Shown here: one piece after another, positions 1 through 64,000 of the stretch
How positions within the stretch are numbered: position 1 is the stretch's first letter
Layout: each line of letters opens with the position of its first letter
DNA from: Albula goreensis
Taxonomy: Eukaryota > Chordata > Actinopteri > Albuliformes > Albulidae
Length of the DNA stretch: 64,000 nucleotides
NCBI GenBank assembly: GCA_022829145.1
Contig: CM040753.1
Span: 9,836,384-9,900,383 of the forward strand
Reading direction: 5' to 3'
Made by a program: the position numbers and the translations under genes
Notes under the pieces: model-generated
Database searches by the model: none
Seen by the model: only the letters and a program-made list of their open reading frames with translations
Told to the model about the DNA's origin: nothing

Positions 1-1195
1 CCCTGACTTCAGAGCAACGGGAGGAAATAATATGGTCTGATCAGCCGAAGGAAGACTTCAACCCACATTGCCTAGTGCAAAGCAGAGACAATGCAGATTA
101 TATTTCCTTTTTATAGTATACCCTTGATCTCTCAAAGAACTGGAGGCTTTCCATCTTGAAAAGTGGTCCTATATCCCACTAGCAACAGTTCAAAACTTGT
201 GTTGCAGTGCTCATGCTAGAAGGACTCAAGCTTCTCAGAAGGCAAAGGGGTTGTCTATCCCCTGTATAACTGTTATATAACTTGTGATCAAACTGTACAT
301 GTATGCAGCATACTTGCATAACCTGTCTATACAAGATTATATTCATTTATTCAAGGCTCTGGAGAATGTAACTGAGTTTCCTTATGTATTCAACACTATT
401 ACATACAAAACAAATTTCAGTTCTCAAATTAGCACAACATTTTGGGGATAGAAATACAAATCAAATAATATTAATCTACCAAGTAGTCAAGGGCATACAT
501 TTGATTATTTGAGTAAAATCAGACATATATGAATTTATAAAATCCCAACATTTGCTATATGCCAGTATGTAATCTCTCCACAGCATGACCTACTGAGCAA
601 TATGTGAATAGTGATGTATCACAGGTGGACAGGACAAATCATTTCAAGGCCTCACACATATCCAGAAGCACCAAAATATTATTATTTACACACAGTAACA
701 GGGGAACCTTTTTGATACAACATGAAACCATAAAGGAAAAATGTGGTAGTACAGAACCGCTTATTGAAATAGTTTTTCAATGGCATTGCTATCTTATTTC
801 GAGTTTGTAAAACGATAATTGAAAGTAAACTGAAATGTATGTACACATTTATGGGTTGAGATAACCAATATAAAGCGAGAGAGGCTGATAGACATAAGGA
901 ATAAAACTGGATTGATAAGCTTGCGATTAAAAAAATATCTTGTTTCAAACGAACAAGACCCCAGCAATAAAGGACAAACATAAAAAAGACACCAACGGCC
1001 TGTAAAATGACAATCTAATAAATTAAGTGCAATTAATTACCATATTTAGCATAATCTGAGTGTTTAAAAAGGTCCTTACGGTATCAGAGTGTGTTCCCGG
1101 CAATTACTCATGCAGAGTAGCAATGATAATAAATGAGGCAATTACAGTATAGTCGGATTCATTAAAAAAAAGAAAAAAAAAAGCCCTGGCGCATA

Positions 1196-2015
1196 CAGTG
1201 TGGTGACTTTCCGAGGCACGTCTATCACTCAATGTTTTTGAGTGTCTGCTAAACTATAGCTTGGTCCTGTCGAGACGGCTGGCTGCAGCTGACCCTGCAG
1301 AATAGGAGAGAGCACTCTGGGTCAGTGCGTGGGTCCGCGCTCGTCATTTAAGCTGCCCGTTTAGCGCAGTGACAAGCGCTTTGTGCATTGGCACCCCGTA
1401 AAAAGCGCAGATGCCATGTCCCGCGGTTTCATAAGGTTATGCTGAAGTGTCGCCGCGCTAATAAACCCTGAAATGGGTTTAGATTACTTATACGCTAAAA
1501 TATGGGGCTCAGAATAACGCTTGCCCGCATCCTGACCGTATCTTGCCCGAGCGCGCAGTCTCCCAGCGGAGAACAACGGGGAGAGAGAAGCGCATTAACC
1601 TAATAAGGGACATCTGGCAGCCATTCATTAACTTGACCATCCTCCTGTCCTGCACTGGAAATGTCATTTTTCACATCGCCAGGATCCGTTTGGCGACGTG
1701 ACGGGCTTCGGCCAAATTATTCAAGAAAGATGAAAAGGGGGGAAAAGTTAATTAGCTCGATCAGGTTTTCGCAGTGGGATGCTCCGGAGCGAGCGACAAG
1801 AATGCGGCGAGAGGGATGGCTGTTAGGTGAGATTTGCGAGACTGAGAGCAGCGCAAAGTATCGCTTGTGAACGAAGGTGCCGGGGGACCGAGCGTCGGCA
1901 GGAGTCTGCACAGAGTGTGGTGCTTCAGCATGCACCACTGGGCCGACCCACGCTGACATCAATTTACCAGGTGAAGCGTTTCTCAGGCGACCTCCCTCGC
2001 GCACGTGGCACCAAA
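1196..2015. promoter_or_regulatory. CpG-rich island, possible promoter or enhancer
   Basis: CpG dinucleotides are dense across about 800 bp (roughly 50 by eye), while the surrounding AT-rich DNA is CpG-poor. Clusters such as GAGCGCGC, GTCGCCGCGC and TCCGGAGCGAGCGAC are visible. The open frames inside, up to about 139 codons, match no family I know and look like by-products of the base composition. Unmethylated CpG islands usually mark promoters or developmental regulatory DNA. It could be the promoter of an unseen transcript or a distal regulatory element; its target gene cannot be told from sequence. Confidence 0.55.
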
Positions 2016-2094
2016 CATGTTTTTAATCACCCCTTTTTTTCCATATGTATGCACAAGCTGAACGTTATTCCACTACCAAAAAAACCCACAAAAA

Positions 2095-2150
2095 GGTCAT
2101 ATGCAAATTTTCCCATTATATCTAATTGGAGAGCATTTATTGCGAATAAA
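2095..2150. promoter_or_regulatory. Octamer and homeodomain-like motif cluster
   Basis: Next to the CpG-rich island lies a perfect POU octamer, ATGCAAAT, at 2101-2108. It is followed within about 50 bp by CTAATTGG, a homeodomain core, and a TTATTGCG stretch. Such clusters are typical of conserved developmental enhancers. Single motifs of this length also occur by chance, so this is only a candidate. Confidence 0.3.
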
Positions 2151-3517
2151 ATCTCCCCGTTTGGTTCTCCTCATGTGTTAAATAGACCTTTTAGGATTCC
2201 CCGCCCCCTTCACAGTTCCGTGTGGTCGATTGGGATGATGCTTTGATCTTTCTGAACACGTTCTTTCTGGCACTTTTTCAGCCACGCCTAACCCAGAGCC
2301 TGTCGAAGCGCCGCTCTCCCGTCTCATGTTCACCTCTCTCTTTGTTCTTGATATTTGTCAGATAAGGGCTGGTGATGTCGCAGGAAGCATGGCAGACTAG
2401 CACGGTCATATTAAATTCCGTTGTTATGATGGGCAGAATTTTACAGTATCACACCAACAAAAATATCTGGAAATGAATACAACCGCTTATTGTTACGCAA
2501 TTATTGTGGGTATTGATAAGACATAACCTATTTCTCTTTCAGTTTTGTTTATATATTTATATATAAATATATAATATTTGTAAACAGATAGATGTTGACT
2601 CATGGATATTTACTTCCACAAGAGCAGCATTAAAAAATGTTCATGGGAGCAGTTGCGCTGCAAGTTTCAGTTCTTGCCCAGATCTTGCTCCCCTGCTGAC
2701 TGAATCAGGCTGTTATTGAAGGGGTCCACATCCACTCTATTCATTTACAGTAAAATTATATTAAGCTTTATCAGGTTGAGCTGAACAGGATCATATCGAA
2801 TGGCAGCCTTTATATCAAGGCTGAATAAAATACAATAAAACGATGAATAAAATATACTATATAGTATTCCACTACATGAGAAGTGCTTCCTTTTGACACA
2901 TTTATAGATAATTAAATAATAATTAATAGGTAAATGTGCCTCATTGCGATTGATTACCCATTCATGATTTTCAGCAGTTCCATGCCACCTGTGTTGTTTC
3001 TGTCAGTGATTAATGATAACATGCAGCACAGCGCATGTGTGCCTCTGTGTGTAACACTGACTCAATATTCCATCAGCTGAGCTTGGGAATGAGTGTATCA
3101 GTACAGTATATGAGCTGAAATAGCCTTATTTCACCTGTGCAAGTTATAAGGGAAAGGTCTCACTTCATGGCCTCCATTCTGTTTAATTACTGCTGTGACC
3201 ATAAACGTTAAACACCAAAAACAGGCTGATATACCCCAAGACGTTTAGAGCCAGAGAGGAGACATACACTGCTCGAGCTGTATGACTGCAGGTTGCTGTA
3301 TTTATATCTCTGTCCCCAAACGCTGCATTTTCAAGTAGAACACAAGCCTGTGTGCAAATGCCAAGAATAATTTGTATCACTCATGCACCTGTCTGTCTCT
3401 TGAGGATGAGCCAAATAAAACACATACGTTATTTTGTGCAGAGGTATATTCATATAGATTGCATTTCCTCATCAAAATAGAGGTTTGAATACAGTTTGAT
3501 AAACGCTTACATACATA

Positions 3518-3675
3518 CACATGCACATGTATGCACACATGCATACTTACGTGTGTATGTGTGTATGCATGTGTGTTCATATTTGATGAGGTAATGCATT
3601 TTGTGTGTGATTTTGTGAGTGTGAGAGTGTGAGTGTGTGTATGTGGGGGTGCATGATACGTGTGTGCGTGTACAT
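3518..3675. repeat. TG-rich simple sequence
   Basis: An impure alternating purine/pyrimidine stretch rich in TG, CA, GTGTATG and GTGAG units. The apparent reading frames through it encode only His/Thr/Val/Cys-rich low complexity and are not genes. Confidence 0.7.
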
Positions 3676-5641
3676 ATACTTTCATGTATTGTGAATTTCA
3701 TTAGATAACTATTATTATTTAGATTTATTAATTCTTTCACAAACATGTCTCTCAGTGAAAAAGTTAATTGATATGATAATTTTGACATTGGGTGACATAT
3801 TATCTTTAATCGCCTTTGCTGTGCCTATGGTGCATACATATATTTCCAGTGGGATAATGGAGCTGTCCTTCAGCTACAACCACAGGAGCTTGCTAAAAAA
3901 ATGAGAGAAGAAGGCAGAAAACAGACAGCCTTCCTTTCACCCTTTGGGCATTAAATGGTTGCCTATGTGCTCATAAAACTATCCCAATTAGGCTTGTGGC
4001 ATAACGATATGTGTGATGATAGTGCCCTTATTTTCTCTTATTAACAGGTAGAGATGGCAATAACGTAGCATTAAAGGGTGAGTCAGAGACAGCCTTTTGT
4101 TCTCTGAATAAAGACATGATGCTGGAATGCTGGTTAATGGCTGCCCTCTGGCCTTCTCAGCCTGGACCTGCAATTTAAGACCATTCCAGAACAATCCCCT
4201 ATCCGTGACATTACACACCGTGTCATTTCCCCCGACATTCTGACTGAGAAACACAAAGGCATTTCAAGGAAATGTCAGAGGTGTTTTGTTTGAATGTTTA
4301 TCATTTTTGGAGACAAGGCTTGAAGTGTCATATTTAATTCAGATGCACAAAATATGTTTTGTTTTCAGCGGTTGAACAAGTCACAATATGTCAGAATAAG
4401 ACAAAAATCTAACCTTGTGCAATAATTAGCAAAACTACAGATTTTTTTGAGAAAACTGTCAAGTACATATAATTCTAGGAATAAAAATCATTGAAGGAAA
4501 TGTATACTGTTGGACTAAATCCTCTAAAATATATATTGAATAAAACACTGTACACTCTTGTCATATTTACATTTTAGACAGGAAAATATATTTTCATAAT
4601 TTATTTTTCATAATGAATATAATAATCCATTCATATATTTAAAGTCAGGAAGCATTGCCATTTGAATGCAATCCTAGTTAAACATAATACTCTTCAAACA
4701 ATTTTGTTTTGATTTATTAACGTGAAATGCTTATTTCACTGCTAATTTCAGACATGCTATTTTAGAAGATTTTTGCTATATCTGTGTAAACTGCTTGAAG
4801 TAATTCATGACATTTTAGAGATGTCATTTAAGACATTTTAAACACAGTTACAATTTCTTGACACAAGATACAATACTTGCAAGAAAACATGTTATCTTGT
4901 GCAGTGGAGACTGTTGTCTTTGGAAGTGCTTCCATAGCTGGCTAGCTAGAAGAAAGGGATGATCAAAACCATTTTTGAGCACCACAAGATTCAGATTCAT
5001 TTATGTTACAGCAGTCTAGCAATGTGCAATAAAAGCAAATAAACTGCAATATTTTGATGTAATTTTCTGACATTTTTTATTTGAAAATCAGAGGAACGTT
5101 CCTGATATCATGGCAGGATATGCTGCTTTACTCTATTTGCAGATTCATTCTTTATCATATACCCATGCAATCTATTAGCAGTGTAAACTGGTGAATTATT
5201 TCACAGATAATCCACAATTAACAAATGGGTTACAGTCCCAAGAAACCTTTTTCAAAAACACATCTATAGAAAAAGCCATAGTGTAGCATTGTAGAGTAGG
5301 GATATAAACCAAGCTCTTATAGTCCTAAATGCACCCAACAGTGTACCCCCCATACCACACTGTTGCAGTAACACCCCCCTTAAGAAGACAAGAGAATTCC
5401 ACACATTGCAGGAACCTCTTCAAATAAGTGCATGTAATGTAATGAACGACCCAAACTGGCTTATAGGCTGCAAGGCCTATTCCACCCTGCCACCGATGTA
5501 GCATGGAAGAGTGAGCGCTAAGTTGAGCATGAACCAAGGTCCTACTGCATTACAAGCAAGTGCCCTTCTCTTCACATTCGGAAAAACCCAGGCTATTGAA
5601 TCAGGCAGATGGAGCACCCACAGACTGCTCTGCTCCAAAGA

Positions 5642-6230
5642 GGTATACATTCTGTGAAAGCACTGCTATAACAGGTATACATTCTGTGAAAGCACTGCTA
5701 TAACAGGTATAGATTCTGTGAAAGCACTGCTATAACAGGTATAGATTCTGTGAAAGCACTGCTATAACAGGTATAGATTCTGTGAAAGCACTGCTATAAC
5801 AGGTATACATTCTGTGAAAGCACTGCTATAACAGGTATACATTCTGTGAAAGCACTGCTATAACAGGTATACATTCTGTGAAGGCACTGCTATAACAGGT
5901 ATACATTCTGTGAAAGCACTGCTATAACAGGTATAGATTCTGTGAAAGCACTGCTATAACAGGTATAGATTCTGTGAAAGCACTGCTATAACAGGTATAC
6001 ATTCTGTGAAGGCACTGCTATAACAGGTATACATTCTGTGAAAGCACTGCTATAACAGGTATACATTCTGTGAAAGCACTGCTATAACAGGTATACATTC
6101 TGTGAAAGCACTGCTATAACAGGTATACATTCTGTGAAAGCACTGCTATAACAGGTATACATTCTGTGAAAGCACTGCTATAACAGGTATACATTCTGTG
6201 AAAGCATGGCTAAAACAGATATACATTCTG
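5642..6230 (+). repeat. 32-bp minisatellite, 18 copies plus a partial
   Basis: Eighteen head-to-tail copies of a 32-bp unit begin GGTATACATTCTGTGAAAGC and end ACTGCTATAACA, with start points every 32 bp from 5642 to 6186. A 13-bp partial copy follows at 6218. Copies are nearly identical. Two variant positions exist: GGTATAG replaces GGTATAC in copies 3, 4, 5, 10 and 11, and GAAGG replaces GAAAG in copies 8 and 12. Copy 18 is degenerate (GCATGGCTAAAACA). Because 32 is not a multiple of 3 the array cannot keep one reading frame, so it is not coding. Low divergence suggests recent expansion and probable length polymorphism. Confidence 0.97.
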
Positions 6231-9200
6231 GGCAGTCAATATATCAACTGCTGTGAGAACATAAAAATATTTTTCCACATTTTGCTAAAAAAAAAAAATC
6301 AGCATCACCATGACAATTAACTTCGTCAACCATGTTAGACCCTGTTCATTTGCCATGCTAGCTTCTGAAATCCTTCTGTATGTATATACTGACCACAACC
6401 GCTTTCATATGCACCATGCATGGCAGCCTGTATGATATCATTCCAAAGGACTTTATTATGTCATCAATAGCCTTGCATATTTTGTTAGTCTTCTAAAATT
6501 CCTGATGGTCTATTTTGTCTCTAGTTTTGCTGTTCAAAACAAGTGGTGCCATCACCCCGAAATTTTGATGTAAGAACTCAAGCTGTTAAACGAATTTCCA
6601 TAATGCAAAATGTTGTCAGTATCACAAAATGGACAATTAGTCTAATTAGCCTGACCTCAACTTTTTTGTTAAAAATTTAAATTGAATTGCACAAAGTAAT
6701 TTGGCTGGATACATCAATGTCTGCATTATGACTCAGAGCACTGGAGAGACAGCTGAGCTGCCCAGCCAGACCAGAATGAGAAATGATGTTTCTGTGTAGG
6801 CACTAGACAGGACAATTCTTTGTTTCATAAAGTTTTATTTAGGACCTCCCAGATGTCATGTCCAGTAAAAAGCATTGGCCCTGACTATAGCAATCATCAA
6901 TGGTCTGTAATGTGTTTTTGACTGCACTAACGCCATCTATGGCTGCCAGTCCTTTTCGATGACCGACAGGTTAATCAAATAGTGAGGGATGATCCCAGTC
7001 AACAGGACTTTCCCAGCGTCACTGTACAGTTGTGAACTGAGATATTTCCCTGGTAGAATTGGCACCCACAGTCAACCTGTGCATATTGCACGTGAAGTGC
7101 ACTCCTGTGATGCCCTGACTGCACAGAGCAGTCGATGGATGAATAAAGAGCCTGAATGGAGTCCCAGGCTGGACCCAGTCAAACCCAATCAGCCTTTTTA
7201 ACGACATATGCAATCTGAGTTTAACAGACTTTACATCACAACATGTCAGCAGGAAAGGGGAGCTGTGGGAGATCAAGATGTTTGGTTGAATTTGGGTCGG
7301 GAAAAACGGAAAAAAACTGAGGATAAAAATACTTTGTGAATGTATTGAACATGCTCTAAAAAGACTTAATTTAGCTGATTGGATCCTGGGTAGTAGTAGC
7401 ATGTCCCTCAGAGGATATGTGCTTATATACACAATTAAATGATGAGCGCATTAGCATGGAACACAAAGTATGCACAAATCAGATAGCACATGCTTTTCAT
7501 AAATAAATACATAATGGATCCTTTCTTTTTAAAGACCACCCTTGAATAGAGGCTTAAAGGTTTAAAACACATACTACTGTTTATATATAATAATTAATTC
7601 ATTTGGAACAAATGCTTAGAATAATGACTTTTAGGTTAAAACTCTATTTATTTTACAAGACCATTTAGGAACGTTAGTGGGTACAACGTAAAACTTATTG
7701 CAGGCTCCATGCCGCTGAGGATTAATGTTAAATCTTCAGAGAACAAACCTCGCTTTTTGCCCTTGAAGTCTAATCCTTGATGATCCAGGGCATTTGTGGG
7801 GCACTGATTCAGCTGACTCGACCCCTGGTCACTGAAAATGTTACGTTTGACAAATCCGCTGATGGATAGTGTTCATAAAGAGTGAGAGGGAGAGCCAAAA
7901 TGAGGTCCCAGAAAACAGCATACTTAAATGAATTAGTTGGCATTACTTATTCTGTTTTATAACAATTTAACTGTTATCAGCAGTGTTTGTGCCTTTGCAG
8001 ACTTTGGACCTGTGCCGAATATTGAGCACACTTAAAAGATAAAAGTAACCCGCTAAGGTAGCTGAGTGCATTAAATGTTTAAGTGGCCCTCCTTTCCATT
8101 GATAGCCATTAAAATAAAAAAAAAACTGGCCCAGAAGCTTCATAAAGCTAGTATAAGAAAACAATTATCAAGGCAACCAATAGCAAAAACTGACAGACAA
8201 ATATCACATAAGAATACTGATAATGGTTTGCATCTGTCATTTCATGATCTCAAAGCACTTCACAGTGTGGTAGGGAAACTTAACCACATCCAAATTGAGA
8301 CACTTACCGGCATGATGCACAGTGGCCCTTTTGCACACACATGTTCACCACTCATCAGCTGAGGTAAAGATCAAGATATTAAGCCAGATGACTAGATTTA
8401 GAAAGACTGCTGGAGAAATTTGGCCGAACACAGGGGAAGCCTCTATTTTTGCAGTAAAAACCACAGGTCTTTACTGACCACTGTGAATCAGGGCTTCTCA
8501 TTGAAAAGAGAATGTCTTCTACAGTGAGTGTCCCCCTCACCGCACTGGGACATCGATTTTTTTTTTTATTCAGAGGGAAGACGCTCCCTTTTGGCCCATT
8601 AACACCACAACCAGCACCAATCTATTTCTCCCTGGAGGTCTGTCCTCCAAGTGCTAACCAAGACCAGCCATGATAAGCTTTAGCCATTATGTAGAGGCTG
8701 AGGCACAGGGTGCTATAGCTGTTGGACATAAATAACAATCTTTTATGGCTGAAAATGTTTCCATACTGTGCAATTGCTTTTCCCAGCCTATAGAATGTAA
8801 TAGTGGATAAACGACACATGGGACAAAAAAAAAAAAAACTGAGACGGAATGCACTGGCATTTCTCCCCTTATACACTGGATCGGTCCTGAGTTTACTGTG
8901 TCTAGCAATGCATTAGATTGTTTGTACTCCCAAAGTGCACACAGCTGTCTACCCTGATAAACAGATGCAGTATGCCGAGGGAACTCAGGCATTATGTGCT
9001 TAGGGAGATTATGTGTACACTGTGGGCCGCAGCCTGGGAAAACAGAAAAACAGCACACAGAGACCAGTGGCTGGGAAAAACAATGACTCATGTGCAGCAT
9101 GAACTCCCAGGTCTCACAAGGTTACTGAACTATACATAATACAGAGCACTATTAGTTAAGTGGAGGAATATCCGTGCCCCAAGTCTTAATGAATGTGTTT

Positions 9201-12200
9201 TTCTTTATGCCTCAAAAAGACCATTTGAATCCCCAGCCACCTCCCTGGAGCTGAGTCTGTATTGTGTGAAGTAAAGTAGACCTGCATAGTCACCCTTTTG
9301 CTGGTCTAACATTAACACATGCTGGAAGGCCTTGTCCACATATAGGTCAAGTTTACAACTGCATTGGTTCACTGGATTTCCTGCATTTAGTGACTTTTAC
9401 CAATGCTTAACTGTCACTTAAAGCATTGGGTTTTTTTTAGAGTACAGTGATGCAGCCTTAAGTAAATGAAGAACAACATTTCTTTTTTTTTACTTTTTAT
9501 TTATTTCATATATATAGACACACATAATATACAAGATATATGGAGATGCATACATAATTTCTACTATCATAACATGAGAAAAAGAAAGAAAAAAAAGAAG
9601 AACACCATTTCTAATGTTGTCATAAGGCTGTCACAAGGCAGCACAATATAGTGAATAGCGATCTGCTGCACAATACATTGTCAATGATCCAGGTATTCTT
9701 GGTAGTCCATTCATTTTATATAAAAATGGACTCTAATACATACATACCTAAATATGAATGCATGCATACTAACCTCATCTGAGCTGCATTATCACTGAAA
9801 TTCAACGGCGAAAAGAAGTGGGAGGCAAGTTTTGTGATTAGCATTATGTTAACACTTCAGCCAGATCCTGTGGGAGTCAGATGTGGCCTCACATGGAGAG
9901 CCCTGGTGTGGATGGGGGGGCGTTCGTCTGAGCTGTGGTGATGCAGGGACTACGTCCTGCTGAGAGGGCTCAGGAATCCAGGTACAGGTGAACATGCACA
10001 CTTCTAATTAATGAGAAAACGTGGTAAGAGCGGTGTGGGGTAAGAAGAAGAGCAGGAAAAATACAAGAAGTTAGAAAATTGTGGGGCCCACGCGCAGTCA
10101 CACAGGGGGTAGGACTAATTGGATTTATCTTATTCGTCTAGCATGCAGATGGAGACCTTCCTGGGAGTCTTTGCTGCTTGTGCTCCTTCCTCTTATTCTG
10201 CTCTCCATGTTGCCAATATTTGTGATTCTTCACATGGGCAGCATAGAACTCCAGTGAAATGCACTTGTAAGATTGTTTTAGGAAAAGTTAACCAAACTGG
10301 CCAATTGGATGTAAGTTGAGTGAAAAACAGCCTCTTTTCCAGAGCTGCAATCACCTTTTTGCCAATGTGATATCAATTAAAATATCTCGCTCTGAGTCAT
10401 GCTGCACACCCTGACAATAAAGTAATTAAAAGAAGCAGAGAATTCAGTGGTGTCCCGCCCGTAATTCGCTACAATGTGATGCTGGGGCGCAGCTAGCCAT
10501 GCTGACATTGCTGTGTCCAGTTTATTTCATGTGGTCCAAAACAGTCAGGAGCAGCTGACTCTGATAAACATCATGTCCTCTGCACACGGATGCCTACAGG
10601 TTCAGGTTATAGGGTCATAACTATATCAGTCATTCTTCAAATGAAATTAAAACGTTAAATCATTCACACTAGTATACAAATAGTACTATACACATAGTGG
10701 ATGGTCCTTTATATTACTGTTCTCAAATGCCTTAATTTCAGTTGAGTCTTTTTTATGTTTTTTTTTTTTTTTTTTGTGAGCCAAAAGTTAATTTTAGACA
10801 TATAAACCATATCCTATGTTGTCACAATCTTACCATATATCCTTGTGCTGCAAGTAAAATTCTTGGCATGTGGGCAAATGTAAATCTATAATTAACTAAT
10901 CATGATTTAACAAATGACTGACCTTGAAAATGATTTTCTGAACAGCCTAGTCACTTTTATTTTTAGCCAGCTCTGTGACATCGTCCAAACACGACTAACC
11001 GGAAATTATGAGTCATCTCATACGCTATGGCAACTAATTATAATTAAAACGCAACATGATTTTCTTTTTGAAGATAAGCATTAATGACACTGTATTACTG
11101 ACTGCAGAGAGACAGAGCTGACTGAGAGTCCATGGCAGCTTTAAAGGTATGGTGATACCATGGGAATCACCAGGGCAATATGGGCTTGAATCACAAAGAT
11201 CCCAGACTATGTGACGCCAAGGTCCATTGTAAGGTGTGCGCATACCAAAACATGTCTGGAAACAGAGGCTACTCTTTAACAGGCTAACATCAGCAGATCT
11301 CATTGGAGACAGAATCATATTATTTGGGCTAATCCTTAATCCTTAGTAATCCACCCATATTCAGTGGTATCCAGACAATCCATTTTACAATTTAATGCTG
11401 CATAAAATGTATTGGTTTATTCAAGTTCCCTAATTCATGTGTCATTGTCACAAGAAATACTGTTCAATTCCACCCTCGTGTGAACATTTATGAAAATGAC
11501 TGCACATACAATCAGAATGTTATTTATTATCTGTAAAATCACAAGATTTTTCTTCTAATTACTGGTTGTTTTCACCCACTGTGATTCTTCTGTGCTCAGA
11601 GGGAAGCAAATTACAGTTGTTCACAAGACCTTCAGCTCTCATGGCCAGAGGTTTAACCTCTTTGTTTTTAAGCAAAATGTTTTGACTGTGTTGAATTCTG
11701 CTTCAATTTCTTGTTTTAAGCTCATTAAAAAATCATAATAATTTCCTGATCTTCAAAGCCAATATTTCTCTGTTCGCCATGCCACAAAGGGAGCTGAATT
11801 TAAGAAGAGCATTAGAAATCCTCTTTTTTCATGGGCTGTACCTGGATGGGCAGTGGGTGATCTATGTTCAAGTGCTACAGACGCTCCCTGAAACGTGAGG
11901 AAATGACCAGACTATTTCCCCAAAGAAATCGTTCATGGCAGCTACATAATTCAGTACAGCAGAAAAGCCTGGCACGTAACACTTAATCACAGTACAAGAA
12001 ATTTTGCCATGACAACATCCTCAGACAGTCTCTGGTGCCCTACCCTCCACAGATGTCTGTTACTTTGAAAAATGGAGCCTTGAGTGCATTCATTAGTCAC
12101 CGAACCATTGGTATTACCAAGGTAATGCTGACGCAACATCTGAAGGAATACATTTGGGTCAATGACAAAAGTTATAGTAGTTAGCATATTTTCCTTCTTC

Positions 12201-14684
12201 TACAATTATTCATATCAATACTGTATATGAAGTGTAGTAGTATATCTGTGTATGATTTTAGTTAGACTGGGCTGGATGAGGCAGAAGGAGATACTGGCAC
12301 ATTTGCCTTACTGAGTAGCAAAGCTATGGCATTTTACCCGCCATGTCACACATAGGTAAAAGTGAATGTGGAATCCCAAAATATATCCCATGCACCATTA
12401 TTCTACCAAACTCCCTTTATTGTACTATCCTTGTGCAGCATAGCAACTGAGGTGCCCAACATGTTGCACAGACCTGGTGTTCTGGAGCATGTACATTTCA
12501 TTCACTTACAACTACTTTAATGGGTAGAGCAGCCAGCATGAGATTCCCTCACATTTACTGCTGATAATGTGATCATTTCATCTGTTAAGATTGTAATAGG
12601 CATCCCAAACAAAAGCTGTTGACACAGACTGAAGGCGCTCACTAATTGAGCACATACATCACTGAAGACTGATATCAGCTTCTCTCCTATTATAATCTTG
12701 AACACTTTTAGATACTTTGGTTGAGGGGAGAAATTTATGGGTGGCACCTTATCTCCCCTTCCAGTTCCCAAATTGGTAGTACCCCCTCCCATCGCTGAAG
12801 TTCACCTACCTTTCAATTCCCATTTTCACCCCTGTGGTAATTATTTGTGGTTCTTGATGTTGTCCGTATACAGTCATTAACTAACATAGGATAAATCATA
12901 CTCTAGTTATAAAATGGAAAGTGTAATGGTGCTGGCATTAAGAATTCTTATGTATTTTTTGAAATAATTTAGCTGTCTCTGCAGACAATGTGATCTGTAA
13001 ACTGGCTCACGTCAAACCGAGGCAGAGGCAGCGCCGGGATGCTTGAAAAATAAATACGACTGCTCAAAAAGAAAAACAAATCAATGTCTGATCTCTCTGG
13101 TTCACTCTCCGCATCGATTCGCACACTGAACAGTGTTGCGATAATGCAGTAAAACAGAATGTTGACCAAGGTCACGAATCAATACGCGAATGCCAAGAAA
13201 GATTGTGCGTGTGCTACGTTTGCTGGTGTACAGAGTCAATTTCCTGTGTGGCCGCTGGATGTCTTTTTCTGGGTTGCGGTAGGGCTTTGGGAGTGATGGC
13301 TCACAGATGCGGGGACTTGGTCCTCTTACATAAACCCTCCATGAGAATCACTCTGAGCTCCTTCATCCTGGCAACACAGCACAGCCCTCTGTAATCCCAA
13401 GTCTTTCTGCAATTTCATAAACTTCTGCCACTAGTTTGGCTTTTAAGACAAAAAAAAGAAAGACCGAGAGATAAAATTCTAATTCATTGGCCGCTTCAAT
13501 GTCAACGATGAACCAACAAAATAAACTGCATACAATTATTGATTAGGATTTTTTTTTCTTGTTGAGTAATATTAGCCATGTTTTACTGTAAGAAAAAAAA
13601 AAAAAAACAATTGAAATATTTAGGTAAACTGTAAAGTTAAAAAATAAATTGGATTTTTACATTACAGTCATCAGAACATGGGAGTCACAACAACATATTT
13701 TTCATTTCACCTTCAGCATCTTCAGTTCCACAGACCATTATACAATTTACAGACAAAACAAGGACTGGTCTGAATTCAGTGTGTGTGAGCATGCCTCGGT
13801 AAGGCAGTGTTAGTGTTTTTTTGGGCATGTTGCTTTGGATCTGGAACACAATGAAACGGTGTAAGTAGCAACCCTTTGAAGGTGAGGAATCTGGGATGAG
13901 CTGTTTCTCCCAGACCAATGTGTGTCTATTTTAATTCACTGCCCAGCATGCTGGCAGACACCAGGGCACAATAAACAGCTAAAAACAGTGCCATGGTGAG
14001 GAACCTTCACAAACAAGCACACCAAAGGTGTCTGTAAAAATGTACTGGGAAAACGCAAGTGAGACGTCATTGTCATAGCAGGGCCTCTATACCAGCTTGG
14101 CACCCCTGGGTGAAAAAGGTTAGTTTGCACCACTGTTGGTGTCTCATTTCCCCTAAATGGTCATCACCTTGTCCTGGATACAGAGTTATATTGGCTGTAT
14201 TGGCTTTAAAACCCATTAGCGTTCCTCAGCGTTAGTGAGAGCCTCTCCCTCCCGATGCTCAGTCTCGGCTGCTAATCAGGTACATTCCTTCTTGCACCCT
14301 GGCAGCTTTTCCAAGATATGCTTTGAAAATTCAGATTCTGACAAATTATAGAACAAATGAACCAAATGATTTGCATTTTTTTTCAGCTCACAAAGAGAAG
14401 AGAAAAAAAATTTGGAGGCCATATTTGATGAACATTTTTTTTTTTATAACACTGACATGTATTCATCCTGGTTATATCATGACCAAAGACATGTGCAGGC
14501 ATTTCACCCTTTTGCTTTCATTGTGCACCAGTCCAATATGTACTATACCTACACATAATAATTATCTCACATGGAAAAAATCAACATATTTAATATCTAG
14601 AACTTGATTGTGTATGTACTGTGCTTGTAGATGTGTTAGTGTACACATTTATGTGTGCTTGCATATGTGTGTGTCTGCATCTGT

Positions 14685-14694
14685 TGTGTGTGTG

Positions 14695-14726
<32 letters not shown>
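14685..14726 (+). repeat. (TG)n microsatellite
   Basis: About 42 bp of TG dinucleotides with one CG interruption. It lies in intergenic DNA with no gene next to it. Confidence 0.95.
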
Positions 14727-17034
14727 GAGAGGGAGAAACGGACGGGCTCTAACAGGCCTGGAACTCGGGAAGCTATGTGGGATTTGGAAATGATTTCCTA
14801 GCTCATGGCTGCACTGGGGCCTCTACAGACAGTGGAATAATTTAATCAGCAAGCACACTGGAACTCTGCCAATGCATTCCTTTACATATATTACCTCATT
14901 TTCATCAGTCATTCCCTAGAAACATCCTCATTTTAAAAAAAGTATTCATTAACTATAATTTAAAGATCTGTAAATGTATCTAACACTCAATAGACTTTTT
15001 ACACTTTTAATAGAAACTGCACATCCTGTGGGTAAATGACTTCATAATTCGCACACATCAGAAGACCTCTTCACACAGTCTCTGGCATGGCTGAGATTTC
15101 CTCAGGCCTTCGCAAGAAACACTAGGTAACAAACTGCTAGCTGAGAAATTAGTCAAAATGTCCACCAGTTCTTCTTTCAACCTCTAAATTTTGGAATGAA
15201 AATTATAGGAACGATCACACTAGCTATCTGTACCTTTAACTTTCTCAGAATTATTTTTCCCCAGAACAAGTTCCTGTTTTTACATCTCTAGATGTGTGAA
15301 AGTCAGCATCACAAGGTGCAAAAATAATATTTTTTGAGAATAAAAGTGATGAAGTTTCAGAAGGAGAGAAAGCCACAGAGAAAAACAAAGCATTCAATGT
15401 GTAATTTTACTGCAACACATCATACAACCATACAGCATCCGGTGAATGATACATGCCTGATACATTTTACTGAAAGAGGAAGAAAAAACACAAGACAAAA
15501 GAAAAAACACCTCAATTAATAAACAAAAAATATCAGCTCTACAAGATGTGAATTTTGAATTTTTCACGTTATGGATGAACTGTCTCCTGGCTGCCGAGGC
15601 CTACTACACTGAATAAACTTTGAACACAGCCTCTCAGCAAGACGTCGATACCTTTTAATATTTAATTTGCCCCTCTGACAAAGCATTCCACTGAAACAAA
15701 TCTTTACCGGATTGAATTCAAGACAAATAGCACATAAATACCAATGAAGCTCATCACATTTTCCAACATTTCCCCAATTATAACTCCCTCCAGAAGTGCA
15801 AAGAGTTTGCGTTTGATGTTGAAAAGCTGCAGTAATTTATCTCTGAAGTTGGAGCTGGATGAAATGTAGGGAATAATGATTCAGATTTCAGCATTGTTTT
15901 GCTTTGTTTTTCTAACAAAACTCCTCTCTGTATTCCAGTCAGATTTCAGCAAGGTTGTGTTTTATAAGTTTCTCTACACTTTGCTTAAATTTAGGTAGCA
16001 GAAATTAAGAGGAATCAATTATAATCTTTGATGCTAAATTAACAAAGTTGTTCAACAGTGCCAGTATTGTTTATTCTAAACAAATACATTGTAAAATCTG
16101 TGATTGCACTGGAGTGGTAGAAATGCAATATGAAAATAATGCATTTTTCTTCAGTGGAAAGACTGCAGTTATAGTTTTAAATGTACGCTTCAAGTAAATA
16201 TGCTTGTCATCAAAAGAAATTACTCACCACGTATATAGGTGCTTACCTGTAACAGTCTGTGCACAAATGATCTGTGGTCTGCTCTTAGATTATTGTGGGA
16301 AGACGGTTTTGGAGACTCGGGATAACAGGATAATATCACTTGTCTTTGTGCCTTTGAGGAGGCGCTGGAATTTATGGATGGAGGATCACAGTCATTTGAC
16401 TTATATCCCACCGAGGATATTCAGGACTAAAGTACAACAAAGATGCTGGAGGAGAAGATGAAGAAGCAGCTGGGTGCTGTGGACTGCAGCAAACACTGCG
16501 TGGGATCGACTACTGCAGGACAACATCCATAATGTGTTTCACAGCATGCCAACAGCTCATGAAGTGCCATTCAAATACAAGCATATTCAAGAGTATTAAA
16601 CTAATCTTTTATCACATATATGTGTACAAATGTATGAGGTATGTTATTATAATTAAGTTTTCCATGATGACAGAATTTTCTTTCAGGGTAGTAATCATTT
16701 TTGAGTGCTGGTGAAATATCATCAATGTATTATACTAATGAATAGTTACTGAGGCTGTTCAGGGAATGCAAATTCTACATAGCTGAAATCCCAGGGCTAC
16801 AATAATCATGCAACCATTTTAACCATGTTATGTCTATAACCACTCTGCCATGCTGTCAGCCTAGACCCCTGGTAGAGCTGTTTATTTAAAGACAGAAACC
16901 CATCCTCTCCCACATAAGGCATGGTGTGTCTAAATGATTAGACTTCATCACTTATGCTATCTCAAATTACAATGTCCATGTTTTACACACAAAAGAAAGA
17001 AATAAGACCTAAGACCTTGTTTTCCTCAATATAT

Positions 17035-17040
17035 TTTATT
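17035..17040 (-). terminator. Candidate ntng1 polyadenylation signal AATAAA
   Basis: On the minus strand this reads GAATAAAATATATTG. Within 30 bases downstream comes a U/GU-rich tract, including TTTCTTTCTTTTGTGTGT, which fits a cleavage/polyadenylation site. It lies about 1.17 kb after the stop codon. Competing AATAAA copies occur near 18.06-18.09 kb inside the ATTT repeat but lack a GU-rich downstream element. Confidence 0.5.
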
Positions 17041-17471
17041 CACTTAAATTTTTCAGTGTTAAAGCAACAAGAAAACAATTAAATGTCCTTTGGTGGAATC
17101 TTATTACACTTTAGTATATATGTAAACTGATATTCTTTGATGCCAGCACGTTGCCAATACAGAGGAGGCTCTGCACAACCAAATAGAAATAAAAATAAAC
17201 CATTTCATCTGTACTCTCTTCTCATAATGATTAAATATATTAACAAGTTGCCTTTTAACACGTATCGGCAATAATACAAAAATGTATATGCATTACATGG
17301 TTTTGCTTCGTCAAGAAAATAACTTGTTTTTTAAATACAAAAATTAAATACACTGATTTTTTTCTAAGCACTTCTGCTCATGTGGACACTAGCATCTTTG
17401 CTCATGATCTCTATCGATGCAGTGCTTCTAAGATAAAACAAGAACATGGGATCGCTGTTTTTACTTTTTTT

Positions 17472-17617
17472 GGGTCGGGCAGGGGGCGGGACAGGGGCTA
17501 TTTCACATGTGCGTCACTAACATCGGACAAAAATCTTTCAACCAACGAGGGTTACAGAGTAACTTTCACAAAAGCACAGGTAAGAGGGATGAGGACATGG
17601 GGTGGGGAGGGGGGCGG
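17472..17617 (+). other. Two G-quadruplex-type motifs opposite the 3' UTR
   Basis: The plus strand has four G-runs within 19 bp at 17472-17490 (GGGTCGGGCAGGGGGCGGG). A second G-rich run lies at 17599-17617. They are on the template strand of the predicted ntng1 3' UTR, so the RNA itself is C-rich here. This is a sequence-pattern call only. Confidence 0.5.
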
Positions 17618-18064
17618 AAGGAGAAGTGGGCGGGATCATGGCAGGTCGGAGGTCAAACGTGGCAGTCAGGATGATTTTCCTTATATCCACAATGCACTGA
17701 CAGCAAAGAATGCTTGAGTTTTGTTTCAGTGTCGGTCCACACAAACTGGACAGTTTTACATTGCTCCACGTCAGATAAGCCCAAAGCAACCCAGCCAACA
17801 TATGACTCAAAAGCACCCGAGAGCAGCTCTGGCATTGTTTGTGATCGCCGTCGAGTGGTCGCAGCTGCTGTTGCCGTGGCAAAGGTTGAGGGAAAGCAGT
17901 CTGTTGTCTCTGGATCCTTTCTTGGGGAATGGAATCTGGGTATGGCTTAGTTCACTGGTCTCTGCTGACTTGTCGGCTTTATGAAGCAAATGCTCAGTTA
18001 TTTCCTTAAATATATCTTTGATTTTTAATTTTTTTTTATATGTATTTATTTTTTTCATTTCAAT

Positions 18065-18090
18065 ATTATTTATTTATTTATTTATTTTTT
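18065..18090 (+). repeat. (ATTT)n short repeat
   Basis: About six ATTT units are followed by a T-run. On the transcribed strand of ntng1 this reads as AAUA repeats containing several overlapping AAUAAA hexamers. Confidence 0.85.
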
Positions 18091-18208
18091 GTTTCAAATT
18101 ATAGTTTGCTTTCATTCTGGCACATTCCTTATTGACAGCCTTTGTCTTGAGTTGGGTGGACTGCTTGTATGCTTGTTGTTTTTGGGTACGTTTCTCCGTC
18201 GCTCCGCC

Positions 18209-18459
18209 TCAGAGCATTGTGGGCCAGCAGGCCGCCCTCAGCAGGGCTGGGGCCAGGGGCAGGAGCAGCAGCAGCGGGGCTGGTGGCAGGGAAAGGGCAG
18301 CCTGGCCAGAGTCAGCGTCCCCGCAGCCTCCGGCCTCGCTCTCGCATCGGGGCTTCTCACACAGCAGTCCGGTGAAAGCCGTGGGGCACTGGCAGCGCAG
18401 GTTGTTGTGGCACACTCCGCCGTTCTGACAGCGCATCAGCTCGTTGTCGCACACTCGAG
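18209..18459 (-). CDS. ntng1: Netrin-G1 terminal coding exon: EGF-like domain and GPI signal
   Basis: Last coding exon, 251 nt ending in TGA. It starts after a strong acceptor (pyrimidine tract ending CCCCCGCAG) in phase 1. With a T from the previous exon it begins S-R-V-C-D-N-E-L. The six EGF cysteines are all present, in VCDNELMRC, GGVCHNNLRCQC and GLLCE, followed by RCESEAGGC with the extra Cys pair typical of netrin-G1. The C-terminus is a short polar spacer (GDADSGQ), then a Leu/Ala/Pro-rich hydrophobic tail that runs to the stop, as in a GPI-attachment signal removed in the ER. VCDNEL, CQNGG and the SGQ spacer favour netrin-G1 over netrin-G2, which has VCDDDQ and a different tail. The role is to anchor this synaptic adhesion protein to the outer membrane leaflet. 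The plus-strand frame of 183 codons across this exon is a shadow. Confidence 0.96.
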
Positions 18460-18463
18460 CTGC

Positions 18464-18501
18464 GGGGGAGGGGGAGGGGTGGAAGTTGGGAGGGGGAAGG
18501 G
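18464..18501 (-). promoter_or_regulatory. Long C-rich polypyrimidine tract before the terminal exon
   Basis: The acceptor of the last exon is preceded by nearly 40 nt of C/U with long C-runs on the transcribed strand (CCCCTCCCCCTCCCCCGCAG at its end). The complementary plus strand is a run of G4-5 blocks. C-rich tracts bind PCBP/hnRNP K-type proteins and U/C tracts bind PTB, so this may tune the joining of alternative upstream exons. That role is inferred. Confidence 0.5.
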
Positions 18502-20828
18502 TCAAGCAGAGTGGGAGGATAGGGTGAGAATCAGAGGCAAACATGTTCTCTGGCATCATTCTGCATTCATTATTCCATTATGTTACTGCAGTATTACTAA
18601 ATCTACTAATCTTAAAAACTTTCTTAATTTACAAACTTAAGTATCAGTGTAAGGAAACAGTCATTATTGTTTATATTGTTGATTTATCTACATCAATTGG
18701 ATAATTTATCAGCAAGTGAAGCTTGGATATTTAAAATTCAGGGTAAAAATAATAATTAAACCATTGATAGTAAATGAACCTTCATAAACACACATTATTG
18801 CCAATTTTCAAGGAATCTTTTCTTAATAATCTTTCAAAATAACAGGTGTATATAAAGCACATATGACACAGTGTAGGAATCTGTGAAGGTGAGGACTAAT
18901 CTGAAGTGGAATGCTATCTAGGAAGGGGTTTGTAATCAACAATGTAAGGAGTAAGAGGAGAGTATGTAAAGAGTATGCCCATGATAACAGGAAAAGGTCA
19001 AGGTTCATCTGAATCTGAATCTGACCTAGCACACAATAATACTATTAATACAATGTGGACACATATGTATATCATAAATGCTAGGCTGACAGTTTCCTCC
19101 TTCTATAGTTGCACACAAAGAATGGAATATTAACAGAGCAATTTTTCAGACAAATCAGTTGTGAGTACACCACCCCAAACACACTCCCTGGCACAGTTAA
19201 TGTTGGGAGAACATTTTTTAAAGGAATCAGTTTGCAATGTGTTGTGTTTGATCACTGCTTGATCACTCACATACACAATTATTTACAAACTGAAGTTTTG
19301 TTTTGGACCCGTTCTGTTGATTATTCCTATTACCCTAATTAGCGAGGTCAAATGAGTATTTGGACAAACACATCAATGCAGGAAAGAATATCAATGCAAA
19401 GCCTTCACTCAGTCTGACTAAACACTGAAGTACCTGTCTGCAAAAAACAAAAACAACATTTTAAGTCTACAATTCTTTTTCAACAAGAAAACGCAGAGAA
19501 GTTACAAGTTGCATTTTAAAGGTTTGCAGAATTATTTAAATGTTCAAAATCTGACAAAAGAAAAACATTTAATTGAATAAATCAGATTTACTGAAAAACT
19601 ATTTAAAATGTTGTTTATTTACTCACAACTAGATGACACTTGACATCCTCATCATTTTTTTTTTCCATTTGTTGTGATAGTACAGTAGCACTGTGTCAAA
19701 ATATATAAACCAGTGTATTAACAAAGCCTTTTGAGCACCCTCTAGTGTATTGGAGGACTTTCATTGGCAAAATGTGCCATATAACACATTTACTACTGAG
19801 TGGTGTAGTTTTTAATCTGGCACAGATGGAAGCTTCAGTAGTATTTACACACTCAATGACAACCTGGCACTCGTTGAACCAAACATTGGCATTTACCAAG
19901 TGCGATGTTGATATTTGTTGTTTAATATGGAAACAAGCATATTTAAGATCACTGGCTATTGGTACGCCCTAAAAAAAAAAAAATGGCATTTATAAAAGGG
20001 TACGCTGCTATTTGTTTTATAATATGAGAACCTGGTACAAATAAGATCACATATGCTGTTTGTTAAATAAGGACCATTATCTTTAGTACGGAGGCTCTTA
20101 TTAAAAGGTATACAAGGAATGAGTGAGATTGAGATGTGATTGTGGGAGACTTACATTTATTATTTAAATGGAGATATTTTTCATATTAGAATCTGAATTA
20201 TTAAGTAATGTATATTTGCAGAGAGACCTAAAGCATTTCTATCTCCTGAGCATCTGGTAAAGCAATCAAATGATTCAATCAAAATGATATGCAAGTAAAT
20301 GTTTTTACAGAGAGTGTTTTAATTTAATTAGGTTATAGACAAGACTTGAATAATTACGCATCAATTTTCCTTCCTGTTTGTTCTCTTCTTCTATTGTAAT
20401 TTACAAAAATGGACCATTTTGAAGGAGGAATTACTCGGTTTATCTATGAATGAAAGAGTAGATTTAATGTAACTGCTGAAAATGTTTTCTGATAAAACAT
20501 ACGTTGCTAACGCATCGAGGTAACTTTTTTTTTGTGAAAGATGTGCCATTTTTACCAAATAGGTAATGCGTAATGCTAATACACTGAGCAATCTGGTCTC
20601 TATATATGGATGTGTAGAATTACACTGGTCTAGTTCTGTGGTTTGCACTAAGCATCAAACTATGCTGGAGAGGGGGGATATTGATTTCTCAAAGTGAAAC
20701 GTCAATATTGCCTGTTATCAAAGTGTTACTGAGGAGGAGTAAAATAAGAAAGGTAATATTTAAAGGAAGGAACACATGGGGAGAAAATAGCTGAAGCGTG
20801 TGGTGATGGACTTAGATTTAGAGCCAAA

Positions 20829-21075
20829 CTTCAGGTCCGGTAATCTGATGGATACACTATCGGCCGGCATTGATCCATCAGGCCCTCTCGAGGAAGAGCG
20901 CGGTGAGGCGACGTGGTTGGGGAAGAGCCGGAGGGGAGTCGGGTGTCATTTCCGAGGCGGTGGCACTGTCCCAGCGACTTTGCCGGGCTGCAGTGAGCGT
21001 CTGGCCTCGCCCGCTCTGCCCGCCGCTCTGTGTCCCCTGCCCCCCTCCGGCCCGGCGCTTTGCTGAGCTCAGGTA
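20829..21075. promoter_or_regulatory. Intragenic CpG island
   Basis: About 22 CpG dinucleotides occur in about 240 bp, set sharply inside AT-rich intron. The block is also C/G-rich (for example CCTCCGGCCCGGCGC). It ends on the plus strand with CTGAGCTCAG followed by GTAAAG, a good splice-donor match. Several frames are open through it on both strands because of composition, and none resembles a known protein. Possible explanations are an alternative intragenic promoter, the first exon of an antisense RNA, or a regulatory island. There is no direct evidence of transcription. Confidence 0.5.
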
Positions 21076-21664
21076 AAGCAGAGGCATGACTCATTACTCT
21101 AGAGAGGGCTCCCTAGCCTCCCGGTCCCCACACAGAAGAAACGCAATAATGCAAACAACACCTTTACATGAGGGCCTTTGAAAAACAAATACTTTGACTT
21201 TGAATTCACCTTCTATCTTCTGTAGTATGTGTGTGGTGGCAGGTACCCTCCCATCCACTGCATAGGTATGGTTAAGATAACCGATCGTAGTTGTGGCTTT
21301 ATTTAATGCGTGACTGTAGTTTTGTTAGGTGCATTACTAGAAAAAAGAATGTACTATTGAAATTCTGTCCCTCAGCAAAATTCTTTAGGGCCACGCATCA
21401 TATTTCAGACAACTGCAGAGATTTCTGATTTGTCTGCAAACATTAAGAAAGAAGGCATCTCATAGCATGAGAGCACACTATTTATCAACTCGCCACTTCA
21501 ATGTATTTCACAGTGCATTCCGTGCTTGGGGGTGGGGGTGCCTACCCCTCATTCTACAGGATATCCCGGAACTTGGCAGAGAACAGAGAAGTATAACACA
21601 GTAATTTCTGATCTCTCACGTTCACAATTTCCCCAGCGTAAACAGACTCCCCCTTCTTCCCCCT

Positions 21665-21684
21665 CCAAAAAAAAAAAAAAAAAA
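21665..21684 (+). repeat. Poly-A tract
   Basis: About 19 adenines following CCCCTCC. No target-site duplication or retroposon body was recognised beside it. Confidence 0.8.
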
Positions 21685-24600
21685 GTGAGATTTATTAAGT
21701 TTACCTTTGCTATGAGAAATAATATTTATTGAGAAAGGAACAGGATAGGTGTTGCATCAGAGTGAGTGCGGATTATTTGAGAAGAGATTTGAGTTTTAAT
21801 TGCATATTCTTATCTGCATACAGATGAATGTCTTTTCCTGCTGCATCAGGCCTGTATACTGCCTGATCAGGGCCTTGGAAAAAGCTGACAGATCTTGTTT
21901 TTAAAGTACTGCAGGTACATGCCAGTGATGTGGATGGTACTCGAACAGTAATGATACAAAAATCATGTGTATTTGTTCACCACAAGAAAAGCTTTTATTA
22001 ATGTGTGTTAAAATTAAGAATCGTCTCACATCGGTGTCAACCTGGTCAGGCTCCAAGCAAGATAGGGTTAAATGAACTAAGAAAATAATCTAATATACTT
22101 CAGCAGGATTCAATCAACATTAGTGCTTAACTTAATACTGAATAAGAGAACAGTTTTTTGAGTTAATTCTGTTGAACTTACTGTGTTGTGACAATAAAAA
22201 CAATGAAATGAAGGAAAAGGCTGATAATTATTCCTTTTCAGAGGGCCATATGATGCATGGTTGCCATCTACTGCTCCAGACTGTACAGTGAGCATCTGAC
22301 AGTGCACATTTGGGGTCAACAACAAACCATGAACAGGCCATTTTTAAGGTTTTACTAAAATTGTATGATAAAATTACGTTTATATTTGTTTCTTTTGTAT
22401 TCAGAATGGTAAATGTTATAGTAAGTATTACAGAAAATAATACACAGCTGTTGTTTTTTAAATTTAGAATCTGCCCTTACATGCCTATTAAAATTATTAA
22501 CTTTTCATATGGCTATTTCAGCCATTGTTTTTGCTCTCTTTATACGGTACAAGGAATGAATGGTTAGAATGAACAGCACAATTACATTAGCCCTCCATGT
22601 TTCTATCGTTTTAAAGCACAGTTTACTCTGGCTGTCTCAATATTGTATAACTTTCTCATTTTCATTTGTATAGTTTTTAGAACTTCACTGGAAATTTGAT
22701 GACCGGCCATGACAGTCACTTTCAGCTATGCTTAATATAACTGAATTACACAATGGTGCATACCAATAGAAATAGGAACACTCACATTTAGGTAATGGAT
22801 TAATCTTCTAAAACATGAATTCCACTTGTAAAACATGAAGAGATAATTCACTTATCATTCCCTGGTTCTTGCTTCAATTTTCACATTTCTGCTCTTACAT
22901 CACTCTCTGGCTTCACACTGTTGCTTCCAATAAACAGATTTGATCTCTTCACCACTGCAATCCAACAAGAAATCCAACTTTTTTGCCTCCTCATATCCAT
23001 CAGTCATACAGGGAATATTACACGGCTTATAGATATGTAGCGATGCGTTTCGTATCGATCCGATATTGAGGGGGTGAGATTGGGCTGGCCTTACAATCGT
23101 GCCGCTGCGATTTTATAAGTGCTCATTTAGCGGTGGAAGGCCAGGGAAAAGGAGCAGTGTGGGTGTGCAGGACAGACCGCTCCCCTCCCTGCCAGGGCCT
23201 CTCATCGGATTATGTCTACCAAGCAACACAGCGTTTTCATAGGGCAAAGCCCAGGAAAATTGAGGTTAAAGGAACTCATGAATATTTTGCCCAAGCTGTT
23301 CACAGTTAACCACCCCCAGCATGTCTGATAGGTCGAAAAAGTAGTTGCGGTGCAATAACTTTGCAGTGTGATTGTAATAATAATGGCTTCTGCTTCTTTA
23401 TCCACGACACTGGTCTTCCTTTAAAAGTGTTATCATTGTTGCATATCATGTACGCAGCATCACATGAGCAATAAAATATCAGATGTACATGCTTTCTTGA
23501 AGTTATTTTGAGATCTGATGAATTTGGTGTTGTGAATTTTGTGAATACTGTCTTTTTAATGTAGTCTTTTCCTGAGGATCAAGTCCATGGCCATGCAGTT
23601 ATGTACCAACCTTTGAAATAAATCTTGTGTCATTACTCCTGTCATTTTGAGCATAGAAACGACACAGATATCAAATTATGTTTCTGCAAAGCAGCTTCTG
23701 TTGGATTGGACATGATCCATTTATTTCTTGATTTGACTGGCTCAGATTTGCACTTCCAACAGTAAACTGAAAAGTAGACTTTGGAGTTTTTCTCATTTGC
23801 TGTGAAGGATTATCCCGGTGTGTGTTGTCCTCTAGGAGAACGTCAACATGATTTGTCTTATTAAAGGTGTTGTTCCTCGCACTCAGGGTGAGCAGGCTTC
23901 AGGGGGTGATTTTTAAACACACTTGAATGGATGTGCTGGCACTACTATTCTGACTTTGACATTGGGCCCCTCCATCGTCAACAGTCACTCAAATAGGGCT
24001 GTCAGCAATCCATTTAGGCCAGTGTGTCAGAATGTCATGGTAATGTACTCATAATGGGTGGTGGGAGTTGAGCCGATACGTTTAAAATGCATTGTTTTTG
24101 AGATGGAACCGTAACTTTACATCAGTCTCTATGAGGCTACCATACACATGTCTATCAATCTGGATATCCATATGGGGGGGGGGCAAAGCAGGTAATGGGA
24201 TCTGTGATGTTGTATGCTGACACTTGTTCTCAGGTGGAAAAAAAGGGTTCAATACTTTACTGCTACTATCTACATTGTATTTGCATGGGTTACGTTATCC
24301 ATTGAATATGCACTGTATGCCCATACAAACCTGATGTCCAGGCCTCTGTCGCGCTTTCCGCCGCTTAACATAAAACATGGTGATCACACAGATGACATGT
24401 TTTTAATTTGATGATAGCATTTTAAATAGAGGAACTGCAAAAAAGCCCTGGCATTTTAAACACTTTTATCCACACATTAAGGCAGAGAGATCAGAATAGA
24501 CTTGGCACTGCATTAGTAATCCTGCCGCTGCCACTCGTCGGCTGCATGCTGCAGGCAGCAAATATTTGGTCAGCTGTTGTGCTCTGCTGAGGAGTTTGGC

Positions 24601-24685
24601 TAAAAACGGAGCAGTCTGCATGCAGAGCTTACTGCCTACTTCTGAGCACAGCACATGAATGAGTAACAAAATAAATCAATTCATT

Positions 24686-24704
24686 AAAAAAAAAAAAAAA
24701 AAAA
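24686..24704 (+). repeat. Poly-A tract
   Basis: Nineteen adenines in the intron, about 250 bp from laminin-EGF exon 3. No retroposon body was recognised. Confidence 0.9.
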
Positions 24705-24958
24705 CTTTGTTGTGCATAAACCTATCAAAAAATCTGGTATATCTAAAAAATGAGAGAGAAAAGTAATGGCATTAAAACAATTAAGTATAGAAATGGGTTC
24801 TTTTCAGGCTGTTAGTAGCGGTTAGGTTTTAAGAGTTGATTTTGTGCAGTTGCTGGCACTGAAAGCTGTTGAGGCCAGGCTGGTGAAGCAGTTTCAGCCA
24901 ATAGGGCCAGAGGCAGAGAATGCGGGCACAGGCGCTGCTGGGGAGCGGTTCTACTTAC

Positions 24959-25093
24959 ATTTGCAGCCATTGTCCCACAAATATCCCGGAAGACACTCAT
25001 GGCACTTAGCCCCTGTTGTTCCCTTCTTACATTTACAAAATCCTGTGCCATTACAGCGATCACTGTCTGAGCCAAAGGGATTACAATTACAGT
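24959..25093 (-). CDS. ntng1: Netrin-G1 cassette exon: laminin-EGF repeat 3
   Basis: A 135-nt exon, 45 codons, phase 1 at both ends. The acceptor is TCTACAG and the donor GTAAGT. The protein reads [20 protein letters not shown], then [14 protein letters not shown], ending DNGCK. All eight cysteines of a laminin-type EGF are present in order. The motif NGT is an N-glycosylation sequon. It matches the human NTNG1 third laminin-EGF (recalled as ECYCNPLGS...GYGC-type) in length and cysteine spacing. It is one of the exons skipped in short mammalian isoforms. Being a multiple of three and symmetric, it can be left out without a frameshift. Joined to the terminal exon it gives GCK-S-R-V-C-D-N. Confidence 0.95.
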
Positions 25094-25225
25094 CTGTAGA
25101 AACAAGACACATACACATAGACACTGGAGACTAGTTCACGAGTTACCGATTTTAAAAAAGCACTTATAAGCAATGGCTGGTGTCTCATAACGAAGCTTGC
25201 TGGTCTCAAAGACCACATATGTCTC

Positions 25226-25226
<1 letters not shown>

Positions 25227-25262
<36 letters not shown>
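25227..25262 (+). repeat. (AAT)12 microsatellite
   Basis: Thirty-six bases of perfect AAT repeat, about 130 bp upstream (in transcript order) of the laminin-EGF 3 acceptor. On the RNA strand it is (AUU)12, next to the branch-point region of that exon. Confidence 0.97.
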
Positions 25263-25263
<1 letters not shown>

Positions 25264-26143
25264 TGAGCAAAACTACAACCATTTTTACTCAAAAATGCTA
25301 CCATTTCAAATGTAATGAGATGCAACTGGATGTATGGAAAGATATGAGATAATTGAAAATGTATTTAGGGCATACCGAAGACTAGTTTAACATCAAAACA
25401 TTATTAAAATGAATCAGTTAGGGAACAGCAATATATTATATAAACATTATGAAGCGAATTCCAACATTTAGCTCATCACTACCTAATATTTTCTAAATTT
25501 AACAAAAAAATAAAAATGCATTTACAGTGTAGTTCAATAGATATTTCAGTCTTTGCTAAAGATGGTAACCAACATGAATCGGGTTTTATGTTACTTTTTG
25601 TACCACATGAATCAAATTCCATTACATGTTTATAATTTGCTTTCTACTTAATAATGTATAGTGTTTAAGTCTGAAAGTTGTATTTCAATTGACAACAGAC
25701 ACAAGAAAACAATAATGATAATGGTGTGTGTGGCAGGTGTGTGTTTGTGTGTAGGGGGGTGGCTTAGATGATAATGCTACATAATGCAACAGTATAATGA
25801 GAAAGATTAAAGCTCACTATAGCTTTTCAAATCATGTGATAAGTGGTAAAACTGTCAAAAATAATTTTGCCATTTTATTGCATATTTCATGGGCTCCAAA
25901 AATGTTGTAAATTACATTCATTCTTGGATGTGAGCTGTTTTTCCCCACTTGTTTGCTTTTTCAGACTGGCATTAATAAAACAAACATTCCTGATAGTTAT
26001 TAGACAAACTCAGTATAGAAGGAACAAGGTCTGCAGGAAAGCCAGACCATTAAAGAACAGGTTTATCTCCACTGACATCTGTCCAATTAACTTTATGGGT
26101 ATGAGAGGGGAAAGAGCACTGAGAGGAAATGACACGGTAATAT

Positions 26144-26156
26144 CCCCCCCCCCCCC
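26144..26156 (+). repeat. Poly-C run
   Basis: Thirteen cytosines followed by ACACGCACTC. It is a simple homopolymer, prone to length error. Confidence 0.9.
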
Positions 26157-27663
26157 ACACGCACTCACTCTCTGTCTCCTGATTGGTTAAGCAGACCTTA
26201 TACCCCTGCACTCACAAGCCTTATCCAGGGTAAGAAACGGATAAGGCTCTCTGTGCTGAGTGACATGGAAAACCTGTCTGTTTCTTTTCACTCGTGAGCT
26301 TCCACCACAAACAGGGTCTGTTTGAGACGGCTCTCCATCGCTGCAGAGGCAGAAACTACCATGTGTAATGGGTGAATCTAATTAAATACTTTATGCAGCA
26401 GTCGGCAAATACAAAGAAATCATGGAAGCTAGAAAAATATTTTGTATTAATGTTTTTGCTACACAAACTCAATTTTAATAATTTCCACCTGCACTCAGCG
26501 AACTGTTGCAGAATGAATTTGGTTCAAGGTTTTTAATGCCAAAGCCACCAGTTAGGAATTATTAATTGGTTGTTCAACAAGTTGATGTCTGAATCAATTA
26601 TGGGACTGAGCGGTCATGCTAAGGTTCATTTTAAGTATGGATGTTTCAGCCATTCCTCAAGTCCCAAAGAGAGGTTACCATCTTTTGCAATAAATTCTGA
26701 AGTAATGTCCTTGACTTTTTGACAGAAACAGATAAACAGAGGGAAAATGAAACACACAGACATATAAAGTGGATTGTGGAAACATTTTATCAGATACTTC
26801 CTGGTGGGTTATGGTAGATGGAGTTTATCCCTGCATTTTGTGTTTCATCAAATTACTACAAAATAAGGATAACCAGTTTATGATTTGCTCATTCTTTACC
26901 ATTTCTTATAAGGACAAAATCTTTGTGTTCATTTGCATTTATGGTGTAATGAAGTTTGCTTGCATGCCATTCTGATGTTACAATATGAATTTCACGTGCT
27001 GCAGAACCTGAGGTGACAGTATTTTCACACAATCCATCACTGTTCTGCCCCAAAACTCTGCAAATGGATTTTTGGGTATCTTTCCCCAGCCAAACTCTTG
27101 CTGGGAGAAATTCTATATGTGCAATATGGCACCTACTCAAGGTGTGACGTTTTATCTCAGCACTCTGAGAGACACTTGTGAAGGGTGAAGTCTCTTCCGG
27201 CAAAATGGAGCAGCAGGCAACACATGGACTGCTCACGGGTTGAATAGCTGAGGACCCCTAACAGGTGATACCATGGTGTCCAGGAACTGTTGCAACCTGC
27301 CTTTGAACAGCTACTCTCCATGTGGCATGTGCCCTGTAGCCCTACAGTTATGCTCTAGCAGCATTTTCAAATGGATACCCCAACGGTTAAATATTTAGCC
27401 TGTTCAGAAAATGTAAAACACAGATTTAAAACAGTGAAGTGCAGATGTGTATGAGTAGAGTGCATCACTGTGGTTGTTTTAGTGCCCCTTCCCATTCTTT
27501 TCAGCAGGGAAAGGATGCATAATGGCCACATGTTAATGACTGTATCTGTTGCGAAGTTGGGCAGAGTACAGAAATAAAATGGTGAATGAAGCGTGGAGGA
27601 TGAATGGGACAGACAGACAGCTGACGGATGACATGGCGGGGTGATTACAGTGATGGGACTGAC

Positions 27664-27831
27664 CTACGCAAACATTCTCATCGTCCAGCTCTGCTGAGAC
27701 GTTTCTGTAGTAGCCCAGCTTGCACAACTGGCAGTGCTGCCCTCTAGTGTTGTGCTTACAGCTGACGCAAATGACCGTGTTTAGCAGCTCGATGTAGCTG
27801 CACCGGTTGGAGTGGCCGAAGCATTCGCAGT
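27664..27831 (-). CDS. ntng1: Netrin-G1 cassette exon: laminin-EGF repeat 2
   Basis: A 168-nt exon, 56 codons, phase 1 at both ends. The acceptor is TTTGCAAG and the donor GTCAGT (with +3 C, weaker than consensus). The protein begins [20 protein letters not shown], continues [13 protein letters not shown], and ends LDDENVCV. Its near-identity to human NTNG1 as I recall it ([19 protein letters not shown]) makes the family certain. Eight laminin-EGF cysteines are present, and NVS is a sequon. In mammals this exon is alternatively used, and its inclusion lengthens the stalk between the NGL-1-binding head and the membrane anchor. If it follows the microexon directly, the junction codon is AAC (Asn), as in the human protein. 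Confidence 0.97.
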
Positions 27832-29361
27832 CTTGCAAAGAAGAACAGAGACGTGGATGTGACAGGATGCGCACAGTGGCAGAGAGGTAGAGAGAAGCAT
27901 TGCATGCGTGGTTAGGATGGAGGGGTGGCCTCGTCGCCGCCAGAGAGATGACTGAATGTTGGCACGGAGGCAGGCGGCGGTATTAGATGTCAGATCACCT
28001 TGTACTCATGGACAGCATGTCGTTAAAAGCTTTTGCGTCAAGCACACGACAATGGAAAGGGGAGAGGGGAGGCACAGGGTCCAGAACGACACAAAAAGCA
28101 GTGTTACATGGAAACATTACAAAAAAAAGGAACCACAAAACAGGTCAATCTCTTGGGGGGGATGTAATTTTCAACCTCAGCAAGGCATGTGCATACCACG
28201 CAGTTTGAAATTTACATCTGAACTGTTTGGTTTGTTTGACTGTTTATCATTTAAATGCTGCTATCCTGATCCAGAAAATGTAACTAAGATAATGGATTGC
28301 AAGGAGCCGGAACTTTCAAACACCTATGAACCCTATTGATTACAACTGTCTTTTTCACCTTTAGCACTGACATTATAGATGAAAATGATATTATATAAAT
28401 GTATATTGACATGTGTTGATGTAAAGATGTGCTACAGATAGGTAGTTCTCTGTGACAAAAACAATGCATCATGGATTCACATTTCATCCTTTTTAAAGAC
28501 TACCACAGTCCTATCCTCGAGGTAAGTATTTTGTTGGTGAGAAATATGGGAAGCTGCTGAATCCTGCTTTGGAGGGATTCAGCATATCTCATCCCACTGT
28601 GGGTGACAGGACCGATTTACTGCGGATAGACGTGAGGTCGAGATGATCACGACACACCAGTCTCCTAAAGCACGCATATAACAGCTGACAGACCCAGATC
28701 AAGCGCTGGGTTGTGACAAATCTGTCTTTCCAACGATGGCAGCCACATGTCACAGAGCCCTAAAGCCTCACAGCCTCTCTGAGCTGAGGCTGTGTCCAGC
28801 CTGCGTCTGGGGGGTCACGCTGCTCAGGGCTGGATGGGCTCTCACAGCCCAGTTTCATGGAGATTTCACTGTACAGTCCGAGTCTGTGAAAGTGTCTATG
28901 AAAGTGATGTTACTGAGGACTGAGTTATATTTTACTGTCAAAATTTTGTTGATATTTTTATATATTACTTTATCTGAATCTATTTTTAGAGTCCACATTT
29001 TCCAGCTTATTATTTTTAAGGTTCTGTAGGTATGAAAAAAGCCATGCTGTGTCATTAGACATGTGAGAAACATGTCACTATACTTAAAGCACAGCTCTAA
29101 GTATGACAGCGAGAATTCTGGGATGTGCTCTATCACTGTGACATTTTCAATGGAAATCTGAACGTGAGAATACATTTTCAAAAGAGATTATAGGTATACG
29201 ACTATATTAAAAAAAAAAGAGGTTGTCTTTGGTCTTTGCTCATCATGATTTTTTAATTATATCTACCACAAAGAAAAAAAAATGTATGCACAATATCTAG
29301 AGGGTTCCTTGATAATGCACAGGGACTTTACAACAGTGCAGTTAACTCTGTTACTTTGATT

Positions 29362-29439
<78 letters not shown>

Positions 29440-30081
29440 CATATATAGAGGATTTGTTATAGTACATAAACAATTTACTGTGGCTATTTAGATTTTATGA
29501 TTCAAAAGGTGACATCACTTTTGTAATGTGTTCATAATGGAACATTTTTTGCCTCCATAGTAAAAAGTTAGCAACTTTGCAGTGTGATTATTCAAGACCA
29601 TGTCCTTTAAGCCTACAAGGCTAAAGAGGACATCAAGTCTCCATCGCAGAACTAGGTGAAATACATATACAATAGAACATTCAAAAGACCTTAGTCTACA
29701 TAATACTCATTGTGTAACAGAATCTTTTTTAAAGACATAGCTTAGGACAATAAAGCAGGGCTATGGTATATGATTCCCTTTGTGATTTTGTGTTTGTGCA
29801 AGTATTTCATTTGTTTCCTGAGTGAATAGACAGTTAACTGACTATCAGACATACTAGACAATAAACTCCTGATCACAAGTCCCTGATCTGGGGGATGAGG
29901 ACAGAACAGACATTTCTCAGGAAGATACAATCTACATTACATCTGAGGGTTAAGTACAAAAAGGAGAGGTTGGGTAAAGTGCCTACCACACAAAACAAGT
30001 GATTCTAGATTCATACAGTGGGAGAGAGTCTATTGCATATACTGACATGAGGGAGCACTGTATGAATCTTAGAATTCCTAC
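27832..30081 (-). other. ntng1 intron before laminin-EGF 2
   Basis: A 2.25-kb intron with donor GTAGGA and acceptor CAAG. It contains the long (TG)n array at 29.36-29.44 kb and a modestly GC-richer patch at 28.56-28.86 kb. No further exon was recognised. Confidence 0.85.
29364..29436 (+). repeat. (TG)36 microsatellite
   Basis: Seventy-three bases of uninterrupted TG, followed by TATACATATATAG. It is the longest dinucleotide array in the window. It lies in the intron between the second 'unknown' domain exon and laminin-EGF 2; the transcript carries (CA)n, a known binding site class for hnRNP L. Confidence 0.97.
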
Positions 30082-30141
30082 CTCTCTTGCTGTTTGCAAC
30101 TTGAACAGAAGGAACAGTTGACAAAGCAACTTGTGGAGCAA
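30082..30141 (-). CDS. ntng1: Netrin-G1 cassette exon: 'unknown' domain part 2 (60 nt)
   Basis: A 60-nt exon, 20 codons, phase 1 at both ends. The acceptor is CTCATCCAG and the donor GTAGGA. With a G from the previous exon it reads VAPQVALSTVPSVQVANSKR. This agrees residue for residue over most of its length with the NTNG1 alternative segment I recall as VAPKLALSTVSSVQVANHKR. It has no cysteine and no recognised fold, and in mammals it is part of the alternatively spliced 'unknown' segment between laminin-EGF 1 and the later repeats. Joined to the terminal exon it gives KR-A-R-V-C. The call rests on protein similarity plus perfect phase and splice sites. It is too short for ordinary ORF calling. 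Confidence 0.88.
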
Positions 30142-31938
30142 CTGGATGAGTTAAAACAAAACAAAAAATATATAGTGTCCATTAAAATGAGAAACCGAGG
30201 CCTTGCTGACTGTGTTTAAAAACAGAATCAGACTGCTTTCCTGTGAATAACTACCTCTCATTTGTAACGGGACAGCTCCCCCTTCTCCCTCCCCCGCTCC
30301 AAAAATGCATTAAAACCACATAAGCCTTGAACTATCAACAATTGTTCTTATTTTTGACATTTAAAATTTTTCAAGTGCTTCTATTTTTCTTTATTATATA
30401 TATATATGGACTATAAAGTTGGTCTGTGAACTTGCAAAATTATCTTTGTGAAGACAAAACTAGCACAATTAATTACAAAACAAAATAACAGACAAAATTC
30501 TGAATGAATCCAAGTCAGTTACATGAAAGCCTGAAAAACATCAAATGACAACTGTTAACATAAATTAAGATAAGAAGGTTGTTTGATATGGAGTTATTTG
30601 TCGTTGTCAGAATAGCCCAGAAGTTCACTCCATAATTAACACAGTTGAAAACAGCACAGGCAATCTGTTTAGTATTGGAATGACAGTAAACACTGCTCAA
30701 CTGTGATTTCAGAAACTAACCTTCAAAAACTAACTTTCATACTTTGTGCAAAACAGCAGCTGCATTGTTTGGGCAGTATTAGAAATGGGAAACTTTTCAC
30801 AGTTTTTAAAACTATAATCTTATCCCTGATACAGCAATCTTGTGAATGACACTGATCCATAAAATGTACTCAGTGATGGTTGATGAGGACACTGATCAGA
30901 AGGGTTCTTTGGACTGAACTTGAGTCTGGGTCCTCTTAAATATGGCCCCTCTGTTGACTGGCTCTTAGTGCAGCCCTCCACTCCAGTGTTTTATTGTCAG
31001 TTTCTGGTCCATCCCTACATTTCATCAGCAAGCCTCTCACATCTGAGCAAGTAATACCCTGTACCATGAGGGACAGCCACGTGAAGGCTGAGTGCTAATG
31101 ACCGCCTGTCCTGTCATCTGCTGAGACCCGGCCTTGGTGGAAAAGACTCTCAAAAACCAAGACTGCCTTTGGGACTCTCTCACAGAAAGCTCCCTTTGAG
31201 TCGGTATACAGTAGCAAACAATGGAGATTCAGATAAATTCGCACCAAACTCCAGTATCCACTACCAGCTATTCTCTTAACCCTAAAGAAAAAAAAGGGAT
31301 AATTATATCCACACCACCTGCCTGCTCTCACGATACTCCTAACAGGGAGGACACGGATCCCCCTGGCCGGAAAGATGGGAAAATGGAGCAGCGGATTCAA
31401 GATGTTTGCATGGCACATCTGCATGATGGATTAACTTGAGATTGCCTGAAATCAATCTACACAAAACCTCCGTGGCAACCCGTCTTTTCTCCTGCCGGTG
31501 AGGACTGCATCGAGAATCCCTAGAAGCGTGATGCCTAATTAAAATGGAAGGGATAATCAAAGGCTATTGAAATTGGTGGAAATGTTCCTCTAAACATTGC
31601 CTGTTTCTGTGGATGCAGTCCACATTGGATTGTGAAGAAATCACATTCACAGTGTATTGTGTGTCTGTGAAATGCAAAAGGAATATTAAATTCTCTTTGT
31701 GGGTGCAGAAACTGTCCTGCATGGGGAAAATAGTGTTGTCCTCTGGTAACAATCTTTCAAAATGTATGCAGAAAATAAATACTGGTTTCAACTAAAACAC
31801 ATAATCTAGCGAACATAAAATCTCAAACCATTATTATTTTTTTTAAATCCTGACTTTGTGTTGCATGTCTTTATATACTAATACCTGTCATTATATCTGA
31901 AGAAAAAAAAAACTTAATTTTAGTTTGAGATATCCTAC
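30142..31938 (-). other. ntng1 intron between the two 'unknown' domain exons
   Basis: A 1.8-kb intron bounded by GTAGGA and CCAG. It is AT-rich, with no repeat family recognised and no additional exon seen. Confidence 0.8.
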
Positions 31939-31983
31939 CTTGATTTCGGTTAGCGACCCCTAGGGACGAAACATTCGGCCGTA
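31939..31983 (-). CDS. ntng1: Netrin-G1 cassette exon: 'unknown' domain part 1 (45 nt)
   Basis: A 45-nt exon, 15 codons, phase 1 at both ends. The acceptor is a pyrimidine-rich tract ending GCATGCAG and the donor is GTAGGA. With an A from the microexon it reads IRPNVSSLGVANRNQ and then V across the next junction. The mammalian counterpart, as I recall it, ends IWPNISSLEVSNPKQV, so most positions align, including the conserved sequon N-V/I-S. The human exon is longer at its 5' end. In this window the in-frame sequence just upstream reads T-P-D-F-S-R, resembling human T-P-P-K-F-N-R, but there is no AG acceptor at the matching place, so the 5' boundary is the least certain part. It has no cysteines. 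Its function is unknown, presumably a spacer in longer isoforms. Confidence 0.8.
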
Positions 31984-32667
31984 CTGCATGCAATCGGGAG
32001 AAATCAGGAGTTATTGAAAGCACTGACTACATCAGCTCGTTGGGGTCTATGATAAACTAGTGGACACAGACAGCTAGACATTCACCTATAGCTCGGTTTG
32101 CTCATATTTGTCTTGCATAACAACATGTGATGCCAAGCCTGACGAAGACAAGCAGTTGATGCATCCCAAGACCAGTAACACTATAAAACATTGTATGTAA
32201 TTGTGCAGTTTCATGGATTTCCTCGCACTGATGGTGATGATGAACCAAACAATAGCCTGAAATTTTCCAGTCTGAGGTGCACTGAGTTGCATCTATATAA
32301 AAACTGAGAGGTGGTATACAGTATAATCTTGTCTCAATTTAATGATACAAAGCAGTTTGAATAGAATTACATTTCTGGGACAGTGATAATTATTTAATAT
32401 AATAATGTGAGTGTCCAGAAAGAACTTCAATGATTTATGTAATAACCTCATAATTACATACAATTTTTTATTTCCTTTGTGGGAAATAGCAGTGCTAAAT
32501 AACTGGTGATGGAGTCTCTCAATGGAGTCTTCTCAATGTCATGTCAAGCAGAGGCAGCAGTGAGGGATTATAAAAACAGGGTAAAGGGCTGTAATCTGCC
32601 TGTCTCCAATCCCCTTCTATCACAACCCTTAAAACAACCCTCTCTTTGTGTCTCTGAGTGTGCTGCT

Positions 32668-32672
<5 letters not shown>

Positions 32673-32703
<31 letters not shown>
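32673..32703 (+). repeat. (TG)n microsatellite
   Basis: Thirty-one bases of TG repeat within the intron following the microexon. Confidence 0.95.
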
Positions 32704-32709
<6 letters not shown>

Positions 32710-33284
32710 TTTAATTTTCAGGCCGGGATTTAATTAATATTCTTAACTTTGATTCACAAATAAATGCAAGCATTTGTTCTTTTTCATCCACAAACACAGA
32801 ATGGCAAGTTGGTTTTTGTGAAGTTACCAAGCTGTTTATTACAAGATGATTGATCTTTATTGTAAGTCAAAGTTAATTATAAATATTCTCTGAATCCAGG
32901 CCCTTAAATATTTATATGTGGGGTGAGACTGAATTTTACAAATGTCACAGCAGGCAAGTTGAAAATGTTGATATTGCTCTTAAGTAGATGTCCAAAGACC
33001 TGAAATATATTCAATTTTGTGGGAAATGCTTGTGGGGCAATTGAAGTGGGCCACACGTGGGCATACGCACATGAAATTAAAATTTCTATATTACTAAATC
33101 CTCTGAATACTAAAAGAGCTGCGGCAAGTGGTGTTGGTCTCTGGCAGCTAATAATCTAGGATGAGAATAAAGTATAGTTGCCTACACCATTCCATCAAAC
33201 ATACATGGACAAAATTAAAATGATATTGTCTAATATTTTGTGCCAATTTACTTATTCCTTTTGACCTGAATTGACCTGTAAACT

Positions 33285-33301
33285 AAAAAAAAAAAAAAAA
33301 A
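33285..33301 (+). repeat. Poly-A tract
   Basis: Seventeen adenines. No retroposon body was recognised next to it. Confidence 0.9.
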
Positions 33302-35565
33302 CAACCGTCATGTAAAGAATAATTACTGTTTTGTCCATTTATCGATGCTTTGATCTGTTTTGGATGTCATGTCTGAACAATCCATTGACTGGTAATAATC
33401 TTGCCTGTCTGGGTTTTCAGTTCAAGCTCCAGTAGCAATGATAATACCATTACTAACAGTGGTAGTCATAGTGATGTTTAGAACAAAAATAAGCAAAAGA
33501 AGAAGATATATCACTGCCATTGTTCTATGATATTGAGTAGTAAAAAAACAATGGCCTTAATGTGAATCTCAATTTTACAGCAAGGACAAAACCAGGCGCA
33601 CAAACAGAAAGGACACAAGTCTCCATCAAACTGAAAATGAAAGGGAATATAGCCATGGAAAATTCACAATTCAGAAGTGACAAAGTGATTTTTTTCTTTT
33701 AATTTGATAACCTGGAGGGTGGGGGGTGTGTCAGATACATTTCCCTCAATACACAATCAGGGTCTGATTAGAATTAGAAATAAAACCATTAATTCCACAT
33801 TTGCGATTGATGGGTTTCAATTCACATCACAGCTGTTATCTATTAATTATTTTTGCACAAAATTCAGGTAAACGAAGTTAAATGAGAAGTGACAGATTTT
33901 AATCAATGCCATTCCCATATTGCAATGCAATCTTACACAGCTAGAATCTTTTTAATATTAATTTTGTCTTAATGGCTGCATTAGGCAATTCTAGCTGGCT
34001 TAATAAACTTGAAATCGAACCGAACAAAGTCAATAAAGAATTTGATTACGTTCAAACAACAGTACGAAAACTGCAGCATTTTCTTTTTCTGGGTGTTCTA
34101 AGGTTCGGTGTAATTTTGCTGCCTTCAAGGGCATTCTGCTCTTTCCTGTGATGTAGGCTTTGTCTTTTTTGTGCATGAAGTTTAAAATGTTCTGGAGCCA
34201 TGCAAGTTTTGTTGTTTCTGCTCCAACTTTTTTCCTCCAATTACTCCCAAAAAGTTGGATGAGATTTCATCATGTGGGATTAGGGACATCGTTGTAAACA
34301 AACTCTTTCTGACAACTGAGTCAACAACAGCTGTGATAACTGTCCAGACGCTGTGTCCTTTCTCTGAAACATAAATGTTTTACATTGAGACTCCCCATTA
34401 AGGGTTCCAAAGTGGAATGGTATGATGATATTTGGTGATGGTGTGATGTTGAGTGGGATGGAAGGCATGCAGCATAAAGACAACACAAGCCCATGCACCA
34501 GAACAACAGTGAGAACAAACAGCGGCACTGCAAGGAAAAAAGATCCACTTAGTCCAATGTGCATTACTGATACTCAGTATGACTGCATGGTTTGCAGTCA
34601 TATGCCAATAGGTGGTCAATATGCTAGCTCAAAATTTTTAAATTTAAAAGTTGCTTTTTAAATTTTTTGTCTAAATGAATAAGTTAATATGAGTAAAGAA
34701 ATAACCTTCATAAAAATATAACAAATAAAACAACCAAAGACTGACTCTGCATCACTAATTCCTGAGAAAACAGCACGTACAGTACATTTTTCCATAGGTT
34801 CTGTGTGATCAATATGTTATATAGAGGACTATACCTCCTCTACACTCTCCACTGAATAATCTGCAGCTGAAGTGTGCTTTTGAAGCAGCACAATGCTGGA
34901 GACTGCAAAAGCAGCATCTGTTTGTTTTCCCAGAAGAGGAAGTTCTGATTAAGCCGGGGAAGCGGATTGATTTAAAAATGTCCAGGCTTTAAATGCACTT
35001 TGACTTGTTCAATACTTCTGTGGTTCCTGTCTTTATTCAGACTCCCGGCAGTGGTAACTGTATACATTGAGCACCTCCAGGGGATGCTGGCCAGAGAAGA
35101 TAGTACTGTGTCATTTCTGTTATGGTGACCTTTGCAGCATTGTGCTCATTCAAAGGTCTTTGGCTGTAATAAAAATGCTTGCCATTTGTGTAACATGTAT
35201 ATCAACTAATTACATATATTTTTTATTTTGTTCCACATGACAGTGCATATATGCACATCAAATTATATATATATATAAGTCTGCAGTTAACAAGCACACA
35301 TGGTCTAGAACTGTTTGTCTCAATATGAATTTGTACATGCAGTGTGGTCCTGATGATTAGAACATTACATGATAGTACTAGATAAGCTAACTAAATAAAC
35401 AAACAGCTCATTAGGAACAATTACAGTTATGACTGTTTGGGCAAGATAAAGATCAGAATATATAAAACTCAGAAATGAACACTGAATACCAAGTGGACTT
35501 TCAGGACTTAATAGGCAGAGCAAAGCCTTGCATTTTGATGTTTGTCTTTGTTTTCATTTACTTAC

Positions 35566-35592
35566 TAACTGGACCAACATTATTGGGAATAC
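35566..35592 (-). CDS. ntng1: Netrin-G1 27-nt microexon closing laminin-EGF 1
   Basis: A 27-nt exon in phase 1 with a strong acceptor (TTTGTCTTTTCCAG) and a perfect donor (GTAAGT). Together with the T from the laminin-EGF 1 exon it reads CIPNNVGPV. Its last base starts the next codon: A plus AC gives Asn before C-E-C-F of laminin-EGF 2. The human counterpart, as I recall it, is CIPSISSIG followed by N-C-E-C-F, the same length and junction residue. The first residue supplies the eighth cysteine of laminin-EGF 1. Skipping it would put Tyr, Ile or Ser there and leave that domain with seven, so it is probably constitutive. It lies 9.4 kb from the preceding exon and 3.6 kb from the next. Confidence 0.87.
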
Positions 35593-37082
35593 CTGGAAAA
35601 GACAAACAAAACATAATTAAACAAATACACAGTTGTAGAAACACAGTTGCACGTGCACACATTTGTAAATATATTTCTTGTTTTCAGAGAGGGTGAAATG
35701 AGACTCATCTGGCTGGCATTCCTCTCTGATGGATGCTGTCTCATTGAGACTGGAGAGGGGAAAAATACCCTTCCGAGGCTATTGCAGGCTACCTGGACAG
35801 GCTACTTTCTCATTTTCTCATTGATTGTGCACAGCAGGAAGTCAGCTCCATGTGAATTGGAAAGGCAGGCACACATACAGTGGCTTCATAAACAAGGGCA
35901 TACGGCTTTGTTTAGTAAGCCATTGCTGTCAATGCTTTGCAGAACATTCCTGTTGCCATATTGCTTTGTAACAGGTAAAAGAAAACGCTACAATGTGACT
36001 CATCACAACAGAGAGTGCACCACTGCTGATTCTGGCAGCTAAAGAGATGAATGCCAAGATAAAATATGAATTATGTTTCACTGCAGCGATATTTAATTGC
36101 TTTTAACACTTAATTGACATAATTTTATATGACTTTGGTAATTGATCATATATACACTATACAGTTTAAAACAATATTGGCGGTGAAGAGTACAAAATAG
36201 TGTAGCTGGAACCCCTTCCAGGGATCATAAAATTTCATTCAGCCCAAAGACCAAGCAACTAGATCTCCATTTAAACCTGGTAAAGCACAAGGAAAATAAC
36301 TATCAATAGGCTGAAATGGGATCCAAACATATTTTTTTCCAAGTTGTCACATGGAAAAGTGAATGGAAAATGCCTACATTGTATGATTATGGTTTTGCTT
36401 TGAGTTTAGAGGCATTTCATATATCCATATCTAACTAGCTGCAGAGTTAAAAAAATCAATTGATGGAAAGCCTACCTACCAACCTAACATACCTAATGTT
36501 TTGTCTATATTTACTTATATTGCTTTTCTTACTACAGTAGTGGGTTAAATACTTATAATCATCCATCATTTTGATATGCTAGAATTACATTTTCGTATAT
36601 CCTTCACTGCGTTGATCATGTCTGGTGTGCTTTCAAAAGCTTGGATCTCACACAAGTGAGGAGGCTGTGTACTTCTGGCTAATTGTGTCTGTGTTCACAG
36701 AAATGTTTGATCCCCCACCCCTTTCCCTTGATCTGGAGTCATTTAAAAAAAAAGTCTCTTAAATTAAAGCTGCTATGTACATCCTGCAAGAAGTGCTACA
36801 TCTGAGGTGTTTGTTAGTCAGTAACAATTATCTGTACACACTTAGCAGGCCATGCAATCTCATAATGGAACCCAGAATCTACCACTCAACTGTCTCCATT
36901 GCACACATCGTATTCTTGAGTACTACTCCTGATTTGAACAGACCTTATGTTTGTATTTGTTGTAGTGATAGTTGATGATTTTGCAAAACTGCATGTGAAA
37001 TTGTTTGTTATGTTTTTACTGTTTTTAAAAAATTACTAAATTTTTTTAATGTTTTATGCACTTGCCCCCCTGTAATAATTCA

Positions 37083-37172
37083 TGCCACATTCAGTGTGTG
37101 GCGCGCGACACTCCGCACACTGCACTCTGCACTTGTGAGTCATTCTGCATAAGGGCATCTGCCAAATAAACA
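37083..37172 (+). mobile_element. Fish-type SINE/LINE 3' tail remnant
   Basis: The stretch CACTTGTGAGTCATTCTGCA, then TAAGGGCATCTGCCAAATAA, matches a very common fish retroposon tail of the form TTGTAAGTCGCTNTGGATAAGGGCGTCTGCCAAATAA. The 5' part is degraded; I could not recognise a tRNA-related head. An (AAAT)n run lies 65 bp further on. It supports a ray-finned-fish origin. Confidence 0.6.
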
Positions 37173-37235
37173 AGAATAACAGAATAGTGAGACCTAACAA
37201 TGGGAGGCCTGTTGAGACTTCTGCATGAAAAAATG

Positions 37236-37265
37236 AATAAATAAATAAATAAATAAATAAATAAA
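37236..37265 (+). repeat. (AAAT)n microsatellite
   Basis: About seven AAAT units, near the retroposon tail remnant and possibly derived from it. Confidence 0.9.
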
Positions 37266-40200
37266 GCAACCGATCTCTGGATTTTTTCACCTCTCTTGAG
37301 AGAGGAGTGAAGATATGCTGGCATCTGTGCAATGTTTTCATCAAACAGGGCATTCAGACGACAGTGCTCGGGGCCTTGCGGATTTCGCAATAATTCTTCC
37401 CCGTCTCTGTCGCTCTCGTGCACAATCATCAGAGATGCTAGAGCCCCCTACCACGCATAGTCAATACTCCCTCCCCACCTCCTCCACTCCTTCCCCCAGC
37501 AGCTAATCTCTCCTTCTGATCCCGGCTTGACAGGGATGGTTGGGAACCAAATTTATGACCTTTGGGAAAGAAAAGGAGTGGGCCACTGCCAGACTGATGC
37601 TTCTCGGCGCGCTCTGTTGGGTGTGAAGATGCAGGCAAGAAGAAGAAACAAAAGAAGCACATCAAATCCACAAAAATGCTATTCCAGACCCTTCCTGGCT
37701 CAAATGAAAGCCCACTGAGATTAATGCAGCCATACAGAGGGAACTGAGCTTCATAAAAGAACCTATTTCAAAGGTGGAGTTACCTTGGAAAGATTTCTAA
37801 ATTAAATATCATAATGACCCATAATAATGGCTTCTTTTCTTCCAAGAGGGGATATTGGAAAGTTTAACTTGCAAAATGAGTGAGCTGGAAATCCTGTTCC
37901 TTAGACCAACAGTCCTCTTAAAATCAAGAGGCTACAATCACACAGCAAAAAGTCAAACATGAGGGAAAAGGGAAAACACAGTCTGTTACAGCTAGTCACA
38001 CCATAGCCCTCAGGGATGCCAATATGAATGTAGCGAAGCCATGTATCCCCAACAAGAGCAAATGGTACATCGGTTTGGTTCAGTTTGATTCTCTGTCTTT
38101 CCAAATGGCAAACTACAGCAAGCTCTTCAGATGGGGGTGGATATTCACAAACTCTAACAACTTTGATGTTTCGGAGTGGGGGCAGCAGGCTTCAGCTGAT
38201 TCTCCCCAGAACTGAACAGATATTGAACTCGTCCATCTATTTTTGGAACTGTCACTTCCCCTCATGTGCCAGCTTCACCGTGAGGAGCGACAGATCCGCA
38301 GAGCTGAAACACAGATACCTGTTTGAAGACCATCCGAGAGAATAAAACTTCAAAAGAAGAGAACATGTAAGATCTTTGCTTTGACACCCCTTAAATTAAA
38401 AAGCATGTGTTAAAAATTGAGAAACAAGACAACAACATTTTAAAATTGTTTTGCAGACCAGACAGATAAATATAAGTCTGTAATATTAGATGAAAATGTT
38501 TGTATGGGGTAAAGTCCTCCTTTAATTGTTCCCAACTTATGCAATATAACACCATTGATAACAGTTCTGTTGTTAACCCTTTGTTAGCTGGCCCATCCAT
38601 GTGGGCAATAATAATGTCTGCACTCACATACCATGTTTTTTCTCTATTTTATAATATAAGTTTGACACGTCACTTCATTTGATGTTTGAGGTAAGATATA
38701 ACATACAGAAATACACTAATGTGCAAGATGTACATATTTCTTGACGGTATAATATATATGAACATATTTAATGCTATTTATTTTCTGTAGCATTGTGATG
38801 CATTATAGAAAGGTTTTACATATAAAAATCTATTTTTTATAAATATGGAAAATAACAAGTTGGAGGAACTAAACCTTTTGTAATGAAAAATGACACATGC
38901 CTTTTTGGTTGAGGACATTGTGCCAAGACAATTAAGTTCATCCATACTGGCCTTTACTCTGTCCTACAAAATCGTATGAGTTATCTAACCATTTTTCCAA
39001 TTGCTGATCTCACCAAAATAGGTTTGTGAAGAAAAAAAGGTTGACCCTAGCCTTAATCCTAGCCTAAAAATAGACTATGGGGGACATGACTGAGGTCTTT
39101 AAAGAGTTGCTAGGGATTCAAATAATACATTGCAGGGGCTATTTATGGTTGAGTTCAACCAGCATGACTTGGGAAAACTAGTGGGAGTTATTTAAAGGTA
39201 AATTTGGCACTGCTTCTAGCTAGTATTCTTCATTAGTTATTAATACAGAAAACAGGCTACTAGAACGCCTTTGAAGACCAGGCTTGAGGCTGAATGTGTT
39301 CTCGTCTGTAGATGCTGTGATGACCCTGACAGGCTGTAAGGCTTAAACCATACATGGATATAACAGTTGCATCTTCATTTCTCAGCCCCCAAAGTCAAAG
39401 ACTCTCATGACCGGTAATGGTGTACCTTGGGAAGTCTGTGTGAATGCATTCACGTGTTGGCAATAATGTTTACTACATGATTGTGTGTGAGAAAGGATGA
39501 AAGAATGGCTTGAATACAGTTACTGGGGTCAGAGCCCTGTGCATCAGAATGAGAAAACCGCTAGATTTATGCATTCACTGCAAACCATTAATTTTTTCAA
39601 TAACTGTACTTATTTATGACCATTGGTAAAGGATTATCAAATTATGTAATTGTGTAAAACAGTGGAACATTCATTATCATTGCATGTGTCCACTGAAATA
39701 GTTATGTTGTTAAATTTTAAGTGCAAATGTTTCAGATTGAGGAAACTGTATTTTACAGAGCTTTAAATCATTTCAAGTATGCATTTTTAAAAATTTTTGT
39801 AGGTTTTTCTTTTTTTACTGGCCAACATTTTGATGCAGTGCTTATTTCTATATTTATTTCTTAATGGACTACATGCAGTCAGGGCCAGCTGTTGAAGATC
39901 ATATGCCACTTCATTAGATTAATTTTCAATCACCATCATTTTCAGTCCTCTTCACCTGCCAGTTATCTCCATTACACTCCATAATAGAAATCTAATTGCA
40001 CAGAATAATGCAGGAACACATTACGCTGTTTGTGTTTATCATGCACTTCATTGATTTTTATTATCCTTGGGCTCAAACCCCCTCCAAGTTCACTGTTTCA
40101 GTCGGCCGGAATATCAGCAGATGCATAGAAAAGGATGTGAGATGCAGACTGAGCATCCATGTGTATACAGTCCGTGCACCACACACAAGCAAACCATGAC

Positions 40201-40614
40201 TAATACTGTGTTTACTTTAGTGTTTTTAAATATAGGGTTACTATGTAGGCCATGCACTATTCAAATGACCAGAGCAGTTTTTCCTCAAAACTAGGTCATA
40301 ATACTGTCAGAGAGATGACTACACACCTGTAAACACCTTGTCCTTACAGTTCATCTCTCAAGCTTCTCCTAGTCATTGATGGGATATAATTAGGCTCACC
40401 TTGGTGAGTTAGACTACATGGACACTGGAACTGCCCTGACCTACATAGTGAATGCATTTGATAACCAAGGTATTATTGGGTGTCAAGATTTGATTGGTCA
40501 ACAATGTGATAAAATGTCTTCCAGCCCATGTCCCAATGGATGACATATCCAAAAATTAAGCGCCGGACATGTCCGACCGAGAAGGAATATCTCTGCTCAG
40601 ATTCAAACACTGCC

Positions 40615-40642
40615 TTGTTGTTGTTGTTGTTGTTGTTGTTGT
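40615..40642 (+). repeat. (TTG)9 microsatellite
   Basis: Twenty-eight bases of TTG repeat in the intron after laminin-EGF 1. The Val- and Thr-rich frames across it are not genes. Confidence 0.95.
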
Positions 40643-43600
40643 AGCTGTTATGAATACCCTGAGTGGCCTCATTATTATCTCAAATAAATTCCATTCACTG
40701 ACCCGCACAAGGTGTGGCCAGTTTGGGTCGCATGTTTCCAGCCCACCCAGGCGGATCTGTGCTGGACTTGCAGCACAGGAATGTGATGGTGGTTCCACAG
40801 GCCATTCCCCTCATTAACTTTCAGGCAGAGGAAGTGGTGGCTGCAGGACACACTCATGCTCTTTGGTGGAATTTGGAGACTGTAATAGTTTGCATCTCCG
40901 TCTGCCTTGCAAGATGCATTCTGCATATTTTCAGGTAATCTGTGGAATTCACATTCAACACAATTTCTATTCTCCATATCCTGAATACCAGCTGGTATAG
41001 TTTTAATGTCTGGGGGAGGAGGTGGGGGGTAGTGCATGGTGGTGATGGGGGTGAGGGTGGGGGGGTTCGTGGTTTGGATTTGTATTGAAGGTGGCAAGTG
41101 TTCAAGTGGGCCTGCAGCGTAACACTCACAGTTAAGATTCCCGGAACGCGGTTGACGCAGAGTGGAAAATCCTGAGACGTTAAAAAAAAATAAAATAATA
41201 AAAACAAATATTTGAAAGAGAGATTACCGGCACAGCTGCAGAAGGAGAGATGTGGAAAAGACAAAGTAAACAAGGCAGGTCTCATGGGGCCAATAACAAG
41301 AGCACAAAACAAAACAAAAAGAGAATGGCAAGATAAGAAAGGTGTGAGCACAGGATCAGGCTGTAAGAGGGGAAATGCAAATAGCCTTCGGAAAATAGTA
41401 AGGAGCATAAACAACACAGGGCCAGCAGTGTCTGCTTGTATAAATAGCAAATGGAATAATTATAAATGTTAACAATGGAAATAACTCAGATTTTCTTGAC
41501 TATGGCTCAGTGGCCACCTGGCCCTTCAGATAGCACTAATTACAGAGTCCTGTGCTCACTAAGAAGATCACTCTGATGTGCTTAATTAGGTCCTAATCAC
41601 ACCTCGGACAGATATAGTGTTCAATGGTTAATAATTGCGTTAACCAATCACCACAATAAGGGTATTAAGAGAAAGAGCATGACAAGGTTTAGGCATCTGT
41701 ATGAGAGTGCTGTATATGGTTAAAATACTAAAGGTCTAAAACATACTCGGGAAAAAAATATCTTTGAAGGGTTTCTGAACTGTGTTTAACCAGTGTGTTC
41801 TGTCTTATGCACCATACCATTGGATTATGCCCTCAGTCTGCAAGAGTCACAAACGTATGGGAGTGTTTTGCACTGATTATGTGGGAGTTCCCCTCCATTC
41901 CTAAGAAGCATTCCAACTAACCTGCCATGGGTGAGTAAGACTATGCATCCAGGTGAAATGAGACAGGGTCGAAATATGAGCGAGGGAGGGGAGGGCGGGG
42001 CCAAATCTATCTTATCCACAGTGACTGAGCCACACCGCTTGATCCCAGGGCGGGGGCGTGGGGGAGGAGGCGAATGACAAAGGTGGAGTATTTGCATGAC
42101 ATCTGGCCATCGTGCTCATACGCTTTAATCAGAAACGTGGAAAACAGTAACGCATGTCGCCCTTTGCTCTTGTTTGGACTTGCTGTCTCCAGATGTGCCT
42201 GTGCCTTTCAGGAAACCTGTCAGAGCCAGCACGGCTGGAGTCAGCGTCTGAATGATCTGTGTCTGTTTGAATGGGCCACAGGGTGACCTTCACCGGCCCT
42301 CAAAAAGTCTTTCAGGTTATTTCCTCGTGATGAATCACATTTGAAAGCAAAATCTTCATAGATCCTGTTAGCTCTACTTTATGTGGAAAATAATACCGAA
42401 ACAGAGAATAATTAAATGTTAAAAAGCTGTAAAATCAATAAGTCACATAAAAGCTTATATCATGTTCAGCTCTTATCCCCACAGACAGAGGTATAGGTCA
42501 ATGAGGAGTATTAAACCCTCGCAAAATCCTCAGTGGGACATGTCTCCTCTTTACACTCTTATCCCCAGTAATTCACAAGTTCAATCTAGCTGATTTGGAG
42601 TTCTACATGCCGTGTTTAATCCAGCCTACACAAAGGGATTTAATGAATGGATTTATGTTCAATACACACACCTCAGTCCTTAGTGAACAACTGGCACACA
42701 CAGCATACAGAAGGCCTTTTAAGAGAAAGCAAAAGGCCTCCAGAACTCACATTTCCACTGTAGAATAATTAATCATCTCCACTCTATTCATTTTCAATCT
42801 GACATTAACTAATTTTATGATAATAAAATCTCTGAACCGGTTCAATAGTGTGAAATGGCCATAGTATAATCTACCATGGGTCATTATTTTATTATTCCGA
42901 GGGACCAATTATACCACTGACAGGACAATATTACACACATTTACACTGAATTTATAGAATATATAAATAGTGTATTTAAGACTGTGTAAACTGCATAGTG
43001 AGTTATTAGGTGCAGAGTCTGTCACAACCACATGACAGCCTTCAGCAGACATGAGCTCACTCCAGGGAGAGGTGTGTGCATCGCTGGCAGCTCTGGTTGT
43101 GGCTGGCATAGTTATTGAAATAGTCGTCTGCCTACAAAGGCCAGACCAGCTCCATCTACACTTCAGTTGACATAACATATTTTGATCCTGTCGGAAGTTT
43201 CTCTCGAAAGCGGAAAGACCACAGGGAAAAGTAAGAAGCTCCCAAAGAGACAACTGGACAAACTTGCGGATGACACATTAAATCAAAGCGTTAGAAAACT
43301 GAGAATTGTGTGCTAACTCAGCCTCTTGGGCTCCCAGCATCCTCCACTAGGGACAGCAGCGTCATGGCAGCTCAGCCACTTGCTCTCGCATTGCCCCTGC
43401 AAAGTGGACTGTCAAAGACGATTCCAAAACTGATCCCTCTCCTTCGGCCTGCACTGACAGTCAGGGAAAATTCCTGTATCGCAGAAGGAAACCTTCACCG
43501 TGACAGGGAGCCATTTCTCCTCCTCAGTTTCACTTCTCTCTCGCTCTGTGTCTCTCTCTAACACACACACACTTCCCTCACTTCTACAGCCAGGCAGACA

Positions 43601-44279
43601 TTTCACTTCCTCATCAATTATTGGATATTGTCTCCGCATTGGTGATTTATTGCACCCATAATCACATCAGATGACTTGATGTGTTATACAAAAATGCATT
43701 AAATCCTAATTAAATTTGTACTTTTGACTAATTTGTCTCTATATGGGTGCCATATGTTTAATATCCTCAAAGAAAATGGAAGAGCTATGTAGACATAGCT
43801 GATCTGTTTTGCAATGCAAAAAGAATGTTAGGAATATTTTCCCATCTAAGACATGCATTCATTTTTCCCCTCAAAGGTGGAATAACATCAATGGTTTTTG
43901 TTTTTTTCTTTTTTTGCGGTATTATTGCATTATATACTTCTGTCAGAACAAAGTCTAATAACAGCCTGCGATGGGGCCAGGCTTCATCACCTGGGTGCAG
44001 ATGTGACTAAATGTGGGGGTTTTAATAACGTGCTGTCAATCTGAGGCCCATAAACTCCATGCTACCGCCACGCACAGACATTCATAAATCTGAGCTACCG
44101 GGCAGAAAATCCCAACAAGCCACGATCCCCCACCGCTGCATTATCAACAAATCAAAAACAAATAAAAATACGGTCCATAATTAAACTAAAAGAAAAAAAT
44201 AATAATAATCATCAAAATAACTGATAAATTAGAATGTATGGCCTCATGCCACCAATTTCTTTGTGATAATTAAATATAA

Positions 44280-44678
44280 ATGTCATTTTTTTTCAAAGGG
44301 GGAGGGGAGAGACACACATTATACCCTTGTCCTGAAACTGCAAATTACCCCATGGTGTTTTATGCGGAAGCATATGGCATTTATTTAATGGAGGTGGCTT
44401 ACTTCCGAGGAAACTTTGCGTTCGGGGAGGTGACGTGCCCGCTCGCCACCATCTGGACAATACGAGGCCGCTTGCTAGCAGTCCCTGAGCTGGAGATCCT
44501 CGCTGCATTAGATTTATCAAGGCGAAGAGCCCCCCTGCCTGAATCCGCAGATTTGACAGATGTGGCTCCGCTTTCTACCAAGATTAGGCCAGGGATAAAG
44601 ACTGAACCCCTTTCTGCGTTTCAAAGGTTACTGTGTGGAAATAAACCCCCCTCCAAAAAAGTCATAAAAGAGTGAAAA
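44280..44678. other. GC-richer open segment near the laminin-EGF 1 exon
   Basis: A 131-codon open frame on the plus strand lies only about 280 bp from the laminin-EGF 1 exon, within locally higher GC and CpG (for example TTGCGTTCGGGGAGGTGACG). I recognise no protein family in it, and a shorter frame is open on the opposite strand as well. It is more likely conserved non-coding or chance-open DNA than a gene. Confidence 0.3.
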
Positions 44679-44953
44679 CAAACAAAAAGGTCGACATGAA
44701 TAACCATGCATCGGCCGGCCAAAATCTCTGCGGCTCTAGGGGTTGTTCATTTCATAATTGTTTTTTTCTGTGAGATGAAAGAAGGGGAGAAGGAACGGGG
44801 GAGACGGAGATGATCTATTGTTAAAATGGGAAAAGCCCAGCGGATTACACAGCCCCCGCTGTCATTAGCGCCCTGCTTACGCGCTGACTTCCAGGCACGC
44901 TGCCCGCTCCGCTCCACACCGCACCACACTGGTACATAAAAAAGGGTACTCAC

Positions 44954-45126
44954 AGATATTTGCTGTTCCCTTCGGGATTGGAAGATAGGAGCCCGCACTC
45001 CACGCTCGGCCCTGGTAATTTTTCTTACATCTCCCGCAGTCTGGGCCCGTGGTGTTATGCTCACACTCACAAGTCAGTTTCTCTTTGTCAAAGACACAGC
45101 TGTTGGCGTGAAGGTTGCACTTGCAC
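44954..45126 (-). CDS. ntng1: Netrin-G1 exon: laminin-EGF repeat 1
   Basis: A 173-nt exon. The acceptor is CTTTCCTTGACAG and the donor GTGAGT. One G completes a codon begun upstream (Arg in the human protein), then 57 codons, then a T in phase 1. The protein reads [10 protein letters not shown], then [20 protein letters not shown], then YQGRAW and [12 protein letters not shown]. It is nearly identical to human NTNG1, which I recall as CKCNLHATVCVYDNSKLTC onwards. Seven of the eight laminin-EGF cysteines are here; the eighth comes from the 27-nt microexon. NTT is a sequon. In the protein it directly follows the laminin N-terminal domain that binds NGL-1 (LRRC4C). The upstream exons are not in the window. 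Confidence 0.97.
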
Positions 45127-47285
45127 CTGTCAAGGAAAGGAGAAAAAAACCATCAGCACTGGTAAATTTCCTATTGTGCAGTATGTATGTGGGGAAAAAA
45201 GGAATAAAACTGAGCCTGAAACGCCCTTCAAGGCTGCAGTGACCTTGAGTGTTATTTACATCTTAACAGGACATATTTGCATGCGGCGTGTTCGAGTTTT
45301 CTTCTTCGGCTTCAAACAAGATGCACACTAAGTTGGGAAAAATATTTTGCTTCATTATTCGCTTCTTCTGGGAAATATAATTAATTTATAATTGTCCCTG
45401 TGGAGAAAGCGTAATTGCGGTAAGGTCACACTTGTGGTGGAAAACAAAATGAAACAAGTTCAGTGCAATCGTTAAACACACACAGACAGAGCTGAGTAAA
45501 AAGCATCTCGGGAAATCTTCATAGTCTTCATTTCTGTGATGTCAACTGAGGAAACGGAGATCAGTGCTGGTGGAGCATTTATTATGATAAATTAAAACAT
45601 AATGAGGCTTGTGAAAAAAGAACACTCCGAAAAAAATTTGAACACTAGCAGTAAGGCGTAAAAACCTGGACAAATGAATCTCTCTTGACAGCTTCCCTCC
45701 AACCATTGCAAGACTGTATTTTCACAATGCTTAAAATGCTCTTAAAAGTACAGATTTTAAACATATAAACAAACAAATGAGATGAAAATTTGTTTACCCA
45801 TTAGTCCATTATAATACATCCATCTATCATTCATCTTTTTAATTCCAATCCAGTAAACTGGTTATAAAACATACCCCTTTCCTGGCAAAATGTTTCTTTT
45901 TTTTTTTGTTAGAGCCCAATGGGGTCAGTAAAACAAACCTACACATTTCTCTAAAATCCTAAGGAACACATTAGACAGAGTTTTGCATTCAATATGCTGG
46001 CTTTCTAAATATACTCCGTCATTGATTTTGTTGCATGGAGACAAAAGGTTACAATTGTGTCGCATACAGCTGATCACGCTCACACGAGGAAGAGGAATCA
46101 GGGCGGTTGTGGGAGTATTGGCGTTATCAGTAATCATACTCTCCTGGTGGGAATTTGTGTACAGTTTAATATCATGCATGTATTGGGGTTTATGGAGCAC
46201 GTCCACAGGCCCTGTCTCTTATTGGAGATGAGAGAAGGTCTAACTTACTGTGGACCTGCTACCAATGCCCTGCTGTGAACATGAGACAGACACATTAAAG
46301 ACGCAGCGGGAGATAAATTCATTTTAATGGACCTCCTACCCTTTTTGGCATTTTTCAGAGGAGATGAATAATTCCCCATTTCTAGAAAGAGGAAAATATG
46401 AGAACATGGGTCATGGAATATTGAAAATATTATATATCATACAGGCCAGTATATTTATCAAAGTGTATGTATGCACACACCTTTAAACAGTAATTACATA
46501 TAATTAAATACGGTTGTTTTCATGTTGTTGTTTGAATTGTTACATTTCTTCATTATTACTATTATAATTAAAATAACTATATATAATATAAAATTTGTGA
46601 TTGTAATTATGTCCATACACTTGGATAAACAGCTTGTGCATTATATCTCTCAGTGTGGAGAAACACAAGGATGAGAGTGCTGGAGGTTGGAAGTTCAGTG
46701 ACAGCTGGCGTTGTTTATCGGGTTACAGCTAGCTTCCAGCTTTAAGATGCTTAGTTTGATCCCAGAGATAAATATGACAATTTAAGGAGTGGCTCTCCTA
46801 AACCAAATTGTCTGACTTTGATCTAGCATTCCCAATATCTGGGACGCACTTGATTCAGGCTTGACGCCGATTATAAGCATAACCGGTTGCTTGATGTATT
46901 TCATTTCCTCCATGCATGTAGCATTCACACAACATGAATATGGCACCATTATTAAAGCTATAAATGCGCCGTGCTGAGGGATGAGCGAGTGTGAATTGAT
47001 GAGCATGATGCACTGAACGGCTCTTCAGTGACAAATGGCCCCCTCTCTCCCTGCATGCAGGTATACACGGGTGGCATAAATGATGGGTCATTATTCTCCA
47101 GTGAGACTGATTTGCATCTCATTATCAAGAGGTTTTCCAGAAGGGTGTATCAAGCTCAAGATCTTCAAACAAAGCAACAAGGGTTTTCTGAAAAGAGGCG
47201 ATTCTCTTACAAAGCTTTATGCAGACACGGTGTAGTGTTAATACTGACACTGGCGGAGTGGACTGCCACATCGTTTGCAAGGTTT

Positions 47286-47309
47286 AAAAAAAAAAAAAAA
47301 AAAAAAAAA
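47286..47309 (+). repeat. Poly-A tract (24 nt)
   Basis: Twenty-four adenines followed by GTATAACCC. No clear retroposon body was found upstream. Confidence 0.9.
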
Positions 47310-47597
47310 GTATAACCCTGCACACAGAGCCCAGTAGGCTTGACCATAATCTTGACTGCTACCCCGGGTTCACAAGAGCTGGAACCAATGAATGGATCCA
47401 TTACGACCAGAAACATACGGGATATTTGCTACTGTATGACATGATTGAAAAGAGCACGGAAGTAACAAACACTTCAGCTTGAAGTTAGTCAAGTCAAAAA
47501 TGTCAAACTAAAAGACAGTCAAAAATGTGCCAGTCACATAAATATAATAAATGACAACAACTTTGCATAACAAATTAAGTCCAAAGAATGCTGCAGA

Positions 47598-47655
47598 CAT
47601 TCTAATATAGGGTGTCACATTCTAATATGGATGTCTCATTCTAATATGGGTGTTT
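47598..47655 (+). repeat. Three-copy short tandem repeat
   Basis: The motif CATTCTAATAT starts at 47598, 47618 and 47637, each time followed by a variant of AGGGTGTC or GGATGTC. The unit is 19-20 bp and the copies are diverged. Confidence 0.85.
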
Positions 47656-48924
47656 CTTGCTTACTTCAGCTGGAAGGTATGCATTTCCAAAGTTGTCTCT
47701 TGGTTTTTAAATTAGAGTCCCCTAAAACACGTGCCCAATTTTAATTATCAGACTTAGATGATGCAGCGGAATGCGCATGGCACAGTGGCACAAGCCCACA
47801 GGCTTGAGCCTGGGGTCCTTGCCGTCGGCATGTTTGTAATGAACTCAGCAACCAAACGCTCTAACTCCGCTCTTATCACCAAGGGAGGTGCGGCTCAGCA
47901 ACAACTTAATGGGTAATGCTGTAAAACTGTATTTAATATGGCTTTAATGGCATTTTTCCTCTCATGGGGTCTCCGACAATGAATGCCTGTCTTTAATTAA
48001 TACAGCCCTCTCCCTCTGCCAGTTACACAGAATGGGCTACATTCAGGTGCACTCTATCTTTTAAATTAACATTTATCGCAGTTATAAAACTTTCCTTTTC
48101 TTTTTTGCTTTCCACGATATATTTAGTGAAATGTCAATGGGTCCACAGCCAAGAGGTCATTTTATATATACACATGCTGAATGCATGCATATAAATACCA
48201 TGTGTTTAGGTCAGACATTTGAAACTAAAAATCAATGGCCTCCTTAGCTTTAGAAATAAATGCATAAATACATACAAATAAAATGAAATAGCACACAGCA
48301 TCATCTGCCCCCATACATTTATACCTGTTAAAGGTTTAAACTTCTTCCTTGAGGAGCAGAAAAAAGGAATGTGAATTGTTAAAGAGTGACTTATTTATTT
48401 ATTTAGAAATTGAAGTGCTGTGCCATGGAAGCCTACACCCTGCTAGCCTGGGGCAGGGGGCTGTGACCTCCACAGTAATGGAATTCTGATTGGCAATGAG
48501 GGGGCAGGGAGCATTATTGCACTTTCCCTACATAAGGTAAGAAACAAAACAAACCGCAGAAATGCTGATGAATTTTGCAATTACTTTTTTTCCCAACAGG
48601 AAAAATCAGTAACTTTAAGAATTCATGACTCTTTTTTCATTTTGTATTTTGCTTGTCATTGGTTCTGTTTGGTTTGTCAGGTACCATGTACACGTGGCTT
48701 GCCATTCTACCAAGTGTAAGCCTTCTGCATAAAAGGGCAAAAGCTTGTAAAATCTGTAACGTTGCACTGTATAAGTGAAACCGACTGATCACAGACTACA
48801 GTAGGCATGAAGTTATGCCTGTGGTAATAACATCAATGGTGGTGTTGGCTACAATATAATCTGCCATGACAGTATTCTTTACAGTATGCCTGATTTGACT
48901 TCAAGTCAGCAGAACATTAAAATA

Positions 48925-49256
48925 CAGGAGGTCCTCGGGTTACGACGGTCTCGAGTTACGTCGTTTCGTGGTTACGACGCACTCCCATAAATTGATTAAA
49001 AACCTAGTTTCGACCTAAGAAGTTTGGTTTGTAAATATGACCACAGAAATAAAGATAAGAAATTGTTCTCTCTTTTTTTTATTAATGTTTCATTGAATTA
49101 CTGTATTTTATTTGTCCTTCATGTGTTGTGTGTACAGTGTGAGTGACATAAGGTGTTAATTTAGGTATAATTTAGGTATAAATTCTGACTTACGTTGAAA
49201 ATCGGCTTACGATAAGTCATAGGAATGGAACTTGTTCGTAAGTCGAGGACCCCCTG
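48925..49256. mobile_element. 332-bp MITE with pogo/Tigger-like ends
   Basis: Terminal inverted repeats are visible. The left end reads CAGGAGGTCCTCGGGTTACG, and the reverse complement of the right end reads CAGGGGGTCCTCGACTTACG. Seventeen of 20 positions agree. The element is flanked by TA on both sides (48923-48924 and 49257-49258), the target duplication of Tc1/mariner-type elements. CAGG...CCTG ends with TA are typical of pogo/Tigger relatives. The interior is short and AT-rich with no transposase frame, so it is a non-autonomous copy moved in trans. The interior has additional GTTACG and CTTACG sub-repeats near the ends. Confidence 0.85.
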
Positions 49257-49865
49257 TATGTCAGCAACTCATAATGGCACACAACTGCTAAAAAAGAAGA
49301 TAGATGTCTGCTTTATGTGCATGCTGGAACATAGGGACACATGTAGGTCTTTCCCAGTAAGCCAAAACCACCCCTCATAATGTATTTGGTTTCACTTTTA
49401 GTTCAACCAAAATTTTCCTTTTCTGTCAGCCTGTTTAACTGGCTTTATCTCCCAGAATATAATTTCCTTATCTTCACAGTTCTTAGTTTAATGAATATTG
49501 AAGCCAGTTACAGTCATGTGATGGCCAGCTACTCTAATAAAATAGCTTGAAGCTGTCTTAGTGAGTGCATCTAACAAGCCAGGTAGGGCTGGAGGTAAAT
49601 GCCCAGCCATCAACACAGAGACAGACACAACCAGGTTCCCGGTAAGTGGTTTATTATGCAATTAAGTCACTAACCTCCCTGTGTACATCAGGCACTGTCT
49701 GGTCCTGTTTGCATGCGTGGTTTATACTCCACTCTGGCTGCTTGTCTCTGCCACCCAGACCAAACTCAACATTTTACTCTGAATAAAATGTTGTCCAATT
49801 GCAGAGCTCAAGTAGTCATGATAGGCAGTCAAGATTTATTCTGGTAGTAAGGCATTATTTGTTAG

Positions 49866-49932
49866 AACAAGAGAACATAAGAAGACGTAATAATCAGAAA
49901 AAGCCATTCGGTCCAACAAAGCTCACCATTTA
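49866..49932 (+). mobile_element. Candidate interspersed repeat fragment
   Basis: The stretch AGAACATAAGAAGACGTAAT, later GCCATTCGGTCCAACAAAGC, resembles a dispersed repeat seen in many fish genomes with an AACATAAGAA ... GGCCATTCGGCCCAT core. Only this short core is recognisable, and boundaries are unclear. The assignment is from memory of the motif. Confidence 0.4.
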
Positions 49933-50215
49933 CCTACTTCTATGAGGAAATAAGGTAGGGTACATCAAGCCAACAATAGTTTGCCATAAATATGGAGGTT
50001 GACATTTGAACTTCAATGGTCACTTTAAAGTAGTTAGCAACATGCTAGTTTGTGTGCACAAAACTCAGGTTGGTGACAGGTGGCAACAGATACACTGAAA
50101 CCTGAAAACACTTGTTTAATGCTGTTGCTGTCACACTTTTTTTGATAATGAAGACATTTACTGGGGACTTTGGGGTTAAACTTATTAGCTAAAAATTTCA
50201 TTTCTCTCAACTTAC

Positions 50216-50241
50216 AAAAAAAAAAAAAAAAAAAAAAAAAA
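50216..50241 (+). repeat. Poly-A tract (26 nt)
   Basis: Twenty-six adenines, the longest A-run in the window. No retroposon body was recognised. Confidence 0.9.
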
Positions 50242-53200
50242 GAAACTGTGCAGCCTGTTTGTTGGTTAGTGCTTAGATAGGCCATGGCTTCATTACAGCT
50301 TGTGATATGTAGCAAAGAAAGGTTACTATACTTTTCCATTCTGTCACACCCATTTAATTGCCTCATCACAAGGTGATGGATATCCTGATCATTGACTAAT
50401 TAATCATTTGAAATAGTTCACTGTCATTATAACACACATAATGACTTACAAAAGTTCATAAATACCTGTACAGAACCACCCAAATTGAGCAGAATGAGTG
50501 TAACGTTTTCCTTCAATGAGCTAAGTGGTTGGCAATTAAAATTAATCATACATGCAGGTGTTATTGTAATCAAGCTAGTTATGTTGAATTAGGTCAAATT
50601 TCCTGTACATAAATGTTTGCTCAAGTCACCATGAAAACAATCTCATAACATGAGGCAGCATTTAAATACAATTATAGAACAAAAGGCAGTGTTAACACGG
50701 CCTCATGATGTCCTGAGGGTAGATGCACATGATTGGTTTTGTGATCATTGGGGTGGATAGACTTGGTGATTACAGGATCTTTTATAACCAGCGCAACCCC
50801 GAAACAATTTGCCATCTCATATTTATAGCAGCGTCACACGCGGTACCAATTTCCTCTCCTCACAAACACACACGCGAACAAATGGCTTGGAGTCACATCA
50901 TGTCTAAGGTTAATGTTTTACTTCCCCACTTCAACTCGCATTAACAATAAACAAATCTCTCCTTTGTCGTGAGACTGTTAATTGCTTCCTGAGATCCTTC
51001 CTCTGGCCTGTTGCATAGGATGTAGAAAAGTCGGTGCTTTGTTTGGTAAATCAGGCCTGTAGTATGAGCCTGACAGAACGTGCCGTGGTTATAGTCCCTG
51101 AGGATCCCCAGAGGACTGCACATTCACTCTCATTTCAAACTCAAACAAGGAAAAACACCCTCAGCACAAAGAAAAACCTCAACCATTTGCGTCCTCATTA
51201 CCAATCCTCACTGTTATTGTTTCAGTGCCTTTGTGACTTGAACTGTTGTATAAAAACTGTTATTAACTTTGCCTTATTGGAAAGCTAGTTTGATGTATTG
51301 GATTGTCCATTGAGATATTATGCAGCATAAAAAGGGGTAGGGCCCTAAAGATTAACTTATGCTTAAATGTTTCACTCTAGTTACACTCACGACAGGAAAA
51401 AAAGGGCAAGAAAAGCACAGTATACCCCAAAACATTCAAAAAACAAAATTCACATTGGAACGTCTCATCACATTGGGGTATTCATTGATTATATAAGGAA
51501 TAATTTGTCCTCTGACATATTCTCAATGAAATACCATATCCCATGGTAACACATCAAATACATCTTTAACATTTTACACATTCCTAGAGTCAATATAAGA
51601 CCTAAGCTTCTCATTTTGACAGAATAATGTATTGGTTTGCTTTGAAAGCAGCTAGCAGCCAGACTGTATTTACCCTTTGAGGTGTAAACATGATTAAATA
51701 ATAAGATGATCTTTATCCTGATAAGACTTTGTTGGTGATACTACTTTGATATGCTGTCTTCTGAAGTATATCAGACACAGACTCACAACAGACAAGAGGC
51801 TGGAATTTTAAATGTGAAAGAAAAAGTAACTGATCATACATATACGTACGGCACTGTTATGTATGTTAACAGGGATACGTAAGATACAAGATTCAGTTGA
51901 AGAGTTACTCAGACACTCAAACTGTGGCTATGGATCGGTCCCTGTCTTTAGCGATGGAGGCAAACTGAGACAGTGGCTCAATTCCACTGAGTTGAAGAGA
52001 TCAATGTCTGCTCTTTCCCTGATCGACCCCTGGGATGGCCGACATCACCCGGGGGTTGAAATGACCTCTTTGATTTTTTAATGAAAGACAAAGCGATAGC
52101 ACAGCATGTAAATGATGCATACAGCCTCACCTGTGTTTTTTTTCTTTCTTTTTAAGCAAAAGAAAACAGTGCGGTGGAAGTCAATGCACTTCGCAGCTGG
52201 GGGGCGAAGCTTGCTACAGCCTCATAAGATGGTGCAGTCGAGAGGGGGCATTGATCAGTTTGGGGTAGGACTCAAGAGGCTGCTGCAGCGGCTGCATCTT
52301 CGCCCAGGACACAGACACGAACACCCGCGAGGTGGTTATGGTCTGAATGCAGAGGGGTGGGGACAGGTTTCCATGCTTACTGCTTACTCCACCGCCAGCA
52401 GCCGAGGAAGAACGGTTTCCGAACACACCAGCTCCTGCGGCAGTGGTAGAATAAGGCAGGGTACCTGCTCATAAGAGGAAATTAAGGGCTGGGGGCACGA
52501 TTTCTGTTGAGTAAAACACAGGGAGCCCTCTTCATGACAAGATTAATGAGATCAATGGCAGAGGTAACAGATTGCACAAAGGACAGTCCCTCGGCTCAAT
52601 ATATCAAGAGTGAATATTGTGTGACATTTGACCACGTTGCACATTTTCATCATGCATCCAACCTTCAAACATCACAGCAAGCATTGGAAAGGTTTTATAA
52701 TGTCTGTAGTGAGGATCTTTATTTGGCTACGATGCCTCACCATTGTGTCATGCAGAGTCTTATTATTGATATGTACAGAAATAAGCATTTATTGCAACTG
52801 GTATGCATATTGGACCTATTTAAACTTAAGCTGTAAATGTTTTGGGAACATTTTATATTTAACATAGTCTTCACATGTAAAAACACTAAAATTTCTTACT
52901 AAAAATTATAGAATAGCTTTTTCCCATTCTCATTTACTTATTGTTCTGTGCTTGTTGATTGTTGTTTTGCTAGTTGTTATCTTAGCAGTTATTGTTGAAT
53001 GCTTTGTTGTCTCTTGTCAAAGGTGTGTTACATATGTGTAACAGTCAACAACATCTGTATAAGACACCCAGGTAACTCTGGGACAATAACTTAAGTTTAA
53101 ATCTTTAAAACTGCAATACTGTATTACTAAGATTGTTTAATGAAATACACAATGGAGGTGATCTGTTGGATAGATAACATGATGACTGTCAATGACATAG

Positions 53201-54644
53201 GATCCGTGTTACTGGATTGATAAGTATAACAGCAGCTGTCTAAATATTCATAACACAACAAATTATACGGGCTGTTGCATCAAGCATAGATAATCCACAT
53301 TAAAAATAATGCTACTTAGCTAATAGAGTCCTCTGCCAGAAAAGCATGCCAGCATCTTGGTATTCTGTGCTCGTTGTATTCACTGGCTGAAAAAGAACTT
53401 GCTTTCTTGTGCCCACCAATTTATCACAATGAGAAAGCAAATGTGGCCTTTAAAGTATGCCTTTAAATCCTGACAAAAATAGCAAATGAGGCAGATATTT
53501 TGTTGTCGTTGTACACAACACATTGTAATATGGGGTACGTACATGGCGCTCCTTAACTCCTCATTTGTTAAAGAACACCAGACAGCATCTGCTTTGTGCT
53601 GGGGTTGACATCTCCTGGAACCGTCACACACCACTTTGCTAATTTCCTGAGATGAGGAAAGCAATCTATAATGCAGCCGGTTATGTGGTCCACTGGCATT
53701 GCTTTGCACAGTTTAGGTATGCAACAGACTTCCATGTCACACCCCTTCTGCCATGCTGGAACGTTCTGCTTGTGGTGTCAAAACAAAGACATGGTGCTTG
53801 ACTGGAGTCATAAAAAGCACATAGCTCTAAAAACCGGGCAGCGGGCATAAATTCCCACGCTACTGGTGATCATAGCTGTAATGCTGCTGTGGACTGAAAA
53901 ACTCCTTCTCTACAGCAATTTTCTGCCAGGGTGACTGACAGTTATTGCGACACCATGTCTGCCAACTGGCTTATCAAATGGATCATTTTATTGTGCGCCT
54001 GATGGATACTTAGTTGATGTAGTAAATGACATGATTAAAGGGTTTTGTTTTCTTTGTCATTTGATTTTAATAAAACTATATCAGTGAGTGTTATACATTA
54101 TGGCTGCTTAGTTATAAATACATTAAGTATTTAAGCAAATATTTAACTTTAATATCGATGCAACATTAATGCTCAAGAGCATTATCAAATTAAAAAATGA
54201 AATGAGAGTGTCCTTTAATTCATTAGTCAATACAACTGCAAAAACGAATTATCATGAATAAAGAACTGTTAACTTAATTGTCATGATGTGTTATATTTAT
54301 CGTCTAAATTGGATGTGACCATTACAAAAGGATGAATTAATTTGTATATTAACATGAATCAGCACAGTTTAAGCCACTTTCTATCATTCCAGAATAATGA
54401 AAAAATTTTGCAAATCATAGCTTAACTTCTGCTGATTTGAATACTATTATTAAAGTGGTGGTAAACATGTTGACATATGGCTGTATCTTCTCCTGTACCT
54501 GATAAAAGATAATATCTCATGAGATCCGTGTCATGTTTATGCACTCAGCAGCCAATTCGGCCATACAGCTATAGCCAAGTCTCTCTGCTTCTCATGATTA
54601 AAAGCACTAAATCTATCAGAAAATCTGTGAGATATGTGGAGGAG

Positions 54645-54663
54645 CCTGGCACCTAGTGCCAGG
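54645..54663. repeat. Small perfect hairpin
   Basis: CCTGGCAC, then CTA, then GTGCCAGG: an 8-bp perfect stem with a 3-base loop in the long upstream intron. It is too short for a microRNA precursor. Function unknown. Confidence 0.8.
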
Positions 54664-55022
54664 TACCCACAGAGCAATGTGCCAGGGAAAGCTCCACCTC
54701 CACCTCCATCTCCATCCCTCCCTTCATTTCCCCCTGTAAACTATTTCATTTTGTTTAACAACACAATTGGACTATAACAAAGGCTGCATGAGATACCACA
54801 CGTTAAATGCTGTTAATTATTTATCGCCTTAATGCAGATGTATTGATTTATCATCCATTCATTGTGTAATGTTTTGTATTTTTCTGGTTCAGCAATCTTT
54901 GATCTAAATAGACACTTATTAAGCTCATCATCTGAGTAAAGGCACCGGTCCAGAGAGTGAATCAGAACTGGAAGGAAGCCTGTTATATTGCACCAGGGTA
55001 ACTCACGTTATTGAACATTTCC

Positions 55023-55044
55023 CACACACACACACACACACACA

Positions 55045-55076
<32 letters not shown>

Positions 55077-55086
55077 ACACCACACA
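55023..55086 (+). repeat. (CA)n microsatellite, left arm of an inverted pair
   Basis: A CA array interrupted by one GACA and by CACCACACCACAC near its end. It is complementary to the TG array about 100 bp downstream. Confidence 0.95.
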
Positions 55087-55178
55087 GAAGCTCCCACATT
55101 CTGTTGTGGCTCATTCTCTACATATACCTTCCCATGAGACCACACTGATGGCAGGTTGAGGCTCAACGAGCACAGGTT

Positions 55179-55182
<4 letters not shown>

Positions 55183-55240
<58 letters not shown>
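55183..55240 (+). repeat. (TG)29 microsatellite, right arm of an inverted pair
   Basis: Fifty-eight bases of pure TG. Together with the CA array at 55023-55086 it forms inverted arms separated by about 96 bp of non-repeat sequence. Confidence 0.95.
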
Positions 55241-55241
<1 letters not shown>

Positions 55242-58200
55242 ATGCCTTAAAATGAGCACAGCCAATCAGAAAGGAGGGATGGCAGCTGAAGTGAAGGTGA
55301 GGTCAATGCGAGGATTAGTCATGAATATGTGACAAGAAGGAACATTATGTGGCCTGAAACAGGCCCAAGAACGGATGGGAAAAGCGCTGTTACATGTCTA
55401 AAAGTGCTCTCCATTAATTAAATGGGTCACTCCATGAATCTTGAATGTAGTCCTAAAAAAAAAGAAAAAAATGATGATTCTTTTAATATGACCGGTCTCT
55501 TCTGCTCGCCAAAGTACAATGGATGAGAAGCACTCTATTTTAATGAGAGAAAAAAGGACATTATACAAATGAGCCAGTGGATGACTGAATTCCCTCACAG
55601 AGCTGGCTTCTTCATAGAATTAAACCATTTACATGAATTTCAATAGAAATTAATGGTTCCGATAGCACCAATCATGAAATGCCTCTGCAACATGGCTTTG
55701 TTTCTGCCAAAAAATCTTCTTGAATCTTGAAGCTGTCTTTTGTTTTAGATCTGAATGAGATCTCCTTGTCTCAAAGGTTTTATTTGACTTCAGGCTGCTA
55801 GAGACTTCCCACCCTAGCGATTTTCTGTTCCTGTTTACTTGGTAGTGTGAGGATTCCAATTCTGTGTTACTGTCCGTGAGGGAGACTTGTCATTCAGGGC
55901 ACACCAAGTCTCAAGCCCCAAACCCACGATATAAAAATTCAATTACAATGTCTATGAGCGCTGCTAATTTCACAGTGGGATGCTATAAAAAATCAATGTA
56001 TAAAATCAGAGCAACGTTATCGACTCTCCTGCTTCTCAAATGAGACAATTAGTGATGTTTGTGATGTGGTTCAAGCAGGAGGTGTTTATGTGTGTGTGTG
56101 TGCCTGCATGCATTTGTGTGTCTGTGTGTGCGAATGTAGACAGGGAGGCAAGAAGGTGTAAGGCTGTAAGCCTACAGTACCTGCCATCTGTATGCAAGAT
56201 TGATCAGAGGAGAAGTTAAAAAAAAATGCGTAGATGAGTGAGTTGAATGTAGATGGGGCCATGGAGAGAGCACCTGGATTTATCCAGCCTGTGAGATTTG
56301 AGGCTGCAACTCCTGTCAAAAGGCTGCTATCTGTCACTGCAAGGCTGTGCGTTCACCACTCTAATCTGGGACCACAGTCACTGATCTCCAAGGACTCTGA
56401 AACAGAGCAGTTCCACGGAGCCGCTTCCATCTGACACCCTTTCCCCAAGACACGGGGCTGCTGCTGCTCCATTAGGACAGGCTCACGAAAAACTCCCCCT
56501 CCTCTTTTATTATTTCCCCATTTTCCCGTGGATGGATATGTTCCTCCAAACGTGTAAAGGTTCTTTTTGTAGGTCACATCCATACATGTATGAATATGTC
56601 CCCCCACTTATCATCTGTGTGAGATGGAGATGATTTAAAATACATGAGACACAGGGTAATCAGCATTAGAAATCAATACAAGAAGGCTGGGGAAGCTGTA
56701 TCCCATCATAAGTGTTCATGCGCAATAAAAAAAAAAAAAAACTGCCTTGTGGTTGGGGTACATTTCTGTCTCATTTTCATGCTTTTTTGTTTTGTGTGCT
56801 GTCAGCGCAGGCTCTTTGAGGCACATTTCATACTGACTCCTCTGGAGAATGTGCTTATTTCTGAACCTGGTGGCGTGCGCTAAACATGCATCTCTGATAT
56901 TCTGGGGATTTACCCTTCATTTTGTGCAGCTAGCAGACAATCACAATAACATTTGACTCTTCATCCTTTGAGCCTTGATGCAGTGAAAAGAAAAACAAAA
57001 CAACTTTTTAAAAAATGATGTTGGTGCGTCAGTGCCACATTAATAATTGTGTACAGGGAAGGTTGCACATATTTCATATTTGTCTTTTATTTATTTCCTG
57101 TATTCCACAATATAATTCTTTCACCTGAAAATGACATAACACATCTTGATAACATATCCCTATGCTTTTCAGCAACAATCCCAACCCTGCAGGGTCTCAG
57201 AAATAACTAAGGTAATATCTCGAAAAGGAAACAGGTCTGTTCACAATAAATATACTGACATCAAATTGTAATTAATGAAAGAGCAAAAATGTGAAACCTG
57301 CATGAGAAAGGACATTTTCCCAGTATGCCTTAATGGCATCTTTGAATGACATCAGAGATAAACTTTCTTTTGATTGGTCAATCCTTTTTTTCCAATACTA
57401 TATGTGCTCTTAAGGTCCTGGCAAGCCCCAGGACATGCCATGGTGACTGCTGATGACTGTATATTCTGTACTGGGTCTGCTGAATGTTCATGATCTCCCT
57501 CGATAAAAATGCAAGGCAACCATATACCAGTTTAACAGTAGAATACATACTGTAGGAAGTGTTTTTGAGGTTGCATCCTTTTAAGATAACTATTCTTCAT
57601 CCATTACACCTTCAACCAAATTTGCTTGACAGGTGAAACCTTTTTATGTTCACCTTATGAACCATGCTACTTTAACAGCTTTCCTAGGAAATATTTTACA
57701 GCGTGTCTTCTTGCATGAGTAATGACTAGAGCGACATCAAAGCCACCTGAACGCTGTTGGAAGGTGTCAAAAGCAAGCGCTTGATATTTGATGGCAACTG
57801 TACAGTCAAACTAAAATGAAACTATTGAAGCTCAGTTTGAAGAACAAAAATCGTTGAACATACATTTTTCAACACTGAAGGTCACCTGAAGTAAACAAGC
57901 CATGGTAATTTGTTGTATGCTGATTTTCACGGAAGAATGATTAACTTTTGGATGAATAATGATGAGAGAATAAAAATCATTTTATGTGAGAGACAATATT
58001 TCCATTGTGATGATATTAATTCCTTTAATAAAATGCAATTTATTGTTGGTGATAGCAGATGTGGGCTTTTATTTCAAGTAAATGCATTTCTGGAGCAATA
58101 GCATGCATTGATATTCATGTTTGTGATTTTACCTCGGGGAGAGTTTATGTGTGCTGCAGCATCTCAAGTCACTCATTTATTATTTACAAAAATGCAAAGC

Positions 58201-61200
58201 TTCTAATGAGAGCTAATTAAACATCTGAGCAGAGACATGATTGGCAGGGAACATGTCTGCATATGACATGCATCTGGTTGAACAAGCAGAAATAAACCTG
58301 CCCCTTCAATTCCTGATAGGAAAAGAGAGCGGCGGCCCGACACCGCCAGGCGCCATATGCAAACGACTGGAAGCTGGCAGCTGGGTCTTCTAGATACAGC
58401 ACGTTATACTCCAGTGCTGCCAACTCACAGAGCTGGGAATTTTCTTCCCTTTTTTTTACCTTCACGGTTCACAGGTGTAGCGCTTGAGGAGGTTTCAGTG
58501 CAGGGAATATCCAATTAGAGGAAGGCAAAATGGATGTGGTCTACACTGTTCGACCTCGATCCCACCACTTCTGTACATCGAAGTCTGTATCTTTGCCCTA
58601 AGAATTCCCCATCAACTCCAGGACTCCCATGTGCTGCAGACTTTGTTCAGTTATCAGTGGGGTTACATTGCCACTGACTTGTGTGGGTTACATTGGACTT
58701 AAAACAACTGAAAATTGATCATTAAAATCCAATGATTCGCATGCATGAGGCACTGTTTTCAGTTCCTGTAATGAACCGTACCTCCAGGGCAAGCAGTGAG
58801 AAGGATGAAGGGTCAAATATCAGCTTCAGTTTCACAAAGTATAGATTGTAGTATGCTACCTTACAAATGATTGTAATTATTGAAAACACTTCAGGACTAT
58901 GTATGATAAAACACAAAACAGCAAAGAAAAAAACATACAAATAATATTCATCGGAAGGTCTAGATTCAGTTATTGATAAGCTAAACAAATTGTTATAATC
59001 AGGATTGTTGTATGATCAGTGTTGTTATTTCATTACATATACTTCCATTGCACCAGTGTCTATTATAGACCATATTTAGAGCTTTCTCAATTGCCATTTC
59101 TCAATTCTGCCATCCCTCATTTATCAACATTTGTTTATGCTGTCTAACCTACAAAATGTATATGTACAATGCAGTTATTCACTGCGTAATAAGCATGTGC
59201 AACAAATTATAAAGTGTTATTAATTTTTACTTGAACTCACCAAAAATACTTCTAAACAAGAGCTTTGGTATTAGATTTTTCCTTTGTCATTTTCTCATGT
59301 AGACAAGACAGGGCAAACAATATATTTGTGACAACCCCCACAATTCTAAAACCAAGATTATTACATTTTCCCAAAATGAGGCAAATCATGGTCATATTTA
59401 AACAAAATTACTCCACAATTAGGTACAAATTACATTAATTTGTACAAAATTAAATAAATTCAGTTATTCAGTTATTTTTGTAATGCAAACTGATTACATA
59501 CTATCTCTGCAGGGCTACAGTAAAGCAGGGGGAGATCAAAGTGAAGTTGTCATGAGGAGGGACTGTTACTGCAATCACTGCACTGAAGTCACAGGAGAGT
59601 CAAGGTCAGAAATTTCAAATCTCAATGCAAGGGGAACGGACAAAATGTCTGCTTGAGATTTGTGTCAGCCATGGAAGTGCAGATTGACTGGTTGAAAACC
59701 ATCCATCACAACACAGAAAATATAAATCCTAAAGGCGGGTCACTGCGGACTACTGTGGTTATGAAGGTAAATCCTTCACTGAAGTTTCGTTAACAACCGG
59801 AATCCTAAAATCTTTTAATGCATTCTTTGAAGAGTGAGGGGCTCTTATTTTAGACACGGTGAGAGACAAGTTCAGATTTAGAAGGTAGATTCAGGCCAGT
59901 GGAAGTGAAGTTGGATTTTCTTTCCCTAGAGGGATGGGATTTCACAGAGGCTGGGAATAACTGATAGGGCAAGTGTAAATTTTTACAGATTCAATTGTTT
60001 CCTCAGCTAAGATGACGTAATAAAATACTGTTTGTAGATAATGAGATGACAGAATGATAAATTAGATGCCGGAATCAATTGGGTGAGTAATCCTACACTA
60101 ACTCAACCTAATGTTAATGGTTTAAAGGTTGTGATTTCCACCAGAAATCATGTGATAAAATGATTCACATTTACTTGCAGGGTACAGTAACATAACTAAT
60201 ACCCACATGGAAGGGCTGCTTCCCATACTCACATACACTAACATAAAAACATTTTTAGCCATTTGGCCGCTTATATTAAAATATATTAAAGTATTAAAAA
60301 TTCTACTTGACTTAATATACATTATTAGAAGGACTATTAATGCTATTATACAACACCTAATCTGTTGTACCTGCTGCTTAAACATCAGGCCATGACAAAA
60401 CTCATTTGCTCACATTTGCTCAAGTTGCTGACATTAAAGAGCAGTAGATGTAAAAAGCACATCACACACTGTGTGAGTGTTCATGGGAAGAGAGTGAGAC
60501 TGAGGAGAGCAGCCAATGCAAAATGGCTTATTCACGTGAATGGGAAAAAAAAACTGTAGAATTAGCACAAATGGATTATCTGTCTTCCATTCCCTGGCCC
60601 CTGCACAACCCCAGCAGAGGAAATAAAAAAACAGATTGACTTCTAGGGCTCTTTCCACTCAGTCAACTGGGAATTGAGATTGGACAATTAATCATTTTAT
60701 CACCATTCAATAAATAAAATGGATGTGTTTTAAATCGGGGGAATAGTGGGTCTTCAGTCTGACCAAAGAAACAAAAATGTTTGCTCTTGCTTTCAGTTAA
60801 CAGTTAATATACCATCCAGGATAATTTCTTAAGGTAGTTACCTGACTTGAGAGGAAGAGAGAGCTGAGCAGTTGGTGTTGGCATTTGAGAAAAACAGTTA
60901 AAGTGCCGATTTCTTGCAGTCATGTGATATTTTCAGGGTCGAGGGGCGTTTCTTATCATCGAAGGCTGGAACATTTGAACGAAAAACTTTTCATTCATCT
61001 GTGATTTCTGGGCTAATCTGCATAAATAATATGAAGCATGACTCCCTAACAATGTTCAGTGAAGCTCTCTGTGATAATGTGATTGTCACTGGTGCAGCTT
61101 GATTATTTTGTGTTGAATGAAAGTTGATTGGTTATTTGTGCTGGAAAGAGAAGCAGGTGAACAAACATTGAGGCATGTATCCAAATAATGAACATGAAAT

Positions 61201-62568
61201 GCCCAACTGACAGTAAAGGTAGAGATCTGTGTTTGGATAGTATATGTGGCAGTGACACCATGAAAAATAGTATTTTTCAGGACCAAATGATTTATTGTGG
61301 AACAAATTGTGCATGCAGTTGCACTGTGAGTCTATTTGTACTCACTGAACAGAATGCCATTTTTCTGTATTTCTTGAACTACGGTCCTACAAGTTTTATA
61401 TTTGCAATTCTTTGAAATAATGGATGACCTCAAAGTTAATTACTTAGAGGTCGACATTTACAGAAGAAAGGACAACATGACTAATAATACATTACCCGAA
61501 AAAAGTATTTGAATAAAACCATAAAACTTTAGTTTTCGTGTCTTTTTGGTTTAGCATTGAAATATTCAAATATGGTATTTTAGTGTTCAAATAATGCCAA
61601 AGTGATGTTTTTTCAAACCACTTTTTATGTTTCATATTCACAATTTTAAGATGCCTATTTGATTTGATTTGATTTATTGTCATTTTTTGAGTGGCTCAAA
61701 TGACCCAAGTCCATAGGCAAGTGCATATTAAAAAACAATGAATTGAGCTTCACAGCCATTTACCTAGAAGATGTCTTCATGCTGGGCAGTGTGTTTTTGT
61801 GCCAACAGCATTGATTCAGAAAAAAAATGATACAACACAAATATCATGATTTTTTTTACCAGTTAATTTTTATCATGTGTTTTATATAACAATTGGATGT
61901 ATCAATGAATTCTCAATGAATTGGATGTCATAGACAGAATAGGGCACAGGAACTGGTCAAACCAATGTCTATGTTCTGCGGGAAATTTAAACTACCACAG
62001 CATGCTATATTTATATGTTTTACCTTTTTTCCAGAATCAGAGTTACTGATTCATTTTCATAGAAGCAACAGTTCACATAATCAAGCGTCTGATAAGCAGT
62101 TGCATTGATTTACTTTGTTGCATTGATTTACTTTGACCACCTCTCCAAGTCAAACACTCTGAGACTATTTGTGCAGCTTGGCACAGGTCCTTTCACACAT
62201 AATGTATTTTGGTGCATAAATTCCTGTTATATTAGAGTACAGATATCACTGAACCCAGGTATTGAAAGCAATCCCCTATATCGATATAACCATCCTGCTC
62301 CCTTCTCTTGCACAAAGCAAGAGACTGAAATCAGAATAATATCCACATCCTCTGTTCAGTAGGTATTTTTGCAGAATACACTGCCATGCAACTGTAATGT
62401 AATTTGATGCATGCTTTAAGTTGAGATGGAAATATGTTTTATGAGAGATCTCATACTTTGTTTTTAGCTGTCATAAAATGGTGAATGAAAAACAAAAATT
62501 ATTAAACTGTGCTAAAACTCAATTCAAACATGGTTTCATTATCGGAAATATGAGAGCAGGAAAACAGA

Positions 62569-62600
<32 letters not shown>
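62569..62600 (+). repeat. (TG)n microsatellite
   Basis: About 32 bases of TG with one TA interruption in the long upstream intron. Confidence 0.95.
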
Positions 62601-64000
62601 TTCGTTTGCTTTTGTCTGTAGCCTATGCTTCCACATGAATTGCAAAAGCTGCAAGTTGATATTTTCAAATCAACAGCCATTTATTTTGATGGAGTAGACA
62701 CTGTTGATGTGTCAACAACACATTTTTAGCAATGCACTGTGAGCTGAAGGCAAGAAATCAACATTTATCTAAAACAGCAGACAGTGATGAAATACGATCA
62801 ATGCCAGGATTCGTCATTATAAGGGGGCCAAGCACTGACTGTGTGCAGATTCCCTATTGTAATTTTTCAGATGATTATTTTACCCCACTCTGGAACCACT
62901 GGATATAAAGTCCAGACGGTTTACCAGAAATGCAAAATATTAGTTTGGTTTGCGGAGGCCGGGGGAGCAGTCCGTCTACACTAATATACTATTTATTTGG
63001 CCTCACGGTGGAGTGACTGGCACAGGCAGAGCTTCACTGTGATGTGATGCTAAACACTACAATGTTCCATTGCTTGGCTGGATGATATGCTGGGCCCATG
63101 TAACTGCTGCTAGCAGCGATGTTATTAAAGAATAGAACTGCACTGTTTACTCAGGCCTGGTGTTTGCATCATATTTTAGTATAAGATTCACGTTGCCAAT
63201 ATTTGTTATCGTCTAGGTTTAGACATGAATACAGTTATTAAGGAAAGGTTTTCCTGAAATGTGCTGTTTTGTAGATATTCTGGCTCAAGTCACCTCAGCC
63301 CAGCTCAGACAGGACATGGATGGGAGGAGATTTTACTTCTGAACTTTTGCACATTTTAATACAGCTGGAAATGTGGATCATCTATTCTGCAATGCAAATG
63401 AATTACTGATCTACCTCCAGTCAACACACGTTTGGCTAGAAAATTGAATTGAAATCCCAAGGGCATTATGAGCACAGGAAACTTGAAAAAAATAGCCTCC
63501 TCCCATCGCAATTCTCTCTTATTGATGAATGGTCAGCTAAGACATCCCAAATGATTTGGAAAAAATTGCACTCCAAGTATGTGCAAATTATGGTGCCTGG
63601 GTTTTTGTTCAGATGTTTCAGTATTGGTAAATTTTGCTAATTTAATACAATTATAATTTTCATTACACATAAAAGGAAGCTTTGCAGTGGGTTGTACCTC
63701 CCATAGAATTGTAGCAAGCAGTTCATACTCTCGCTTTGCCTGCATTGCATTAAGCCCTTGTCTTGCCAGTTTTGATGTGTCTGACCTTGGCAATAATCAG
63801 CAGTGCAAATGCATCTAATGCTCATGGATGGTAGCTTCATCACAATATCTGCTCTGTTTCACATGGATAAGCTTTGATAAATGCAGAATTATATTGTTAA
63901 TTTTTCTAAGAGGGCATTTCATTCAGTCTGATAGCATTTTGCATGGGGGGAAAATCTGACTGCTTGGCATTGATTTTTTGAAATAATTATTCATTGGCTT

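Follow-up and report, generated by a model that had tools for sequence, protein, structure and literature searches.

Linker exons between the laminin-EGF repeats of a fish netrin-G1 gene and of its second copy

Netrin-G1 is encoded by a nerve-cell adhesion gene, and its laminin-N head binds NGL. In the fish Albula goreensis, two small exons lie between the exons coding for the first laminin-EGF repeat (LE1) and the second (LE2) of such a gene, which raises the questions whether they correspond to an optional segment of mammalian netrin-G1, whether they form a single unit and what the encoded linker might do. We analysed a stretch of 64 kb, called the window below (C13:9836384-9900383), taken from a 932-Mb genome in 208 contigs.

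According to passages of a 2019 review (PMC6408995), human netrin-G1 isoforms vary in their stalk region by inclusion of exons 5-9, and isoform G1m equals G1a with exons 6 and 7 added. The review gives insert sizes of 42 and 22 aa, and Nakashiba 2000 and Meerabux 2005 are cited through it as sources for mammalian exons 6/7, G1m and others. Netrin-G1 isoform levels are reported to be altered in bipolar disorder (excerpt of PMC7843923). The initial annotation put the two fish exons forward as a hidden and poorly understood segment; that segment is already in print as human exons 6 and 7 (passages of PMC6408995). The observation is therefore a known feature in another species, with the separability of the two linker exons as the newer point. 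No role was found assigned to the netrin-G1 linker in the literature passages on isoforms, no description of exons 6/7 in fish appeared among the titles and abstract openings listed from the open-access literature, and a literature search with four assumed mammalian peptide strings gave 0 papers.

Gene identity and exon anatomy

The window gene is fish netrin-G1 (ntng1), of which the 3' half is located on the minus strand of the window. The laminin-N open stretch lies 3.7 kb outside the window, with its start at 68377 on the window scale, and is followed by the laminin-EGF repeats. When laminin-N, LE1, exon 5 and the last exon were joined, the product scored 616.5 bits against the netrin-G1 chain 3zyj_B, versus 417.4 and 417.1 bits against netrin-G2 chains. 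The gene was identified on the basis of this difference and of its neighbour PRMT6, a gene in one open frame that precedes ntng1 on this strand (C13, window-scale 125238 downward), which matches the mouse order of Prmt6 upstream of Ntng1 (part of PMC4000137). Searched against the PDB, the best 10 of the 30 matches listed for this frame are all PRMT6 (439.8 bits), followed by PRMT8 (256.8 bits). An Rfam search of the window gave 0 matches. A 32-bp unit is repeated in tandem 18.4 times (97% matches) at window 5641-6230, downstream of the netrin-G1 coding end.

The exons are collected in Table 1, in which exons are numbered 5-7 after the human gene as read from the review PMC6408995, the correspondence being assumed.

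Table 1. Coding exons of the window netrin-G1 gene, in window positions
Feature	Position	Strand	Description
LE1 exon (first laminin-EGF repeat)	44954..45126	-	173 nt; 3' end ATC T; eighth Cys finished by the next exon
Exon 5	35566..35592	-	27 nt; (C)IPNNVGPV; AG/GT borders
Exon 6 (linker)	31939..31983	-	45 nt; IRPNVSSLGVANRNQ; sequon NVS; AG/GT borders
Exon 7 (linker)	30082..30141	-	60 nt; VAPQVALSTVPSVQVANSKR; AG/GT borders
LE2 exon	27664..27831	-	168 nt; Pfam laminin/attractin EGF
LE3 exon	24959..25093	-	135 nt; intact in the window copy
Last coding exon	18209..18459	-	EGF-like repeat and hydrophobic C-terminal tail; stop 18211-18209

Both linker exons are present where the initial annotation had placed them, between the LE1 and LE2 exons, with phase 1-1. 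All five internal exons (5, 6, 7, LE2 and LE3) consist of complete codons and have phase 1 on either side, so that 32/32 include/skip combinations run in frame to the same C-terminus. The isoleucine of the spliced exon 6 product is formed by the last base of the 27-nt exon and TA. The linker encoded by exons 6 and 7 contains no cysteine and had no match in Pfam at E up to 1 or in the PDB at E up to 10. The hydrophobic tail of the last exon, judged by eye, resembles a GPI-anchor signal, the feature expected of netrin-G1 in place of an NTR domain.

Exon 5 stands apart in that it completes the preceding repeat. The LE1 exon ends with T and exon 5 starts with GT, which contributes the last two bases of the LE1 Cys8 codon; in the 16 combinations without exon 5, this cysteine becomes S, L, F or Y. 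Exon 5 would for this reason be needed in practically every working transcript, and it is probably an obligatory part of the linker-exon unit. The two-exon unit described initially has to be extended by this third, 27-nt exon. If the numbering matches, exon 5 is among the variable exons of the human gene (passages of PMC6408995); it completes a disulphide-forming cysteine of LE1 and therefore constrains which isoforms can fold.

The solved netrin-G1 chain 3zyj_B, which we take to be mammalian, reads ...ANACIPSISSIGTNVCDN..., that is, LE1, then a segment of exon 5 length, then the last exon. It shares with the window gene the laminin-N domain, LE1, the exon-5 segment of equal length and the last EGF repeat, whereas exons 6, 7, LE2 and LE3 are absent before that last repeat. 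Identity amounts to 48/58 residues in LE1 (83%, Cys8 from exon 5 counted) and to 30/40 in the EGF part of the last exon (75%). The exon-5 segment of the chain, CIPSISSIGT, aligns ungapped and shares the junction residue T with the fish product, but only 2/8 of its residues are identical to those of window exon 5.

The mammalian query segment for exons 6 and 7 is an assumed sequence. We assume that NPPKFNR (7 residues) precedes IWPNISS in it, giving 22 residues at the exon 6 position, that the exon 7 counterpart has 20 residues (22 + 20 = 42 in total), and that the segment contains the sequon NIS and the string LSTV.SVQVAN. Across the six frames of the window, the top match of the exon 7 query was exon 7 itself (16/20 identical, score 73), a score reached by 0/500 shuffled queries. 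Exon 6 was likewise the top six-frame match (8/15 unspliced, score 40; 3/500 shuffles); with the assumed 22-residue query it scored 38 (8/500 shuffles), and after splicing 9/15 residues agree with the assumed letters. The likeness of both exons to the optional mammalian segment, as initially claimed, is thus beyond chance. Fish and mammalian exons belong to the same gene and are located alike, after EGF repeat 1 and before EGF repeat 2, and both the sequon (NVS in the window, NIS in the second ntng1 copy described below and in the assumed mammalian segment) and LSTV.SVQVAN are kept. The further claim that length is conserved is valid for exon 7, with 20 residues in fish and in the assumed mammalian segment. 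It is doubtful for exon 6 (15 residues versus an assumed 22), because of the additional NPPKFNR and because the published insert sizes do not fit 15 residues.

Exon 5 was not found by six-frame similarity in the window, as 125/500 shuffles equalled the best match, which was located elsewhere; it was identified by its position and phase, by 3zyj_B and by the second ntng1 copy. Ranked by splice-site score among 2006 candidates (open, phase 1-1, 24-90 nt, window minus strand; a rough score with assumed frequency tables), exons 5, 6 and 7 take places 6, 13 and 16, and splice scores alone are therefore insufficient to single them out.

Two candidates for additional coding sequence were discarded. 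An in-frame 5' extension of exon 6 (window 31984-32010, TPDFSRLHA) weakly resembles the assumed mammalian PKFNR, a likeness reached by 50/2000 shuffles. It was rejected as coding because the acceptors available further 5' have scores of -3.43, -0.64 and -0.69 versus 6.18 for the chosen one, and because the second copy, which has the same 45-nt border, contains a stop codon in this frame immediately before it. The interval from exon 5 to exon 6 was also scanned for a small exon of its own encoding NPPKFNR; this was rejected, the best of 65 candidates scoring 3 versus 42 for a perfect match.

Divergence of two netrin-G1 copies

A netrin-G search of the genome yielded 14 matches, namely netrin-G1-like exons in the window and on contig C24, with four others on C1 and a further three spread over C8 and C22. 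The second ntng1 copy, at C24:3195996-3239427, has a laminin-N domain that scores 397.8 bits against netrin-G1 versus 304.9 bits against netrin-G2 and that is 96% identical to the window copy over 215 residues. The gene looks alive, given this identity and a last exon that is open to its stop. The two copies presumably date back to the genome duplication of teleosts.

LE1, exon 5 and exon 6 have the same lengths and phases in both copies. Exon 5 of the C24 copy encodes CIPNNLGPV and exon 6 encodes IRPNISSLGVANRNQ, both with AG/GT borders; exon 6 shares 14/15 residues with the window copy and its sequon is kept. The two versions of exon 6 differ at 7/45 bases, of which 6 are silent and 1 causes a conservative V->I change inside the sequon. 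This corresponds to a pN/pS of 0.07, and so few residue changes occurred in 12/5000 neutral simulations. Exon 5 gave 0.08 (100/5000), and LE1, the last EGF part and LE2 gave 0.04, 0.16 and 0.20 (each 0/5000). This amounts to a selection test like the one proposed in the initial annotation, made on one pair of gene copies, and by it exon 6 has evolved under purifying selection.

When the DNA between LE1 and LE2 was compared between the copies, a test independent of the assumed mammalian letters, five conserved blocks were revealed, and the reversed control gave 0. The strongest block holds exon 6 (E 7e-21) and the next exon 5 (E 5e-10), the latter barely ahead of two intron blocks (2e-9).

Exon 7 behaves differently. 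It was not found in 30 kb of the C24 copy (best score 25; mean 23.8 and maximum 33 for 200 shuffles), and with permissive settings the 4523-base interval between exon 6 and LE2 of that copy returned noise only. In addition, the C24 LE3 exon contains four in-frame stops, and C24 LE2, which has its GT at the same length as in the window copy, has a weaker donor (3.68 versus 6.83). The two exons thus do not form one indivisible segment, since the C24 copy retains exon 6 while exon 7 is not recognisable.

We consider it on balance probable that, after duplication, exon loss divided the repertoire of splice isoforms between the two copies. The window copy would have retained exons 5, 6, 7, LE2 and LE3, whereas the C24 copy would have lost exon 7 and LE3, with strong purifying selection acting on its exon 6. 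If this holds, selection acts on exon 6 and exon 7 as separate modules rather than on one unknown domain, and their roles can be told apart in this gene pair as in a natural experiment. It would be a clean test, as the window copy can code both linker exons and the C24 copy only exon 6.

A ntng2-like gene at C1:40276324-40297908 has LE1, LE2, LE3 and the last exon in common with the window gene; its LE1 scores 91.5 bits against netrin-G2 versus 74.7 bits against netrin-G1. Exons 5, 6 and 7 had no match above shuffled queries there, and a differently lettered small exon is possible. A pattern search for LE2 gave 2 matches in viral contigs and 34 in genome contigs, none confirmed as a relative.

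Candidate roles of the linker

Taken together, exons 6 and 7 of ntng1 probably encode an optional spacer, putatively N-glycosylated, that separates LE1 from the EGF repeat after it. Exons 5, 6 and 7 would code for the junction between these repeats, with exons 6 and 7 acting as optional cassettes that add 15 and 20 cysteine-free residues, the former bringing in the sequon. In the long forms, the laminin-N head would be held further from, and looser over, the GPI-anchored EGF stalk, and a glycan on the exon 6 sequon may keep the linker extended. Such control of reach and flexibility is suggested by the location of the linker, with the NGL-binding head on one side and the GPI anchor on the other. 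The N-X-S/T sequon is conserved in both fish copies and in the assumed mammalian segment, consistent with a glycosylated linker. Optional use is seen elsewhere, as 3zyj_B lacks exons 6/7 and human G1m contains both (passages of PMC6408995). Their alternative use is published for mammals and predicted for this fish.

The level of conservation of exon 7 points to more than spacing. Judged against assumed mammalian letters, exon 7 is identical at 80% of its residues, similar to LE1 and the last EGF part, and exon 6 at 9/15; a sequence serving as a spacer alone should diverge, in the way exon 5 has done relative to 3zyj_B. Exon 5 is, however, constrained between the two fish copies, although it is a linker by position. 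The main rival to the spacer reading, because exon 7 is so highly conserved, is that the insert, and chiefly exon 7, is a splice-switched short binding motif for a non-NGL or cis partner. With the assumed mammalian exon 7, its conservation is indistinguishable from that of the folded LE1 (Fisher p 0.75) and exceeds that of exon 5 (p 0.011). We regard a binding motif as rather unlikely, as the linker has no relative in Pfam or the PDB, no partner is named in the passages of the literature consulted, the mammalian letters behind this comparison are assumed, and exon 7 was found neither in the C24 ntng1, where its absence makes it dispensable, nor in the C1 ntng2-like gene.

A role of the insert in stalk cleavage, by which a protease site is added or hidden and isoforms differ in shedding, is improbable: the linker is a cysteine-free and presumably flexible stretch between disulphide-rich repeats, but shedding is not mentioned in the passages on netrin-G1 consulted. 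That the exons are relics or chance matches left unspliced in this fish is very improbable: although the region does decay, as the C24 losses of exon 7 and LE3 indicate, exon 6 is under purifying selection, lies in the strongest conserved block of the LE1-LE2 interval and has AG/GT borders in both copies, and exon 7 is open, in phase and has fair to good borders.

According to passages of PMC6408995 and PMC5943504, NTNG1 is regulated by FUS. A hippocampus study describes higher inclusion of Ntng1 'exon 6', assumed to correspond to exon 6 as numbered here, in enriched than in non-enriched control females (part of PMC9314447), which would be a further case of optional use. We scanned 300 nt around exons 5, 6 and 7 for splicing motifs. 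TGCATG occurred twice (1.21 expected), once in the exon 6 acceptor, where the C24 copy reads TTCATG. GCATG occurred 2 times (2.60 expected), TCATCAT 1 time (0.21), YCAYNNYCAY 2 times (1.03) and CTCTCT 2 times (0.78), and GGTGGT and TTCTCT had 0 matches in the same scan; none of these motifs is claimed to be regulatory. The three conserved blocks outside exons lie between LE1 and exon 6 at window 44020-44089, 39909-40001 and 32442-32488 (74-83% identity between the copies) and are possible control elements of splicing or transcription.
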